Source: Pseudothauera nasutitermitis (GTDB taxonomy: Bacteria > Pseudomonadota > Gammaproteobacteria > Burkholderiales > Rhodocyclaceae). Taken from it: DNA of 64,000 nucleotides. Location: positions 496,001 through 560,000 of the forward strand of contig NZ_SSOC01000003.1 in the NCBI RefSeq assembly GCF_004801295.1. Direction: 5' to 3'. The notes under the pieces are model-generated. The model did no database searches, was not told the DNA's origin, and was given only the letters and a program-made list of their open reading frames with translations. This document shows, one piece after another, positions 1 through 64,000 of the stretch. A program made the position numbers and the translations under genes. How positions within the stretch are numbered: the first letter of the stretch is position 1; every line of letters starts with the position of its first letter.

Positions 1-239
1 AGCAACTCCGGGCACGGCTGCACAAGCAGATCCACGTAGCCGGTGAAGACGGCGAGGTGACGGTGACGCTGGACATCGTGCCCGACGAGTACGAACCCCA
101 TGCGCTGCTGCGCGCCCACGACGCGGACGGCGGCGAAATCGCGCGAACCCGGGTGGCCGCGGATTTCAGCCTGAGCAACACCAGCGCCCGGGCCTGGGTG
201 GCAGCCGGTTTCAGGCTGTCCGCTCAAGCGTTTTTCTAA
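1..239 (+). CDS. C-terminal fragment of an unknown protein
   Basis: The frame is open from base 3 of the window to a TAA stop at 237-239, so about 78 C-terminal residues of a gene that begins outside are visible. A GTG at 57 is in frame, but the reading frame is open upstream of it and no ribosome binding site precedes it, so it is probably internal. The residues are acidic and beta-strand-like (alternating V, T, L with D/E) and end in Ala-Phe-Phe. I do not recognise the family. A terminator hairpin follows at 268-300. Confidence 0.5.
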   Translation, partial: QLRARLHKQIHVAGEDGEVTVTLDIVPDEYEPHALLRAHDADGGEIARTRVAADFSLSNTSARAWVAAGFRLSAQAFF

Positions 240-266
240 GGGGCTTGCGCTGCAGGAAGGGCATGG

Positions 267-300
267 AAAAGCCCCGCAGCGCTCAGGCTTGCGGGGCTTT
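267..300 (-). terminator. Rho-independent terminator after tRNA-Ala
   Basis: A 10-bp stem (268-277 with 291-300) is rich in GC. On the minus strand it is followed by a short T run. It lies just downstream of the tRNA-Ala gene and can also end the plus-strand transcript of the partial gene. Confidence 0.75.
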
Positions 301-306
301 GATGTC

Positions 307-382
<76 letters not shown>

Positions 383-395
383 TTAGAGGCGGCGA

Positions 396-401
396 ATTAT
401 A
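396..401 (-). promoter_or_regulatory. Probable -10 box of the tRNA-Ala promoter
   Basis: A perfect TATAAT on the minus strand lies 13 bp upstream of the mature tRNA 5' end. No good -35 hexamer is seen at 16-18 bp spacing. Confidence 0.5.
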
Positions 402-444
402 GCCATCGCCTCCCTGCTTGGGAAGCCCCGTGTTGCCGGCCGAT

Positions 445-1479
445 TCAGGTTTCGTCGGATTCGCCGGAACCCACCGCCGCGCGCCCGAGGCGGTCGGCGA
501 TGGCCGACCAGGCGGGTACGGCGGGCGGCGCTTCGACCAGCAGGCAGTCGGCACCCAGCGCATCGAGGGCGCGCAGGTGGGCGTACAGATCGTGGGCGTA
601 GCGCCCGGGGTCGGGGCCGGCCGCCACCCACTGCAATCGGTCGTCACCCGGATACGGGCAGGCATGGGCGAGCACGGCCACGTGCCGTCCCTGCGCGGCC
701 AGGCGCACGGCCTCGGCGGCCAGCTCCGAGCCCGGCAGCAGGCGCAAGGCCGTGGCCGGCGCGTAGTGCGCGGCCAGCGCACCGGAGACGCGCGGGGCGT
801 GCTGTTCCGGTTGCGCGGCGCTTTCTCCGCGCACGCGGGGGCGGCGGCCGATGACGCGGGCGATGCCCTCGGCGGTGATCGCGCCGGGGCGCAGGATTTC
901 CGGTTCGTCGCGCGACAGGTCGAGGATGGTGGATTCGATGCCCACCTGGCACGGCCCGCCGTCGAGGATCAGGTCCACCCGCGCCCCCAGTTCCTGTTCC
1001 ACGTGCGCGGCGGTGGTGGGGCTGATGCGCCCGAAGCGGTTGGCGCTGGGCGCGGCGATGCCGGAATCGAAGGCCTGGAGCAGGGCCAGCGCCACCGGAT
1101 GCGCGGGCACGCGCAGGCCCACGGTGTCCTGCCCGCCGGTGACCACGTCGGGCACGTCGTCCTCGCGCGGCAGGATCAAGGTGAGCGGGCCGGGCCAGAA
1201 GGCGCGGACGAGCGCGAGCGCTTCCTTGGGAATGCGGCGTGCCCAGCGCGACAGGTGTTCGGCCGAGGGCAGATGGACGATCAGCGGATGATCCGCCGGG
1301 CGCCCCTTGGCGTGGAAGATGCCCGTGGCGGCCGCCGCATCGAGCGCGTCGGCGCCCAGGCCATACACGGTTTCGGTGGGCAAGGCGACGAGTTTGCCAG
1401 CGCGCAGCAGCGCGGCCGCGCGGGCGATGTTCTCGGGCGTGGGCGCGACGATGCGGGCAGGCTGCGCGGCGCCGCTCAC
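445..1479 (-). CDS. tsaC: L-threonylcarbamoyladenylate synthase (Sua5 long form)
   Basis: This enzyme makes threonylcarbamoyl-AMP from threonine, bicarbonate and ATP for the t6A37 modification of ANN-decoding tRNAs. The 344 residues comprise an N-terminal YrdC domain and the C-terminal Sua5 extension that E. coli TsaC lacks. The YrdC domain contains LVALPTETVYGLGADA, the KGRP motif and SANRFGRISPT. The open frame runs further upstream, but a GTG at 1479 preceded by AGGAGG at good spacing is the clear start, and the residues before it read like out-of-frame purK. It is the last gene of the minus-strand folD-purE-purK run, 79 bp after purK. Confidence 0.92.
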   Translation of the reverse strand: MSGAAQPARIVAPTPENIARAAALLRAGKLVALPTETVYGLGADALDAAAATGIFHAKGRPADHPLIVHLPSAEHLSRWARRIPKEALALVRAFWPGPLTLILPREDDVPDVVTGGQDTVGLRVPAHPVALALLQAFDSGIAAPSANRFGRISPTTAAHVEQELGARVDLILDGGPCQVGIESTILDLSRDEPEILRPGAITAEGIARVIGRRPRVRGESAAQPEQHAPRVSGALAAHYAPATALRLLPGSELAAEAVRLAAQGRHVAVLAHACPYPGDDRLQWVAAGPDPGRYAHDLYAHLRALDALGADCLLVEAPPAVPAWSAIADRLGRAAVGSGESDET

Positions 1480-1558
1480 TGGACGACCCTCCTGTCGCTG
1501 CGCGACATCCTCCCCGGGGGAGGACGAGCGCCTCCTTCGGGCGGCCGGGCGGAGGCGC

Positions 1559-2713
1559 TCATGCGTCGCGGATGCCGATGGCCGCTCGCGCCGCCATGGC
1601 GCGCTCCAGCACCGCGGCGGAGTCGTCGCCGACCACGGTGAAGTGGCCCATCTTGCGCCCCGGGCGGGCGTGGTGCTTGCCGTACAGGTGCAGGCGCAGG
1701 CCGGGCACGGCGTGCAGCACGGACCAGTCTGGCTCGCGGTAGCGCCCTTCGGCATGGCCGCCTTCGTACCACAGCTCGCCGAGCAGGTTGACCATGACCG
1801 CCGCCGAATGCTGGCGCGCCTCGCCCAGCGGCAGGCCGCACAGCGCGCGCACCTGCTGGTCGTACTGGCTGCTCATGCAGGCGTCGAGGGTGTGGTGGCC
1901 GCTGTTGTGCGGGCGCGGGGCCATCTCGTTGACCACCAGTTCGCCCCGGCTGACGAAGAATTCCACGCCCAGCGTGCCCACGTAGCTGAGCTTCTCGGCG
2001 ATCCGCCCGGCCACTTCCTGGGCTTCGTCCGCAAGACAGGCGCCGGCGCGCGCGGGCGCGATGGTGACGTCCAGGATGCCGTTGCGGTGCTGGTTCTCGC
2101 CGCTCGGGAAGGCGCGCAGCTCGCCCGACTCGCTGCGCGCGAGCACCACCGAGACTTCGTAGTCCAGCGGCAGCAGCTTCTCCAGCACACAGGCTTCGCG
2201 CCTGAACTGGTGGAAGGCGGCGAGCGCCTCCTCGCGGCTGGCGACGCGGGCCTGGCCCTTGCCGTCGTAGCCGAAGCGCGCCACCTTGAGCACGCCGGGG
2301 AACAGGCCGGCGCTGGCAGCCGCGATGTCCTCGTCGCTGCGGATGGCGGCGAACGGGCCGTGCGGCAGGCCGTTGTCGGCCAGGAAGGTCTTTTCCGCGA
2401 TGCGGTTCTGGCACACCGCCACGGCGGCAGCGGCCGGGTGCACCGGGATGAACTTGGCCAGGTAGTCCAGCGTGCCGGCCGGCACGTTCTCGAATTCGGT
2501 GCTCACCGCCGCGCATTCGGCGGTGAGCTGGTCGAGCGCGGCATGGTCCTCGTAGGCGGCCACCAGATGGCGGTCGGCGATGCGGCCGGCCGGGCTGTGC
2601 GGGTCGGGATCGAGCACCCAGACCTGGTAGCCCATCTCGTGGGCGGCAGCGACGAAGAAGCGGCCGAGCTGGCCGCCGCCGAGCATGCCGAGGGTGGCGG
2701 GGGGCAGGATCAT
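1559..2713 (-). CDS. purK: 5-(carboxyamino)imidazole ribonucleotide synthase
   Basis: PurK uses ATP and bicarbonate to carboxylate AIR to N5-CAIR in purine synthesis; PurE then isomerises the product. The protein opens with the nucleotide-binding TLGMLGGGQLGRF and contains the ATP-grasp segments EFENVPAGTLDYL and VVNEMAPRPHNSGHHT. At 384 residues it has normal length. I chose the ATG at 2713. A TTG at 2725 that overlaps the purE stop would add four residues and cannot be excluded. It lies 8 bp after purE in the same operon. Confidence 0.95.
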   Translation of the reverse strand: MILPPATLGMLGGGQLGRFFVAAAHEMGYQVWVLDPDPHSPAGRIADRHLVAAYEDHAALDQLTAECAAVSTEFENVPAGTLDYLAKFIPVHPAAAAVAVCQNRIAEKTFLADNGLPHGPFAAIRSDEDIAAASAGLFPGVLKVARFGYDGKGQARVASREEALAAFHQFRREACVLEKLLPLDYEVSVVLARSESGELRAFPSGENQHRNGILDVTIAPARAGACLADEAQEVAGRIAEKLSYVGTLGVEFFVSRGELVVNEMAPRPHNSGHHTLDACMSSQYDQQVRALCGLPLGEARQHSAAVMVNLLGELWYEGGHAEGRYREPDWSVLHAVPGLRLHLYGKHHARPGRKMGHFTVVGDDSAAVLERAMAARAAIGIRDA

Positions 2714-2721
2714 CTTGCCGT

Positions 2722-3210
2722 TCAATCCAGGGTCATTGCCAGCACCGCCTGGGTCTGGCGGGCGCGGAAGGCTTCGAGCTTTTCGGCCAGCGCGGCATCC
2801 GTGTTGGCGAGCAGCGCCACCGCGAACAGCCCGGCATTGGCGGCACCGGCTTCGCCGATGGCGAAGGTGGCCACCGGAATGCCCTTGGGCATCTGCACGA
2901 TGGAGAGCAGCGAATCCTGCCCGGACAGGGCCTTGGACTGCACTGGCACGCCGAGCACCGGCACGGTGGTCTTGGCGGCCACCATGCCCGGCAGGTGGGC
3001 GGCGCCGCCGGCTCCCGCGATGATGGCCCGCAGGCCGCGCGCACGTGCGCTTTCGGCGTATTCAAACATCAGGTCCGGGGTGCGGTGGGCGGACACCACA
3101 CGCGCCTCGAAGGGCACGCCGAAGTCTTCCAGCACCTTGGCGGCGGCCTGCATGGTGGGCCAGTCGGAGTTGGAGCCCATGATGATGCCGACGATGGGTT
3201 GTGCGCTCAT
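2722..3210 (-). CDS. purE: N5-carboxyaminoimidazole ribonucleotide mutase
   Basis: PurE converts N5-CAIR to CAIR in the purine pathway and is a cytosolic octamer in its class I form. The 162-residue protein shows the class I signatures [21 protein letters not shown] and [11 protein letters not shown]. The ATG at 3210 has AAGGA upstream and overlaps the folD stop in an ATGA arrangement, which indicates translational coupling. purK follows directly. Confidence 0.96.
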
Positions 3211-4088
3211 TTCTCGGCTTCCTTGCGGCGCAGGGCGCGCGCGGCGGAGATCACGGTGTTTTCCAGCAGCATGGTGATGGTCATCGGGCCGACGCCGCCC
3301 GGTACGGGGGTGATGGCGCTGGCCACCTGCACGGCGGAGTCGAAATCCACGTCGCCGCACAGCTTGCCGGCATCCGGGCCTTCGGTAAGGCGGTTGATGC
3401 CCACGTCGATGACCACCGCACCCGGCTTGATGAGGTCGCCGGTGAGGAAGCGCGGCTTGCCGATGGCGGCCACCAGGATGTCGGCGCGGCGGGTGTGGAA
3501 GGCCAGGTCGCGCGTCCTGGAATGGCACACGGTGACGGTGGCGCCGGCGTTGGTGAGCAGCATGGCCATGGGCTTGCCGACGATGTTGGAGCGCCCCACC
3601 ACCACGGCTTCGGCGCCGGCCAGCGGCACGTGCTCGGCTTCGAGCATCTTGATCACGCCGTGCGGGGTGCAGGGGATGAAGGCTTCCTGGTTCTGCGACA
3701 GGCGGCCGACGTTCTCGGCGTGGAAGCCGTCCACGTCCTTGTCCACGCTGATCGCTTCCAGCACGGCGGCTTCGTCGAACTGCGGCGGCAGCGGCAGTTG
3801 CACGAGGATGCCGTGCACGGACGGGTCGGCGTTGAGTTCGGCGAGCTTGGCCATGACCACCGCGGGGGCGACGTCGCCGGGGTAGTCGAAGCGCAGCGAG
3901 CGGATGCCGGCCTTTTCGCAGCCGGCCACCTTGTTGCGCACATAGACCGCGGATGCCGGATCGGCGCCCACCAGCAGAACCGCCAGGCAGGGCTGTTCGC
4001 CGCGCTGGGCAAGCCGGGCGGCGTGTTCGGCGATTTCGCCGCGCACCCGTTCCGCCAGGGCCTTGCCGTCGATGATGCGTGCCGTCAT
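3207..4088 (-). CDS. folD: Methylenetetrahydrofolate dehydrogenase / cyclohydrolase
   Basis: FolD interconverts 5,10-methylene-THF, methenyl-THF and 10-formyl-THF, the one-carbon donor that purine synthesis needs. This explains its place ahead of purE and purK. The 293 residues contain the family motifs [23 protein letters not shown] (active-site region), the Rossmann segment [16 protein letters not shown] and the C-terminal [12 protein letters not shown]. It is the first gene of a four-gene minus-strand run and overlaps purE by 4 bp. Confidence 0.96.
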
Positions 4089-4187
4089 GGGAATGGCCTT
4101 TGGAAAAACGAAGGATTTTATCGCAGCGTCAGGGCCTTGTGCGATGGAAACCCCGGCGGCGGCCCGCCTTCCGCCAGGCGTCGCGCG

Positions 4188-4823
4188 CTAGCGCTGCGCG
4201 GCGGGCTCGGCGCTGAGCACGTGCTGGACCAGTTCGGCCAGCGAATGCGCGCCCATCTTCTCCATGACGCGCGCACGGTGCACTTCCACGGTTTTGATGC
4301 TGATGCCCAGCACGTCGGCGATCTGCTTGTTGAGCTTGCCGAGGATGATGAGATCGAGCACCTCGCGCTCGCGCTGGGTGAGCGCGGCCAGGCGGCGGGT
4401 GGTGTCGGCCTCCTGGCGGCGCTTTTCGCGATTCTCGCGCTCGGTGGCCAGGCATTGCTCGATGAGGCCGAGCATGTCGCGGTCGGAGAACGGCTTCTCG
4501 ATGAAATCCACCGCGCCCTTCTTGAGCGCGGAGACGGCCATCGGCACGTCGCCGTGGCCGGTGATGAAGATCACCGGCAGGGTGCACAGGCGGCGGCCGA
4601 GCTCCTCGAACAGTTCCAGCCCGCTCATGCCGGGCATGCGCACGTCGAGCACCAGGCAGCCGGTGAAGCGCTCGTCATAGGCTTCCAGGAAGGCCTCGGC
4701 GGACTCGTGCGAGAGCACCTTGTAGCCGTTCGATTCGAGCAGCCAGACCAGCGAGTCGCGCAGCGCCTCGTCGTCGTCGATGATGTAGATGATCTGGTCA
4801 GGCTCGGCGGGCGAGACGCTCAC
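4188..4823 (-). CDS. FixJ/NarL-type two-component response regulator
   Basis: The protein has a receiver domain (residues 10-125) with an acidic cluster at DDD 16-18, phospho-acceptor Asp60 in LVLDVRMPG and a Lys in EKPF. A LuxR-type helix-turn-helix follows (about 145-205; LTQREREVLDLI and ISIKTVEVHRA). The GTG at 4823 has GGAGG seven bases upstream and is preferred over the longer open frame. It starts inside the 3' end of the kinase gene (26-bp overlap), so the two are a cognate pair made from one transcript. The target genes are unknown; the divergent binding-protein gene is a candidate. Confidence 0.9.
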   Translation of the reverse strand: MSVSPAEPDQIIYIIDDDEALRDSLVWLLESNGYKVLSHESAEAFLEAYDERFTGCLVLDVRMPGMSGLELFEELGRRLCTLPVIFITGHGDVPMAVSALKKGAVDFIEKPFSDRDMLGLIEQCLATERENREKRRQEADTTRRLAALTQREREVLDLIILGKLNKQIADVLGISIKTVEVHRARVMEKMGAHSLAELVQHVLSAEPAAQR

Positions 4824-7512
4824 TGGCAGCCTCCGTCGGCAGGGTGAAGAGGAAGATGGTACCGCCTTCCGGGTTGGTTTCAACCGTCAGCCGGCCATCG
4901 TGGAATTCGATGATCGAGCGGCAGATGTTGAGCCCCATGCCCATGCCCTCCGCCTTGGTGGTGTAGAAAGGGGTGAACAGGCGCTTGCGCTCTTCCTCGC
5001 CGATGCCGTGGCCGCGGTCGATCACCGCCACCTCCACGCTGAACGGGCCGAGCTGGCGGGCGCGCACGCGCAGCAGGCGCTCTTCCGGCGGGCTGTCGTG
5101 CATGGCGTCCAGGCCGTTCTTGACCAGGTTGAGCACCACCTGCTCGATCATGATGCGGTCAGCGTACACCGCCGGCAGGTCATCCGGCACCTCGGTTTCC
5201 ACGCGGATACCCATGCGGCGCGCGTCGATCTCAGCAAAGCCGATGGCGTCGTCGAGCACTTCGATGAGGGACACCGCGCTGCGGCGCGGCTCGCTCTTCT
5301 TCACGAACTCGCGCACGCGGCGGATGATCTTGCCGGCGCGCTCGGCCTGGAAGCTGGCCTTCTGCATGGCGGCGAGGATTTCTTCCTGCTTCCAGTTGGG
5401 CGACTGCATGCGGGTGACGCAGCCCATGCAGTAGTTGGCGATGGCCGACAGGGGCTGGTTCAGTTCGTGCGCCAGCGTGGAGGCCATCTCGCCCATGGTG
5501 ATCAGCCGGCCGGTGCGTTGCAGGCGTTCTTCCTGCTGGCGGGAGACTTCGGCGGTCTGCTTGCGGTCGGTGATGTCGGTGGCGATGCCCATGCGCACCA
5601 CGCGGCCGTCCACCCAGCGCGTGGCCTGCTCGCGCACGTGGTACCAGCGGCCGGACAGGGGGTGCTGCAGTTCGCCGTCGAACAGTTCGCGCGGCAGGTC
5701 GATCAGCGCCAGCCCGCGCGGATTGACGCGATAGTCGCCGCGCTCGGGCTGCGGCACCGCCACCCCGCGCACGGTGCGGCCCACCGCGTCGAAGCCGTGG
5801 ATGTTCTTGAAGGCGCGGTTGGCGAAGAGGATCTCATCGGTGCGCGCGTCGGCCACGAATACCGCCGCGTCCAGGCCGTCGAGTACCGCCTCGAAGCGTT
5901 CGTGCGCGGCCTCCAGCGCGGCGCGCACGCGCTTGGGCTCGGTGATGTCGGTCACCGAGGCCATCCAGCCGGTCTGCTTGCCGGTGAGGTCGATCAGCGG
6001 CGATAGATAGAAGCGCGCATCCAGGCGCTCGCCGTTCTTGCGCCGGATGCGCATCTCGAATCCGCTGGACGGTGCGCGGCCGGCCAGGGTCAGTTCCAGA
6101 TTGGTCTGGCAGAGAGCCAGGTCCTCGCTGGGCCAGTACGGGAAAGGCGCCTGCGCGCCGACCAGTTCCTCGCTGGAAAACCCCACCATGCGGCAGAACG
6201 CGGAGTTGACGTAGATGATGCGGCCGGTGAGGTCGATGGCGCGCAGGCCGGTCAGCATGGATTCCTCCATCGCCTTGCGGAAGGCCGACTCCGCGCGCAG
6301 CGCATCTTCGGCGGACTTGCGCCCGGTGATGTCGTGCGCCACCGCGTACACCAGCTTTTCCTCGCGCACCGGGTTGATGCTCCACACCAGCCACTTGTAG
6401 CTGCCGTCGGCACAGCGGCAGCGGTTCTCGAAGCTCACCGCCTCGCCGCTTTCCAACCGACGCATCTCCTCCAGCGTACTGGCGGCATCCGCGGCATGCG
6501 CGAGTTCCAGCAGCGCACGCCCGGCCAGTTCCTCCGGCGGATAGCCCAGCACGCGCTCGAAGGCCGGGTTGCAGCGCCGGAAGCGCCCGTCCAGGCCGAG
6601 CACGCACTGCATGTCGAGCGACAGGTTGAACAGGCGGTCGCGCTCGCGTTCGACCTGCACGCGGCGCAGCACATGGTCGCGCAGCAGCCACAGGCTCCAC
6701 AGCACGAACACCGACAGGCCGATGATGATGACCGTGGGCAGCGCGGCCGGCAGCTGGCCGCCGACGCGGAACGCGGTGGCGCGCAGGTACAGGCCCTGCC
6801 CCGGCGGATCCAGGGCGATCTCGAAGGAGATGCTCTTGTCCAGATCGCGTACCCCGGAACTCACCGAAAGGATCTCGTCCTGCGCGCTCACCAGTTCCAG
6901 CAGGTATTTCTCGGCGAACCAGCCCGGCACCATGTGGCGCACCATGCGCTCGACGGAATACACCGCCGCGATGGCGCCGAGGAATTCGCGCCCGCGCCGC
7001 GCCGGCACGTAGACTTCCAGCACATTGCTGCCGCGCGGGCTCAGATAGGGCTGCCCGTAGCTCGGCCCGCCGGTGTCCCGCGCACGCGCATAGGGCGACA
7101 TCTGCGAACCGGACAAGGCATCGCCCGGCAGCCACTCGGTGGTATCGAATGGCGCCGACCAGCGCACGATCTCGTCGGCACCCACCCAGACCACGTTCAC
7201 CAGTTCGCTGTTGTTGGCGATCAGCTGGTTGGCGCGCACCTGGAAGGCATCCAGGTCCAGTGCGCCGGCGGCCAGATCGCGGGCGAGCTGGCCGAGGGCC
7301 TCCTCGGTGCCCTGCATGTGCATGCGCATGGTCTGTTCGGCCCACTGCACGTCGCGCGCCACCGCGCTGCGCTGGCTGGCGATCTCGCGCTCCTGCAGCA
7401 GCCACACCAGGGCCAGCATGACGAGCGCGAACAGCAGCACGGCCACGTAGGGAGCCGTCCAGTACCAGCGGGTCACGGGGGCGACGGAGCCGCGTTCTGC
7501 GGGTTCGGGCAT
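4798..7512 (-). CDS. Membrane PAS-domain sensor histidine kinase
   Basis: The kinase partners the response regulator that overlaps its 3' end. With the start at 7512 it has 904 residues: a first membrane segment (about 20-39), a large periplasmic domain, a second membrane segment (about 258-278) and three PAS domains (about 290-640). The phospho-acceptor His is near residue 682 in STLAHELNQPL, and the HATPase domain carries NLVKNGLDAM, DRGHGIGEE and GMGMGLNICR. The kinase core resembles the FixL/DctB group; no heme-PAS signature is certain. In-frame ATGs at 7569 and 7596 are alternative starts, and the ribosome-site evidence does not decide between them. The gene diverges from an ABC-type solute-binding protein. 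Confidence 0.88.
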   Translation of the reverse strand: MPEPAERGSVAPVTRWYWTAPYVAVLLFALVMLALVWLLQEREIASQRSAVARDVQWAEQTMRMHMQGTEEALGQLARDLAAGALDLDAFQVRANQLIANNSELVNVVWVGADEIVRWSAPFDTTEWLPGDALSGSQMSPYARARDTGGPSYGQPYLSPRGSNVLEVYVPARRGREFLGAIAAVYSVERMVRHMVPGWFAEKYLLELVSAQDEILSVSSGVRDLDKSISFEIALDPPGQGLYLRATAFRVGGQLPAALPTVIIIGLSVFVLWSLWLLRDHVLRRVQVERERDRLFNLSLDMQCVLGLDGRFRRCNPAFERVLGYPPEELAGRALLELAHAADAASTLEEMRRLESGEAVSFENRCRCADGSYKWLVWSINPVREEKLVYAVAHDITGRKSAEDALRAESAFRKAMEESMLTGLRAIDLTGRIIYVNSAFCRMVGFSSEELVGAQAPFPYWPSEDLALCQTNLELTLAGRAPSSGFEMRIRRKNGERLDARFYLSPLIDLTGKQTGWMASVTDITEPKRVRAALEAAHERFEAVLDGLDAAVFVADARTDEILFANRAFKNIHGFDAVGRTVRGVAVPQPERGDYRVNPRGLALIDLPRELFDGELQHPLSGRWYHVREQATRWVDGRVVRMGIATDITDRKQTAEVSRQQEERLQRTGRLITMGEMASTLAHELNQPLSAIANYCMGCVTRMQSPNWKQEEILAAMQKASFQAERAGKIIRRVREFVKKSEPRRSAVSLIEVLDDAIGFAEIDARRMGIRVETEVPDDLPAVYADRIMIEQVVLNLVKNGLDAMHDSPPEERLLRVRARQLGPFSVEVAVIDRGHGIGEEERKRLFTPFYTTKAEGMGMGLNICRSIIEFHDGRLTVETNPEGGTIFLFTLPTEAASERLARRA

Positions 7513-7677
7513 CGGTGCAGCGAATCCTTTGGCGGCGGCCGCATGCGGGCCGCACAATTCACCGCTCATTCTGCCTCGGTTGCGCCGCACAAGCATCCGG
7601 TCTTTCCCTTATCGGAAGTTTCGCGCTTCGGGTTTTCGCCAATTCTGTCCATCCATGCACCGACTTACAGTGCCTCC

Positions 7678-8895
7678 ATGCCTTCCGCTTCCCCATTCCG
7701 CTCCTGGCTCCACAGGTTCGCGCCGGCATTGCTCGCCCTGACGCTGGGCGCCGGCGCACAGGCCGACGACCCGCCCGGGCCCATCCGCATCGGCGTCTCC
7801 GGCCCGTTCACCGGCGGCTCCAGCCCGATGGGGCTGTCGATGCGCGAAGGCATCCGCATCGCCGCCGCGGAGCTCAACGCCGCCGGCGGCATACTCGGAC
7901 GCCCCGTCGAACTGCTCGAACGCGACGACGAGGCCAGCAACGAACGCGGCGCGCAGATCGCCCAGGAACTGCTGCAGGCCGGCGTGGTGGCCGGGCTCGG
8001 CATCGTCAACACCGGCGTGGCGCTGGCCAGCCAGCGCTATTACCAGCAGGCGCGCGTGCCGGTCATCACCTCCGTGGCTACCGGCTCGCTCATCACCAAG
8101 CAGTTCCTGCCGCCGCAGCACCCGGAAAACTTCGTCTTCCGCGTCTCCGCCAACGACACCCTGCAGGCCGCGATGATCGTCGAGGAAGCCGTGGAGCGGC
8201 GCGGACTGAGCCGCGTGGCGGTCTTTCACGACGCCACCAACTACGGCCAGCACGGCCGCGAGGATCTCGAACGTGCGCTGGCCGAACGCGGTATCGAGGC
8301 CGTCGCGGTGGAGCGCTTCCGCCTGCGCCAGGCCGACATGCTGACCCCGCTGCGGCGCGCCCGCGCGGCCGGCGCGCAGGCCGTGCTGACCTACGGCATC
8401 GGCCCGGAGCTGGCACAGATTGCCAACGGCATGGCGCGCATGGGCTGGGAAGCGCCGCTGATCGGCAGTTGGACGCTGGCCATGTCCAACTTCATCGACA
8501 ACGCCGGCCCCAATGCCGAGGGCGCGCGCATGCCGCAGACCTTCATCCAGGAGCCCACCACGCCGCGCCGCGCGGCCTTCCTCGCCGCGTGGCGGGAAAA
8601 AACGGGCAGCGAGCGGATTCCGGTGCCACCGGCGGCCGCGCAAGGGTATGATTCGATGCTGCTGCTCGCCGCGGCCATCGCGCAGGCCGGCAGCACCGAT
8701 GGAGATCGCATCCGTGAAGCGCTGGAAGATCTGCGCGGCACGGTGGAGGGCGTGGTGATGACCTACGAGCGGCCCTTCTCCAAGACCCGCCACGAAACCA
8801 TCGTCCGCCCGGCAGACATCTACCTGGGCGAAGTGCGCGGCGGGCACGTGGTCTTCGCCTACGAGCAGGACCGCCAGCGGGCGACACGGCCATGA
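7678..8895 (+). CDS. Periplasmic branched-chain-amino-acid-type binding protein
   Basis: This 405-residue protein has a Sec signal peptide (hydrophobic APALLALTLGAGAQA, cleavage near residue 30). A Peripla_BP_6 type I fold follows, beginning IRIGVSGPFTGGSSPMG. Such proteins bind amino acids, amides or aromatic acids for ABC transporters. No permease or ATPase gene is nearby. Instead it diverges from a membrane kinase with a large periplasmic domain, so it may act as a ligand-sensing partner of that kinase; this is inference. A strong terminator follows the stop, making it monocistronic. Confidence 0.85.
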   Translation: MPSASPFRSWLHRFAPALLALTLGAGAQADDPPGPIRIGVSGPFTGGSSPMGLSMREGIRIAAAELNAAGGILGRPVELLERDDEASNERGAQIAQELLQAGVVAGLGIVNTGVALASQRYYQQARVPVITSVATGSLITKQFLPPQHPENFVFRVSANDTLQAAMIVEEAVERRGLSRVAVFHDATNYGQHGREDLERALAERGIEAVAVERFRLRQADMLTPLRRARAAGAQAVLTYGIGPELAQIANGMARMGWEAPLIGSWTLAMSNFIDNAGPNAEGARMPQTFIQEPTTPRRAAFLAAWREKTGSERIPVPPAAAQGYDSMLLLAAAIAQAGSTDGDRIREALEDLRGTVEGVVMTYERPFSKTRHETIVRPADIYLGEVRGGHVVFAYEQDRQRATRP

Positions 8896-8922
8896 AGCCG
8901 CCGCCGCATGATCGCTTTCCCG

Positions 8923-8974
8923 ATCGGCCGGGAGAAACTCTCCCTCCCTCCCTCCTCTCCCGGCCGATTTTTTT
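8923..8974 (+). terminator. Strong Rho-independent terminator
   Basis: A perfect 13-bp stem (8923-8935 with 8956-8968) is followed by seven T. It ends the binding-protein transcript and isolates it from the pyruvate dehydrogenase operon. The rest of the 356-bp gap up to 9251 is the aceE promoter region. Confidence 0.9.
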
Positions 8975-9063
8975 CCCCGTCGTCGTTCTCACACCGCCCC
9001 CGCCCGCCGTCCCAGGCTTTCCGGCGGGCATCGCCGCATGCAGGAGCGATATTTCCTCATCGA

Positions 9064-9078
9064 TTGTGCATTGCAACA
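9064..9078. promoter_or_regulatory. PHB-repressor-like site upstream of aceE
   Basis: The 15-mer TTGTGCATTGCAACA is the exact reverse complement of the 15-mer at 15447-15461 upstream of the phasin gene. Read on the minus strand it matches TG(N)TGC(N)3GCA, which is close to the motif known for PhbF/PhaR repressors of PHB genes. It lies upstream of the candidate aceE promoter. Confidence 0.5.
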
Positions 9079-9090
9079 TGTGAAATACTA

Positions 9091-9119
9091 TTGCGCATAG
9101 CGAAACATGGTTTTATAGT
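9091..9119 (+). promoter_or_regulatory. Candidate sigma-70 promoter of aceE-aceF-lpdA
   Basis: TTGCGC (9091-9096) and TATAGT (9114-9119) are separated by 17 bp. The segment is AT-rich against the local background. A second, weaker pair (TTGTGC at 9064, TACTAT at 9086) overlaps the repressor-like site. The leader to the aceE start would be about 125 nt. Confidence 0.45.
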
Positions 9120-9251
9120 TCAAAAATTCGCCTGATCGCGCCCACGCGCGAAAAGCGTGCGCGTTTCGCAGTTTCCGTTTCACCGAACCGCCCTGCCCGG
9201 TTCCTCGCTCCGGGCGGGATTCGCTAACCGCAAGTCATGAGGAGACAGACC

Positions 9252-11933
9252 ATGACCGGAAAATCCAACGTGCTCCTGCAACCCGATCCGGATACGCAGG
9301 AAACGCAGGAATGGCTGGAGGCGCTTGCCGCCGTCGTCGAGCACGAAGGCGCCGAACGCGCCCATTACCTGATCGAGAAACTGATCGAAAGCGCGCGCGA
9401 GGACGGGGTGGACATCCCCTATTCGGCCAACACCCAGTACATCAACACCATTCCGGCCGACGCGCAGCCCGCCTATCCGGGCAACCCGGACCTGGAAATC
9501 AAGCTGCACTCCTATATCCGCTGGAACGCCATGGCGATGGTGGTGCGCGCCAACAAGCACACCAACGTCGGCGGCCACATCGCTTCCTTCGCCTCCGCCG
9601 CCGCGCTGTACGACGTGGGCTTCTCGCATTTCTGGCACGCTCCGTCCGCCGAGCACGACGGCGACATGATCTACTTCCAGGGCCACTCGGTGCCCGGCGT
9701 GTATGCGCGCGCCTTCATGCTCGGCCGCCTCACCGAGGAGCAGATGGACAACTTCCGCCAGGAAGTGTCTGGCCGCGGCATCTCCTCCTACCCGCACCCG
9801 TGGCTGATGCCGGACTTCTGGCAGTTCCCCACCGTGTCGATGGGCCTGGGGCCGCTGCAGGCCATCTACACCGCGCGCTTCACCAAGTACCTGGCCTCGC
9901 GCGGACTGATCGACGCCAAGAAGGCCGAACAGCGCAAGGTGTGGGCCTTCCTGGGCGACGGCGAAACCGACGAGGTCGAATCCCTCGGCGCCATCGGCAT
10001 GGCCGCGCGCGAGAAGCTCGACAACCTGGTGTTCGTCATCAACTGCAACCTGCAGCGCCTGGACGGCCCGGTGCGCGGCAACGGCAAGATCATCCAGGAG
10101 CTGGAAGCCGAATTCCGCGGCGCCGGCTGGAACGTCATCAAGGTGATCTGGGGCACCCACTGGGATGCGCTGTTCGCCCGCGACAAGAAGGGCATCCTGA
10201 AGAAGCGCATGATGGAATGCGTGGACGGCGAGTACCAGACCTTCAAGGCCAAGGACGGCGCCTACGTGCGCGAGCACTTCTTCAACTCCCCGGAACTGAA
10301 GGAACTGGTGGCCGACTGGACCGACGACGAGATCTGGAATCTCAACCGCGGCGGCCACGACATCTTCAAGATCTTCGCCGCCTACCAGGCCGCCACCGAG
10401 CACCAGGGCCAGCCCACGCTGATCCTCGCCAAGACCATCAAGGGCTTCGGCATGGGCCAGGCCGGCGAGGCCATGAACATCTCCCACCAGCAGAAGAAGC
10501 TGGATCTGGACGCCATCCGCCGCTTCCGCGACCGCTTCGGCCTGCCGGTGCCGGACGACAAGCTGGCCGAGCTGCCCTACCTGAAGTTCGAGGAAGGCTC
10601 GCCGGAATACAAGTACATGATGGAGCGCCGCGTGGCGCTGGGCGGCTTCCTGCCGCAGCGCCGCCGCAAGGCGGACGCGCTGGCGGTGCCGGGCCTGGAC
10701 ACCTTCGACGCGCTGCTGAAGGCCTCCGGCGAGGGCCGCGAGCTGTCTACCACGATGGCCATCGTGCGCATCATGAACACCCTGCTCAAGGACAAGCAGA
10801 TCGGCAAGCACGTGGTGCCCATCGTGCCCGACGAATCGCGCACCTTCGGCATGGAAGGCATGTTCCGCCAGTACGGCATCTGGAACCAGCAAGGCCAGAA
10901 GTACGTGCCGGAAGACCATGACCAGCTGATGTTCTACAAGGAATCGACCACCGGCCAGGTACTGCAGGAAGGCATCAACGAGGCCGGCGCGATGGCCGAC
11001 TGGATCGCCGCGGGCACCGCCTACAGCGTGCACAACGTGCAGACCATTCCGTTCTACATCTGCTATTCGATGTTCGGCCTGCAGCGCACCCTGGACCTGT
11101 GCTGGGCGGCGGCCGACCAGCGCGCGCGCGGCTTCCTGATCGGCGGTACCGCCGGGCGCACCACGCTCAACGGCGAGGGCCTGCAGCACGAGGACGGCCA
11201 CAGCCTGCTGCTGGCCAACCTGATCCCCAACTGCGTGTCCTACGATCCCACCTTCCAGTACGAAGTGGCGGTGATCGTGCAGGACGGCCTGCGGCGGATG
11301 TTCGCGGAGCAGGAGGACGTCTATTACTACCTCACGGTGATGAACGAGAACTACGAACATCCCGAGATGCCCGCCGGCGCGGAAGGCCACATCCTCAAGG
11401 GCCTGTACGCCTTCCGCAAGGGCAATGCCTCCAACGGCCCGCGCGTGCAGTTGCTCGGCTCGGGGACGATCTTCCGCGAAGTCATCGCCGCCGCCGACCT
11501 GCTGAAGAACGACTGGGGCGTGGAAGCCGACATCTGGGGCGCGCCGAGCTTCAACGAACTGGCGCGCGACGGCCAGGACGCCGAACGCTGGAACCTGCTG
11601 CATCCGCTCGAAGCGCCGCGTCAGTCGCACGTCGAGAAGCTGCTCAAGGACACCCGTGGCCCGGTCATCGCCGCCACCGACTACGTGCGCCTGTTCGCCG
11701 AGCAGATCCGTCCCTTCGTCAAGCGCACCTACGTGACCCTGGGCACCGACGGCTTCGGCCGCTCCGACACCCGCGAGCAGCTGCGCCACTTCTTCGAGGT
11801 GGATCGCCACTGGGTGACCGTGGCCGCGCTGAAGGCGCTGGCCGACGAGGGCGTGATCGAGCGCGACAAGGTGGCCGCCGCGCTGCTGAAGTACCAGCTC
11901 GACCCCAACAAGCCGAACCCGCTGACGGTCTGA
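9252..11933 (+). CDS. aceE: Pyruvate dehydrogenase E1 component (homodimeric type)
   Basis: E1 decarboxylates pyruvate with thiamine diphosphate and reductively acetylates the lipoyl groups of E2. The 893-residue length is that of the AceE family. The thiamine-diphosphate motif begins GDGETDEVES near residue 236 and continues to the Asn in FVINCNLQRLDG. The ATG at 9252 sits behind AGGAG; an in-frame ATG at 9237 lies ahead of that ribosome site and is rejected. aceF follows after 13 bp and lpdA after that, so the whole complex comes from one operon. Confidence 0.98.
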   Translation: MTGKSNVLLQPDPDTQETQEWLEALAAVVEHEGAERAHYLIEKLIESAREDGVDIPYSANTQYINTIPADAQPAYPGNPDLEIKLHSYIRWNAMAMVVRANKHTNVGGHIASFASAAALYDVGFSHFWHAPSAEHDGDMIYFQGHSVPGVYARAFMLGRLTEEQMDNFRQEVSGRGISSYPHPWLMPDFWQFPTVSMGLGPLQAIYTARFTKYLASRGLIDAKKAEQRKVWAFLGDGETDEVESLGAIGMAAREKLDNLVFVINCNLQRLDGPVRGNGKIIQELEAEFRGAGWNVIKVIWGTHWDALFARDKKGILKKRMMECVDGEYQTFKAKDGAYVREHFFNSPELKELVADWTDDEIWNLNRGGHDIFKIFAAYQAATEHQGQPTLILAKTIKGFGMGQAGEAMNISHQQKKLDLDAIRRFRDRFGLPVPDDKLAELPYLKFEEGSPEYKYMMERRVALGGFLPQRRRKADALAVPGLDTFDALLKASGEGRELSTTMAIVRIMNTLLKDKQIGKHVVPIVPDESRTFGMEGMFRQYGIWNQQGQKYVPEDHDQLMFYKESTTGQVLQEGINEAGAMADWIAAGTAYSVHNVQTIPFYICYSMFGLQRTLDLCWAAADQRARGFLIGGTAGRTTLNGEGLQHEDGHSLLLANLIPNCVSYDPTFQYEVAVIVQDGLRRMFAEQEDVYYYLTVMNENYEHPEMPAGAEGHILKGLYAFRKGNASNGPRVQLLGSGTIFREVIAAADLLKNDWGVEADIWGAPSFNELARDGQDAERWNLLHPLEAPRQSHVEKLLKDTRGPVIAATDYVRLFAEQIRPFVKRTYVTLGTDGFGRSDTREQLRHFFEVDRHWVTVAALKALADEGVIERDKVAAALLKYQLDPNKPNPLTV

Positions 11934-11946
11934 GGAGGAGAGAACG

Positions 11947-13581
11947 ATGAGCCAGTTGATCGAAGTGAAGGTTCCGGACATCGGCGACTTCTCCGAGGTG
12001 CCGGTGATCGAATTGTTCGTCAAGGTCGGCGACACCATCGCCGTCGATGACGCCATCGCCACGCTGGAATCCGACAAGGCCACCATGGACGTGCCCTCCT
12101 CGGCCGCCGGCGTGGTCAAGGAAGTGCTGGTCAAGATCGGCGACAAGGTCGGCGAAGGCAGCCTGCTGATCAAGGTGGAAGCCGCGGACGGCGCCGCCGC
12201 GCCCGCCCCGCAGGCCGCGGCCCCGGCTGCCACGGCTCCTGCCGCACCGGCACCCGCCGCGGCCCCGGCCGCCGGCGGCGTGGTCGAGGTGAAGGTGCCG
12301 GACATCGGCGATTTCTCCGACGTGCCGGTGATCGAGCTGTTCGTCAAGGCCGGCGACACCATCGCCGTCGATGACGCCATCGCCACGCTGGAATCCGACA
12401 AAGCCACCATGGACGTGCCCTCCTCGGCCGCCGGCGTGGTCAAGGAAGTGCTGGTCAAGATCGGCGACAAGGTTTCCGAAGGCGCCGTGCTGATCAAGGT
12501 GGAAGCCGCAGGCGCCACTGCCCCGACCCCCGCCGCACAGGCGGCAAGCGCGCCTGCCGCCCCGCCGGCACCGACGCCGGCGGCCGTTCCGGTTGCCGCA
12601 GCCGCTCCTGCCGCCTCCCAGGCCGCCGGCGCACCGTCGGCGGTCAAGCTGGGCGGCAAGGTGCACGCCAGCCCCTCGGTGCGCGCCTATGCGCGCGAAC
12701 TGGGCGTGGATCTGGCCCAGGTGAAGGGCAACGGGCCGAAGGGCCGCATCACCCAGGCCGACGTCACCGCCTTCATCAAGGGCGCGATGCAGACCGGCGT
12801 GGTGCCGGGCAAGACGCCGGCCTCCGCCGGCGCCAGCCTGGGCGGCGGCCTGGATCTGCTGCCGTGGCCCAAGGTGGATTTCGCCAAGTTCGGCGAGATC
12901 GAGGTCAAGCCGCTGTCGCGCATCAAGAAGATCTCCGGCCAGAACCTCGCCCGCAACTGGGTGATGATCCCGGCGGTGACCTATCACGAGGACGCCGACA
13001 TCACCGACCTGGAAGCCTTCCGGGTGGCGATGAACAAGGAACACGAGAAATCCGGCAAGAAGCTCACCATGCTCGCCTTCATCATCAAGGCCTCGGTGCG
13101 CGCGCTACAGGAATTCCCCGAGTTCAACACCTCGCTCGACGGCGACAACCTGGTCTACAAGAAGTACTTCAACATCGCCTTCGCCGCCGACACGCCCAAC
13201 GGCCTGGTGGTGCCGGTGGTCAAGGACGCCGACAAGAAGAGCGTGTTCGAGATCGCAGCGGAAACCGGCGCGCTGGCCAAGAAGGCGCGCGACGGCAAGC
13301 TGGGCCCGGCCGACATGTCCGGCGCCTGCTTCACCATCTCGTCGCTGGGCGGCATCGGCGGCACCTACTTCGCACCCATCGTCAATGCGCCGGAAGTCGC
13401 CATCCTCGGCGTCAACAAGTCGGTGATGAAGCCGGTGTGGGACGGCAAGCAGTTCGTGCCGCGCCTGACCCTGCCCATGTCGCTGACCGCCGACCACCGC
13501 GTCATCGACGGTGCGCTGGCGACCCGCTTCAACGTGTACCTGGCGCAACTGCTGGCGGACTTCCGCCGCGTGATGCTGTAA
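11947..13581 (+). CDS. aceF: Dihydrolipoamide acetyltransferase, pyruvate dehydrogenase E2
   Basis: E2 transfers the acetyl group to CoA and forms the core of the complex. The 544 residues contain two lipoyl domains (about 5-78 and 115-188, each with ESDKATMD around the lipoylated Lys) joined by Ala/Pro-rich linkers. The peripheral-subunit-binding domain follows (about 238-275, HASPSVRAYARELGVD), then the catalytic domain (about 310-544) with the active-site DHRVIDGA near residue 517. The DNA of the two lipoyl domains is almost identical (see the repeat entry). The ribosome site is GGAGGAGA before the ATG. Confidence 0.98.
   Translation: MSQLIEVKVPDIGDFSEVPVIELFVKVGDTIAVDDAIATLESDKATMDVPSSAAGVVKEVLVKIGDKVGEGSLLIKVEAADGAAAPAPQAAAPAATAPAAPAPAAAPAAGGVVEVKVPDIGDFSDVPVIELFVKAGDTIAVDDAIATLESDKATMDVPSSAAGVVKEVLVKIGDKVSEGAVLIKVEAAGATAPTPAAQAASAPAAPPAPTPAAVPVAAAAPAASQAAGAPSAVKLGGKVHASPSVRAYARELGVDLAQVKGNGPKGRITQADVTAFIKGAMQTGVVPGKTPASAGASLGGGLDLLPWPKVDFAKFGEIEVKPLSRIKKISGQNLARNWVMIPAVTYHEDADITDLEAFRVAMNKEHEKSGKKLTMLAFIIKASVRALQEFPEFNTSLDGDNLVYKKYFNIAFAADTPNGLVVPVVKDADKKSVFEIAAETGALAKKARDGKLGPADMSGACFTISSLGGIGGTYFAPIVNAPEVAILGVNKSVMKPVWDGKQFVPRLTLPMSLTADHRVIDGALATRFNVYLAQLLADFRRVML
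12028..12473 (+). repeat. Near-identical direct repeat encoding the two E2 lipoyl domains
   Basis: Bases 12028-12149 and 12352-12473 (122 bp, offset 324) differ at one position only, a synonymous change in the Lys codon. A third, diverged copy lies in lpdA at about 13670-13780. Such identity at synonymous sites suggests recent duplication or gene conversion. Confidence 0.9.
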
Positions 13582-13591
13582 GGAGATCGCC

Positions 13592-15367
13592 ATGAGTCTC
13601 GTGGAAATCAAGGTTCCTGACATCGGCGACTTCGATTCGGTGCCCATCATCGAACTGTTCGTCAAGGCCGGCGACAGCATCAATGTGGACGACGCCATCT
13701 GCACGCTGGAATCCGACAAGGCAACGATGGACGTGCCGTCCTCCGCCGCCGGCGTGGTCAAGGAAGTGCTGGTCGCGGTCGGCGACAAGGTCGGCGAAGG
13801 CAGCGTACTGCTGAAGATCGAAGCCGGCGCGGCGGCAAGCGCCCCGGCTCCGGCGGCCCAGGCCGCAACCCCGGCTGCGCCGGCCGCCACGCCAGTGGCT
13901 GCCCCCGCGGCCGCCGCCCACAGCGGCGGCGCCGATGCCGAATACGACGTGGTCGTGCTCGGCGGCGGCCCGGGCGGCTATTCGGCCGCCTTCCGCGCCG
14001 CCGACCTCGGCCTCAAGACCGCCATCGTCGAACGCTATTCCACCCTGGGCGGCGTGTGCCTGAACGTCGGCTGCATCCCCTCCAAGGCGCTGCTGCACGT
14101 GGCTGCGGTGATCGAGGAAGCGGAGCACGTCAGCACCGCCGGGGTCAGCTTCGCCAAGCCGACGGTGGACGTGGACGCATTGCGCCGCCACAAGGAAGGC
14201 GTGATCGCCAAGCTCACCGGCGGCCTCGGCGGCATGGCCAAGGCGCGCAAGGTGGACATCGTGCGCGGCTACGGCAACTTCCTCGACCCGCATCACATCG
14301 CGGTCGAGGAAACCACCGGCAGCGGCCAGGACAAGACCGGCATCAAGAAGGTGGTGAAGTTCAAGCACTGCATCATCGCCGCCGGCAGCGCGGCCGTGCA
14401 CCTGCCCTTCATCCCCAGGGATCCGCGCATCGTCGGCTCCACCGGCGCGCTGGAACTGCGCCAGGTGCCCGGCAAGATGCTGGTCATCGGCGGCGGCATC
14501 ATCGGCCTGGAAATGGCCACGGTGTATTCCACGCTGGGCGCCAGGATCGACGTGGTAGAAATGATGGACGGCCTGATGCAAGGGCCGGACCGCGACGCGG
14601 TCAAAGTGTGGGAGAAGCAGAACGCCCACCGCTTCGACAAGATCATGCTCAAGACCAAGACGGTCGCGGTCGAAGCCAGGGACGACGGCATCTACGTCAC
14701 CTTCGAAGGCGAAGGGGCTCCGGCCGAACCGGCCAAGTACGACCTGGTGCTGCAATCCGCCGGGCGCTCGCCCAACGGCAACAAGATCAGCGCCGACAAG
14801 GCCGGCGTGGTCGTCGGCGAACGCGGCTTCATCCCGGTGGACGCGCAGATGCGCACCAACGTGCCGCACATCTTCGCCATCGGCGACGTCGTCGGCCAGC
14901 CCATGCTCGCCCACAAGGCCGTGCATGAGGGCCACGTCGCTGCCGAAGTGATCGCCGGGCACAAGGCCGCCTTCGACGCCACGGTGATCCCCGGCGTGGC
15001 CTACACCCATCCCGAAGTGGCCTGGGTGGGCTACACCGAGGCGCAGGCCAAGGCCGAGGGCAAGAAGGTCGACGTCGCCAAGTTCCCCTGGGCCGCCAGC
15101 GGCCGCGCCATCGCCAACGGCGCGGACTTCGGCTTCACCAAGCTGATCTTCGACGCCGAGACGCATCGCGTCATCGGTGGCACCATCGTCGGCCCCTCTG
15201 CCGGCGACATGATCGGCGAAGTCTGCCTGGCCATCGAAATGGGCGCCGACGCGGTGGACATCGGCAAGACCATCCACCCGCACCCCACCCTGGGAGAAAG
15301 CGTGGGCATGGCCGCCGAAGTCGCGCACGGCAGCTGCACCGACCTGCCGCCGCAGCGCAAGAAGTAA
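13592..15367 (+). CDS. lpdA: Dihydrolipoamide dehydrogenase E3 with N-terminal lipoyl domain
   Basis: E3 reoxidises dihydrolipoamide with FAD and NAD+. The first 80 residues are an extra lipoyl domain (Lys near residue 43 in ESDKATMD), followed by an Ala/Pro linker. The flavoprotein begins near residue 118 with the FAD motif GGGPGGYSAAFRAADLG. The redox disulfide is in GGVCLNVGCIPSKALL (about 156 and 161), and the C-terminal HPHPTLGES supplies the catalytic His-Glu pair. The 591-residue length is typical of the lipoyl-bearing E3 found with AceE/AceF in Neisseria and related betaproteobacteria. Confidence 0.97.
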   Translation: MSLVEIKVPDIGDFDSVPIIELFVKAGDSINVDDAICTLESDKATMDVPSSAAGVVKEVLVAVGDKVGEGSVLLKIEAGAAASAPAPAAQAATPAAPAATPVAAPAAAAHSGGADAEYDVVVLGGGPGGYSAAFRAADLGLKTAIVERYSTLGGVCLNVGCIPSKALLHVAAVIEEAEHVSTAGVSFAKPTVDVDALRRHKEGVIAKLTGGLGGMAKARKVDIVRGYGNFLDPHHIAVEETTGSGQDKTGIKKVVKFKHCIIAAGSAAVHLPFIPRDPRIVGSTGALELRQVPGKMLVIGGGIIGLEMATVYSTLGARIDVVEMMDGLMQGPDRDAVKVWEKQNAHRFDKIMLKTKTVAVEARDDGIYVTFEGEGAPAEPAKYDLVLQSAGRSPNGNKISADKAGVVVGERGFIPVDAQMRTNVPHIFAIGDVVGQPMLAHKAVHEGHVAAEVIAGHKAAFDATVIPGVAYTHPEVAWVGYTEAQAKAEGKKVDVAKFPWAASGRAIANGADFGFTKLIFDAETHRVIGGTIVGPSAGDMIGEVCLAIEMGADAVDIGKTIHPHPTLGESVGMAAEVAHGSCTDLPPQRKK

Positions 15368-15391
15368 TCCCTCCCCGCCCTGTGCGGCTAC

Positions 15392-15427
15392 GGCCGGCCG
15401 AACCTCCGGGCTCCGCCGGCCTTTTTT
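15392..15427 (+). terminator. Rho-independent terminator after lpdA
   Basis: GGCCGGC (15392-15398) pairs with GCCGGCC (15415-15421) and is followed by six T. It ends the aceE-aceF-lpdA transcript. Confidence 0.85.
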
Positions 15428-15446
15428 CGCTTCAATGTGATGATTT

Positions 15447-15461
15447 TGTTGCAATGCACAA
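15447..15461. promoter_or_regulatory. PHB-repressor-like site, upstream copy at the phasin gene
   Basis: TGTTGCAATGCACAA lies just upstream of the -35 box. It is identical, on the opposite strand, to the site at 9064-9078 before aceE. Confidence 0.5.
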
Positions 15462-15468
15462 ATTCAGC

Positions 15469-15496
15469 TTGACAGCACGGCAGCAACGCTTAAACT
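15469..15496 (+). promoter_or_regulatory. Sigma-70 promoter of the phasin gene
   Basis: A consensus TTGACA (15469-15474) is separated by 16 bp from TAAACT (15491-15496). The start point would fall near 15503, inside the downstream repressor-like site. Confidence 0.65.
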
Positions 15497-15500
15497 GCAA

Positions 15501-15515
15501 TTGTGCACCGCAACA
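15501..15515. promoter_or_regulatory. PHB-repressor-like site overlapping the phasin start point
   Basis: TTGTGCACCGCAACA matches the site before aceE at 13 of 15 positions and overlaps the expected +1. This is where a repressor such as PhaR would block initiation. No phaR gene is in the window. Confidence 0.5.
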
Positions 15516-15576
15516 AATGCCTGTCGGATCGGCAGACTGAGCGGCTCCGTATCCTTCCCAACCTCAGGAGATCATC

Positions 15577-16134
15577 ATGATCACGACCCCCGAAAAGCTC
15601 GCAGCCACCAACAAGGCCGCCGTCGAATCCCTGCTCGGCGTCAGCGCCGCCGCCGTGGCTTCCGCCGAGCGCCTGGCCGCCCTCAACCTCAACACCGCCC
15701 GCGCCCTCATCGAGGACAGCATGAGCAGCATCAAGGCCCTGTCCGAGGCCAAGGATCCGCAGGCCTTCCTCGCCGTGCAGCAATCCCTGGTCCAGCCGGG
15801 CACCGGCAAGCTGGTCGCCTACTACCGCGGCGTGTATGAAATCGCCACGCAGAACCAGGAAGAAATCACCCGCCTGCTGGAAACCCGCTTCGCCGAGCTG
15901 AACAAGGATCTCAACGCCGCCCTGGAAGCCGCCGCCAAGTCCGCGCCGGCCGGTTCCGACGTCGCCATCGCCGCGGTCAAGAGCGCCCTGGCCGCCGCCA
16001 ACGCCACCTACGACAACGTCACCAAGGCCACCCGCCAGGTCGTGGACATCACCGAGGCCAATGTGACGAACGCCACCACCGCCGCCGTCAAGGCGGTCGA
16101 CGCGGTCACCAAGCAGACCCGCAAGAGCGCCTGA
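15577..16134 (+). CDS. phaP: Phasin (PHB granule-associated protein)
   Basis: Phasins coat polyhydroxybutyrate granules and control their size and number. The 185-residue product is Ala-rich and wholly helical in character, with no Cys or Trp. It has the phasin_2 pattern (KALSEAKDPQAFLAVQQSLV, then YYRGVYEIATQNQEEITRL) and a Lys-rich C-terminal tail ending KQTRKSA. AGGAG precedes the ATG. It is monocistronic between two terminators, with its own strong promoter and two repressor-like sites. The matching PHA synthase gene is 25 kb away at 41361-43094. Confidence 0.92.
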   Translation: MITTPEKLAATNKAAVESLLGVSAAAVASAERLAALNLNTARALIEDSMSSIKALSEAKDPQAFLAVQQSLVQPGTGKLVAYYRGVYEIATQNQEEITRLLETRFAELNKDLNAALEAAAKSAPAGSDVAIAAVKSALAAANATYDNVTKATRQVVDITEANVTNATTAAVKAVDAVTKQTRKSA

Positions 16135-16170
16135 GCGCCCTTCCGCCGCGCCCATCCGGGCGTGGCAAAA

Positions 16171-16210
16171 GAAATGAATACGGGCGCCCAGCGGCGCCCG
16201 TATTCATTTC
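16171..16210. terminator. Perfect 17-bp bidirectional terminator hairpin
   Basis: Bases 16171-16187 and 16194-16210 pair without mismatch around a 6-nt loop. The AT-rich ends give short T/A runs on both strands. It separates the phasin gene from the convergent minus-strand gene. Confidence 0.85.
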
Positions 16211-16231
16211 AATATCTGCGAAAACACACCG

Positions 16232-16861
16232 TTACCCAGCCCACAATCCACGCAACTTGGTCAGTGCCACCTGCAACCAGGACGCCCCATCGGGCGACAG
16301 CAACCATGCCAGCGCCGCACAGTTGAGCGCCACGGTGATCCAGAATGTCACCTGGAACGAGGTCTTCGCGGACTTGTGCCTCAGCATCTGCTGCGCCACC
16401 AAGGCCCCAGGCCAGCCGCCCAGCAGTCCGAACAGATGCAGCGTGCTCTCCTGCGTTCGCCACTGATTGCGCACTGCGGCAGACTTATCCAGCGCATACG
16501 CCAGAAACGCAACGACACTGGCCGCCAGGTAGAACCACAACCCCTCGATCGGCAAGCGCCCCATCCGCACCGCCAGCAGCACGAACAGCAGAAAACCGAG
16601 CGCAACGCCCAGCGCGAGCAGCTTGGGCCCCGAAAGGCGCCTCACACGATGCCTGCCGGCATAAGCCACCGCGCGTGCCCGCGCTCGCCCTTCGGCATCC
16701 TGGACGAGTTCATAGCTCACCACTTCGCCTCCTTCCGGCCGGAAACGTCGGTCCGTGAAGGCGCTGATATGCGCGAATACCTGCTCACCGCCACCTTCCG
16801 GCGTGATGAAGCCGAATCCTCTATCGTCGTTCCAGTTACTGACCTGACCTTGCCTGCGCAT
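16232..16861 (-). CDS. Cold-shock domain fused to DUF1294 membrane protein
   Basis: Residues 1-65 form a cold-shock (OB-fold) domain with the RNP-like motifs GFGFITPE and VFAHISAF. About four hydrophobic segments follow. The second half is DUF1294, with the motif string YALDKSAAVRNQWRTQESTLH, GGWPGALVAQQMLRHKSAK and a final SFQVTFW. The 209-residue fusion is a recurrent architecture in proteobacteria, but its role is not established. The nucleic-acid-binding domain would face the cytoplasm at the inner membrane. It converges on phaP. Confidence 0.85.
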   Translation of the reverse strand: MRRQGQVSNWNDDRGFGFITPEGGGEQVFAHISAFTDRRFRPEGGEVVSYELVQDAEGRARARAVAYAGRHRVRRLSGPKLLALGVALGFLLFVLLAVRMGRLPIEGLWFYLAASVVAFLAYALDKSAAVRNQWRTQESTLHLFGLLGGWPGALVAQQMLRHKSAKTSFQVTFWITVALNCAALAWLLSPDGASWLQVALTKLRGLWAG

Positions 16862-16939
16862 GTGGAGAGCCGTGGAAACCCGAAGTGGCTTTTATATATG
16901 CATGACACGCACCGGACAATGCTGCGGCCCGGGTAAACG

Positions 16940-16974
16940 AAAAAAAAGCGGGGCACCGATTGGTGCCCCGCTTT
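16940..16974 (-). terminator. Terminator of the tRNA-Ser/tRNA-Arg transcript
   Basis: A 13-bp perfect stem (16945-16957 with 16962-16974) is followed by a T run on the minus strand. It lies 8 bp downstream of the tRNA-Arg CCA end. Confidence 0.9.
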
Positions 16975-16981
16975 GCGAATC

Positions 16982-17058
16982 TGGCGCGCCCGGAAGGATT
17001 CGAACCTCCTACCCCCTGGTTCGTAGCCAGGTACTCTATCCAGATGAGCTACGGGCGC
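16982..17058 (-). tRNA. tRNA-Arg (anticodon ACG)
   Basis: This is a 77-nt cloverleaf on the minus strand. The acceptor is GCGCCCG/CGGGCGC, the anticodon loop CTACGAA gives ACG (read as ICG), the T-arm is GGTTCGAATCC, and CCA is encoded. It is co-transcribed with tRNA-Ser, 57 bp upstream. Confidence 0.96.
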
Positions 17059-17115
17059 TCTCGAAAGAAGCGAGATTTTAGCAGCTGTTTTTGCCTCGTC
17101 AAGCTTTTTCGTTAC

Positions 17116-17208
17116 TGGCGGAGAGGGGGGGATTCGAACCCCCGTGCCAGGTTTCCCTGACCATCCGATTTCGAGTCGGCGCCGTTATGACCGCTTCGGT
17201 ACCTCTCC
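17116..17208 (-). tRNA. tRNA-Ser (anticodon CGA)
   Basis: This is a 93-nt class II tRNA on the minus strand with the long variable arm typical of Ser. The acceptor is GGAGAGG/CCTCTCC with discriminator G, the anticodon loop is CTCGAAA (anticodon CGA, reading UCG), and CCA is encoded. Confidence 0.95.
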
Positions 17209-17243
17209 GCTTTCCCGGCAACTCGATGTTTCCGGGAGGGCGC

Positions 17244-17249
17244 ATTATA
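17244..17249 (-). promoter_or_regulatory. -10 box of the tRNA-Ser/tRNA-Arg promoter
   Basis: A perfect minus-strand TATAAT sits 35 bp upstream of the tRNA-Ser 5' end. A plausible, weak -35 (TGCAAA) lies 16 bp further upstream. Confidence 0.5.
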
Positions 17250-17285
17250 CGCACAAGTATCGCGCTTTGCACCAGCCCGAGGCGC

Positions 17286-17657
17286 TCAGGCGACGCTTGC
17301 CGGACGGGCGGTACGGGGCAGCAACTCTTCGTAGGCGCGCACCGCTTCGGCCGCGTACATGAGGGTCGGACCGCCGCCCATGTAGGCGCACACGGACAGG
17401 GTTTCCATCAGTTGTTCGCGGGTGACGCCGAGACGGATCAGCGCCTTCACATGGAAACCGATGCAGCCATCGCAGCGCGAGGCCACGCCGATGGCCAGGG
17501 CGATGAGCTCCTTGTGCAACGCCGAAAGACTGCCCTCGGCCAGCGCGCCCTTGGCCATCGCGCCGAATCCTTTCATCGTTTCGGGCGCCTCGCTTCTCAA
17601 GACTTCCAGGGCCTTGGAAAGGTCGTTGGTGATCTGCGCGAAGGATTTACCGGACAT
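17286..17657 (-). CDS. Carboxymuconolactone decarboxylase / AhpD-family protein
   Basis: The 123-residue protein has the AhpD-like core with Cys62, Cys65 and His69 in RCDGCIGFHVKAL, the redox-active CxxC-x3-H of peroxidase-type members. The C-terminal GGGPTLMYAAEAVRAYEEL is typical of the short CMD branch. A role as a thiol peroxidase or disulfide reductase is more likely than ring-lactone decarboxylation, since no aromatic pathway is nearby. It lies between the tRNA promoter and the divergent mltF. Confidence 0.85.
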   Translation of the reverse strand: MSGKSFAQITNDLSKALEVLRSEAPETMKGFGAMAKGALAEGSLSALHKELIALAIGVASRCDGCIGFHVKALIRLGVTREQLMETLSVCAYMGGGPTLMYAAEAVRAYEELLPRTARPASVA

Positions 17658-17814
17658 GCTTCCACTCTCAATATGTTAGAAATTACTAATATACAGATAA
17701 ATGCAGAGGCAGCCTACTTCCACACGCTCTTTTGCCGCCGAAATTGATCCACGCGGTTGCCGGCCTGCCCGCGCTCGACCACAATCACCACGCCCGAATC
17801 GAACGGAACTGCTT

Positions 17815-19206
17815 GTGCGCCTAGCCATCGCCGCTCTCCTGGCCTCTGCCCTGCTCGCCGGCTGTACGCCGGAAGAGCCGGCGCAGCGCATCACGAACTA
17901 CCGCGAGCTGGGCGAGCTCCGCGTGGCGACCCGCCACGACGCGATCTCCTTTCGTGCGGACGGGGAAAGCGCCTCGGGCTTCGAGCACGACCTGATCCTG
18001 CTGCTTGGCGAGCGGCTCGACGTACCGGTGAGTTTCGTCGTGTACCCGGACGTTCCGCGCATGCTGGCCGCGGTGATGAACGGCGAGGTGCATATGGCCG
18101 CCGCCGGGCTGGCGCGCAACGAGCGCCTGCCGCTGAAGTGGTCCGCCGCGCTGCGCGACGTGGATTACGTGCTGGTGGGCCGCGACGATACCCCCGCGCT
18201 GCGCGCCGAAAGCGACTTCAGCGGACGCATGGTGAGCGCCCGACGCGGCTCGCTGGTACTGGAAAAGGTCGAACGCCTGCGCAAGCGGGAACCCGGACTG
18301 AATCTCCATGTACCGGTCACCGAAGGCGACCAGACCCTGCTGGAGCACGTCGCCGAAGGCAGACTCGACCTGGTGGCCACCGACCGCCTGCACTTCGCCC
18401 TGGCCAAGCGCATCTTTCCCGACCTGCAGGTGGCCTGGGACCTGCCGCTGAAATCCGAGATCGCCTGGGCGCTGCCGCTCGACGAACACGATCCGCTGGC
18501 CGCCGAGGTGGACGCCTTCCTGAGGGAATCGACCGGCAGCGGACTGCTCGCACGCGTGGCCGACCGCTACTTCGGCCACGTGCAACGTCTGCGCGACCAG
18601 GACATCAACGCCTTCCTGCAGCGCACCCGCGAGTTGCTGCCGCGCTATCGCCGCCATTTCCAGGAAGCCCAGGCGCGCACCGGCATCGACTGGCGCATGC
18701 TGGCCGCGCTAGCCTACCAGGAATCGCAGTGGGACCCGCTGGCCACCTCGCGCACCGGCGTGCGCGGGATGATGATGCTGACCGCCGAAACCGCCGACCG
18801 CCTGCGCGTGCAGGATCGCCTGGATGCGCGCGAGAGCATCCTGGGCGGTGCGCGCTACCTCGCCATGCTGCGCGATGAACTGCCGGACGAGATCCACGAA
18901 CCCGACCGCCTGTGGATGGCCACTGCGGCCTACAACCTGGGCATGGGCCATCTGCGCGGCGCGCGCGCCATCGCGCGCAGCATGGAACGCGACAACACTT
19001 CGTGGTGGGGCATGAAGAGCGTGCTGCCGCTGCTGTCGCGGCCGGAATACGCCTCACGCCTGAAGGCCGGCGCGGCGCGCGGCGGCGAGGCGGTGATCAT
19101 GACCGAACGCATCCGCAACTACTACGACATCCTCAGCCGCATCGAACCACCCTACGTGCCGCCGCTGCAGCCGCGCAACATCGTGCTCGGGCGCGCCGCC
19201 GACTGA
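17815..19206 (+). CDS. mltF: Membrane-bound lytic murein transglycosylase F
   Basis: MltF cleaves peptidoglycan to 1,6-anhydromuropeptides at the outer membrane. The GTG at 17815 gives a lipoprotein signal (hydrophobic segment ending LLAGC, lipid-anchored Cys at residue 17). The open frame reaches back to 17701 but the added residues look non-coding. A solute-binding-type domain (about 25-260) precedes the SLT domain (about 285-440). The catalytic Glu is near residue 303 in LAYQESQWDP, followed by GVRGMMMLT and ATAAYNLGMGH. At 463 residues it has the usual MltF size. Confidence 0.92.
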   Translation: MRLAIAALLASALLAGCTPEEPAQRITNYRELGELRVATRHDAISFRADGESASGFEHDLILLLGERLDVPVSFVVYPDVPRMLAAVMNGEVHMAAAGLARNERLPLKWSAALRDVDYVLVGRDDTPALRAESDFSGRMVSARRGSLVLEKVERLRKREPGLNLHVPVTEGDQTLLEHVAEGRLDLVATDRLHFALAKRIFPDLQVAWDLPLKSEIAWALPLDEHDPLAAEVDAFLRESTGSGLLARVADRYFGHVQRLRDQDINAFLQRTRELLPRYRRHFQEAQARTGIDWRMLAALAYQESQWDPLATSRTGVRGMMMLTAETADRLRVQDRLDARESILGGARYLAMLRDELPDEIHEPDRLWMATAAYNLGMGHLRGARAIARSMERDNTSWWGMKSVLPLLSRPEYASRLKAGAARGGEAVIMTERIRNYYDILSRIEPPYVPPLQPRNIVLGRAAD

Positions 19207-19226
19207 GCGGCGCGTCCGCACGCGGA

Positions 19227-20537
<1,311 letters not shown>

Positions 20538-20778
20538 TCAGTTCATTGGGATAGGGCCGGAAGTTGAGAGCGGGCATCAAGGAATGCCGCCATACCCCTG
20601 CCTCCAAACCACTTTCCAATGCCGCCGGCAAAATGCCGCACAGCACAATTAGCTACATGAAATCAAATATTTAAGAACAAAAATCGAGTGAAACTTTTCT
20701 TGCAATCCGTTTTCGGACGATTAATCTGAAGATATCGACGGAACCGCGCAGACGGCCCATGCAAAGGAGGAGTACCGC

Positions 20779-21042
20779 ATGCTTTCCATTCGCGACTGCC
20801 TAGACTACTGCGACCTCACCGAAGACGAAGTTGCCCTGATCGCCGAGCACGAGGGCATCCCCGACGTTGCCGCCGCCCAAGTGGCCTGCGGGCTGGTCCA
20901 GACCCCGGAAGGGGTGCTGGTACTCACCCACTACATGCTCGACCTGATCGAACTGGCCACCGAGCGCGGCGACCTGCGCAAGGCCGAAGAGGCGCGCCGC
21001 CTGTGCGCCCGCTTCATGGCCGATCATCCCCTGCCCCACTGA
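20779..21042 (+). CDS. Small acidic protein of unknown function
   Basis: The 87-residue product starts at an ATG behind a strong AAGGAGGAG ribosome site. It is acidic at the N-terminus (LDYCDLTEDEVALIAEHEG) and helical, with three Cys and no signal peptide or membrane segment. The codon use matches neighbouring genes, so it is a real gene although I cannot name a family. It stands alone between divergent serS and convergent rarA. Confidence 0.75.
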   Translation: MLSIRDCLDYCDLTEDEVALIAEHEGIPDVAAAQVACGLVQTPEGVLVLTHYMLDLIELATERGDLRKAEEARRLCARFMADHPLPH

Positions 21043-21058
21043 GCACGCACAGCCGGCC

Positions 21059-22429
21059 TCAACCGGGTTTGCCCGCATCGTCCGCCTTGCCCGCCGCATT
21101 CCTCGCGGAGGGGGCGGACGCTTGCCCGCCTGCGGCGGCATCCAGACCGCGCAGCCAGGCCAGCTTTTCCGCGATGCGCGCTTCCATGCCACGCCCGGTG
21201 GGCTGGTACCAGTGCGGCTCGTCCATGCCCTCCGGCAGATAGGTCTCGCCGGCAGCGTAGGCATCCGGTTCGTCGTGCGCGTAGCGGTAGGTCTTGCCGT
21301 AGCCCAGTTCCTTCATCAGTTTGGTCGGCGCGTTGCGCAGGTGCAGCGGCACCGGGCGCGACGCGTCGGCGCCGACGAAGGCCCGGGCGGCATTATAGGC
21401 CTTGTACACCGCGTTGGATTTGGCTGCGCAGGCCATGAACACCGCCGCCTGCGCCAGGGCCAGTTCGCCCTCCGGGGAGCCCAGGCGCTCGTAGGTGGCG
21501 CAGGCATTCAGCGCGATCTCGTGCGCGCGCGGATCGGCCAGGCCGATGTCCTCCACTGCCATGCGCAGCAGGCGGCGGCCCAGGTAGTGCGGGTCGGCGC
21601 CGCCGTCGAGCATGCGGCACAGCCAGTACAGTGCGGCATCCGGATGCGAGCCGCGCACCGCCTTGTGCAAGGCGGAAATCTGGTCGTAGAAGGCCTCGCC
21701 GCCCTTGTCGAAACGGCGCAGGTTGCGCGACAGCGCCTGGTCGATGAACTCGGCGGTGACCGTGTCCGCACCGGCGGTCTCGGCGGCCACCTGGACCTGC
21801 TCGACCAGATTCATCAGGCGGCGCGCATCGCCGTCGGCGAAGCCGATCAGGCGGTCGCGCGCATCGTCGTCGAAGGCCAGCGCCGGGCAGGCCAGCCCGC
21901 GTGCGCGTTCGAACAGGCTGGCCATCGCTTCGCTGTCGAGGGCTTCCAGCACATACACCGCCGCGCGCGAGAGCAGCGCGGAATTGACTTCGAAGGACGG
22001 ATTCTCGGTGGTGGCGCCGATCAGCGTCACCAGCCCCTGCTCCACATAGGGCAGGAAGGCGTCCTGCTGGGCCTTGTTGAAGCGATGCACCTCGTCGACG
22101 AACAGGATGGTGTGGCGTCCGCGAGCCTTGGCGGCCTGCGCCTGGGCGATGGCCTCGCGGATTTCCTTGACCCCGGAGAACACCGCCGAAAGCGCGACGA
22201 ATTCGGCGTCGAAGCCCTTGGCCATCAGCCGCGCCAGCGTGGTCTTGCCCACGCCCGGCGGGCCCCACAGGATCATCGAATGCGGCTTGCCGGATTCGAA
22301 GGCCAGCCGCAGCGGCTTGCCGGGGCCGAGCAGATGGCGCTGCCCGGCCACCTCGTCCAGGCTCTGCGGGCGCAGGCGCTCGGCCAGCGGCACACGCGGC
22401 GGTTCGATGGCCTCGAACAGGTCGCCCAT
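21059..22429 (-). CDS. rarA: Replication-associated recombination protein A (AAA ATPase)
   Basis: RarA (MgsA) acts at stalled replication forks with SSB and RecA. The 456-residue protein has Walker A GPPGVGKTT near residue 55-65, Walker B ILFVDEVHRFNKAQQD, the sensor segment GATTENPSFEVNSALLSR and the C-terminal tetramerisation region with YPHDEP-like YRYAHDEPDAYAAG. It is the third gene of ftsK-lolA-rarA, 13 bp after lolA. Confidence 0.95.
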   Translation of the reverse strand: MGDLFEAIEPPRVPLAERLRPQSLDEVAGQRHLLGPGKPLRLAFESGKPHSMILWGPPGVGKTTLARLMAKGFDAEFVALSAVFSGVKEIREAIAQAQAAKARGRHTILFVDEVHRFNKAQQDAFLPYVEQGLVTLIGATTENPSFEVNSALLSRAAVYVLEALDSEAMASLFERARGLACPALAFDDDARDRLIGFADGDARRLMNLVEQVQVAAETAGADTVTAEFIDQALSRNLRRFDKGGEAFYDQISALHKAVRGSHPDAALYWLCRMLDGGADPHYLGRRLLRMAVEDIGLADPRAHEIALNACATYERLGSPEGELALAQAAVFMACAAKSNAVYKAYNAARAFVGADASRPVPLHLRNAPTKLMKELGYGKTYRYAHDEPDAYAAGETYLPEGMDEPHWYQPTGRGMEARIAEKLAWLRGLDAAAGGQASAPSARNAAGKADDAGKPG

Positions 22430-22442
22430 CGCCGGCCGGCGC

Positions 22443-23093
22443 CTATTGGCCGATCACGTCGGCGCCGGGCGGCGGGGTGAACTGGAACAGCGTGTCGTCC
22501 AGCCGCGCAGCGGTTTCCAGGCGGGTGAACACGATCACCGTGTTCTGCCCGAAGCTGTCGCGCATCTCCATGCGCTGCAGGCGGTTGCCGGCCAGGCCGA
22601 GACGCATGGATTCGAAGCCGCTGTCGGCCTGGCGCGGACGGGCGACCACCCAGGACAAGCCATCGGCGGCACCGCCGTCGCTGAGTTCGAAGGCGTCGTC
22701 CAGATCGCCGGCGCCGACCAGCACCGCCGCCGGCGTGCTGCCCAGCGCGTCGCCGAGCGCGCGCACGGTGACCTGGGCCAGATCGCGGTCCCACGACCAC
22801 AGGCGTTCGCCGTCGCCCACCAGCAGTTGCTGGTAGGGCGTGTCGTAGCTCCAGCGGAAGCGCCCGGGCCGCGAGAAGGCGAACTCGCCGGCGGCCTCCT
22901 GCGGCTTGCGCCCGGAAGCCGAATGGACGATCTGCGTGAAGCTGCCCTGCGCCTGCCGGGTGTCGGCCACGAAGCGGCGCAGTTGCTCGATGCCGTCGGC
23001 CGCCAGCGCGGCGGGCGCATGCAGCGCCGGCGCCAGCACCAGCGCGGCGCAGGCCGCCAAGCGCAGCAGCGCGAAACGTCGCGGAAGATTCAT
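22443..23093 (-). CDS. lolA: Outer-membrane lipoprotein carrier protein LolA
   Basis: LolA ferries lipoproteins from LolCDE across the periplasm to LolB. The 216-residue precursor has a signal peptide cut near residue 31-32 (APAALA/AD). The mature start GIEQLRRFVADTRQAQGSFTQ and FRWSYDTPYQQLLVGDGE are typical. The ATG at 23093 lies one base after the ftsK stop behind GGAGGG; the longer open frame upstream is ftsK in another frame. The ftsK-lolA-rarA order is widely conserved. Confidence 0.94.
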   Translation of the reverse strand: MNLPRRFALLRLAACAALVLAPALHAPAALAADGIEQLRRFVADTRQAQGSFTQIVHSASGRKPQEAAGEFAFSRPGRFRWSYDTPYQQLLVGDGERLWSWDRDLAQVTVRALGDALGSTPAAVLVGAGDLDDAFELSDGGAADGLSWVVARPRQADSGFESMRLGLAGNRLQRMEMRDSFGQNTVIVFTRLETAARLDDTLFQFTPPPGADVIGQ

Positions 23094-23094
23094 G

Positions 23095-25386
23095 TCAATC
23101 GCCCTCCTTCGGCGGCACGATGACTTCGCGGTTGCCATTGCCGCCCATCGCGCTGACCAGCCCGGCGCGCTCCATCTGCTCGATGAGGCGGGCGGCGCGG
23201 TTGTAGCCGATGCGCAGATGGCGCTGGACCAGGGAGATGGACGGCCGGCGGGTCTTGATGACCACCTCGACGGCCTGGTCGTAGAGCGGGTCGGCCTCGT
23301 CGCCGCCCTCGCCGCCGCCACCGCCCAGCGCGGCATCCATGTCGTCCTCGGGGGCGGACAGGATGCCTTCCACGTAGTCCGGCGGCCCCAGGCTCTTCAG
23401 GTGCTCGACCACCTTGTGCACCTCTTCGTCGGCGACGAAGGCGCCATGCACACGCACCGGCAGGCCGGTGCCCGGCGGCAGGTAGAGCATGTCGCCCATG
23501 CCGAGCAGGTTCTCCGCGCCCATCTGGTCGAGGATAGTGCGCGAGTCGATCTTGCTGGACACCTGGAAGGCGATGCGGGTCGGCACGTTGGCCTTGATCA
23601 GCCCGGTGATCACATCCACCGACGGGCGCTGGGTGGCGAGGATCAGGTGGATGCCGGCGGCGCGCGCCTTCTGCGCGAGGCGGGCGATGAGCTCTTCCAC
23701 CTTCTTGCCGACCACCATCATCATGTCGGCCAGCTCATCCACCACCACCACGATGTGCGGCAGCGCTTCGAGCGGTTCGGGGCTTTCCGGGGTGATCGAG
23801 AACGGATTGCCGAGCGGCGCGCCGGCCCTGGCGGCCTCGGCCACGGCCTTGTTGAAGCCCGCCAGGTTGCGCACGCCCACGGCGGCCATCAGCTTGTAGC
23901 GCTTGTCCATCTCCACCACGCACCAGTTCAGCGCGTTGGCGGCGTGCTTCATGTCGGTGACCACCGGCGCGAGCAGGTGCGGAATGCCCTCGTAGATGGA
24001 CAGTTCCAGCATCTTCGGGTCGACCATGATCAGCCGCACCTTGTCCGGCTCACTCTTGTAGAGCAGCGACAGGATCATCGCGTTGATGCCCACCGACTTG
24101 CCCGAGCCGGTGGTGCCGGCCACCAGCAGGTGGGGCATCTTGGCCAGGTCGGCGACCACCGGCTGGCCGCCGATGTCCTTGCCAAGCACCACGGTGAGCG
24201 CCGAGTGCATGTCGTTGAACACCTTGGAGCCGACGATTTCCGACAGGCGCACGGTCTGCCGCTTGGGGTTGGGCAGTTCCAGCGCCATGCACGACTTGCC
24301 CGGCACAGTCTCCACCACGCGGATGGAGATCAGCGACAGGGCGCGCGCCAGATCCTTGGCCAGATTGACCACCTGGCTGCCCTTCACGCCGACGGCCGGC
24401 TCGATTTCGTAGCGCGTGATCACCGGGCCGGGATAGGCGGCCAGCACTTTCACTTCCACGCCGAATTCGCCGAGCTTGGATTCGATCAGCCGCGAGGTGA
24501 ATTCCAGCGCCTCGGCCGACGGCGGCTCGCCGTCTCCACTGGGTTCGTCGAGCAGCGCGAGCGGCGGCAGCCCGCCCTGCGCCGGATCGGCGAACAGGGT
24601 CTGCTGGCGCTCCTTGTGCACGCGCTCGGATTTCTGCACTTCCACCACCGCGGGTTCGATGCGCAACTGCGGCGGCGGCGCCTCCACCGATTTGCGCCGC
24701 CTGGTTTCCACCACCGCCTCGCGTTTCTGCGCGAGCTCGCGGCCCGCGCGGCGGTCCTGCCAGGTGGCGTAGCCGCGCTGCGCGGCGAACCAGGCCTGCT
24801 CCAGCCCGAGACCGATGCGCTCGATCACGGTCAGCCAGGAGATGCCCGAGAACAGCGACAGACCGCCGGCCAGCAGGGCGAGCAGCAGCAGCGTGCCGCC
24901 GGTGAAGCCCAGGTAGCGCTGCACCGCGTTGCCCAGTTCCACGCCGATCAGCCCGCCGGGGCCGAGCGGCACGCTGGCGCCATGGGAATGGAAGCGCAGC
25001 GCTTCCAGCGCGCTGGAGCCCAGCAGGACGACGAAGAAACCGGCCAGCACGATGAAGAAGGAGCGCCGGTCGGCGAGGAATTCATGGCGCAGGCGGCGGA
25101 AACCCCAGACCAGCCCGTAGCCCAGGAAGACCACCCACCACCACGCCGAGACGCCGAACAGATACAGCAGCAGATCCGCCAGCCAGGCGCCGAAGCGCCC
25201 GCCGGGGTTGCTCACGCGGGCCACTTCGGCGGCGTGCGACCAGCCCGGATCGGCCTGGTTGTAGCCGAGCAGGATCAGCCCGACATACAGTGACATCACC
25301 CCCAGCACCAGCCACTTGGCTTCGTGCAGGAGGTGCGAGATCTTTTCGGGAAGCGGTTGGGAACGGGAGGTGGAACGAGGCAACAT
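23095..25386 (-). CDS. ftsK: DNA translocase FtsK
   Basis: FtsK pumps DNA at the division septum and activates XerCD at dif. The 763 residues have four N-terminal membrane segments (about 25-45, 65-95, 110-130, 165-190) and a short linker compared with E. coli. The RecA-like motor has Walker A GTTGSGKS and Walker [13 protein letters not shown]. The C-terminal gamma winged-helix domain (about 690-755, [20 protein letters not shown]) reads KOPS-type sequences. It heads the lolA-rarA operon. Confidence 0.96.
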
Positions 25387-25500
25387 CGAACGGCGCGCGG
25401 CGCTTCCGGTGGCTGGATGGAGACCGATTATATGCGAAGCGTCGAGCCCCCCGCCGGCATGCTTGCCGGCGGTAACACAAAGCCGGCACGCGCGGACCTG

Positions 25501-26172
25501 TCAGACGTCGTTGAGGCGCTCGCGCAGCACCACGCCGCGCTCGGTTTCCTCGATCAGCCCCTGCACGCTGAGATCCTTCATCACCCGGCTGACCATCTCG
25601 CGCGAGGCGCCGATCATCTTGGCGATGTCCTGCTTGGAGATCTTGCGCACCACGATGGTCTGGCCGCCGTGTTCCTCGGCCATCTCCAGCAACAGGCGGG
25701 CCACCCGGCCGTAAACGTCCATCAGCGCCAGGCTCTCGATCTTGCGGTCGGCGTTGCGCAGGCGCTCGGCGAGGTTGCACATGATGCGCCAGGCCACCTC
25801 GAAGTTGTCCTTCATGATCTGGCGGAAGTCCTGCTTGGGGATCATCACCAGATCGGCCGGCGTCACCGCCACCACCGAGGCCGAGCGCGGCTGCTCGCCG
25901 AAGATGGCCATCTCGCCGAACAGTTCGCCCTGGCCGAGGATGGACAGGATGACCTCGCGGCCATCCTCGTCGCTGACCACCACCTTCAGGCTGCCGGTGA
26001 GCACGAAGTACACGAAATCGCTGCGATCCCCGGCGAGCACCACCGCCTGGCCACGCGGAAAGCGCCGCATCATCGAACAATGCGCCACCGAGGCGAGCAC
26101 CTCGTCGGACAGGCCGTGGAACAGGGGGAAAGTCTTCAGCGCGATGGTGGAAACGGCGGTGGGCTGGCTCAT
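25501..26172 (-). CDS. Crp/Fnr-family transcriptional regulator
   Basis: The 223-residue protein has a cyclic-nucleotide-binding fold (about 15-130) and a C-terminal winged helix with ISKQDIAKMIGASREMVSRV. The cassette FGEMAIFGEQPRSASV keeps the Glu and Arg-Ser pattern of cAMP-binding members. It lacks the N-terminal Cys cluster of FNR, so cyclic-nucleotide or Clp/Vfr-like sensing is more likely than oxygen sensing. The ATG at 26172 has GGAG upstream; the frame runs further but without a ribosome site. It stands alone between ftsK and trxB. Confidence 0.87.
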   Translation of the reverse strand: MSQPTAVSTIALKTFPLFHGLSDEVLASVAHCSMMRRFPRGQAVVLAGDRSDFVYFVLTGSLKVVVSDEDGREVILSILGQGELFGEMAIFGEQPRSASVVAVTPADLVMIPKQDFRQIMKDNFEVAWRIMCNLAERLRNADRKIESLALMDVYGRVARLLLEMAEEHGGQTIVVRKISKQDIAKMIGASREMVSRVMKDLSVQGLIEETERGVVLRERLNDV

Positions 26173-26357
26173 GGGCACTCCGGCGGCAAAGGGTCGCGGG
26201 GACCGAGTTTGCGCAGTATAGACCAGAGCCCGTTTCGTTTCATGACACACGGCATGCGGAATACCCTATCGGCGCCCCCGGAGCACACTGGTGTCGCGAC
26301 ACTGGACATTGCGTCGCGCTATCGCGGCCATTGGCAGGCACCCCGGATGGGCTCGGC

Positions 26358-27361
<1,004 letters not shown>

Positions 27362-27365
27362 CCCC

Positions 27366-28127
27366 ATGCCGCGCCGGCGCGACCGTTCATCCAGACGGCC
27401 GCCCGGCGCGGACGGCGGCGCCGCTTCGCCGTTCGACGCCCTTGCCGAACTGCGCGCCAAGCCGCTGAACCCCCTGCTGCGCGCCTGGGAAGCCGCCCGC
27501 GCGCCCCGCACCGCTTCCACCGCCACCGCGCCCCAAGCCGCGGAAGCCGCGCCGAAAATCCCGCAGATCACCCCGGCCGACCTCGCCCTGCTGCACAACG
27601 CGATGGCCGACGTGCGCCCGCTGCCCGCCCGTCACGCGCGCGTCGAAAGCGCCGCCCCGCGCCCCGCGCCGGAGCCGCTGGCATTGAAACGGCGCGCCGA
27701 CGAAGACGCCACGCTGCACGAATCGCTGCACACCCCGCTGAGTTTCGAGGACCGCCTGGACATCGGCGAGGAAGCCGCCTTCCTGCGCCCCGGCCTGCCG
27801 CGCCGCGTGCTCGCCGATCTGCGGCGCGGGCGCTGGGTGCTGCAGGGCGAGGTGGATCTGCACGGTCTGAACCGCGAACAGGCGCGCGAGGAACTCGCGC
27901 GCTTCCTGCACGCCAGCCTGCAGCGCGGGCGGCGCTGCGTACGGGTGATTCACGGCAAGGGATTGGGTTCGCCCGGCCGGGTGCCGGTGCTCAAGCAGCT
28001 ATCGCGCGGCTGGCTCGCGCAGCGCGAGGAAATCCTGGCGTTCTGCCAGGCCGGCCCGCACGCGGGCGGATCGGGGGCGCTGCTGGTGTTGCTGCGGGCG
28101 CCGAACGGCGCCCGCGACAGAGGCTGA
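27366..28127 (+). CDS. Smr-domain protein
   Basis: The 253-residue protein has a basic, low-complexity N-terminal half. A C-terminal Smr domain (about 160-245) follows, with the hallmark LQGEVDLHGLNREQARE and RCVRVIHGKGLGSPG. Stand-alone Smr proteins of this SmrA/YdaL type are nucleases or nucleic-acid-binding proteins; the exact substrate here is unknown. It is probably translated from the trxB transcript (4-bp gap). Confidence 0.85.
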   Translation: MPRRRDRSSRRPPGADGGAASPFDALAELRAKPLNPLLRAWEAARAPRTASTATAPQAAEAAPKIPQITPADLALLHNAMADVRPLPARHARVESAAPRPAPEPLALKRRADEDATLHESLHTPLSFEDRLDIGEEAAFLRPGLPRRVLADLRRGRWVLQGEVDLHGLNREQAREELARFLHASLQRGRRCVRVIHGKGLGSPGRVPVLKQLSRGWLAQREEILAFCQAGPHAGGSGALLVLLRAPNGARDRG

Positions 28128-28144
28128 AGCGAGTCAGATCGGGC

Positions 28145-28534
<390 letters not shown>

Positions 28535-30151
28535 TCAATATTCGTCGCGGTAACGCGATGTTATCGGATAACGCCAGTCCCTGCCGAACCCGCGCGGGGT
28601 CACGCGGATGCCCACCGGGGCCTGGCGGCGCTTGTATTCGTTGCGCCGCAGCAGTTGCACGGTACGCCGCACGTCGGCTTCCGGCAGGCCGGCGGCGATG
28701 ATCTCGCGCGGCGACAGGTCGCGCTCCATGTAGGCCTCGATGACCGCGTCAAGAATCTCGTAGGGCGGCAGGCTGTCCTGGTCCTTCTGGTCGGGCTTGA
28801 GCTCGGCGGACGGCGGGCGGGTGATGATGTTCTCCGGGATCACCTCGCCCTGCGTGTTGCGCCAGCGCGCCAGGCGGAACACCAGCGTCTTGTACAGGTC
28901 CTTGAGCACCGCGAAGCCGCCCGCCATGTCACCGTACAGCGTAGCGTAGCCGGTGGCCATCTCGCTTTTGTTGCCGGTGGTCAGCACGATCGCACCGGTC
29001 TTGTTGGACAGCGCCATCAGGATCATCCCGCGGATGCGGCTCTGCAGATTCTCCTCGGTGGCATCCTCGGGCAGCCCGGCGAACTGTTCGGCGAGCAGCC
29101 CGGCAAAGGTGCGCATGGCCGGTTCGATGGCGATCTCGTCGTAGCGCACGCCCAGCCCGCGCACCATCTCGCGCGAATCGTCCAGGCTCATCTGCGCGGT
29201 GTAGGGCGAGGGCATCATCACCGCGCGTACCTTGTCCGCACCCAGCGCATCCACCGCCACCGCCAGGGTCAGCGCCGAGTCGATGCCGCCCGACAGGCCG
29301 ACGATCGCACCGGGGAAGCCGTTCTTGTCCAGATAGTCGCGCACGCCGAGCTTGAGCGCCTCATACACCTCGGCTTCCACGGCGCGCGGCGCGCTCACCG
29401 AAACATCCTGCCAGCCCCCGTCGCGGTAGCGCACGATGTCTACGCACTCGACGAAGGACGGCGCCTCATGGACCGGCTCGCCCGCGGCGGACAGCGCGAA
29501 GGACGCGCCGTCGAACACCAGTTCGTCCTGTCCGCCCACCAGATTGCAGTACAGCGCGGGGATGCCGGTGCTGCACGCGCGGGCACGCAGCACGTCCTGC
29601 CGGCTGACCTGCTTGTTGATGTGGAAGGGCGAGGCGTTGAGGGTCAGCAGCACTTCCGCGCCCGCCTCGCGCGCCTGCTCCGCCGGGCCCGGCTCCCAGA
29701 CATCCTCGCAGATGTTGATGCCCACGCGCACGCCGTTCAACTCCACCACGCAGGGCGCCGAACCGGCATCGAAGTAGCGCACCTCGTCGAACACTTCGTA
29801 ATTGGGCAGTAACTGCTTGTGGTACACCGCCACCACCCGGCCGTCGCGGATCACCGAAGCGGCGTTGTAGCGCCACCCGTCCTGCGCCTGCGGATGCCCC
29901 AGCACCAGCGCGATGCCCTGCACCTGCGGCAGGATGCGGGCGATCTCGCGTTCACAGGCGCGATAGAAATCCGGACGCAGCAGCAGATCCTCGGGCGGAT
30001 AGCCGGACAGCGCGAGTTCCGGCGTGAGCAGCACGTCGGCGCCAGCGGCACGCGCGCGCGCCAGCGCGTCGAGCACGCGGTCGGCGTTCGCGGCGAGGTC
30101 GCCGACGGTGAAATTCAACTGTGCGACGGCAATGGAAAGCGTGGTATTCAT
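28535..30151 (-). CDS. nadE: Glutamine-dependent NAD+ synthetase
   Basis: NadE amidates nicotinic acid adenine dinucleotide to NAD+. The 538-residue two-domain form has an N-terminal glutaminase of the nitrilase fold (about 1-265; catalytic Cys in NICEDVWEPG) and a C-terminal synthetase with the PP-loop VGLSGGIDSALT. It can therefore use glutamine directly. A TTG at 30160 would add three residues; the ATG at 30151 is preferred although its ribosome site is weak. glnB follows in the same direction, so co-transcription of nitrogen sensing and a glutamine-using enzyme is possible. Confidence 0.95.
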   Translation of the reverse strand: MNTTLSIAVAQLNFTVGDLAANADRVLDALARARAAGADVLLTPELALSGYPPEDLLLRPDFYRACEREIARILPQVQGIALVLGHPQAQDGWRYNAASVIRDGRVVAVYHKQLLPNYEVFDEVRYFDAGSAPCVVELNGVRVGINICEDVWEPGPAEQAREAGAEVLLTLNASPFHINKQVSRQDVLRARACSTGIPALYCNLVGGQDELVFDGASFALSAAGEPVHEAPSFVECVDIVRYRDGGWQDVSVSAPRAVEAEVYEALKLGVRDYLDKNGFPGAIVGLSGGIDSALTLAVAVDALGADKVRAVMMPSPYTAQMSLDDSREMVRGLGVRYDEIAIEPAMRTFAGLLAEQFAGLPEDATEENLQSRIRGMILMALSNKTGAIVLTTGNKSEMATGYATLYGDMAGGFAVLKDLYKTLVFRLARWRNTQGEVIPENIITRPPSAELKPDQKDQDSLPPYEILDAVIEAYMERDLSPREIIAAGLPEADVRRTVQLLRRNEYKRRQAPVGIRVTPRGFGRDWRYPITSRYRDEY

Positions 30152-30301
30152 GGGGCGCAACTATACCGCGTGATCCCCCGCACCGGCGCCCCCGTGTTGC
30201 ACTGCAATCGTTCACAGCTTGCGTGGGCAAGCCTGTGGACAAGTGCTGGAAAGACGACCCAAGCACCTGAGGTGGAAACGATTTTCATCATCGCCTAAAA
30301 A

Positions 30302-31447
30302 ATGAGCAACCGCCCCGCCCCCGACCGCTTGCTGCACCTGCTCGACTCGCTCGCGGAAATCGATCCAGCACGCTGGGACCACCTCGCCGGCGACGAACCC
30401 GGCCTCTCGCACGCCTATCTGCACAGCCTGGAAAGCAGCGGCTGCGTGGACGCACACAGCGGCTGGCAAACGCGCCACGCCACGCTGTGGCACGGTGGCG
30501 AACTGGTGGCCGCCATGCCCTTGTACGAGAAGCAGCACTCCTGGGGCGAGTACGTGTTCGACTGGGCCTGGGCCGAGGCCTACACGCGCCACGGCCTGGC
30601 CTACTACCCCAAGTGGCTGGCTGCCGTACCCTTCACCCCGGTGCCGGGCCGCCGCCTGCTCGGCAACTGCGCGGAAGATCGCCGGGCGCTGCTGCACGCC
30701 GTGCTGGCGATGGTGCGGGCCAGCGGACATTCCTCCTTCCATCTACTGTTTCCGGCCGACGACGAAATCCCCTGGCTGGCCGAGGCCGGGCTGATGCTGC
30801 GCCAGGGCGTGCAGTTCCACTGGCGCAACCGGGGCTACCGCGATTTCGACGGTTTCCTCGCCCTGCTGAACCACGACAAACGCAAGAAGATCCGCCAGGA
30901 ACGCCGCCGCGCCGCCGCCCACGGGCTGAACACACGCTGGCTGGACGGCCATACGGCCAGCGCGGAGGACTGGGCCTTCTTTCACCGCTGCTATCGCGGC
31001 ACCTACGCCCTGCACCGCTCCACGCCCTATCTGAACCTGGATTTCTTCACCATGCTGGCGAGCCGCGCGCCCGATTCGGTGCGCCTGCTGATCGCCGAGC
31101 GAACCGGCCAGCCGGTGGCCGCCGCCTTCTTCCTGCACGCGCGCGGCACGCTGCACGGACGCTACTGGGGCGCGCTGGAGGCGCTGCCCTTCCTGCACTT
31201 CGAGCTGTGTTACTACCAGGCCATCGAATACTGCATCGCCCACGGGCTGCAACGCTTCGAAGGCGGCGCGCAGGGCGAGCACAAGCTCTCGCGGGGTCTG
31301 GAGCCGGTCGCCACCTGCTCGGCACACTGGATCGCCGATCCACGCTTCCGCCGCGCGCTGGATGATTTCCTCGCACGCGAGCGCGCCGGGGTCGGCTTCT
31401 ATCTGGACGAACTGGCCGAGCGCACCCCCTTCCGCTCCGCCCCATGA
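30302..31447 (+). CDS. FemAB/GNAT-like protein (PF04339-type)
   Basis: The 381-residue soluble protein matches the family once called peptidogalycan biosynthesis protein (DUF482). It shows the opening HAYLHSLESSGCVDAHSGWQ, then YPKWLAAVPFTPVPGRRLL, the basic NHDKRKKIRQERR and the C-terminal FEGGAQGEHKLSRGLEP. The fold is a double acyltransferase; the substrate is not established. A TAA stop lies six bases before the ATG, so this is the first possible ATG, and it lacks a clear ribosome site. It diverges from nadE. Confidence 0.85.
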   Translation: MSNRPAPDRLLHLLDSLAEIDPARWDHLAGDEPGLSHAYLHSLESSGCVDAHSGWQTRHATLWHGGELVAAMPLYEKQHSWGEYVFDWAWAEAYTRHGLAYYPKWLAAVPFTPVPGRRLLGNCAEDRRALLHAVLAMVRASGHSSFHLLFPADDEIPWLAEAGLMLRQGVQFHWRNRGYRDFDGFLALLNHDKRKKIRQERRRAAAHGLNTRWLDGHTASAEDWAFFHRCYRGTYALHRSTPYLNLDFFTMLASRAPDSVRLLIAERTGQPVAAAFFLHARGTLHGRYWGALEALPFLHFELCYYQAIEYCIAHGLQRFEGGAQGEHKLSRGLEPVATCSAHWIADPRFRRALDDFLARERAGVGFYLDELAERTPFRSAP

Positions 31448-31454
31448 ATGCAAA

Positions 31455-31475
31455 GGGCCCGCGCATGGCGGGCCC
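31455..31475 (-). terminator. Probable terminator of ppa
   Basis: An 8-bp GC stem (31455-31462 with 31468-31475) is followed by only three T on the minus strand. It lies between the converging acyltransferase-like gene and ppa. Confidence 0.55.
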
Positions 31476-31516
31476 CTGCTGCGCGGGCGGCACGCGGCCG
31501 CCCGGCGCGGAGCGAA

Positions 31517-32044
31517 TTACTTCTTGGCGTTGGCCAGACCGTCGAGGATTTCCTGACGCGCCTCGTCCACCGTGCCCCAGCCCAGCACCTTGACCCACTT
31601 GCCCGGCTCCAGGTCCTTGTAGTGCTCGAAGAAATGCACGGTCTGCTGCATCAGCAGTTCCGGCAGATCGTCGGTGGTCTGCACCTTGTTGTACAGCGGG
31701 GTCAGCTTGGACACCGGCACGGCGACGACCTTGGCGTCGGTGCCCGATTCGTCTTCCATCTTCAGCACGCCCACCGGACGGCAGCGCACCACCACGCCGG
31801 GCAGCAGCGGGAAGGGGGTGATCACCAGCACGTCCACCGGGTCACCGTCGCCGGCGACGGTATGCGGCACGTAGCCGTAGTTGATCGGGTAGCGCATCGA
31901 GGTGCCCATGAAGCGGTCGACGAAGACGGCGCCGCTGTCCTTGTCCACCTCGAACTTGATCGGATCGGCCTGCGCCGGAATCTCGATGATGACGTTGATG
32001 TCGTTCGGCACATCCTTGCCCGCAGGCACGCTCTCGAAGCCCAT
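31517..32044 (-). CDS. ppa: Inorganic pyrophosphatase
   Basis: Ppa hydrolyses pyrophosphate from biosynthetic reactions. The 175-residue protein is a family I soluble enzyme: [35 protein letters not shown] with the metal-binding Asp residues, and a [22 protein letters not shown]-like C-terminus. The size is normal and the gene is monocistronic. Confidence 0.96.
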
Positions 32045-32197
32045 GTCCCTACCCTCCGGTGAAAAAAGTGGCGGGAATTATACGGGAAAGCGTCCGCCGC
32101 AAGCGGTCGTGCACCACAGCCAGCAGGCGGCGTTCATGGCCATGGCCGCCGGCCGGTGCAAGGGCGCTCCTCCTTGCGAAGAGAGCGCCATGCAGCA

Positions 32198-32407
32198 TCA
32201 CACGGGCGAATCGAACCCCGCGCCCTCCACCGCCGCGCGCAGTTGCGCCGGTTCGACGCGCGCCGGGTCGTAGCGCACCTGCGCGCTCGCGCTTTCCAGC
32301 GAAACCTGCGCGTCCTCGACGCCGGGCAGCGCCTTCAGCACGCCGGTGACGTTGCGCACGCAACCGCCGCAACTCATGCCCTCGACCTTGATCGTCACTT
32401 CCGCCAT
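32198..32407 (-). CDS. copZ: CopZ-like heavy-metal-binding chaperone
   Basis: This 69-residue HMA domain protein carries the metal-binding GMSCGGC motif near residues 10-16. It would deliver Cu(I) to CopA, whose gene ends 37 bp upstream on the same strand. A GTG at 32416 is in frame, but AGGAG is then only one base away, so the ATG at 32407 is the start. Zinc or mercury binding cannot be excluded from the motif alone. Confidence 0.85.
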   Translation of the reverse strand: MAEVTIKVEGMSCGGCVRNVTGVLKALPGVEDAQVSLESASAQVRYDPARVEPAQLRAAVEGAGFDSPV

Positions 32408-32444
32408 TGCCAACACTCCTGTCCGACTGGGTTGAAAAACACGC

Positions 32445-34862
32445 TCATCCGCGCCGCGGCCGCCAGCGCCGCAGCAGCAGGGAATTGCTCACCACCGATA
32501 CCGAACTCATCGCCATCGCCGCGCCGGCCACCACCGGATTGAGGAAGCCCAGCGCCGCCAGCGGAATGCCCAGCACGTTGTAGATGAAGGCGAAGAACAG
32601 ATTCTGGCGGATCTTCGCCAGCGTGGCACGCGACAGGTCGATGGCGTCGGCCACGCCCTCCAGGCTGTTGCGCACCAGGGTGATGTCGGCCGCCTCCACC
32701 GCCACGTCGGCACCCACGCCGATGGCGAAGGACACGTCGGCGGCGGCCAGCGCCGGCGCGTCGTTGATGCCGTCACCGGCCATGCCCACGCGCAGGCCGC
32801 CCGCGCCCAGGGCCTTGACCGCCTCCGCCTTGCCGTCCGGCAGCACACCGGCGCGGTATTCATCGATGCCCACCTGGCGGGCGATGGCCGCCGCGGTCAC
32901 TTCATGGTCGCCGGTGAGCATCACCACGCGCAGCCCCAGCGCATGCAGGCGGGCCACCGCGCGCGGAGAATCCTCGCGCAGCGGATCGGCCACGCCGAGC
33001 AGCCCAGCGTAGGCGCCATCCACGCCCACCGCCACCAGGCTCTGCCCGGCGGCCGCCAGTTCGGCGACTGCCTCGGCCGGCACGGCCACGCCCTGTTCGG
33101 CCAGGAAGGCGGGCGCGCCCAGCACCAGCGCACGCCCTTCCACCCGGCCCTCGATGCCCTTGCCGCCGTGGCTGCGTACCGCATCGACCGCCGGCAGCGT
33201 AAGCCCGGCATGGTGCGCCTCGTCCACCACCGCACGCGCGATCGGGTGCGCGCTGCCCTGTTCGAGCGCGCCGGCCAGGCGCAGCACTTCCTCGCGCGAC
33301 CAGCCGGGCGCCGGACGCACCTCGGCCACCGCCGGCTCGCCGCGGGTCAGCGTGCCGGTCTTGTCCACCGCCAGCACGCGCAGCTTCTCGGCCAGTTCCA
33401 GCGCCTCGGCGTTCTTCACCAGCATGCCGGCGCGCGCGCCCTGGCCGGTGCCGACCATGATCGCCGTGGGCGTGGCCAGCCCGAGCGCGCACGGGCAGGC
33501 GATCACCAGCACCGCCACGGCGTTGATCAGCGCCTGGGCGAAATCGCCCGACCACAGCCACCAGCCCGCCAGGGTCAGCACCGCCAGCCCCACCACCACC
33601 GGTACGAACACCGCCGAGATGCGGTCGGCCAGACGCTGCACCGGCGCCTTCGAACCCTGGGCCTGCGCCACCAGCCGGATGATGCCGGCCAGCAGCGTGG
33701 CACCGCCCACGCCGGTGGCCCGGCAGCGCAGCAGGCCCTCGCCATTGAGCGTGGCGGCGAACACGCGGTCGCCCGCCGTCTTGTCCACCGGCAGACTCTC
33801 GCCGGTGAGCATGGCCTCGTTGAGCGCGGACTGGCCGGACTCCACCATCCCATCCACCGGCACCGCATCGCCCGGGCGCACGACGAACAGATCACCCGGA
33901 CGCAGCGTGGCCACCGGCACCTCGACCAGTTTGCCGTCGCGCTCCACGCGCGCCATCCTGGGCTGCAGGCGCACCAGCGCGTCGAGCGCGGCGCCGGTGC
34001 GCGCCTTGGCGCGCGCCTCCATCAGCTTGCCGAGCAGCACCAAGGTGATGATCATCGCCGAGGCTTCGAAATACACGTGCTGGTCGTGCAGGCCGAACAG
34101 CGTGACCACTGCGCTGAAGACCCAGGCCATGCTGGTCCCCAGCACCACCAGCACGTCCATGTTGGCCCCGCCGCCGCGCAGCGCCGCCCAGGCGCCGCGA
34201 TAGAAACGCGCGCCGATCCAGAACTGCACCGGCGTGGCGAGCAGCAGCTGCAGCCAGCGCGGGATCAGATCGTGATGCGCTTCGCCTCCCCAGCCGCCGG
34301 CCAGCATGCCGGGCATCTGCGCGGCGAGCGGCAGCGTGAGCAGTGCAGCGATCCAGAACCGGCGCAGGTCGCGCCGCCAGGTTTCGGCATGGCGGGCGCG
34401 CTCCTGCTCGCGAATGTCCAGTCCGGCCTCGACGGCAGCGAAGCCGGCGCGCGCCACCGCCGCGATGGCGGCCTGCGGCGACGACAGCCCCGGCTGGTAG
34501 TGCAGATGCGCGCGTTCGGTGGCCAAGTTGACCGTGGCCTGCACGCCGGGCAGGCGGTTCAGCACCTTCTCCAGGCGGGTCGAGCAGGCCGCGCAGGTCA
34601 TGCCGGAGATGGACAGTTCCAGTTCGGCCGGCGGCACGTCGAAGCCTGCCTTGCGGATGGCCTCCACCACGGCCTCCGGCGCGGTCTCGCCGGACAGGGC
34701 CACATGCGCGTGCTCGGCGGCCAGGTTCACGCTGGCGTCGACGCCGGGCAGGCGGTTCAATACCTTCTCGATGCGGGTGGCGCAGGCCGCGCAGGTCATG
34801 CCGGCGATCGGCAGATCCAGCTCGGCGGCGGGCAGCGCGGGCACGGGGGAACGGTCGTTCAT
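32445..34862 (-). CDS. copA: Copper-exporting P1B-type ATPase
   Basis: CopA pumps Cu(I) out of the cytoplasm. The protein (805 residues from the ATG at 34862) has two N-terminal HMA domains, each with GMTCAAC (about 20-85 and 88-155). It then has the actuator TGES, the transmembrane CPC in [14 protein letters not shown], the phosphorylation motif DKTGTLT, and the C-terminal [13 protein letters not shown] that marks the Cu(I) class. A GTG at 34883 could add seven residues. Its promoter contains a mer-like operator next to a divergent MerR-family gene. CopA could serve copper tolerance or cbb3 oxidase supply; ccoI is separate at 52194. Confidence 0.94.
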
Positions 34863-34898
34863 CGGGCTTCGGCTTGCGGTCACGGTTGCAATGGTGGC

Positions 34899-34930
34899 AG
34901 TCTAGACCCTGTACCCAGGTACGGAGTCAA
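34899..34930 (-). promoter_or_regulatory. MerR-type promoter of copA with a mer-like operator
   Basis: Read on the minus strand, TTGACT (34925-34930) and TAGACT (34899-34904) are 20 bp apart, or 19 bp if CTAGAC is the -10. This is the over-long spacer that MerR-family activators untwist. The spacer holds the dyad GTACC-TG-GGTAC. The -35 and spacer start strongly resemble the operator of mercury (mer) operons as I remember it. Confidence 0.75.
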
Positions 34931-34937
34931 CCCCGAA

Positions 34938-35399
34938 ATGAAACCGGCCATCCCCACCCCCACCGCAGGGCTCACCATCGGCCGCCTGGCCGCCGCCGCA
35001 GGCGTCGGCGTCGAAACGGTGCGCTACTATCAGCGCCGCGGCCTGATCGGCGCCCCGGTGCGCCACAAGGGCGCCTTCGGGCTGTATGGCGACGACACAC
35101 TGCAGCGCCTGCGTTTCATCCGCCGCGCCCAGACGCTGGGTTTCAGTCTCGAGGAAATCGACGGTCTGCTGGCGCTCGACGAGGAGCGCGACCGCGACAA
35201 GGCACGTGCATTGGCGCAGGCCAAGATCGCCGACATCGAAGCGCGTCTCCGGCAACTGGAGGACGTGCGCGGCGCCCTGCTCGGCCTGGTGCATTGCTGC
35301 GAGCACAGCAGCGCGCCGGCACCGTGCCCGATCCTGCAGGCGCTGGGCGAAGGCCCCGGCTCAGCAGATCACCCCGTTCCACAGCATGCCGCCCAGTGA
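34938..35399 (+). CDS. MerR-family heavy-metal regulator
   Basis: The 153-residue protein has the MerR winged helix (LTIGRLAAAAGVGVETVRYYQRRGL), a dimer helix and a C-terminal metal loop HCCEHSSAPAPCPILQAL. By my alignment to mercury MerR, the ligands equivalent to Cys117 and Cys126 are kept, but the Cys82 position is Arg. It starts 8 bp from the copA -35 and surely controls copA; the inducer (copper, mercury or other) is open. Its 3' end overlaps the convergent TauE-like gene by 39 bp. Confidence 0.87.
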   Translation: MKPAIPTPTAGLTIGRLAAAAGVGVETVRYYQRRGLIGAPVRHKGAFGLYGDDTLQRLRFIRRAQTLGFSLEEIDGLLALDEERDRDKARALAQAKIADIEARLRQLEDVRGALLGLVHCCEHSSAPAPCPILQALGEGPGSADHPVPQHAAQ

Positions 35400-36062
35400 C
35401 GGAGCGTGGAACAGGCCGAACACGCCGAAGCCCATCACCACCAGACCGGCGGCGAAGCGCACCTTGCCGTTGCGCGTGACGTCGCGGAAACGCTTGAACA
35501 CCAGACCGGCGAGCAGCAGGTTGGGCAGCGTGCCCAGGCCGAAGGCCAGCATCAGCCCCGCGCCGCGCGTAGCCGAACCGGTGACCAACGCGGTGGCCAG
35601 CACGCTATAGACCAGTCCACAGGGCAGGAAACCCCACAGCAGGCCGAGCGGATAGCCCTGGGCGACCGAGCGCGCCGGCAGAAAGCGCCTGGTGAGCGGC
35701 TGGATGCGCCGCCACAGGTGATGCCCGGCGCGCTCCACCGGCGCGAGCAGCCGGGTGAAGCCGGTCAGATACAGCCCCAGCGCGATCAGCATCAGGTTGG
35801 CCAGCACGTACAGGCCGAGCTGGATCGGCAGCACGCCTTCGTACAGCATGCCCACCGTGCCCAGCGCGCCGAGCAGGCCGCCGACGACGGTATAGGTGGT
35901 GATGCGCCCGAGGTTGTAGGCCAGGTGGATCGGCCACTGCCGGCGGGTCTGCCCCGGCACCTGCACGGTGAGCGCGCCGACGATGCCGCCGCACATGCCC
36001 ACGCAGTGCGTGCCGCCGAGCAGGCCGATGAGGAAGACCGCGAGATAACCGGTTTCAGGCAT
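35361..36062 (-). CDS. Sulfite exporter TauE/SafE-family membrane protein (CcoH/CopF-region type)
   Basis: The 233-residue protein has about six membrane segments and the conserved opening LIGLLGGTHCVGMCGGIVGAL, whose Cys pair and His suggest metal handling. GFLPCGLVYSVLATAL follows in the second half. This small branch is regularly found beside ccoI/ccoS/copA-type genes and is thought to help copper supply for cbb3 oxidase; sulfite export is not supported by context. The ATG at 36062 follows hemN by 65 bp on the same strand. Confidence 0.8.
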   Translation of the reverse strand: MPETGYLAVFLIGLLGGTHCVGMCGGIVGALTVQVPGQTRRQWPIHLAYNLGRITTYTVVGGLLGALGTVGMLYEGVLPIQLGLYVLANLMLIALGLYLTGFTRLLAPVERAGHHLWRRIQPLTRRFLPARSVAQGYPLGLLWGFLPCGLVYSVLATALVTGSATRGAGLMLAFGLGTLPNLLLAGLVFKRFRDVTRNGKVRFAAGLVVMGFGVFGLFHAPSLGGMLWNGVIC

Positions 36063-36127
36063 TCGAGGACAGCCGGGGGTGTTGTCTCCAGGCGCGCATT
36101 CTACGCCTCGCGGCCAACGGGCGCCGG

Positions 36128-37519
36128 TCAGATCACCTTGGAGTAGCGCTTGCGCTCGCGGTCGGCACGCAGGAAGCGGTCGAACACCATGGCGATGCCG
36201 CGCACCAGCATGCGTCCCGGCGGCAGCACGGTGATCCACTCGTCGTCGACCTTGAGCAGGCCGGCCTTTTCCATTTCGCGCAGATCGGCGAGCTCTTCCG
36301 CGAAGTATTCACGGAAGTTGATCAGATGGGCGATCTGGATGGACTCGATGGACAGCTCGAAGTGGCACATCAGCGCCTGGATGATCGAGCGGCGCAGCAG
36401 GTCGTCGGCGGTCAACTCGATGCCGCGCAGCACCGGCAGCTCGTCCTGGTCGAGGATGTCGTAGTACTCGTCCAGCGTCTTGACGTTCTGCGCGTAGGTC
36501 GGCCCCACCTTGCTGATCGCCGACACGCCGAAGGCCAGCAGGTCGCACTCGGCGTGGGTGGAGTAGCCCTGGAAGTTGCGGTGCAGGCGGCCCTGGCGCT
36601 GGGCGATGGTGAGTTCGTCGTCCGGCTTGGCGAAGTGGTCCATGCCGATGTACACATAGCCCGCCTCGGTGAGCCGGCGGATGGCCAGTTGCAGGATCTG
36701 CAGCTTGGTGTCGGCGGTGGGCATGTCCACCGAGTTGATGCGGCGCTGCGGCTTGAACAGCTGCGGCAGGTGCGCGTAACTGTACAGCGAGACGCGGTCC
36801 GGAGAAATCTGCAGCACCTGCTCCAGCGTGCGGTTGAAGCTGATGATGTTCTGCTTGGGCAGGCCGTAGATCAGGTCCATCGACACGGACTTGAAGCCGG
36901 TAGCGCGCGCGGCGTCCACCACCAGCTTGGTCTCCTCGAAGCTCTGCACGCGGTTGACCGCCACCTGCACGTCGTGGGCGAAGTCCTGCACACCCACGCT
37001 CATGCGATTGAAGCCGAGGTTGGAGAGCAGTTCGACGGTGTCGAAATCGACCTTGCGCGGATCGACTTCGATGGAATACTCGCCATTGGGCACCAGGGTG
37101 AAGTGCTCGCGCACCGAATCCATCAGCTGATGCATTTCCTCGTGGGACAGGAAGGTCGGCGTGCCACCGCCCAGATGCAACTGGGTGACCTGCCGGCTTC
37201 CGCCCAGACAGGAGGCCTGCATCTCGATTTCCTTGGCCAGGTATTTCAGGTACTTGGCCGAGCGCCCGTGATCCTTGGTGATGATCTTGTTGCAGGCGCA
37301 GTAGTAACAGATCGTGTTACAAAAAGGGATGTGGAAGTATAATGACAGCGGTCGGCCCAGTCCGCCCACGGCGCGCTTCGCGAGCCAGTCGCGCAGCGAT
37401 TTGGCGTTGAAGGCCTCGATGAAACGGTCCGCTGTCGGATAGGACGTGTAGCGCGGTCCGTTGATGTCGAAGCGGCGGATCAGTTGGGGGTCGAAGACGA
37501 GTTCTTTCTGGTTGCTCAT
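36128..37519 (-). CDS. hemN: Oxygen-independent coproporphyrinogen III oxidase
   Basis: HemN is a radical-SAM enzyme that decarboxylates coproporphyrinogen III without oxygen. The 463 residues contain YTSYPTADRF, the cluster motif CNTICYYCACN near residue 67, and LHLGGGTPTFLS. The length is that of true HemN rather than HemW. An FNR box lies between hemN and the divergent fnr, with a plausible -10 (GATCTT) at class II spacing towards hemN. Anaerobic induction is therefore expected. Confidence 0.96.
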   Translation of the reverse strand: MSNQKELVFDPQLIRRFDINGPRYTSYPTADRFIEAFNAKSLRDWLAKRAVGGLGRPLSLYFHIPFCNTICYYCACNKIITKDHGRSAKYLKYLAKEIEMQASCLGGSRQVTQLHLGGGTPTFLSHEEMHQLMDSVREHFTLVPNGEYSIEVDPRKVDFDTVELLSNLGFNRMSVGVQDFAHDVQVAVNRVQSFEETKLVVDAARATGFKSVSMDLIYGLPKQNIISFNRTLEQVLQISPDRVSLYSYAHLPQLFKPQRRINSVDMPTADTKLQILQLAIRRLTEAGYVYIGMDHFAKPDDELTIAQRQGRLHRNFQGYSTHAECDLLAFGVSAISKVGPTYAQNVKTLDEYYDILDQDELPVLRGIELTADDLLRRSIIQALMCHFELSIESIQIAHLINFREYFAEELADLREMEKAGLLKVDDEWITVLPPGRMLVRGIAMVFDRFLRADRERKRYSKVI

Positions 37520-37573
37520 GGTCGTACGGCGGCAGTCTGTTCCGTAAGATCGCAGAAAGCCGGAGTTTTGTGG

Positions 37574-37587
37574 TTGACGTGGATCAA
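37574..37587. promoter_or_regulatory. FNR box in the hemN-fnr intergenic region
   Basis: TTGACGTGGATCAA matches the TTGAT-N4-ATCAA consensus at nine of ten fixed positions. It could activate hemN and also affect fnr itself. Confidence 0.8.
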
Positions 37588-37628
37588 CGAGGCCCCGCCG
37601 ATCCCGTTAGGAGACGGAGCTGATTATC

Positions 37629-38372
37629 GTGCAAATGAAGGCGACAGTGCCGGTCTCGATGGCCAGTCTGAAGGCCGCCTGTTCGCAGTGTAACCTCCAG
37701 GAGCTGTGCCTGCCGTTCGGGATGTCGGAGAACGAGATCGACCGCCTGGACGAACTGGTGGGCGCCCGCCGCAAGATCAAGCGCCAGCACCACCTGTACC
37801 GCGCGGGAGACCTGTTCGAGGCCATCTACGCGATCCGCGCCGGCTCGTTCAAGACCGATGTGCTGCTGGAGGACGGGCGCGAGCAGGTCACCGGCTTCCA
37901 GATGACCGGCGAGATCATCGGCCTGGACGGCATCAGCACCGAGTTCCACACCTGTAACGCGATCGCGCTGGAGGACAGCGAGGTGTGCGTGATCCCCTAC
38001 GCCAAGCTGGAAGAGCTCTCGCGCGAGGTGGAGGGCCTGCAGCACCAGTTCCACAAGGTGATGAGCCGCGAGATCGTGCGCGACCACGGCGTGATGATGC
38101 TGCTCGGCTCGATGCGCGCGGAAGAACGCCTGGCGGCCTTCCTGCTCAACATGTCGCAGCGTTTCACCGCGCGCGGCTTCTCCGCCGCCGAATTCCACCT
38201 GCGCATGACCCGCGAGGAGATCGGCTCCTACCTCGGACTCAAGCTGGAAACCGTTTCACGCGCGTTCTCGCGCTTCCAGGAAGACGGGCTGGTGGCCGTG
38301 CAGCAGAAGCACATCCGCATCCTCAGCATTCCCGGGCTGAAGAAGCTGCTGCACCATCAGCCGGCCGGCTGA
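37629..38372 (+). CDS. fnr: FNR oxygen-sensing transcriptional regulator
   Basis: FNR is active as a [4Fe-4S] dimer without oxygen. The 247-residue protein has the three N-terminal Cys 18, 21 and 27 (CSQCNLQELCLPF) and the fourth ligand Cys109, in the E. coli arrangement. A CRP-like core and the recognition helix LKLETVSRAFSRF follow. A GTG at 37629 has GGAGC at good spacing; the ATG at 37635 is an alternative. The 3' end overlaps the convergent hemerythrin gene by 16 bp. FNR boxes at 37574, 51714 and 51931 are its likely local targets. Confidence 0.95.
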   Translation: MQMKATVPVSMASLKAACSQCNLQELCLPFGMSENEIDRLDELVGARRKIKRQHHLYRAGDLFEAIYAIRAGSFKTDVLLEDGREQVTGFQMTGEIIGLDGISTEFHTCNAIALEDSEVCVIPYAKLEELSREVEGLQHQFHKVMSREIVRDHGVMMLLGSMRAEERLAAFLLNMSQRFTARGFSAAEFHLRMTREEIGSYLGLKLETVSRAFSRFQEDGLVAVQQKHIRILSIPGLKKLLHHQPAG

Positions 38373-38896
38373 CGCCGGCGCTCGGTCATCGAACCGCCCA
38401 GCGCGGCCATGTCCGCGGCGCTGAGCAGTTCGCGCGCCCAGGGCAGCAGTTCGCCCTCCTCGCGCTCGATATGGTGCTGGTAGCGCGCGGCGAATTCCTC
38501 CACCTGCGCGGCATCGAGCACGGCCGCTTCTCCTGCGGCAATGCGCTGCAGGACCGCGCGCAACTGCGCCCAGGCGGCGAACATGCGCTGGTGGTCCGCC
38601 AGGATCCAGTCGATCAGCGCCTGCAATGGAGCGCGCCGTCCGGTTTCCACGCGGGCGAGCAACGCCGGGAACAGATCCTCTTCCTCGTCCATGTGGTGAT
38701 GCACCGCAGCCACATCGAAGTAGCGCATCACCGCCGCCGCGGCCTGGCGTGCCTGCTCGTCGGCGCCATGCGCCGGCAGCCAGGCGGCGAGCCGGGCCAG
38801 GGTCTTGAGCTGGGCCTGCACCCGCCCGTGACAGGCTTCGAGCATTTCCAGCGGCGAATCGAAACTCGGGGCGACCGAAATCAGTGAATCGTTCAT
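38357..38896 (-). CDS. Hemerythrin HHE-domain protein
   Basis: The 179-residue helical protein has the di-iron ligands of the HHE family: His23, the HHHMDEEED cluster (66-74), DHQRMF and YQHHIEREEGELLPW. It lacks the N-terminal Cys-rich ScdA domain of Ric proteins. Its place beside SirB-like, nnrS and dnr genes suggests a role in NO or oxygen handling; this is inference from context. It overlaps the SirB-like gene by 4 bp on the same strand. Confidence 0.88.
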   Translation of the reverse strand: MNDSLISVAPSFDSPLEMLEACHGRVQAQLKTLARLAAWLPAHGADEQARQAAAAVMRYFDVAAVHHHMDEEEDLFPALLARVETGRRAPLQALIDWILADHQRMFAAWAQLRAVLQRIAAGEAAVLDAAQVEEFAARYQHHIEREEGELLPWARELLSAADMAALGGSMTERRRQPAG

Positions 38897-39294
38897 GCGA
38901 ACACTCCTGCGACGGCCAGGAATCCGGCCGGGTTCTTGCTGACCGCCACCGAGACGATCCAGCCGAAGACCGCCAGGGCACCGAGCAGCGCGGCGACACG
39001 CTGCACCCGGCTGCGCCCGCGGCGCAGCGCCACCATGCCCAGGGCGATGTAGAGCAGCAGGCCGAGCACCTTGGCGGTCACCCAGCCGGCGGAGAAGGGG
39101 TATTGCTGGATCAGCACGGCCAGGCCGATGGCGCTCGCCAGCAGCACGCTGTCGATCACGTGCGGCAGCACGCGCACCAGACGCGCACGCGCCAGCCGGT
39201 GGTCGCCCAGCACCCAGATGCCGCGCAGCAGGAAACCGGTGATGCTAAGCACCACGCAGGTCACGTGCAGATGTTTCAGGGCGAGGTAGAGCAT
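38893..39294 (-). CDS. SirB2-like membrane protein
   Basis: The 133-residue protein has four membrane segments and starts MLYLALKHLHVTCVVLSITG, the SirB family pattern. Its precise function is unknown. An ATG at 39315 would add seven residues and overlap nnrS; the ATG at 39294, five bases after the nnrS stop, has GGGTGA nearby and fits the family start. It lies between nnrS and the hemerythrin gene in one minus-strand operon. Confidence 0.82.
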   Translation of the reverse strand: MLYLALKHLHVTCVVLSITGFLLRGIWVLGDHRLARARLVRVLPHVIDSVLLASAIGLAVLIQQYPFSAGWVTAKVLGLLLYIALGMVALRRGRSRVQRVAALLGALAVFGWIVSVAVSKNPAGFLAVAGVFA

Positions 39295-39298
39295 GGGG

Positions 39299-40519
39299 TC
39301 ACCCCGGACGGCCATCGGCGCGCGGTTTGAGATAGATCGGCAGGTAGCGCGCGGCCCAGGCGACGAACACCGCCAGCCAGCCGGCCACCGCCGCCAGCAT
39401 CAGCCAGGACGACCATGCTCCGGGCAGCAGATCGGCAAGGATGCGCGTACCGACGACCGCCTGCAGGCACAGGAACAGCGCCCAGGTCAGCTGGTCCGCT
39501 TCCAGCGCGCGGCCGGAATGGCCCAGCGTGACCCGCGACACCATGGCGAGCAGGATGGAACCGAAGAAGCCGATGCCCAGCGCGTGCAGCGGCGCCAGCC
39601 CCAGTCCGTGCCAGCCCAGTTGGGCGCCGATGCCGCGCACGGCGAACAGCAGCAGCGCCACGCCGAGCCAGGCGAAGCCGATGTGCAGCATGCCGAGCAG
39701 ACGCACGCGCTGGGCCGCCAGCGGACGCCAGTTCACGCACAGCCACAGCGCCAGCGCGCCGGCCGGCGCATCGACCAGCCAGGTCCAGGCGCTCCAGCCG
39801 GCCGCCGCCAGCGCGCCGTGCGCCAGGCTGGCGCCCAGCATCGCGCGCAGCGCCCAGGTCGGACGCACCATCACGTAGTTCGGCACGATGTTGCTGGAGA
39901 AGAACGGCACCATGCGGTGGCAGACCGAGAAGAACACCGGCAACAGGAAAGCCCAGATGCCCGCCTCGATGCCCAGCCGCGCCCAGAACGCGCCGCCGCC
40001 CAGGGCGAACACCAGCCATGCGGCGACCGACAGCCCGCCACCCGCCACCCCCAGCCAGGCGGCACGCGCGTGCAGCGGATCAGGACGCGAACGGAAGGCC
40101 ACCCTCCACAATACCCGGGCGAGCAGGCCCCAGCCCACCAGCACCAGGAACAGGCCGGCAGCCAGCAGCGGCAGCCACCACAGGCCGATCGCCACCAGCA
40201 CCCAGCCGGCCACCAGCAGCCGCCAGGCCGGCAGCCAGGACGCCGGTGCGATGTCGGGCATGCTCTGCCAGCGCGGCATCGCGGTGAACAGAAAGCCGAA
40301 GATGTAGAACGGAAACACCCCGCCCACCGTCAGCAGCGCATGTGCCCAGCCGGGCGGCAGGCTCCAGCCCGGGTGCGGGGCCAGCCCGGTGCGCGCGGCC
40401 AGTTCCAGCGCCCACAGCGCAAAGACCAGCAACAGCATGCAGCCGCCCGAGAGAAACATCGCCCGGTGCGGCGCGAAAAACAACGGCATGCCCGTGGCCG
40501 ATGCCTGATTCGATGCCAT
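39299..40519 (-). CDS. nnrS: NnrS-family heme-copper membrane protein
   Basis: NnrS proteins help cells resist or handle nitric oxide. The 406-residue protein has about twelve hydrophobic segments. It opens PLFFAPHRAMFLSGGCMLLL and carries the conserved HRMVPFFSSNIVPNY. GGAGGAG precedes the ATG. It heads the nnrS-sirB-hemerythrin operon and diverges from a Dnr-type regulator, which probably controls it. Confidence 0.92.
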   Translation of the reverse strand: MASNQASATGMPLFFAPHRAMFLSGGCMLLLVFALWALELAARTGLAPHPGWSLPPGWAHALLTVGGVFPFYIFGFLFTAMPRWQSMPDIAPASWLPAWRLLVAGWVLVAIGLWWLPLLAAGLFLVLVGWGLLARVLWRVAFRSRPDPLHARAAWLGVAGGGLSVAAWLVFALGGGAFWARLGIEAGIWAFLLPVFFSVCHRMVPFFSSNIVPNYVMVRPTWALRAMLGASLAHGALAAAGWSAWTWLVDAPAGALALWLCVNWRPLAAQRVRLLGMLHIGFAWLGVALLLFAVRGIGAQLGWHGLGLAPLHALGIGFFGSILLAMVSRVTLGHSGRALEADQLTWALFLCLQAVVGTRILADLLPGAWSSWLMLAAVAGWLAVFVAWAARYLPIYLKPRADGRPG

Positions 40520-40593
40520 GTTCGCTCCGCTCCTCCAAGCGCCTGCACCACCATGGGGCAGGCTAGAATACCCATCAAAAACAGGAGACCCCC

Positions 40594-41280
40594 ATGCCCG
40601 ATCCGAACATGAGCATCCCCCAACTGCTGCGTCAGATGCCGCTGTTCAGCGAACTGTCCGACGACGACATCGAACGCGTCGCGCACTACACCCGCGACCG
40701 CCATCTGGCCAAGGGCGAGATGCTGTTCCAGCGCGGCGATCCGGCACACGGCTTCTACTTCGTCGTGGACGGCCAGATCAAGCTGGCGTTCTCGTCCGCC
40801 CAGGGCAACGAGAAGGTGGTCGAGGTGATCGGCCCGCGGCAGAGCTTCGGCGAGGCGGTGATGTTCATGGACCGCCCCTACCCGGTGTTCGCCGAGGCGC
40901 TGGTCGATACCTCGCTGCTGCACGTCGGCCAGCGCGTGGTCTCCGACCTGCTCGACCAGGACGCCGCGTTCGCCCGCAAGCTGCTCGCCGGCATGGCGAT
41001 CCGCCTGCACGGCATGGTGCGCGACGTGGAAACCTATTCGCTGCGCTCCAGCACCCAGCGGGTGATCGGCTACCTGCTCCAGCAGTCCGACGAGACCGCC
41101 GGCAGCGGCACCGAATTCGACCTGGCGATCAGCAAGCAGGTCATCGCCTCGCGCCTGAACCTCACCCCGGAAACGCTTTCGCGCATCTTCCACGACCTGT
41201 CCAGCGCCGGGCTGATCAGCGTGCGCGGCAAGCACATCACCCTGCACGACCCCGCCCGCCTGGCGCGCCACCAAGGCTGA
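40594..41280 (+). CDS. dnr: Dnr/NnrR-type Crp/Fnr regulator
   Basis: The 228-residue protein lacks the FNR Cys cluster, has a CRP-type sensor domain (about 15-135) and a winged helix with SKQVIASRLNLTPETLSRIF. Such proteins sense NO through heme and activate denitrification genes. The divergent nnrS and the hemerythrin gene support this, although no denitrification reductase lies in the window. AGGAG precedes the ATG, and a TAGAAT -10 is at 40564-40569. Confidence 0.87.
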   Translation: MPDPNMSIPQLLRQMPLFSELSDDDIERVAHYTRDRHLAKGEMLFQRGDPAHGFYFVVDGQIKLAFSSAQGNEKVVEVIGPRQSFGEAVMFMDRPYPVFAEALVDTSLLHVGQRVVSDLLDQDAAFARKLLAGMAIRLHGMVRDVETYSLRSSTQRVIGYLLQQSDETAGSGTEFDLAISKQVIASRLNLTPETLSRIFHDLSSAGLISVRGKHITLHDPARLARHQG

Positions 41281-41289
41281 AACGGCGAC

Positions 41290-41323
41290 GCCCCGTGGCC
41301 GCCATTGTCCGCGGCCACGGGGC
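41290..41323. terminator. Bidirectional hairpin between dnr and phaC
   Basis: A perfect 13-bp GC-rich stem (41290-41302 with 41311-41323) with an 8-nt loop sits between the two convergent stops. There is no T run, so termination may be partial. Confidence 0.6.
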
Positions 41324-41360
41324 GCCGGCCTTGATTCGGCTCAAGCGGCCCAGGGCGTGT

Positions 41361-43094
41361 TCAGTGCTCCACCACGTAGCGCCCGGGCGCCGCGCCCAGG
41401 CTGGGGAAGGACTTGGTGGCCGCCGGACGTGCCTCGACCAGTTCACCGCAGCGCGGCTTCAGCCAGGCCATCCAGTCTTCCCACCAGCTTCCCGGGCGCG
41501 CCTCGGCGCGCTCGCGCCAGGCTTCGGCGGTTTCGTTGCCCGGCGTGTCGGCCACCCAGAATCTGCGCTTGGGCGGATTGACCGGCGGGTTGACGATGCC
41601 CAGGATGTGCCCGGAACTGGACAGCACGTAGCGCTTGGGCCCGGCGACGTGGCGGGTGACCAGGTGGGTCTGCTGCCACGGCGCGATGTGGTCGTCCTCG
41701 GCGGACACGGCGTACAGCGGCTGCACGATGCGCCCGAGGTCGAGCGGCTGGCCGGCCACGGTCAGCGCGTCCTTGTGCACCAGGTGGTTGTTCAGGTACA
41801 GCTCGCGCAGGTACCAGGCGTGCATGCGGTAGGGCATGCGCGTGGTGTCCATGTTCCAGTACAGCACGTCGAACGGCGGCGGCTTCTCGCCGTACAGCCA
41901 GCCGTACACTACGTAGTGCCAGATCAGGCTGTTGGAGCGCAGCAGGCGGAACGAGGCGGCCATGTCCTTGCCGTCCAGGAAGCCGGTACGCGCCATCTTG
42001 TCGGTGAGGTAGCGGATGCTGGCTTCATCGACGAACACCTCGATGTCGCCCGGCTTGTGGAAATCCACCAGGGTGGTGAACAAGGTCCAGTCCGCCACCG
42101 GCATCTCTTCCGGCCTGAAGCGCCGGTTGGCCCAGGCCATGTACATCGCCAGCGCGGTGCCGCCGATGCAGTAGCCTGCCGCATGCACGCGCGCCGCGCC
42201 GGTGAACTTGCGCGCAGTGTCGATGATGGCGTGCACGCCATCGACCAGATAATCGTCGAAGCCCACGTCGCGCATCGAGGCATCGGGGTTCTTCCAACTG
42301 GTGATGAACACGTCCAGCCCCTGGTCGAGCAGGTAGCGGATCATGCTTTTCCTCGGCACCAGATCGAGGATGTAGAACTTGTTGATCCACGGCGTGACGA
42401 TGACCACCGGCTCGGCATGCACGCGCGCCTGCGTGGGCGCGTAGTGGATGACCTCCAGCAAGCGGTTGCGGAACACCACCTCGCCCGGCGTGGTGGCGAG
42501 GTTCTCGCCGACCTTGAAATCCTCCGGCGAGGTCATGCGCACATTGCCGGCCTTCATGTCCTCGAGGAAATTGCGCAAGCCCTTCACCAGGCTTTCGCCC
42601 CCGCTTTCGGCGGCCTTGCGCATGGCCACCGGGTTGGTCCAGAAGAAATTGGTGGGCGCCACCATGTTGAGCCACTTGCGCCACCAGAAGGCCGCGCGCC
42701 GACGCTCCTTGTCGGACAGCCCCGGGGTGTCGTAGAGCATGTCCTGCAGGTGGTGGGTGAAGGCCAGGTACCACTCCTTGACCAGATCCCAGCTGGGCGA
42801 ATCCGTCCATACCGGGTCGGCAAAGCGCGTGTCGTCGGCATGCGGGGTCACCGGGTCCTCGCTCGGCAGGCCCAGCGCCCGCCGCCAGGTGTGCGCCTGC
42901 AGGCGCCACAGGTCGGCGGACAGGCTGGCCATGCGCACGGACAGTTCCTGCGGGTGCGCCAGCCAGGCAAGCTTGGCGTGCACGATGGGGGCGGTCATGC
43001 CCAGCGGATCGATACCACCTTCGACCGTATCGTGAATCTCGCGCAAGGCCTTGCGGATGGTTTCGGGCGGGGTCGGACTCGTGGAATGCTTCAT
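41361..43094 (-). CDS. phaC: Class I poly(3-hydroxyalkanoate) synthase
   Basis: PhaC polymerises 3-hydroxybutyryl-CoA. The 577-residue enzyme has the N-terminal PHB-synthase domain (SPSWDLVKEWYLAFTHHLQD, NFFWTNPVAM). Its alpha/beta-hydrolase core has the lipase-like box GYCIGGT (catalytic Cys near 308), Asp in SAEDDHIAPW and His in SSGHILGIVNPP. The ATG at 43094 follows AGGAGG; the longer open frame is not used. No phaA, phaB or phaR is adjacent; the phasin is at 15577. Confidence 0.95.
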   Translation of the reverse strand: MKHSTSPTPPETIRKALREIHDTVEGGIDPLGMTAPIVHAKLAWLAHPQELSVRMASLSADLWRLQAHTWRRALGLPSEDPVTPHADDTRFADPVWTDSPSWDLVKEWYLAFTHHLQDMLYDTPGLSDKERRRAAFWWRKWLNMVAPTNFFWTNPVAMRKAAESGGESLVKGLRNFLEDMKAGNVRMTSPEDFKVGENLATTPGEVVFRNRLLEVIHYAPTQARVHAEPVVIVTPWINKFYILDLVPRKSMIRYLLDQGLDVFITSWKNPDASMRDVGFDDYLVDGVHAIIDTARKFTGAARVHAAGYCIGGTALAMYMAWANRRFRPEEMPVADWTLFTTLVDFHKPGDIEVFVDEASIRYLTDKMARTGFLDGKDMAASFRLLRSNSLIWHYVVYGWLYGEKPPPFDVLYWNMDTTRMPYRMHAWYLRELYLNNHLVHKDALTVAGQPLDLGRIVQPLYAVSAEDDHIAPWQQTHLVTRHVAGPKRYVLSSSGHILGIVNPPVNPPKRRFWVADTPGNETAEAWRERAEARPGSWWEDWMAWLKPRCGELVEARPAATKSFPSLGAAPGRYVVEH

Positions 43095-43182
43095 CGGCTC
43101 ACCTCCTTGCGGACCAGGGACGGCGCTCGGGCCATCCGGCCGATCATGCGCTACGCACGAGGGGGATGGCAATCGGCGCATG

Positions 43183-44592
43183 TCACGGTAATTCGTAGAT
43201 TTCTCCGGCCACCGGCACTTCGACCCCGTTCCAGCCGAGCGTCCCGCCGATGGCGCCGGCCAGGGCCTCGGCGACGCTCTGTTCGCCATGCACGACGAAA
43301 GTGCGGCGCGGCGGCGGGCCGAAGTTGCGCAGCCAGTCGAGCAGCGCGGGCTGGTCGGCATGCGCCGACAGGCCGCCGATGGTGTAGATGTCCGCACGCA
43401 CCGGAAAACGCTCGCCGAACAGGGTCACCTGCCGCGCGCCATCGACCAGCCGGCGGCCGAGCGAACCGCCGGCCTGGAAGCCGGCGATGACCACCGAACA
43501 TTCCGGGCGCGGCAGGTTGTTGCGCAGGTGGTACTTGATGCGCCCGGCGTCGCACATGCCGCTGGCGGACAGGATCACCAGCCCGCCGCGCCGCTCGTTG
43601 AGGGCGATGGATTCCTCCACGTCCTGCACGAAACGCACGTTGATCCGGCCGGGGTGCTGGCGCGCCCAGGCCATCAGTTCGCCCGTCTCGCGATCCCACA
43701 GTTCATCGTGGCGCATGGTCAGTGCAGTGGCGGCGGAAGCCATCGGCGAATCAACGACGATCTCCAGCGGCCCCACCCTGCCCTGCCGCACCAGGTTGGC
43801 GAGCACGAAGATGACTTCCTGCGTGCGCCCCACGGCAAAGGCCGGAATGATCACATTGCCGCCCTTGTCGCGCAGCGTGCGGTTGAGGGCGCGGCACAAT
43901 TCGTTCTCGGTTTCGGCCATCGAGCGGTGCGCCCGATTGCCGTAGGTCGACTCCACGCACAGGTAATCCGCCTGGTGGAGCACCGCCGGATCGCGCACCA
44001 CGGGGCGCATCGGCTGCCCGAGGTCGCCGGAGAACACCAGGGTGCGCGGCCGGCCGCCGGTGCGCAACTCCAGTTCGATGATCGCCGAGCCGAGGATGTG
44101 CCCGGCCTCGTGGAACGTGCAGCGCACGCCGGGCGCGGGCTCGAAGGTCTTGCCGTAGGGCTGCGGGCGCAGCCGCTTCAGGCTGTCGAGCGCCTGGGCC
44201 ACGGTATACAGCGGCGCGGCATCCCAGCCCCTGCGCAGGTGGCGGGCACGCTCGTGGCGGTTGGCCCATTCGGCTTCCTTCTCCTGGATATGCGCCGAAT
44301 CCAGCAGCATGATTTCCAGCAGATCCACCGTGGCCTCGGTGGCATGCACCGGCCCGCGATAACCCAGCGCCACCAGGCGCGGCAGCAGGCCGGCGTGGTC
44401 GAGGTGGGCATGGGTGAGCAGCACGAAATCCAGCTCGCGCAGGTTGAAATCGAGCGCGTGCAGATTCTTGCGCGCCGCGCTGCGTCCGCCCTGGAACAAG
44501 CCACAGTCGATCAACCCGACGCCACCGTCGTACCACAGCTGGGCGCAGGAACCGGTCACCTCGCCCGCCGCCCCATGGAAGCTCAATCTCAT
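43183..44592 (-). CDS. MBL-fold/beta-CASP RNA-processing exonuclease family protein
   Basis: The 469-residue protein is a metallo-beta-lactamase with beta-CASP and RMMBL domains, the CPSF73-like bacterial group. The metal site HAHLDH is at 61-66, with the later GHILGSA, FSGDLG and SAHAD motifs. Known relatives are RNA nucleases. The ATG at 44592 follows GAGAGG. It lies 88 bp upstream of phaC on the same strand and diverges from the universal stress gene. In Rhodocyclales and Burkholderiales such genes often accompany phaC and usp; the reason is unknown. Confidence 0.9.
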   Translation of the reverse strand: MRLSFHGAAGEVTGSCAQLWYDGGVGLIDCGLFQGGRSAARKNLHALDFNLRELDFVLLTHAHLDHAGLLPRLVALGYRGPVHATEATVDLLEIMLLDSAHIQEKEAEWANRHERARHLRRGWDAAPLYTVAQALDSLKRLRPQPYGKTFEPAPGVRCTFHEAGHILGSAIIELELRTGGRPRTLVFSGDLGQPMRPVVRDPAVLHQADYLCVESTYGNRAHRSMAETENELCRALNRTLRDKGGNVIIPAFAVGRTQEVIFVLANLVRQGRVGPLEIVVDSPMASAATALTMRHDELWDRETGELMAWARQHPGRINVRFVQDVEESIALNERRGGLVILSASGMCDAGRIKYHLRNNLPRPECSVVIAGFQAGGSLGRRLVDGARQVTLFGERFPVRADIYTIGGLSAHADQPALLDWLRNFGPPPRRTFVVHGEQSVAEALAGAIGGTLGWNGVEVPVAGEIYELP

Positions 44593-44689
44593 CCAGGCCT
44601 CTCCCGCAACGCGCGCCGGGCCTCGGTCGCCCGGCGGCCGGCACGCTCGGTATAATGAATCACCACAGTCAGCGTAAGGATACACCGCC

Positions 44690-45133
44690 ATGTTCAAACA
44701 CCTGCTCGTACCCACCGACGGTTCTCCGCTGTCGGACAGCACCGTGGCGCGGGCCGTGGCTTTCGCCCGTGACGCCGGCGCGCGGATCACCTTCTTCTAT
44801 GCCCAGCCGGACTTCCCCATGCCGATCTACGGCGAAGGCGCGCTGATCGACCCGACCACGCCCGAACAATTCGCCAAATCCACGGAGGAAGAGGCGCAGC
44901 GCATCCTGGCCCAGGCCAAGGCCGCCGCCGAGGCCGAAGGCGTCACCGCGGGCACCGACACGGTGGTCAATGAGGTGCCCTACGAGGCCATCATCGACGC
45001 CGCCGACCGCCTCGGCTGCGACCTGATCTTCATGGCCTCGCACGGCCGTCGCGGCATCGCCGGGCTGTTGCTGGGCAGCGAGACCCAGAAGGTGCTCACC
45101 CACAGCAAGACGCCGGTGCTGGTCTACCGCTGA
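44690..45133 (+). CDS. Universal stress protein (UspA family)
   Basis: The 147-residue protein has the Usp start MFKHLLVPTDGSPLS and the ATP-binding signature ASHGRRGIAGLLLGSETQKV. It belongs to the nucleotide-binding UspFG-like branch. AAGGA precedes the ATG. It diverges from the MBL gene and ends in a bidirectional terminator. Confidence 0.94.
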   Translation: MFKHLLVPTDGSPLSDSTVARAVAFARDAGARITFFYAQPDFPMPIYGEGALIDPTTPEQFAKSTEEEAQRILAQAKAAAEAEGVTAGTDTVVNEVPYEAIIDAADRLGCDLIFMASHGRRGIAGLLLGSETQKVLTHSKTPVLVYR

Positions 45134-45166
45134 GCATCACCGCGACGCCTGCATTGCGGTGCGTGG

Positions 45167-45195
45167 ACAAGGCCTCCCCGAGCGGGAGGCCTTGT
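45167..45195. terminator. Bidirectional terminator between usp and esterase
   Basis: A perfect 12-bp stem (45167-45178 with 45184-45195) has a 5-nt loop; TTTT follows at 45198 on the plus strand. Confidence 0.8.
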
Positions 45196-45212
45196 CGTTT
45201 TCGGGGGACGGT

Positions 45213-45887
45213 TCAGCCGCGCAGCAGCGCCGTGAGCCAGTTCCCCAGATCGCGCAGCTCCGGCAGGCATACCTGATGTCCCATCGGATAGGTGTGCCAC
45301 GCCGGCCGCAATCCGCCCGCCTCCAGGCAATCCCTGGCGGCCCGGCCGAGGGCCGGCGAGACGACTTCATCCTCGTCGCCGTGTGCGGCGAACACCGGCA
45401 GGGCCGCGTGCTGCGCGAGGCAGGTCAGCAGCCCCGGACTGGGGATGTAGGTGGATAAGGCCACCACGCCCGCCACCGCTTCCGGCCGGCGCAACGCGGC
45501 CGTGTAGGCCACCGCGCCGCCCTGCGAGAAGCCGGCGAGAACGATCCGCGCGGCGGGGATGCCGCGCTCCGCTTCGCGGGCGATCAAGGCTTCCACCGTG
45601 GCGCACGATTCCAGCAGCCCGGCATTGTCGATGCGGCGCTCCTGCGGGCTGAGGCTGAGGATGTCGTACCACGCGCGCATCACGTAACCGCCATTGCAGC
45701 TCACCGGCCGCAGCGGCGCGTGGGGAAAGATGCAGCGCAGGGCCGTGCCCGCCGGCAGGCCCAGTTCATCAATGACCGGCACGAAATCGCTGCCGTCCGC
45801 GCCCAGTCCGTGCAGCCAGATCAACGCGTGGGTCGGCTCACCGGCGGTTTCCAGTTCGATACGGTCGGGCAGGAATTCGGGACGCAT
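45213..45887 (-). CDS. Carboxylesterase/phospholipase (alpha/beta hydrolase)
   Basis: The 224-residue protein is of the small carboxylesterase II (EstB/YpfH-like) family. It has the oxyanion region LIWLHGLGADGSDF, nucleophile Ser121 in LAGFSQGGA, Asp in HGDEDEVV and His in MGHQVCLPE. No signal peptide is seen, so it acts in the cytosol on short acyl esters. The ATG at 45887 is chosen from the family start; its ribosome site is weak. The 337-bp gap on its left-hand neighbour side (45888-46224) has no gene and holds the cco operon terminator. Confidence 0.88.
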   Translation of the reverse strand: MRPEFLPDRIELETAGEPTHALIWLHGLGADGSDFVPVIDELGLPAGTALRCIFPHAPLRPVSCNGGYVMRAWYDILSLSPQERRIDNAGLLESCATVEALIAREAERGIPAARIVLAGFSQGGAVAYTAALRRPEAVAGVVALSTYIPSPGLLTCLAQHAALPVFAAHGDEDEVVSPALGRAARDCLEAGGLRPAWHTYPMGHQVCLPELRDLGNWLTALLRG

Positions 45888-46104
45888 GTGGACTCGGTTG
45901 TATTGGGCGGATATTGCTGAAATAGGAGACCGTCTGGCACAAGGCCTCGTGGCCGGCGTCGGGCGGTCGTTCTCACTGGGCGCCGTAAGCATAGCTCTCG
46001 CCTGCGCGCTTGCGCCACATCACCCGCCTCGACAACCGCGGGGGCATTGCCTGCGGAACGCTTGCAAAGCTGCGCAGACCTGCGAACCTCATCCCGCCCG
46101 GAAA

Positions 46105-46134
46105 GACAAAACCCCCGGAGACCGGGGGTTTGTC
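46105..46134 (-). terminator. Terminator of the cco operon
   Basis: A 13-bp stem with one bulge (46105-46118 with 46122-46134) has a 3-nt loop. It lies 90 bp downstream of the DUF3149 gene in the direction of transcription. Nothing else was recognised between 45888 and 46224. Confidence 0.65.
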
Positions 46135-46224
46135 ATCGACTCAAGGCCCCGATGCCAGCGGGCCGTCGCCGTTCAGCAGAGCGTACCGCGAGAACTCACG
46201 GTGCGCACCGCCATGCCTTGAAGC

Positions 46225-46368
46225 TTAGTTGCTCTCCGCGTTCTTGGCGTCTTCGGCCATCTTGCGCACCGCGTAGCGGTAGATGTACGCACCCATCACC
46301 ACCACAAAACCGATGGTGAACAGGCTCAGCAGGCCGATGTCCGTGGTCAGCAATTCATTCAATGCCAT
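46225..46368 (-). CDS. DUF3149-type single-pass membrane microprotein
   Basis: This 47-residue gene lies behind AAAGGAG with an ATG at 46368. The product has a polar start (MALNELLTTD), one membrane helix (about 11-31, IGLLSLFTIGFVVVMGAYIY) and a charged cytoplasmic tail. The pattern fits DUF3149 proteins, which often end cbb3 accessory operons in betaproteobacteria. It lies 26 bp after fixH. The function is unknown; a small assembly factor or CcoQ-like stabiliser is possible. Confidence 0.8.
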   Translation of the reverse strand: MALNELLTTDIGLLSLFTIGFVVVMGAYIYRYAVRKMAEDAKNAESN

Positions 46369-46394
46369 GGCGAATCTCCTTTAACAAAGGACGG

Positions 46395-46919
46395 TTAGGA
46401 ACTGGTTGGATCGATCCTGATTTCCGTCTCTGTCGGGAGGTACGCGGCCCCGTTCATTCTCCAGCTGCGGGACTCATCTTCTATCTGGAACAGCCATCGC
46501 CCCTTGCTCAGGGGTTCGATGACCCCGGCGAATACGCCGCCGTGGCGGCGCAGCACCAGTTCCTGGTCCATCCCGCCCCGGGTGGGATGGGAAATGGTCA
46601 GGCGGATCACATCCGGCACACTGGCCGCATCCGTGGCGTTCAACTCGACGCGCAGCACGTCATCACGAATCGTCATGGCGGCATTCAGCCCGAGCGTGCC
46701 GGCGAGCGCCAGACGGTCGATGGTCATGACGATCGCCCGCCCTTCCTTGTAGTAATCATCGACCACCAGACCATCCCAGGTCTTGATCGACACGGTGAGA
46801 AAGGCCACCCCGACGATGATGGAGGTACCCGGAATGGCCAGCAGGAACCAGGGCCAGAACTGCTTGTACCAGGGCTCGGGCTTGGTGGGGGAGGAAGTGG
46901 AAGTGGCGAGCGTGTTCAT
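46395..46919 (-). CDS. fixH: FixH-family cbb3 oxidase assembly protein
   Basis: The 174-residue protein has one N-terminal membrane segment (about 24-45, FWPWFLLAIPGTSIIVGVAF). A DDYYKEG motif and a periplasmic beta-rich domain follow. FixH is required with CcoG and CcoI for cbb3 maturation in rhizobia, and its molecular role is not settled. It follows ccoG by 3 bp. Confidence 0.88.
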   Translation of the reverse strand: MNTLATSTSSPTKPEPWYKQFWPWFLLAIPGTSIIVGVAFLTVSIKTWDGLVVDDYYKEGRAIVMTIDRLALAGTLGLNAAMTIRDDVLRVELNATDAASVPDVIRLTISHPTRGGMDQELVLRRHGGVFAGVIEPLSKGRWLFQIEDESRSWRMNGAAYLPTETEIRIDPTSS

Positions 46920-46922
46920 GGG

Positions 46923-48356
46923 TCAGTGAGGCATCAGGAAGGTGGTTTCTTCACGGACGGCGACCGAGGCATCGTCGGTGGCCTGGACGTCGAAATGCAG
47001 CTTGTTGGCTCCCGGCTTGCCGGAACTCGGCGGCACCGCCACCTGCACGGTGACGGCCTGGGTGGTGGCGGGCGCCACCTCGACCCGGCCGGTGCCGCGG
47101 ATGACCGCGCCATCCAGGCCACCCACGCGCACTTCGAAACTGCGCGGCCCTTCGGTCATGTTCATGACCTGCAGGCGATAGACGTTCTCGATGGTGCCGT
47201 CGGCCAGTTCGGTGGCCAGTGCGGCACGGTCGCGGATGATGTCGACCCGCAGCGTGGAGCGGGTTGCCAGCCCCCAGGCCAGGGCCACGCAGAATGCCGC
47301 CAGGATACCACCATAGATCAGTGTACGCGGACGCAGCACGTGCAGCAGGATCTCGCGCATGCCCCAGTGCTTCTTCAGGGCATTCTCGGTGGAATAGCGG
47401 ATCAGTCCGCGCGGGTACTGCATCTTGTCCATGACCTGGTCACAGGCGTCGATACAGGCCGCACAGCCGATGCATTCGTACTGCAGCCCGTCGCGGATGT
47501 CGATGCCCGTGGGACAGACCTGCACGCAGATGCCGCAATCGACACAGTCGCCCTTGCCCTCGGCCCGGGGATCGATGCCCTTCTTGCGCGTGCCGCGCGG
47601 CTCTCCGCGCTCCTCGTCGTAGGTGATGACCAGCGTATCGGGGTCGAACATCACCCCCTGGAAGCGCGCGTACGGGCACATGTACTTGCATACCTGTTCG
47701 CGCAGGAGGCCGGCGAACAGGTAGGTGAAGCCGCCGTAGAACAGGATCCAGAACAGTTCCCACGGACCGAAGCTGAACGTCACGGCCGACTGCAGCAGTT
47801 CGCGCAGCGGAGAGAAATAGGCCACGAAGGTGAAGCCGGTCCACAGCGCGAACAATGCCCAGACCGCGTATTTGGAGCCGCGCCGGAACAGCTTCTGCCC
47901 GCTCATCGGCGCCTTGTCGAGCTTCATGCGGGCATTGCGATCGCCTTCGATCTTCTCCTCGATCCACATGAAGATCTCGGTATAGACCGTCTGCGGACAG
48001 GCGTAGCCGCACCACAGGCGCCCAGCGATCGCGGTGAAGAAGAACAGCGCGTAGGCCGAGATGATCAGGATGATGGCGAGGTAGAACACGTCCTGCGGCC
48101 AGAACACCCAGCCAAAGACGTAGAACTTGCGCTCCACCAAATGGAACAGGACTGCCTGTCGGTCATTCCAGACCAGCCACGGCAGCCCGTAGAAAAGCAG
48201 TTGAGTGATCCACACCAGCGCCCAGCGCCAGTTGGCGAACATGCCACTGACCGAGCGGACCTGCAGTTTCTTGCGTGCGGCGTAGAAGGTGTCGTTGCTA
48301 TTGTCGGGCGGTTTGGGGGAACCGGCCGATTGGGGCTTGGGGTTTGTGCTGTTCAT
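46923..48356 (-). CDS. ccoG: Cytochrome c oxidase accessory protein CcoG (RdxA/FixG)
   Basis: CcoG is a membrane iron-sulfur protein that reduces Cu(II) for cbb3 assembly. The 477 residues have about five membrane segments and a FixG core with LWCGYACPQTVYTEIFMW. Two [4Fe-4S] clusters follow (CGICVQVCPTGIDI and CIGCAACIDACD), then a C-terminal periplasmic Ig-like domain. An 8-10 bp hairpin separates it from ccoP; its ribosome site is weak. It heads the accessory end of the locus. Confidence 0.94.
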   Translation of the reverse strand: MNSTNPKPQSAGSPKPPDNSNDTFYAARKKLQVRSVSGMFANWRWALVWITQLLFYGLPWLVWNDRQAVLFHLVERKFYVFGWVFWPQDVFYLAIILIISAYALFFFTAIAGRLWCGYACPQTVYTEIFMWIEEKIEGDRNARMKLDKAPMSGQKLFRRGSKYAVWALFALWTGFTFVAYFSPLRELLQSAVTFSFGPWELFWILFYGGFTYLFAGLLREQVCKYMCPYARFQGVMFDPDTLVITYDEERGEPRGTRKKGIDPRAEGKGDCVDCGICVQVCPTGIDIRDGLQYECIGCAACIDACDQVMDKMQYPRGLIRYSTENALKKHWGMREILLHVLRPRTLIYGGILAAFCVALAWGLATRSTLRVDIIRDRAALATELADGTIENVYRLQVMNMTEGPRSFEVRVGGLDGAVIRGTGRVEVAPATTQAVTVQVAVPPSSGKPGANKLHFDVQATDDASVAVREETTFLMPH

Positions 48357-48397
48357 GATCGCTTTATTAGTAGATTCTTATTGTTCTACTTTGAAAT

Positions 48398-48421
48398 ATC
48401 CCCGGGGTTTCCCCCGGGGAT
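48398..48421. terminator. Hairpin between ccoP and ccoG
   Basis: A perfect 10-bp stem (48398-48407 with 48412-48421) has a 4-nt loop and no T run. It may cap the ccoNOQP message 3' end and lower ccoG expression rather than stop transcription fully. Confidence 0.55.
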
Positions 48422-48446
48422 GGAAGCTTCTAGCACTGACTAGGCC

Positions 48447-49337
48447 TTACTGGCCCTTGCTGAGGCTGATCACGTAGGCAGCCAGGATGTGCACCTTGGC
48501 TTCGCCGAGGAAGTCGGCAAAGGCGGGCATCTGGTTCTGGCGACCGTTGGTGATGGTCTCGATGATGGTAGCTTCGGACGAACCGTACAGCCACGCGCTG
48601 TCGGTCAGATCGGGCGCGCCGAGCAGGGTGTTGCCGGTGCCGTCGGCCTGGTGGCAGACCACGCACTGCTGGTCGAACAGTTCCTTGCCGCGCTGGGCGC
48701 GCAGGGAATCATTCGCCAGACCGGAGAGGGAACGCACGTAGTTGGCGACGTCCTTGATCTCCTCGCCGCTCAGAATCGAGCCGAAAGGCGTCATGACGCC
48801 GATGCGCCCGTGCAGGATGGTGGTCTTGATGGTTTCCGGCTCACCGCCCCAGTTCCACGCGCTGTCGGTCAGGTTCGGGAAGCCTTTGGCCCCCGTACCG
48901 GCAGAACCGTGGCACTGCGCGCAGTAGGTCAGGAACATGCGTTGACCCATGGCGTTGGCTTCCGGATCGGCGGCGACCGCCAGCAGATCCTGCTCCTGGA
49001 AGCGGGCGAAGATCGGACCATACAGCTGGTCGGCGCGGGCCACTTCAGCCTCGTACTGGGCAATCTGCCCACGGTGCTGGTTGGTGGTGCCGAAGCCCGG
49101 GAAGATCGCCAGATACACCACGGAGAAGATCAGGGTGGCCCAGAACAGGTACAACCACCAACGCGGCAGCGGGTTGTTGTACTCCTGCAGCGTCTCATCC
49201 CACACGTGGCCCTGCACCTCGACCTTCTCGGGGCGCTTGGTCATGTTGGCGACCAGGACAACTACACAGAACAGCAGGCTCAGGGCGACGAGGCCCATCA
49301 CATACACGTTCCAGAAACCGCTAACAAAGTCAGCCAT
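48447..49337 (-). CDS. ccoP: cbb3 cytochrome c oxidase, diheme subunit
   Basis: CcoP passes electrons from the bc1 pathway to CcoO and CcoN. The 296-residue protein has two N-terminal membrane segments (about 8-30 and 57-77) and two c-type heme sites, CAQCH and CVVCH, in two periplasmic cytochrome domains. The ATG at 49337 follows GGAAGG and overlaps the ccoQ stop by 8 bp; the longer open frame is rejected. Confidence 0.96.
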   Translation of the reverse strand: MADFVSGFWNVYVMGLVALSLLFCVVVLVANMTKRPEKVEVQGHVWDETLQEYNNPLPRWWLYLFWATLIFSVVYLAIFPGFGTTNQHRGQIAQYEAEVARADQLYGPIFARFQEQDLLAVAADPEANAMGQRMFLTYCAQCHGSAGTGAKGFPNLTDSAWNWGGEPETIKTTILHGRIGVMTPFGSILSGEEIKDVANYVRSLSGLANDSLRAQRGKELFDQQCVVCHQADGTGNTLLGAPDLTDSAWLYGSSEATIIETITNGRQNQMPAFADFLGEAKVHILAAYVISLSKGQ

Positions 49338-49518
49338 TTGTATTTCCTTCCTTGCCTTGCCGGTCCTCTTGGACCGGCGGATCGTCATCGGTCAGAGGCA
49401 GCCGCGCCGCTTCGTCGAACCCCGCCTTGGCATGCTTGCTCCAGGCCCAGATGCAGATGCCCACGAAGCAGACAAAGCCGACGACGGTGACCAGAATGCG
49501 AAAATCGTTCAGTTCCAC
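49330..49518 (-). CDS. ccoQ: cbb3 oxidase small subunit CcoQ
   Basis: CcoQ stabilises the cbb3 complex. The 62-residue protein has a single membrane helix (about 8-27) followed by WSKHAKAGFDEAARLPL, the family signature, and an acidic tail. It lies 17 bp after ccoO and overlaps ccoP. Confidence 0.93.
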   Translation of the reverse strand: MELNDFRILVTVVGFVCFVGICIWAWSKHAKAGFDEAARLPLTDDDPPVQEDRQGKEGNTNG

Positions 49519-49535
49519 GGCGCTTCCTCAACCCC

Positions 49536-50171
49536 TTACCTTACGTTCTGCAGCGCGGTGCCCAGACCCTGCAGGTAGGCCACCACAGCGTCCAGCTCGG
49601 TGAGGCCTTCCACCGCGGCCGGGGCGGCGGCGATCTCTTCCTCGCTGTACTTGTGCAGGCCGACCAGATTGAGCGCGCGCATCTTGGCCTGGATGTCGGC
49701 GACCTTGGCCGGGCGGTCCAGCCAGTAGTAGGCCGGCATGTTGGATTCCGGCACCACGTCGCGCGGGTTCAGCAGGTGGATGCGCTGCCACTCGTCGGAG
49801 TAGCGGCCACCGACGCGGGCCAGATCCGGACCGGTACGCTTGGAGCCCCACTGGAACGGATGGTCGTAGATGAACTCACCCGCCACCGAGTAGTGGCCAT
49901 AGCGCTCGGTTTCGGCGCGGAACGGACGGATCATCTGCGAATGGCAGTTGTAGCAGCCTTCGCGGATGTAGATGTCGCGACCGACCAGGCGGACCGGATC
50001 GTAGGGCTTCACGTTGAGCGTGTTGCCCTTCTGGTCGATCGCCTGGGTGGTGGACTTCTGGAAGAACAGCGGAACGATTTCCACCAGACCGCCCACGCTG
50101 ACGGTGAGCAGCGTGAGGACGATCATCAGGAATACGCTGCGCTCGATTTTCTCGTGCTTCGATTGAGCCAT
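49536..50171 (-). CDS. ccoO: cbb3 cytochrome c oxidase, monoheme subunit
   Basis: CcoO carries one c-type heme. The 211-residue protein has an N-terminal membrane anchor (about 12-35, [19 protein letters not shown]) and the heme site CYNCH in [27 protein letters not shown] and MPAYYWL supply conserved contacts and the distal Met. GGAG precedes the ATG. ccoN ends 14 bp upstream. Confidence 0.96.
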
Positions 50172-50185
50172 GTTGGTATCTCCGA

Positions 50186-51610
<1,425 letters not shown>

Positions 51611-51686
51611 GAGTCACCTCTTTGATTGAAAACCCCTTGTAGATCCCTCCGACTTCGCGGCACCTACCCGGAAATCGACCGGGGGA

Positions 51687-51727
51687 AGGATACGCCGCGA
51701 ACGGAACCTGAACTTGATGCAGATCAA
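51687..51727 (-). promoter_or_regulatory. FNR-dependent promoter of ccoNOQP
   Basis: TTGATGCAGATCAA (51714-51727) is a perfect FNR box. Read on the minus strand, TATCCT (51687-51692) lies 21 bp after it, the spacing of class II FNR promoters with the box centred near -41.5. The start point would be near 51680, 70 bp before ccoN. Confidence 0.85.
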
Positions 51728-51794
51728 CATTGTATTGCACCACGATGGGTCATGAAAGCGCGCTCACTTGCGCGAGCCGGCGGGGCCGTGGACG

Positions 51795-51823
51795 AAAAAA
51801 AAGGGTGCGTGTCAAACGCACCC
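51795..51823 (-). terminator. Strong terminator downstream of ccoS
   Basis: An 8-bp perfect stem (51803-51810 with 51816-51823) is followed by eight T on the minus strand. It ends the ccoI-ccoS transcript 158 bp after the ccoS stop, and also the candidate small RNA. Confidence 0.9.
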
Positions 51824-51896
51824 CCAACCCCAACAGAGAGACAAAAATCCGGTAAAACAGACCCGCCGCCCGAGGGCCGCGTGCCGTGAATAACCA
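51795..51896 (-). ncRNA. Candidate FNR-controlled small RNA in the ccoS 3' region
   Basis: The 370-bp gap between ccoS and ccoN holds no protein gene. An FNR box (51931-51944) points, at class II spacing, to a start near 51896 on the minus strand. The strong terminator at 51795-51823 would end a transcript of about 100 nt with a U8 tail. The -10 at that spacing (CACACT, 51904-51909) is weak. No family was recognised. Confidence 0.3.
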
Positions 51897-51930
51897 TGCG
51901 CCCAGTGTGCCTTAATCCTCGCCCCCCGCG

Positions 51931-51944
51931 TTGACCTAGATCAA
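51931..51944. promoter_or_regulatory. Second FNR box in the cco locus
   Basis: TTGACCTAGATCAA matches the FNR consensus at nine of ten fixed positions. It lies downstream of the ccoS stop and 321 bp upstream of ccoN, on the ccoS side of a strong terminator. It is too far to be the class II site for ccoN. Confidence 0.75.
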
Positions 51945-51980
51945 ATGCGCGGAGGTTCCCACCTTTGCGGCGGATTTCGT

Positions 51981-52184
51981 CTATTTGTCTTTCGGCGGAT
52001 CCTCCGGATTTCCGTCGTCCTGCGGAGGCGGATCGCGATCGTCCATCAGCAGCCGGTACGCAGGCCCCTCCATATCGTCGAACTGCCCGGAACGCACCGA
52101 CCACCAGAAAATCAGGCCGATGACGAACACCAGCAGCACCGACAGCGGGATCAGGATATAGAGACTGCCGATCAAGCCTTCCAT
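51981..52184 (-). CDS. ccoS: cbb3 oxidase maturation protein CcoS
   Basis: CcoS is needed to insert heme b and copper into CcoN. The 67-residue protein has one membrane helix (about 7-28) followed by WWSVRSGQFDDMEGPAYRLL, the family signature, and a Pro/Asp-rich tail. It follows ccoI by 9 bp. Confidence 0.93.
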   Translation of the reverse strand: MEGLIGSLYILIPLSVLLVFVIGLIFWWSVRSGQFDDMEGPAYRLLMDDRDPPPQDDGNPEDPPKDK

Positions 52185-52193
52185 CTGTATTCC

Positions 52194-54692
52194 TCAGCGC
52201 GGCGGATTGCCAGGCACGCGTTGCAGGCGCAGCGCATTGACCACCACCAGCAGCGAACTCGCGGCCATGCCGATGCCGGCCATCCACGGCGTGATCAGCC
52301 CCATCATCGCCAGCGGCACCGAAGTGAAGTTGTAGGTGAACGACCACCACAGGTTCTGGCGGATCACCGCCAGGGTGCGCCGCGACAGCCCGATGGCGCG
52401 CGACAGGCCGCTCAGGCTTTCGGAGAGCAGCACCACGTCGGCCTGGTTGCGCGCCAGATCGGTGCCGCCGCCCATCGCCACGGACACATGGGCCTGGGCC
52501 AGCACCGGCGCATCGTTCACCCCGTCGCCGACCATCGCCACCAACGCCCCGGGTTCGCGCTGGCGCGCTTCCACCCAGGCCTGCTTGTCCTGCGGCGTCA
52601 TGCCGGCATGCGCCTCAACGGCGCCCACCCGCTTCGCCACCGCGCCCACTGCTGCGGGCGCGTCGCCCGACAGGATCGCGGTCGGGATGCCCTCCTGGGC
52701 GAAACGCTGGAACACCATCGGCGCGTCCTCGCGCAGCACGTCGGCCAGCCGGAACAGCGCGATCCAGCCCTGCACGGAGCCCAGCGCCACCACGGTGCCG
52801 CCGCCGGCCTCCAACCTGCCCACCAAGTCGGGCACCGGCACGCCGCTCAATTCGGCGACGAAGGACGGCCGGCCGATGCGCAGCACCTGCCCTTCCACGC
52901 GCCCTTCCACCCCCTGCCCCGTGACCGCGCGCGCCTCCGCCACCGCTGGCAGTTCGAGGCCTTCGGCGGCCAGCCGCACCCCGGCGGCCACCGCGTGCTC
53001 GGAAGCCTGTTCGAGCGCGGCGGCCAGTGCGCGCGCGCGCGGCTCGCCGCCCGCATCCAGCACCTCGACCGCGTCGACCTGCATATGCCCGTACGTCAGC
53101 GTGCCGGTCTTGTCGAACACATAGCGGTTGGCGCCGGCGAGCGCCTCGATGGCGTGCCCGCGGGTGATCAGCACGCCGGTGCGCGCCAGCGCGTCGGTGG
53201 CCACGGTGAGCGCGGTCGGCGTGGCCAGCGACAGGGCGCACGGGCAGGCCACCACCAGCACGGAGACGAACACCCACAATGCGCGCTCCGGATCGATGAA
53301 CTGCCAGCCCACGTAGGTGACCGCCGCCAGCACCAGCAGCGCAACGATGAACACGCGCGCGACGCGGTCGGACTGCGTGGCGATGCGCGGCTTTTCCGCC
53401 GCCGCGCGGTCCATCAGTTGGCGGATGGCCGCCAGACGGGTGGAGTCGCCCACCTTGCGCACCTCGATCAGCAGCGGGCTGGCCACGTTGATGCTGCCGC
53501 CAGTGACTTCCACGCCCGGGCGCTTCGCCACCGGACGGCTCTCGCCGGTGAGCAATGCCTCATTGGCCTGGCTCTCGCCCTCGGCCACCACCCCGTCGGC
53601 GGGAATGACCTCGCCCGGACGCACGCGCACGCGGTCGCCGGGCACCAGTTGCGACACCGGCACCTTGTCGACCTCGCCGCCGGCGCCGATGCGTTCGGCA
53701 AACACCGGCAGCACCTTGCCCATTTCCTCCACGCCGCGCACCGCCTTCTGGCGCGCCAGCATTTCCAGGTAGCGCCCGCACAGCAGGAAGAACACGAACA
53801 TGGTGACCGAGTCGAAATACACTTCCGGCCCGTTGGACAGCGTTGCCCACACACTGGCCAGGAAGGCACTGCCCACGCCGATGGCCACCGGTACGTCCAT
53901 GCCCAGGCGGCGCAGGCGGAAGTCGCGCAGCGCGCGCTGGAAGAAGGGCGCGGCGGAATAGAGCACCACCGGCAGGGTAAGGATCAGGCTGGCCCAGCGC
54001 ATCAGCAGCTCGATGTCGCCGGTCATCTCGCCCTCGCCCGCCATGTATACCGGCACGGCGTACATCATCACCTGCATCATGCCGAAGCCGGCGACGAACA
54101 CCCGCCACAGCATGGAGCGGCGCTCGCGGTGGGCGACCTGCTCGGAGCGCTCGGCGTCGTACGGATAGGCACGGTAGCCGATGGCCTGCACCGCCGCGAG
54201 GATGTCGGAGAGCTTGATCTCGCGCTCGTCCCAGCGCACCCGCGCGCGCCGCGTGGCGTAGTTGATGTCGATGGCGCGCACGCCGGGCTGGCGCGCCACG
54301 TGCTGCTCGTTGAGCCACACGCAGGCCGCGCAGGTGATGCCTTCGAGGATCAGCGAGGCCTCGCGCTCGTGCTCGCCCACCGGGCGCACGAAGCTTTTCT
54401 GGAAATCGGGGTGGTCGAACAGGCCGAGTTCCTGCAATTCCTCGGGCATCGCCTCGCGGCGCGACTCGGGCATCGCGTCGCGATGGCGGTAGTACTCGGT
54501 GAGCTGGTTATCGACGATGGACTGCGCCACCGCCTCGCAGCCCGTGCAGCACATGCGGCGCGGTTGGCCGTCGATGCGCACGTAGTGCCGGGTTTCCTGG
54601 GGAATCGGCAGACCGCAGTGGTAACAGTCGGGATCTTCCCCGGCGGCAGCGGCGGGGTCGGCAGGCGGAACGGTTTCGCTGGCTGTGTTCAT
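52194..54692 (-). CDS. ccoI: Copper P-type ATPase for cbb3 oxidase assembly (FixI/CcoI)
   Basis: CcoI exports Cu(I) slowly to the periplasmic assembly route of cbb3 oxidase. The 832-residue protein has an N-terminal Cys-rich region (CYHCGLPIP and MCCTGCEAVA) and an HMA domain with GITCAAC. It has eight membrane segments, CPC in VVACPCALSLATPT, TGES, and VFDKTGTLTYG. Both the DUF2318-like CxxC start and the ccoS neighbour separate it from CopA. An ATG at 54692 is preferred to TTG at 54728; the ribosome site is weak. TTGGTC/TAAAAG at 17-bp spacing (54759-54787) is a likely promoter. Confidence 0.94.
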   Translation of the reverse strand: MNTASETVPPADPAAAAGEDPDCYHCGLPIPQETRHYVRIDGQPRRMCCTGCEAVAQSIVDNQLTEYYRHRDAMPESRREAMPEELQELGLFDHPDFQKSFVRPVGEHEREASLILEGITCAACVWLNEQHVARQPGVRAIDINYATRRARVRWDEREIKLSDILAAVQAIGYRAYPYDAERSEQVAHRERRSMLWRVFVAGFGMMQVMMYAVPVYMAGEGEMTGDIELLMRWASLILTLPVVLYSAAPFFQRALRDFRLRRLGMDVPVAIGVGSAFLASVWATLSNGPEVYFDSVTMFVFFLLCGRYLEMLARQKAVRGVEEMGKVLPVFAERIGAGGEVDKVPVSQLVPGDRVRVRPGEVIPADGVVAEGESQANEALLTGESRPVAKRPGVEVTGGSINVASPLLIEVRKVGDSTRLAAIRQLMDRAAAEKPRIATQSDRVARVFIVALLVLAAVTYVGWQFIDPERALWVFVSVLVVACPCALSLATPTALTVATDALARTGVLITRGHAIEALAGANRYVFDKTGTLTYGHMQVDAVEVLDAGGEPRARALAAALEQASEHAVAAGVRLAAEGLELPAVAEARAVTGQGVEGRVEGQVLRIGRPSFVAELSGVPVPDLVGRLEAGGGTVVALGSVQGWIALFRLADVLREDAPMVFQRFAQEGIPTAILSGDAPAAVGAVAKRVGAVEAHAGMTPQDKQAWVEARQREPGALVAMVGDGVNDAPVLAQAHVSVAMGGGTDLARNQADVVLLSESLSGLSRAIGLSRRTLAVIRQNLWWSFTYNFTSVPLAMMGLITPWMAGIGMAASSLLVVVNALRLQRVPGNPPR

Positions 54693-54891
54693 TGAGGGGG
54701 AAGATGCGCCCGGACCGGCACGAGGCAAAAAACCGGGTCGGGAAAATGGAGAAGCGCACTTTTAGCACATTTCCAAACCCTGACCAATGTGCGGCCGCAA
54801 AGGTTCGCGCAATCCGGCGCGGTGCGCGCATGCCCCTCCCCGCCATACCACCCTCGACGCACCGGCACGCCGGGTGCAATGCGCCCGTCTG

Positions 54892-55659
54892 TTATTTGGC
54901 GGCCATACGGATCGCGCCATCCAGGCGGATGGTTTCGCCGTTCAGATAGGCATTCTCGACGATGTGGCGCACCAGCGCGGCGAACTCCGCCGGCCGCCCC
55001 AGGCGCGAGGGGAAGGGCACCATCCTGCCGAGCGAGTCCTGCACCTCGGCGGGCATGCCGGCGAGCATGGGCGTTTCCATGATGCCCGGCGCGATGGTCA
55101 TCACGCGGATGCCGTAGCGCGCCAGTTCGCGCGCCACCGGCAGGGTCAGGCCGACGATGCCGGCCTTGGAGGCGGCATAGGCGGCCTGGCCGATCTGCCC
55201 GTCGAAGGCCGCCACCGAGGCGGTGCTGATGATCACCCCGCGCTCGCCGCCCTCGTCCGGTTCCGCCTTGCTCATCGCCTCGGCGGCCAGACGCAGCATG
55301 TTGAAGCTGCCCACCAGGTTGATCTGGATGGTGCGCACGAAGGATTCCAGGCGGTGCGCGCCCTCGCGCCCCACCACCTTCTCGGCCGGCGCCACCCCGG
55401 CGCAGTTGACCAAACCATGCAGGCCGCCGAAGGCGTCCTGGGCACGTTCGACGGCTGCCCTGGCGCTGGCCTCGTCGCTCACGTCGGTGCGCACGAACAG
55501 CGCGGCCGCGCCCAGTTCGCCGGCCAGCCGCTCGCCCGCTTCCACGTTGACGTCGGCCAGCACCACCTTGCCGCCCGCCTCCACCAGCATGCGCGCGCTG
55601 GCCGCGCCCAGCCCGGAGCCACCGCCGGTGACCACGAAAATTCTGTCTTGAATCTGCAT
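54892..55659 (-). CDS. SDR-family 3-hydroxyacyl-CoA dehydrogenase
   Basis: The 255-residue protein is a short-chain dehydrogenase with cofactor motif [17 protein letters not shown] and Asp after strand 2 (LADVN), which favours NAD(H). Its NAG motif variant is NCAGVAP, and the catalytic Tyr-Lys is in YAASKAG. It resembles the HSD17B10-type enzymes that oxidise 2-methyl-3-hydroxybutyryl-CoA in isoleucine or fatty-acid breakdown. A palindromic operator overlaps its promoter. It stands alone between ccoI and the GTPase gene. Confidence 0.88.
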
Positions 55660-55704
55660 TGCCCGCTCCTCTCTTGCCGGCAGCCGGAATCGGCCGCTGC
55701 ACGG

Positions 55705-55733
55705 ACATTATGTGACGTTGACGTAAACGTCAA
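55705..55733 (-). promoter_or_regulatory. Promoter and 16-bp palindromic operator of the SDR gene
   Basis: TTGACGTAAACGTCAA (55718-55733) is palindromic apart from its two central bases. On the minus strand its left end doubles as a -35 (TTGACG), and TAATGT lies 17 bp downstream. The ACGT-N2-ACGT core resembles sites of LiuR-type regulators of branched-chain acyl-CoA genes, which suits the SDR gene. Confidence 0.55.
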
Positions 55734-55772
55734 ATAGCGTTCCCGAAAATCCTCCGACCCGAGTACGCACGA

Positions 55773-57209
55773 TCAACCGCCGGACGATGGCTCCAGCGAC
55801 CCGTCGATGCCCGCGAGGGCCTCCTCCAGCCTGCCCGCCACGCGCTCGACGAGCACCCGGCGCTCCCCATTCGCTTCGACGCGCCCGTCGAGCGCGGACC
55901 ATTCCGGATGCGCGCGGGCATCCTCAAGTTCCATGCGAATCCCCTCACCGGCTTCCCCATCCAGGGCATCGCCGAAACGGCGGATCGGCGTCATCGCCGC
56001 ATGGCCGCGCCGCTCCAGCGCGGCGACCAGGCACAGCCCGCGCACTGCGAGCAGCGCGACCACCGCGTCGGCCACCGTCAGGGTCCGACGGCCGCCGAGG
56101 CGGTCGGCGATCCGCCCGCCGAACTGGCGCAGGGCCTGCACGCCGCCGCCGGCCAGCGCCCCCACTGCGGTGGCCGTGCCCAGCGTCAGCCCACCGACCA
56201 GCAGGTCGACGCCGAAGCCCGCCGCCGCACCGGCCGCCACGCCGCCACCCACGCGCACGCCCGCCAGGCGCAGCGTCTCGGGGTGGAACAGATCCTCTTC
56301 CCAGCGCCCTTCGGCGAGCGGCAGGCCGGCTTCCTCCAGCGCCGTTCCGGAAAAACGGTAGAGTGCCAGCAGCGCATCCACGCAGCCTTGCTCGCGCGCC
56401 CGCACGGCCTGGTTGAGCGCGCCCACCGCCGTGTCCACCGCCACCGCGGAAGCGCGCTCCACGCTCACCCGGGCGGCCGCCACGTCCACCAGCAGTTCAG
56501 CCACCCGCAGCAGGGCGGCGGCCCTGCGCGCGCCGGCCTCGCGCGCGCGGCTGGCCGCCAGGCGGTCGAAATGGGCGCGACGCGCGTCGAGCAGCGTCGC
56601 CAGTTTGGCGTACAGCAAGGCTTCCCCGTCGCGCTCGGGGGCCACGGTGTCGAAGCGCACCACGGCATGCAGGCCCAGGCGGGCCAGCGCGGCGCGCCAG
56701 GCCGCCTCGTCGGCCACCGGCGAACCGACGAAGTTGAGCACCGGCAGCAGCGGACGCGCACACATGGCGAGAATCGCCAGTTCGTCGCGGTGCTTGGCCA
56801 GCACCGGGTCGCGCGCATCGACGACGTACAGCGCGGCATCGCTGGCCAGCATCTGGCGCAGCACTTTGGCTTCCTGCTCGAAACGCCGGTGCGCCTGCTC
56901 CAGGCCGAGAAAGCGTTCGATGCGCGCCGGGCCGTCCAGGCGCGCACCACGCGCATCGGTTTCCAGCGTTTCAAGTTCATCGAACAATGCGCTGGCGTCC
57001 TCCATGCCCGGCGTGTCGTACAGTTCCACCATCGGCACCCCGTCGGCGAGCAGGCGGGCGCCTTCCACATGACGGGTGGTGCTCGGCCGGCTGGACACCT
57101 CGCCGAAACCGCCGTCGCGGGTCAGCGTACGCATCAGGGAAGTCTTGCCGGTATTGGTATGCCCGACCAGGGCGATGCGCACCGGCGCCTGGCTTGCCGA
57201 ATCAGACAT
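55773..57209 (-). CDS. GTPase with DUF3482 domain
   Basis: The 478-residue protein starts with an Era-like G domain (about 8-200). Its P-loop is VGHTNTGKTSL, the switch II DxxG equivalent lies in ELYDTPGMED, and NFVGSP stands in the place of a canonical NKxD. The DUF3482 region follows, ending in a Gly/Ala-rich hydrophobic hairpin (about 335-375) that probably meets the membrane. The ATG at 57209 follows GGAG. It overlaps the DUF2868 gene by 8 bp; this pair is commonly found together and has no settled function. Confidence 0.85.
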   Translation of the reverse strand: MSDSASQAPVRIALVGHTNTGKTSLMRTLTRDGGFGEVSSRPSTTRHVEGARLLADGVPMVELYDTPGMEDASALFDELETLETDARGARLDGPARIERFLGLEQAHRRFEQEAKVLRQMLASDAALYVVDARDPVLAKHRDELAILAMCARPLLPVLNFVGSPVADEAAWRAALARLGLHAVVRFDTVAPERDGEALLYAKLATLLDARRAHFDRLAASRAREAGARRAAALLRVAELLVDVAAARVSVERASAVAVDTAVGALNQAVRAREQGCVDALLALYRFSGTALEEAGLPLAEGRWEEDLFHPETLRLAGVRVGGGVAAGAAAGFGVDLLVGGLTLGTATAVGALAGGGVQALRQFGGRIADRLGGRRTLTVADAVVALLAVRGLCLVAALERRGHAAMTPIRRFGDALDGEAGEGIRMELEDARAHPEWSALDGRVEANGERRVLVERVAGRLEEALAGIDGSLEPSSGG

Positions 57210-58596
57210 CGCCGTGCTCCAGCCAGCCGAGCGCCGCGTCCGCCCCGGCGAAAATCTGCCCGGCTTCGAAGCCGGCCTCGCACAGGCCCGTCCGCCAATG
57301 TGCCGCGCGCTCCGCGTGTTCCCCGGCGGCATCGAGCAGCACACGCACCTCGCCCGCCAGGCGGGACAGTTCGGCCACCAGCCCGAGGCTTCCCCGGTCC
57401 GGCGACAGCGCCGCGCTGCACACCACCAGCAGACGCACCGGCGCCAGCGCCTCCAGCTCGGCCAATGCCTGCCTGCGCGCCTCGCGGCCGTCGATCACGC
57501 CCCAAGCCCGCGCGGGCGAGGCCGCCGGCAGCCGCGGCAGACGCTGCTCGGCAAGTTCCACGCCGAGCAGCAGCGGCGCGCCCCGTCCGTGCGCGTGCGC
57601 TGCCGCCCGCCTGGGGAAATCGAGCTCGGCCGGCGCCGCATCGCGCACACCCAGGCGTTCGCTCGGCGGCGCGATGCGCGCCACGATGCCGGCGAACTCC
57701 GCACGCAGGGGATCGAGCCGCAGCCTTTGCCGACCCAGGCGCAGACGCAATACACAGAACAGCCACAGCAGCACGCGCGGCAGTACGCCATACACCAGCA
57801 CGCAACCCAGCATCCAGCCGGCCCAGGCCTGCCGCCCGGCTTCATCGGCGACCATGCCCAGACCGCTGCGCCCGATCACCGACGCATCCGGCACAGCGAA
57901 GCCGAGCAGCGCCGGCAGCGCGCCCAGCACGTCCACCAGGCGCTCCATGACCGCACCGGGCAGCACCGTGGTCTCCCAGACGAAGCCATAGCGCCGCACC
58001 GAAAAACTCATCAGCAGGCCGGCCAGCACGCCGAGCAGCAAGGCAGCCCAGGCCAGATGCACGAGCGCGCCGAGCGCCCAGCGCGTCAGGCCGTGGCGGG
58101 CATGCAGGGCAAGCTGCGCGCCCGCCAGTTCGGCCGCATCATGACCGGCCACGCACGCCATCAGCCACTGCCAGCCGCGTCCGCGCAGGCCGCCGGAAGG
58201 CGGCGCGGGCAGCCAGAACCCCGCCACCCACAGCAGCAGGCTGAACCCATGCACCCCCAGCAGCCCGCCCAGTGCCCACACCACGTTGACCGCCCGCGAG
58301 CCGTCGCCCAGCACCGCCAGCGCGCCGCCGAACCCGGTGATCGCGCACAACAGCACCACGCCCGGCAGCAACACGCGCCGCAGCGCCTGCATGCGCGCCA
58401 GGGCGTCCGCCAACCCGGTGTCCTGCGCGCGCCGCAGCATCCAGGCCCGCAAGCGCTGCCGCGCATCGCCCGGCACGGCCTGCGCGTGGGCGATGGCGGC
58501 TTCGGCATCCCGCCCACCCTGCGCGCGCGCCAGCCCGCTCAAGGCCAGTGTTTCGGCCAGCCAGACTTCTTCGAAAGGGGTCGGATTCGCGGGCAA
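57202..58596 (-). CDS. DUF2868 membrane protein
   Basis: The 464-residue protein has about four to five membrane segments between residues 70 and 290, then a soluble C-terminal domain of about 180 residues. The start must be TTG at 58596: upstream codons to the first in-frame stop contain no ATG or GTG, and the next internal ATG would lose about 50 residues. It overlaps the DUF3482 GTPase, so the two are translationally coupled and likely form a membrane complex. The trigger and effect are unknown. Confidence 0.82.
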   Translation of the reverse strand: MPANPTPFEEVWLAETLALSGLARAQGGRDAEAAIAHAQAVPGDARQRLRAWMLRRAQDTGLADALARMQALRRVLLPGVVLLCAITGFGGALAVLGDGSRAVNVVWALGGLLGVHGFSLLLWVAGFWLPAPPSGGLRGRGWQWLMACVAGHDAAELAGAQLALHARHGLTRWALGALVHLAWAALLLGVLAGLLMSFSVRRYGFVWETTVLPGAVMERLVDVLGALPALLGFAVPDASVIGRSGLGMVADEAGRQAWAGWMLGCVLVYGVLPRVLLWLFCVLRLRLGRQRLRLDPLRAEFAGIVARIAPPSERLGVRDAAPAELDFPRRAAAHAHGRGAPLLLGVELAEQRLPRLPAASPARAWGVIDGREARRQALAELEALAPVRLLVVCSAALSPDRGSLGLVAELSRLAGEVRVLLDAAGEHAERAAHWRTGLCEAGFEAGQIFAGADAALGWLEHGDV

Positions 58597-58733
58597 AACA
58601 GCGGGCTCACGGCGCGGGATGGGAAAGCGCGCAGATTACCACCGATGCAGGGGGGCTATCCCACAGGCGCCGGGGCTTACCGGGCCGTCGGATGAATACG
58701 GGGGAGGCATTCGTACGATCCGTAGGCAGGGGA

Positions 58734-58921
58734 GGAGTTCATGAGCATGGCCGTCGGCTCATACGCTCCCGCCCTTCGGGTTCCCGCGCCGGAGGCCGCA
58801 CTGCCGGCCGGGCCGGAACTCGGGCGCTGCGCGCCCTCAGACAGGCGGCCCGGACTGCCCCGGCAGAGCGGCTCCCGGCGCGGCGGTCGCGAAATCGCCG
58901 ACGGCCATGCTCATGAACTCC
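58734..58921. repeat. 188-bp centre-symmetric inverted repeat in a 430-bp gap
   Basis: The 431-bp stretch 58597-59027 has no convincing gene. Bases 58734-58758 and 58897-58921 are perfect 25-bp inverted copies. Inside them 58786-58807 and 58860-58881 pair imperfectly, and the exact centre holds a 6-bp hairpin GGGCGC-TGC-GCGCCC (58822-58836). The whole can fold as one long cruciform or RNA hairpin. No transposase is present. A REP-like string lies to its right (about 58960-58990, minus strand GTGGGAGCGGGCTTGCC). Confidence 0.85.
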
Positions 58922-59027
58922 GGAACCGGCTGCGGCCCCTACCCGCCCGCAAATGCCTGTTCATGCCCGGCAAGCCCGCTCCCACAGCAAGCAACCTGCA
59001 AAGAGAGGGCAATTGCCCGGTGGCCGC

Positions 59028-60770
59028 TCATGACACCACCCGCCCCACCGCCTGCCCGGCCTGCACGAGCGTGCCGGCGGCGACCTGCTGGCGCAGCACG
59101 CCGTCGGCCGGTGCGCTGAGCTGGGTTTCCATCTTCATCGCCTCCATCACGGCGATCACCTCTCCGGCCTTCACGGTGGCGCCGTCTTCCGCCTTCCAGG
59201 CCAGCAGGGAACCGGTGATCGGCGCATGCACCGCACCTGCCTGCGGCGCTTCATTGGCGGTCGCGGGCGCACTGGCCCCGGCAGGCGGTGCCACGGCCGC
59301 AGCCCCCAGCCCCTGCGCGAAACTGGCAGGCAGGCCGAGCGCCACGCGCCGGCCGTCGACTTCGATGAAGGTGCGCAGCAGCGGCACATCCTCGGCGGAA
59401 TCGGGGCGCGGGGCCAGGGCGACGCGCCGGGCGAACTCGCTTTCGATCCAGCGCGTGTGCACGCGGAAGCCGTCCTCGCCGGTGAAGTCGCGTTCCTCCA
59501 GCACGGCGCGGTGGAAAGGCAGCACGCTGGCCACGCCTTCGATGCGGAATTCCGCCAAGGCGCGGCGCGCGCGCGCCAGCGCCTGCTCGCGCGTGTGGCC
59601 GGTGACGACGAGCTTGGCCATCATCGAATCGAACAGGCCGGGAATGGTGGAGCCGCTCTCCACCCCGGTATCCAGGCGTACCCCCGGCCCGGAAGGCGCG
59701 GCGAATTCGCGCACCAGGCCCGGCGTGGGCAGGTAGCCGCGCCCCGGATCTTCGGCGTTGATGCGGAATTCGATGCTGTGCCTGCTGGGCGCCGGGGTTT
59801 CCGCGATGCCCAGCGGCAGGCCGTCGGCCACGCGCAACTGCTCCACCACCAGATCGACGCCGGTGGTTTCCTCGGTGACCGGGTGCTCCACCTGCAGGCG
59901 CGTGTTGACCTCCAGGAAGGAGATCTGCCCGCCGCGGCTGAGCAGGAATTCCACCGTGCCCGCGCTGACGTAGCCGGCGGCGGCGCAGATGGCGCGCGCG
60001 GCGTCGTGGATGCGCTGGCGCTGCGCGTCGCTGAGGAAGGGCGCGGGTGCTTCTTCCACCAGTTTCTGGTTGCGCCGCTGCAGCGAGCAGTCGCGCGTGC
60101 CGAGCACCACCACCTGGCCGTGGGTGTCGGCGATGACCTGCGCTTCCACGTGGCGCGGCGCGTCGAGGAATTGCTCGATGAAGCATTCGCCGCGCCCGAA
60201 GGCGGCGGTGGCCTCGCGCACGGCGGATTCGTACAGTTCTGCCACCTCGTCCAGGCGCCAGGCCACTTTCAGGCCGCGTCCGCCGCCGCCGTGGGCCGCC
60301 TTGATGGCGATGGGCAGGCCGTGCCGTTCGGCGAAGGCCCGCGCCTCGGCTGCGCTGCCCACCGGCCCGTCGGTGCCGGCCACCAGCGGCGCGCCGACCT
60401 GCTGGGCGATGCGCCGCGCGGCCACCTTGTCGCCCAGCGCCGCGATGGTCTCGGGGCGCGGGCCGATCCAGGTCAGCCCGGCGTCGAGCACCGCGCGGGC
60501 GAACTCGGCGCGTTCGGAGAGGAAGCCGTAGCCCGGATGCACCGCATCCGCGCCGCTGCGCCGCGCCACGTCGAGCAGCTTGGCGATGTCCAGGTAGGTT
60601 TCCGCCGCGCGCTGGCCGTGCAGCGCCCAGGCTTCGTCCGCGCGGCGCACGTGCAGCGCGTCGGCATCGGCGTCGGCATACACCGCCACGGAGCGCACGC
60701 CGTAGTCGGCGCAGGCGCGGGCGATGCGGATGGCGATTTCGCCGCGGTTGGCGATCAGGACTTTCTTCAT
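59028..60770 (-). CDS. Biotin carboxylase fused to a biotin carrier domain
   Basis: The 580-residue protein starts [20 protein letters not shown] and contains a biotin carboxylase (about 1-450) with [28 protein letters not shown] and the C-terminal lid. A C-terminal biotinyl domain carries VMEAMKMET (biotinyl Lys near 545). It resembles acyl-CoA carboxylase alpha subunits. No carboxyltransferase is in the window; it is the third gene of an operon with pxpA and fused pxpBC (13-bp gap), so the carboxyl acceptor is unclear. Confidence 0.9.
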
Positions 60771-60783
60771 CGTTGTTTCCGTC

Positions 60784-62454
60784 TCACGAAACGGCCGCTG
60801 GCGGAACGATTTCCGCGAACGGCTCCAGCACATTGAAACGCAGGCGCGCGCCCACCGGGATCTGCGCGCACAGGTCGAGATGGTGGCCGGCCACCGCGCC
60901 GATCACCGGGTAGCCGCCGGTGAGCGGATGGTCGGCGAGGAACAGCACCGGCTGCCCGCTGGCGGGTACCTGCAGGGCGCCCCGCACGGTGCCTTCGCTG
61001 GGCAGTTCGGCAGCGTGCAAGGTTTCCGTGCGCAGCAGCGGCCGCTCGCCGGCCAGGCGGATGCCGACGCGGTTGGACTGCGGGGTGACGGTCCACTCCT
61101 GTTCTTGCAGCACGGCCAGGGTTTCCGGGGGGAACCAGTCCGTGCGCGGCCCGAGCACCACGTCCAGGACGAGCGCTTCGCCCGCGCGGGGCAAGGCGCG
61201 CCGGGTTGCCATGTCCTCGCCGGGCTGCACCGCATGCAGTTCGCCCGGACCGAACAGCGTGCCCACATTCAGGACGTCACCCAGGCGCAGCGGCGGCGGG
61301 CCGACGGCGGCCAGCGTGTCGGTGGCCCGGCTGCCGAGCACCGGCGCCACGTCCAGCCCGCCGCGCACGGCGACGTAGCAGCGCACGCCGGCGGATGGCG
61401 CGCCGATGTCCAGCGTGTCGCCGGCATCCAGTGCCAGCGGCCGGTGCGTGCCGGCGACGATGCGCCGGCCGCTGGCGGTCAGCACCTGCACGGGGATGTC
61501 GGCGCCGGTCACGGCGACCACGGCGGCGCCCTGCTCGCAGTGCAGGCGCAGGTGGCCGAGGGCGTTCTCCAGCACGGCGGCGTCGCCCGGGTTGCCCACC
61601 AGGCGGTTGGCGGCGCGCAGCGCGCAGCGGTCCAGCGCGCCGGAGGCGGACACGCCCATGCCGGTCTGCCCGCGGCGGCCGAGATCCTGCACCAGCGTCT
61701 GCACGCCGGCGGACTGCACTTTCAGCCTTGTGCCATCGTCCGCTGCCGTCGGGACCTCGCCGGTGGCGCCGGTCGCCGGGGCATCCTGCACCTCGCCGGG
61801 GATGTGGATGCTGCGCGCCGCGCGCGCCATGTCCACGAAGCGTACGCGCAGGCCGGGCTGCAGCAGGGCGGGCGGCGCGCGGCGCATGTCCCACATGCTG
61901 CACGGGGTGGTGCCGAGCAGTTGCCAGCCGCCGGGGCTGTCCTGCGGATAGACGGCGCCGAAATCGCCGGCCACGGCCACCGAGCTGGCCGGCACGCGGG
62001 TGCGCGGCGTGTTCAGGCGGGGGACCGGCGCGCCGAAGGGGTTGCCCGCCAGGTAGACGAAGCCGGGCGCGAAGCCGGCGAAGGCGGCGTGGTACTCGTG
62101 GCCGGTGTGCAGTTCGATGAGCTGCGCGGCGGAGATGCCCAGATGCTCTGCGAGCGCCTCCAGATCCTGCCCGTCGTAGCGTACCGGCAGTTCGATCAGG
62201 CGCCCGGCGGCGTCCAGCCCGCCGCCGCGCAGCAGATCGGCCACCCGCGCGCGGCGCTGCCACAGGGCGGCGGCCAGTTGGCGCGCGGAAACGGCGTGCG
62301 GCTGGAATTCGAGCAGGATGGTGCGCGCCGCCGGCACGGCTTCCAGCACGCCGGGCACGGGGTCGTCCCGCAGGGTGTCGAACAGCGCCAGGGTCTCGCG
62401 CAGGCCGTCGAGTTCGATCAGCAGCGCGCGGTCGCTGGCGGGCAGAAAGCGCAT
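60784..62454 (-). CDS. pxpBC: 5-oxoprolinase subunits B and C, fused
   Basis: PxpB and PxpC act with PxpA to cleave 5-oxoproline to glutamate with ATP. This 556-residue protein joins a PxpB/KipI domain (about 1-215; [19 protein letters not shown] and [13 protein letters not shown]) to a PxpC/KipA domain (about 245-550; [20 protein letters not shown]). The ATG at 62454 lies two bases after the pxpA stop. Allophanate-hydrolase-like relatives exist, but the neighbouring pxpA settles the assignment. Confidence 0.9.
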
Positions 62455-62456
62455 GC

Positions 62457-63239
62457 TCACGTCCGCTGCATCGGCGCGGCTGCCGAGGCATTCACAAAAG
62501 GCCGCAGTTCCACACCCGCGGCCTGCAGGCGTTCGCGCACGTGACGAGCCATGGCCACGGCGTCCGGGCTGTCGCCATGCACGCAGATGGAGTCGGCAGA
62601 CAGGCGCACGCGCTTGCCGGAGACGGTTTCGATCTCGCCGGTTTCCACCAGGCGCAGCATGCGCTCGGCGACCTGCGCGGGGTCGTGCAGCACGGCGCCT
62701 GGCTCGCGGCGCGACACCAGCGTGCCCGCGTCGGTGTAGGCACGGTCGGCGAAGGCCTCGGCGGCGGTGCGCAGGCCGCGCTCCTGCGCCCATTGCAGGA
62801 TGGACGAGCCGGCCAGCCCCATCAGTACCAGGCCGGGGTCGAGCTCCAGGATGGCGCTGATCACGTCGGCGGCCTGCCGCGCATCGTGCACGATGGTGTT
62901 GTACAGCGCGCCGTGCGGCTTCACGTACCCCACGTGCGTGCCGGCGGCGGCGGCCAGGCCCTGCAACGCGCCGATCTGGTAGATCACGTCGGCGATCAGT
63001 TCGCGGCTGGTCGGGTCCATGTTGCGCCGGCCGAAGCCGACCAGGTCGCGGTAGCCCACGTGCGCGCCCACGGCCACGCCGTTGGCGGCGGCGCCGCGCA
63101 GCGTCTGCAAGATGCCCACCGGGTCGCCGGCGTGGAAGCCGCAGGCCACGTTGGCGCTGGTGACGATCTCCAGCAGGGCCGCATCGTCGCCCATCGGCCA
63201 GGGGCCGAAGCTCTCGCCCAGGTCACTGTTCAGATCCAT
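62457..63239 (-). CDS. pxpA: 5-oxoprolinase subunit A (LamB/YcsF family)
   Basis: The 260-residue protein has the family opening [43 protein letters not shown] and VKPHGALYN. It binds 5-oxoproline and starts the pxpA-pxpBC-biotin carboxylase operon. It diverges from a GntR-type regulator, and a palindrome lies between the two starts. Confidence 0.94.
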
Positions 63240-63268
63240 ACCGCTTCCCTATCATTGAAAACGACTAC

Positions 63269-63289
63269 GCGGATTGTTGAGCAATCCGC
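63269..63289. promoter_or_regulatory. Candidate GntR operator between pxpA and the regulator
   Basis: GCGGATTG-TTGAG-CAATCCGC is a 21-bp dyad with perfect 8-bp arms. It is placed 30 bp upstream of pxpA and 41 bp upstream of the regulator start. The core ATTG-N5-CAAT suits FadR/FCD-type GntR binding. Confidence 0.6.
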
Positions 63290-63329
63290 ATGCCAGAAAG
63301 AGCAGATTGAACTTCTTCCCGGAGCCCAC

Positions 63330-64000
63330 ATGCCGCCCCGCCACTTCCCCCACCCCGGTGTCGCGTCCAGCCTGCCCGACAGCGTCGCCGAGGCCATCCG
63401 GCAGAAACTCATCCACGGCGAACTGTGCGCCGGGCAACGGCTTTCCGAGGCGCAGCTGGCCGAGCAGCTGGACGTGTCGCGCAACACCCTGCGCGAGGCC
63501 TTCCGCATCCTCAGCAAGGAGGGCCTGGTGCACCATGCGCCCAACCGCGGCGTGTCGGTGGTGATCCCCAGCATCGCCGACATCATCGACATCTACCGCA
63601 TCCGCCGGCTGATCGAATGCCAGGCACTGGCACAGTCCTGGCCGCGCCACCCGGCGCACAAGCGCATGCGGCAGGCCGTGGAGCAGGCCCGCCAGGCCCG
63701 CGCGGCGGGCGACTGGCTGCAGGTCGGCTCGGCCAACATGGCCTTTCACGGCGCTATCGTCGCGCTGGCCGACAGCGAGCGCCTCTCGGCGATGTTCTCC
63801 GACATCGCCGCCGAACTGCGCCTGGCCTTCGGCCTGCTGAACGATCCGGAATACCTGCATGCGCCCTACGTCGATCAAAACGCCCACCTGTTGCAGCTCT
63901 TCGAGGACGGCCGGATCGCCGAGGCGGCCGTCGAGCTGGAGAATTATCTGGTCCAGTCCGAACGCATGGTGCTGGCGGTATACGCCCGCCGCGTGGAATG
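63330..64000 (+). CDS. GntR/FCD-family regulator, cut by the window end
   Basis: The ATG at 63330 behind GGAG opens a frame that is still open at the window end (223 residues visible). Residues 14-80 form a GntR winged helix (LSEAQLAEQLDVSRNTLREA, then LVHHAPNRGVSV). The FCD effector domain follows (IYRIRRLIE, FHGAIVALADS, and a late His in APYVDQNAHLLQLFEDG). It probably represses the divergent 5-oxoprolinase operon in response to an organic acid such as oxoproline; the ligand is inferred. Confidence 0.88.
   Translation, partial: MPPRHFPHPGVASSLPDSVAEAIRQKLIHGELCAGQRLSEAQLAEQLDVSRNTLREAFRILSKEGLVHHAPNRGVSVVIPSIADIIDIYRIRRLIECQALAQSWPRHPAHKRMRQAVEQARQARAAGDWLQVGSANMAFHGAIVALADSERLSAMFSDIAAELRLAFGLLNDPEYLHAPYVDQNAHLLQLFEDGRIAEAAVELENYLVQSERMVLAVYARRVE

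Follow-up and report, generated by a model that had tools for sequence, protein, structure and literature searches.

The gap between ccoS and ccoN in Pseudothauera nasutitermitis contains two FNR boxes, the first of which is followed by a terminator and by no gene. What might be transcribed from this box is the question raised by the locus. A preliminary description of the window, i.e., of the whole stretch of 64,000 nucleotides that was analyzed, had proposed a small RNA under the control of FNR. Comparison of genomes upheld this proposal: the box, the -10 element and the terminator are kept as a set, together with a conserved stretch, in the absence of a kept reading frame and with a separate promoter for ccoN.

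Anatomy of the ccoS-ccoN gap

The genes of the minus strand are ordered ccoI, ccoS, the 370-bp gap and ccoN; ccoI is named by its position, the profile result being a heavy-metal P-type ATPase only. Read from 5' to 3', the gap contains an FNR box, a -10 element, a predicted start, a variable part, the stretch GUCUCUCUGUUGGGGUU, a terminator and the second FNR box (Table 1). The coordinates of the preliminary description hold for both boxes and for the U8-tailed terminator, which is listed by the scan and separates the upstream box from ccoN. The proposed start (~51896) and length (~100 nt) agree with the values deduced from the position of the -10 element (start, ~51897). This element had been described as weak, which it is, yet it is located at a conserved place.

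Table 1. Positions in the window of the features of the putative small RNA gene, of its neighbors and of its presumed activator
Feature	Position	Strand	Basis
FNR box of the small RNA, TTGATCTAGGTCAA	51931..51944	-	Exact TTGAN6TCAA at the equivalent place in relatives
-10 element CACACT, weak (3/6 vs TATAAT)	51904..51909	-	Class II spacing to the box
Predicted RNA of 102-103 nt, comprising a variable 5' region, the conserved core and the intrinsic terminator	51795..51897	-	Start predicted from the -10 element
Conserved stretch GUCUCUCUGUUGGGGUU, directly 5' of the terminator, likely seed	51826..51842	-	Alignment invariance and predicted pairing
Intrinsic terminator with U8 tail	51795..51823	-	Terminator scan; covarying stem
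Second FNR box, TTGATGCAGATCAA, assigned to ccoN	51714..51727	-	Perfect match to TTGATNNNNATCAA
ccoS, upstream neighbor	51981..52184	-	TIGR00847 above cut-off
ccoN, downstream neighbor	50186..51610	-	TIGR00780 above cut-off
fnr, presumed activator	37629..38372	+	NF008365 Fnr, 252.6 bits (cut-off, 228)

The terminator consists of the stem-loop GGGTGCG-TTTGACA-CGCACCC (51823-51803) followed by T8 (51802-51795). Four terminator-like sites were found between positions 50500 and 53000, in comparison to a mean of 1.5 (standard deviation, 1.1) in shuffled sequences, and only this one has an unbroken U-run. The folding energy of segment 51793-51896 was -39.4 kcal/mol (z = -2.97), a value as low being obtained with 1 of 200 shuffles, and GUCUCUCUGUUGGGGUU was predicted to form, in part, a weak hairpin (UCUC-UGUU-GGGG). 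Searching the window for TTGATNNNNATCAA with up to two mismatches revealed 13 sites for 6.3 expected. Thus, the boxes alone are weak proof, and conservation carries the case.

Fnr itself is encoded in the window, beside hemN (36128-37519, minus strand). An FNR box with one mismatch to TTGATNNNNATCAA is located between these divergent genes (37574-37587), and Fnr may therefore control hemN and its own synthesis. A second regulator of the Crp/Fnr type (40594-41280, plus strand) is closest to FtrB, below the cut-off. The TTGAN6TCAA motif at 41331-41344 lies between the 3' ends of this gene and of a convergent PHA synthase-like gene (41361-43397, minus strand; just below the cut-off), an odd place for a promoter, and is perhaps due to chance.

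Conservation of the unit in the Rhodocyclaceae

A plain-DNA match of the region was found in 27 of 61 genomes, comprising all six genomes of the genus (that of the window included), 21 of 31 genomes from other genera of the family and none of 24 genomes from other families of the order. The check for conservation in close relatives that had been suggested was run, and box, -10 element and terminator were all present in each of the six genus genomes. A covariance model of the 47-nt core (51842-51795), built from 27 sequences, matched 327 of the 395 genomes of the Rhodocyclaceae (GTDB family) at E ≤ 1e-3; 304 of these matches were below 1e-6, and the other 23 are weak (E > 1e-6) and thus not to be counted as members. 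The core occurs in about 54 of the 68 genera of the family (60 at E ≤ 1e-3). Judging from these matches, the putative gene of the cco-linked RNA is present in most of the Rhodocyclaceae genomes examined. Named genomes contained at least 119 stretches fitting the core pattern, the full core being found, among others, in records of Azoarcus, Aromatoleum, Parazoarcus, Thauera, Pseudothauera, Denitromonas, Zoogloea, Azonexus, Dechloromonas, Accumulibacter, Azospira, Sulfuritalea, Uliginosibacterium, Oryzomicrobium, Tepidiphilus and Hydrogenophilus. The core pattern had no match in viral contigs, and a 71-base query had none in plasmids.

Among 399 genomes of the order, 134 matched the model at E ≤ 1e-3. 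Outside the family, the only strong matches in the order were those of G565 (1.5e-19) and G584 (5.4e-19), located in each case next to ccoS and ccoN; contamination of these genomes amounts to 6% and 1%, respectively, and misbinned contigs are a possible source of the matches. The next-best genome, G461 (9.5e-11), did not contain the core. Seven weak matches in other families were inspected, and six of them (L073 to L076, L078 and L079) were rejected, as they resemble unrelated terminators. In a class-wide draw of 369 genomes, that of the window was the sole match at E ≤ 1e-8, with 0 of the 368 others, at least three of which belong to the same order.

To define the neighborhood, 168 distinct cores were collected, of which 161 had a U-run (at least six U were required for counting). 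The other seven (L028, a second match in G034, L099, L101, L156, L159, L195 and L205) had neither a U-run nor a cco neighbor and were dropped as chance matches. All 161 cores with a U-run adjoin ccoS (up to 500 nt upstream), ccoN (up to 600 nt downstream) or both, on the same strand: 130 have both neighbors, 21 have ccoS only, and 10 have ccoN only, at least some of the one-sided neighborhoods resulting from the ends of contigs or loci. As the cores were selected by similarity to the window, best model score or exact pattern, the sample leans to close members, divergent members are underrepresented and the invariance of the seed is partly selected.

Twenty of the 68 family genomes unmatched by the model were also inspected. 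Fifteen of these have ccoN, and no core was found within 600 nt upstream of ccoN in their 16 ccoN loci, the single poor match, in L434, having four edits and no U-run. In L426, L427 and L431, the ccoS match ends 124 to 163 nt before ccoN, and the gap contains one FNR box and no run of six or more T; by sequence, the unit is absent from these three loci and the ccoN promoter is retained. Other core-less loci are less clean, since 8 of the 16 have a T-run (six or more) somewhere in the 600 nt before ccoN and three (L430, L428 and L437) have two FNR boxes each. The gap of L430 (G084) lacks the core but contains a box resembling that of FNR and another terminator with a U-run, possibly reflecting an unrelated or much changed RNA.

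Conservation extends to the promoter. In 154 of the 161 distinct loci, an exact TTGAN6TCAA motif precedes the core by 60 to 150 nt, as opposed to 11 of 8,050 shuffles. Two of the seven remaining loci are cut by the locus end (L164 and L184), and five (L013, L027, L143, L171 and L186) have no box at that distance. In the 154 loci, the match to TATAAT peaked at an offset of 22 nt downstream of the box (2.87 of 6 positions; mean of 1.34 and standard deviation of 0.31 over 60 offsets), which is the spacing of class II FNR promoters. The next-best offset, 21 nt (2.19 of 6), is the register of the window, and relatives have CATACT, GATAAT or TATAAT at this place. The unit has the anatomy expected for an FNR-activated small RNA, with a box at the class II distance from the -10 element (only 3/6 in the window) and a terminator shortly downstream with no gene in between. 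The predicted RNA has a median length of 95 nt in the 154 loci (range, 64 to 147). A second exact FNR box was present between the terminator and ccoN in 130 of the 138 loci in which the start of ccoN is visible, the box at 51714-51727 having been assigned to ccoN before. The predicted small RNA is thus a separate unit, and ccoN need not depend on its promoter. FNR motifs upstream of the cbb3 operon of Accumulibacter have been described (PMC6446978), the main text of that article containing neither "small RNA" nor "noncoding."

Within the RNA, the seed region (alignment columns 4 to 17) was invariant in 27 of 27 sequences, all found by similarity to the window. The tail comprises 7 to 9 U in the 161 cores, for which at least six were required. 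In an alignment of 75 distinct sequences, obtained from 86 loci, fitted to the model and including two low-scoring extra matches, five of the eight pairs of the terminator stem had changes on both sides, and 98.5% of the cells were paired. The covariation score of this stem was reached by 0 of 500 shuffles, and sliding the partners destroyed the signal. In the 27-sequence alignment, which was not fitted to the model, three of nine pairs covaried, a number reached by 25 of 500 shuffles, and the score was again reached by 0 of 500. Most of the stem is replaced in Tepidiphilus (L115; GGGCACGC...GCGTGCCC). The 5' part of the RNA folds better than mononucleotide shuffles (median z, -2.13; below -1 in 114 of 154 loci). 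The UGUU and UU of the core were predicted to be mostly unpaired, UCUC and GGGG tending toward a weak hairpin. Hfq-type RNAs bear a long U tail, and the cco-linked RNA has such a tail after a stable stem.

Alternative readings, proposed mode of action and candidate targets

The terminator might act in cis, as an attenuator in a long ccoN leader, read-through under some signal then adding to ccoN expression. The position of the unit would suit this role, as it directly precedes ccoN on the same strand in 140 of 161 loci; cis action is nevertheless unlikely, given the separate FNR box of ccoN beyond the terminator and a stem that is kept by covariation and followed by a U-run in every core. The RNA might also arise chiefly by cleavage of the 3' end of the ccoIS messenger instead of, or in addition to, initiation at its own promoter. 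The end of ccoS is located only 36 bp before the box, the scan lists no minus-strand terminator between ccoS and 51823, and conservation is highest in the last 47 nt, a pattern also known from processed sRNAs. Conservation of a box and a -10 element at class II spacing in 154 of 161 loci would be unnecessary if the RNA were produced by processing alone, and we consider such an origin quite improbable. It is very unlikely that the site is a mere terminator of the ccoI-ccoS operon beside a chance FNR box. A terminator is expected at the end of an operon, and the window has twice the chance number of loose boxes, but a mere terminator would neither hold 14 letters 5' of its stem unchanged in all 27 sequences nor keep a box and a -10 element at fixed spacing, and the core-less loci in which ccoS is close to ccoN (L426, L427 and L431) do without a T-run in the gap.

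Finally, the transcript could be a leaderless mRNA encoding a very small protein, since the predicted start in the genus is at or next to an AUG. ATGGTT is present at about +1 in all six genus members, with a frame open into the core in four of them (one frame in L001, L002 and L003, another in L006), and gonococcal FnrS also begins with AUG according to passages of PMC3032703. However, the distance from the AUG to the core leaves remainders of 1, 1, 1, 2, 2 and 2 in the genus, indicating that the frame is not kept; stop codons interrupt L004 and L005, the frame is shifted across the family by single-base changes in the G-run, and a leaderless fusion in the gonococcus gave no activity (same passages of PMC3032703). 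The leaderless peptide was rejected on the basis of the frame, and the chance that it exists is slim indeed; the initial statement that no gene separates the box from the terminator holds.

Of all readings, an FNR-controlled small RNA fits the comparative data by far the best, and we have high confidence that the sequences compared reveal a real, conserved, FNR-linked small RNA gene. Positions 51897 to 51795 of the minus strand very probably form an FNR-activated gene for a predicted trans-acting small regulatory RNA, our confidence in the trans action as such being moderate. We infer from the features described above that the RNA is transcribed in dependence on Fnr and acts by pairing, with Hfq, and it is probably switched on at low oxygen. 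In the proposed mechanism, Fnr, active at low oxygen, would bind to 51944-51931, and transcription would start about 41.5 bp downstream of the box center, in class II fashion, and stop at the U8 terminator. The strongly conserved stretch UCUCUGUUGGGGUU, pyrimidine-rich at first and then G-rich, would most likely pair with ribosome-binding sites, its CUCUCU part facing purine-rich Shine-Dalgarno sequences and its UUGGGG part facing C-rich sequence just upstream. Pairing would lower the translation of proteins unwanted at low oxygen, and one Fnr signal would thereby turn on the cbb3 oxidase next door and turn down other genes via the small RNA.

The search for targets provided leads. The pattern CCCCAACAG...ATG was not enriched in bulk in 12 genomes (72 matches versus 61 for the reversed pattern), and one of the 72 matches is the antisense of the RNA gene itself. 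In 35 genomes, exact complements of the 14-nt seed were found in the RNA gene only, and sites with one mismatch were found elsewhere in 30 cases. Inspection of 50 loci revealed three plausible genes, namely, fur (G000 and G077), erpA (G077) and cydA (G031, with a 16-base complement). These names were verified with 90-residue pieces, ErpA scoring over the cut-off and Fur and CydA being best matches with partial-length scores below the full-length cut-offs. Start regions were then compared in 30 genomes, 24 of which contain the core and 6 of which lack it (in 72 sites for cydA); the start codons in the 30 genomes were chosen by rule, and the evidently wrong erpA start of G028 was left in. Predicted pairing with the erpA start region (z < -1.65) was found in 12 of 23 core-bearing genomes, the discovery genome being left out, versus 1 of 6 core-less genomes (one-sided p = 0.013, with no correction for three genes or for relatedness). 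A strong erpA site is also present in the core-less genome G074, and several core-bearing genomes (G008, G012, G025, G036 and G071) lack such a site. The values for fur were 4 of 21 versus 0 of 6 (p = 0.19), which does not set the two groups apart.

For cydA, the start regions of the four Pseudothauera genomes with a close cydA (of six in the genus) gave energies between -25.7 and -31.2 kcal/mol, values matched by no more than 1 of 200 or 2 of 300 shuffled seeds, and the letters of these sites differ with pairing kept. Elsewhere, cydA complementarity is patchy; across the family, it fails to distinguish genera with the core from those lacking it (p = 0.25 for genus medians, discovery genome included), and the core-less genome G258 has a strong site (-24.1). 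The genome of the window has no close cydA, only a distant relative. In a sample of 322 ORFs from this genome, with starts chosen by rule and some ORFs spurious, the energy of erpA (-21.6) was reached by 6 ORFs and that of fur (-19.3) by 23, fur included. The best energy (-27.1) was that of a phosphatase-like gene, which was set aside, as its neighborhood hints at nothing. The mean over the sample (-14.0) lies between the extremes obtained with ten shuffled seeds (-13.3 and -15.5), indicating that the seed is no general binder of ribosome sites. These analyses suggest erpA, cydA in Pseudothauera and, weakly, fur as leads, and our confidence in any single target is low.

It is a tentative and rather doubtful extension of the trans-acting reading that the small RNA forms the repressing arm of an oxidase switch, blocking the ribosome-binding sites of cydA (where present), erpA and fur. 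If so, Fnr would turn on cbb3 while the RNA blocks the rival quinol oxidase and genes for iron-sulfur and iron control, and scarce heme and iron would go to the high-affinity oxidase and to denitrification. The Rhodocyclaceae are a large family of water and soil bacteria, whose members carry out denitrification and remove phosphorus in wastewater. The cco-linked RNA would give this family (Thauera, Azoarcus, Aromatoleum, Dechloromonas, Zoogloea and Accumulibacter) a posttranscriptional response to oxygen and would represent a new sRNA family defined by its synteny with a respiratory operon. No earlier report of it was found among the titles and abstract openings covered from the literature on FNR/Anr and on sRNAs of the Rhodocyclaceae, mostly nonsubscription papers.

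Comparison with known small RNAs

The Rfam collection contains an FnrS family. At gathering cut-offs, Rfam models matched three tRNAs only in the whole window, and nothing credible was found in 51760-51990 down to E = 10, the nearest families being SorY and AniS; the E. coli type of FnrS was absent among the matches up to this value. SorY (RF02651) scored 20.8 bits for a gathering value of 111, and its short CUC-CUGUUGG alignment was treated as chance. The covariance model of AniS (RF02274) gave 19.3 bits versus a gathering value of 50 (E = 0.35), and by this test the RNA is not homologous to AniS.

RF02278, the Betaproteobacteria toxic sRNA (bdhR1, S17), likewise combines a short, strongly conserved stretch with a terminator, as described in parts of PMC11722255. 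It is nonetheless a separate gene: its copy in the genome of the window, over the cut-off, is located elsewhere (G000:C7:5526-5591) and has a different conserved stretch, CUCCUCCACCCUCCUCC, and its model had no match in 51760-51990 at E ≤ 10. This RF02278 gene is located about 2.2 kb from erpA (G000:C7:3068-3337), and coordinates reveal the same closeness in G001, G002, G003 and G005. In a genome from another family of the order (G432), the weak match L077 (~1370-1556, minus strand) comprises two units in tandem, each ended by a terminator and containing GTCTCCTCCCC(C)TGTT(T)GGGG, which recall both RF02278 and the cco-linked core and are perhaps sibling sRNAs.

E. coli FnrS is reportedly, from the work of Durand and Storz, a repressor of genes for life with oxygen. 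Its class II activation by FNR, centered at -41.5, is recounted in passages of PMC3032703, which also present the Neisseria counterpart (AniS or gonococcal FnrS) as an FNR-activated betaproteobacterial sRNA with a class II FNR site, a 5' stem-loop, an unstructured middle and a terminator. In the gonococcus, the gene is embedded in a coding region, on the opposite strand (PMC3032703, same passages), whereas that of the cco-linked RNA is at cco. AniS and FnrS are named as homologues in a portion of PMC4176332. SicX, an sRNA of Pseudomonas aeruginosa, is induced through Anr at low oxygen, but is restricted to that species and activates ubiUVT translation without a need for Hfq, according to sections of PMC10247376; the comparison with the cco-linked RNA was made by description only. 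The best reading is that the cco-linked RNA is analogous to FnrS and AniS. Its anatomy predicts activation by FNR or Anr, as for FnrS, AniS and SicX, and it belongs to none of the sequence families tested. Such activation would fit the idea that FNR-driven sRNAs arose several times, as FnrS, AniS, SicX and the cco-linked RNA.
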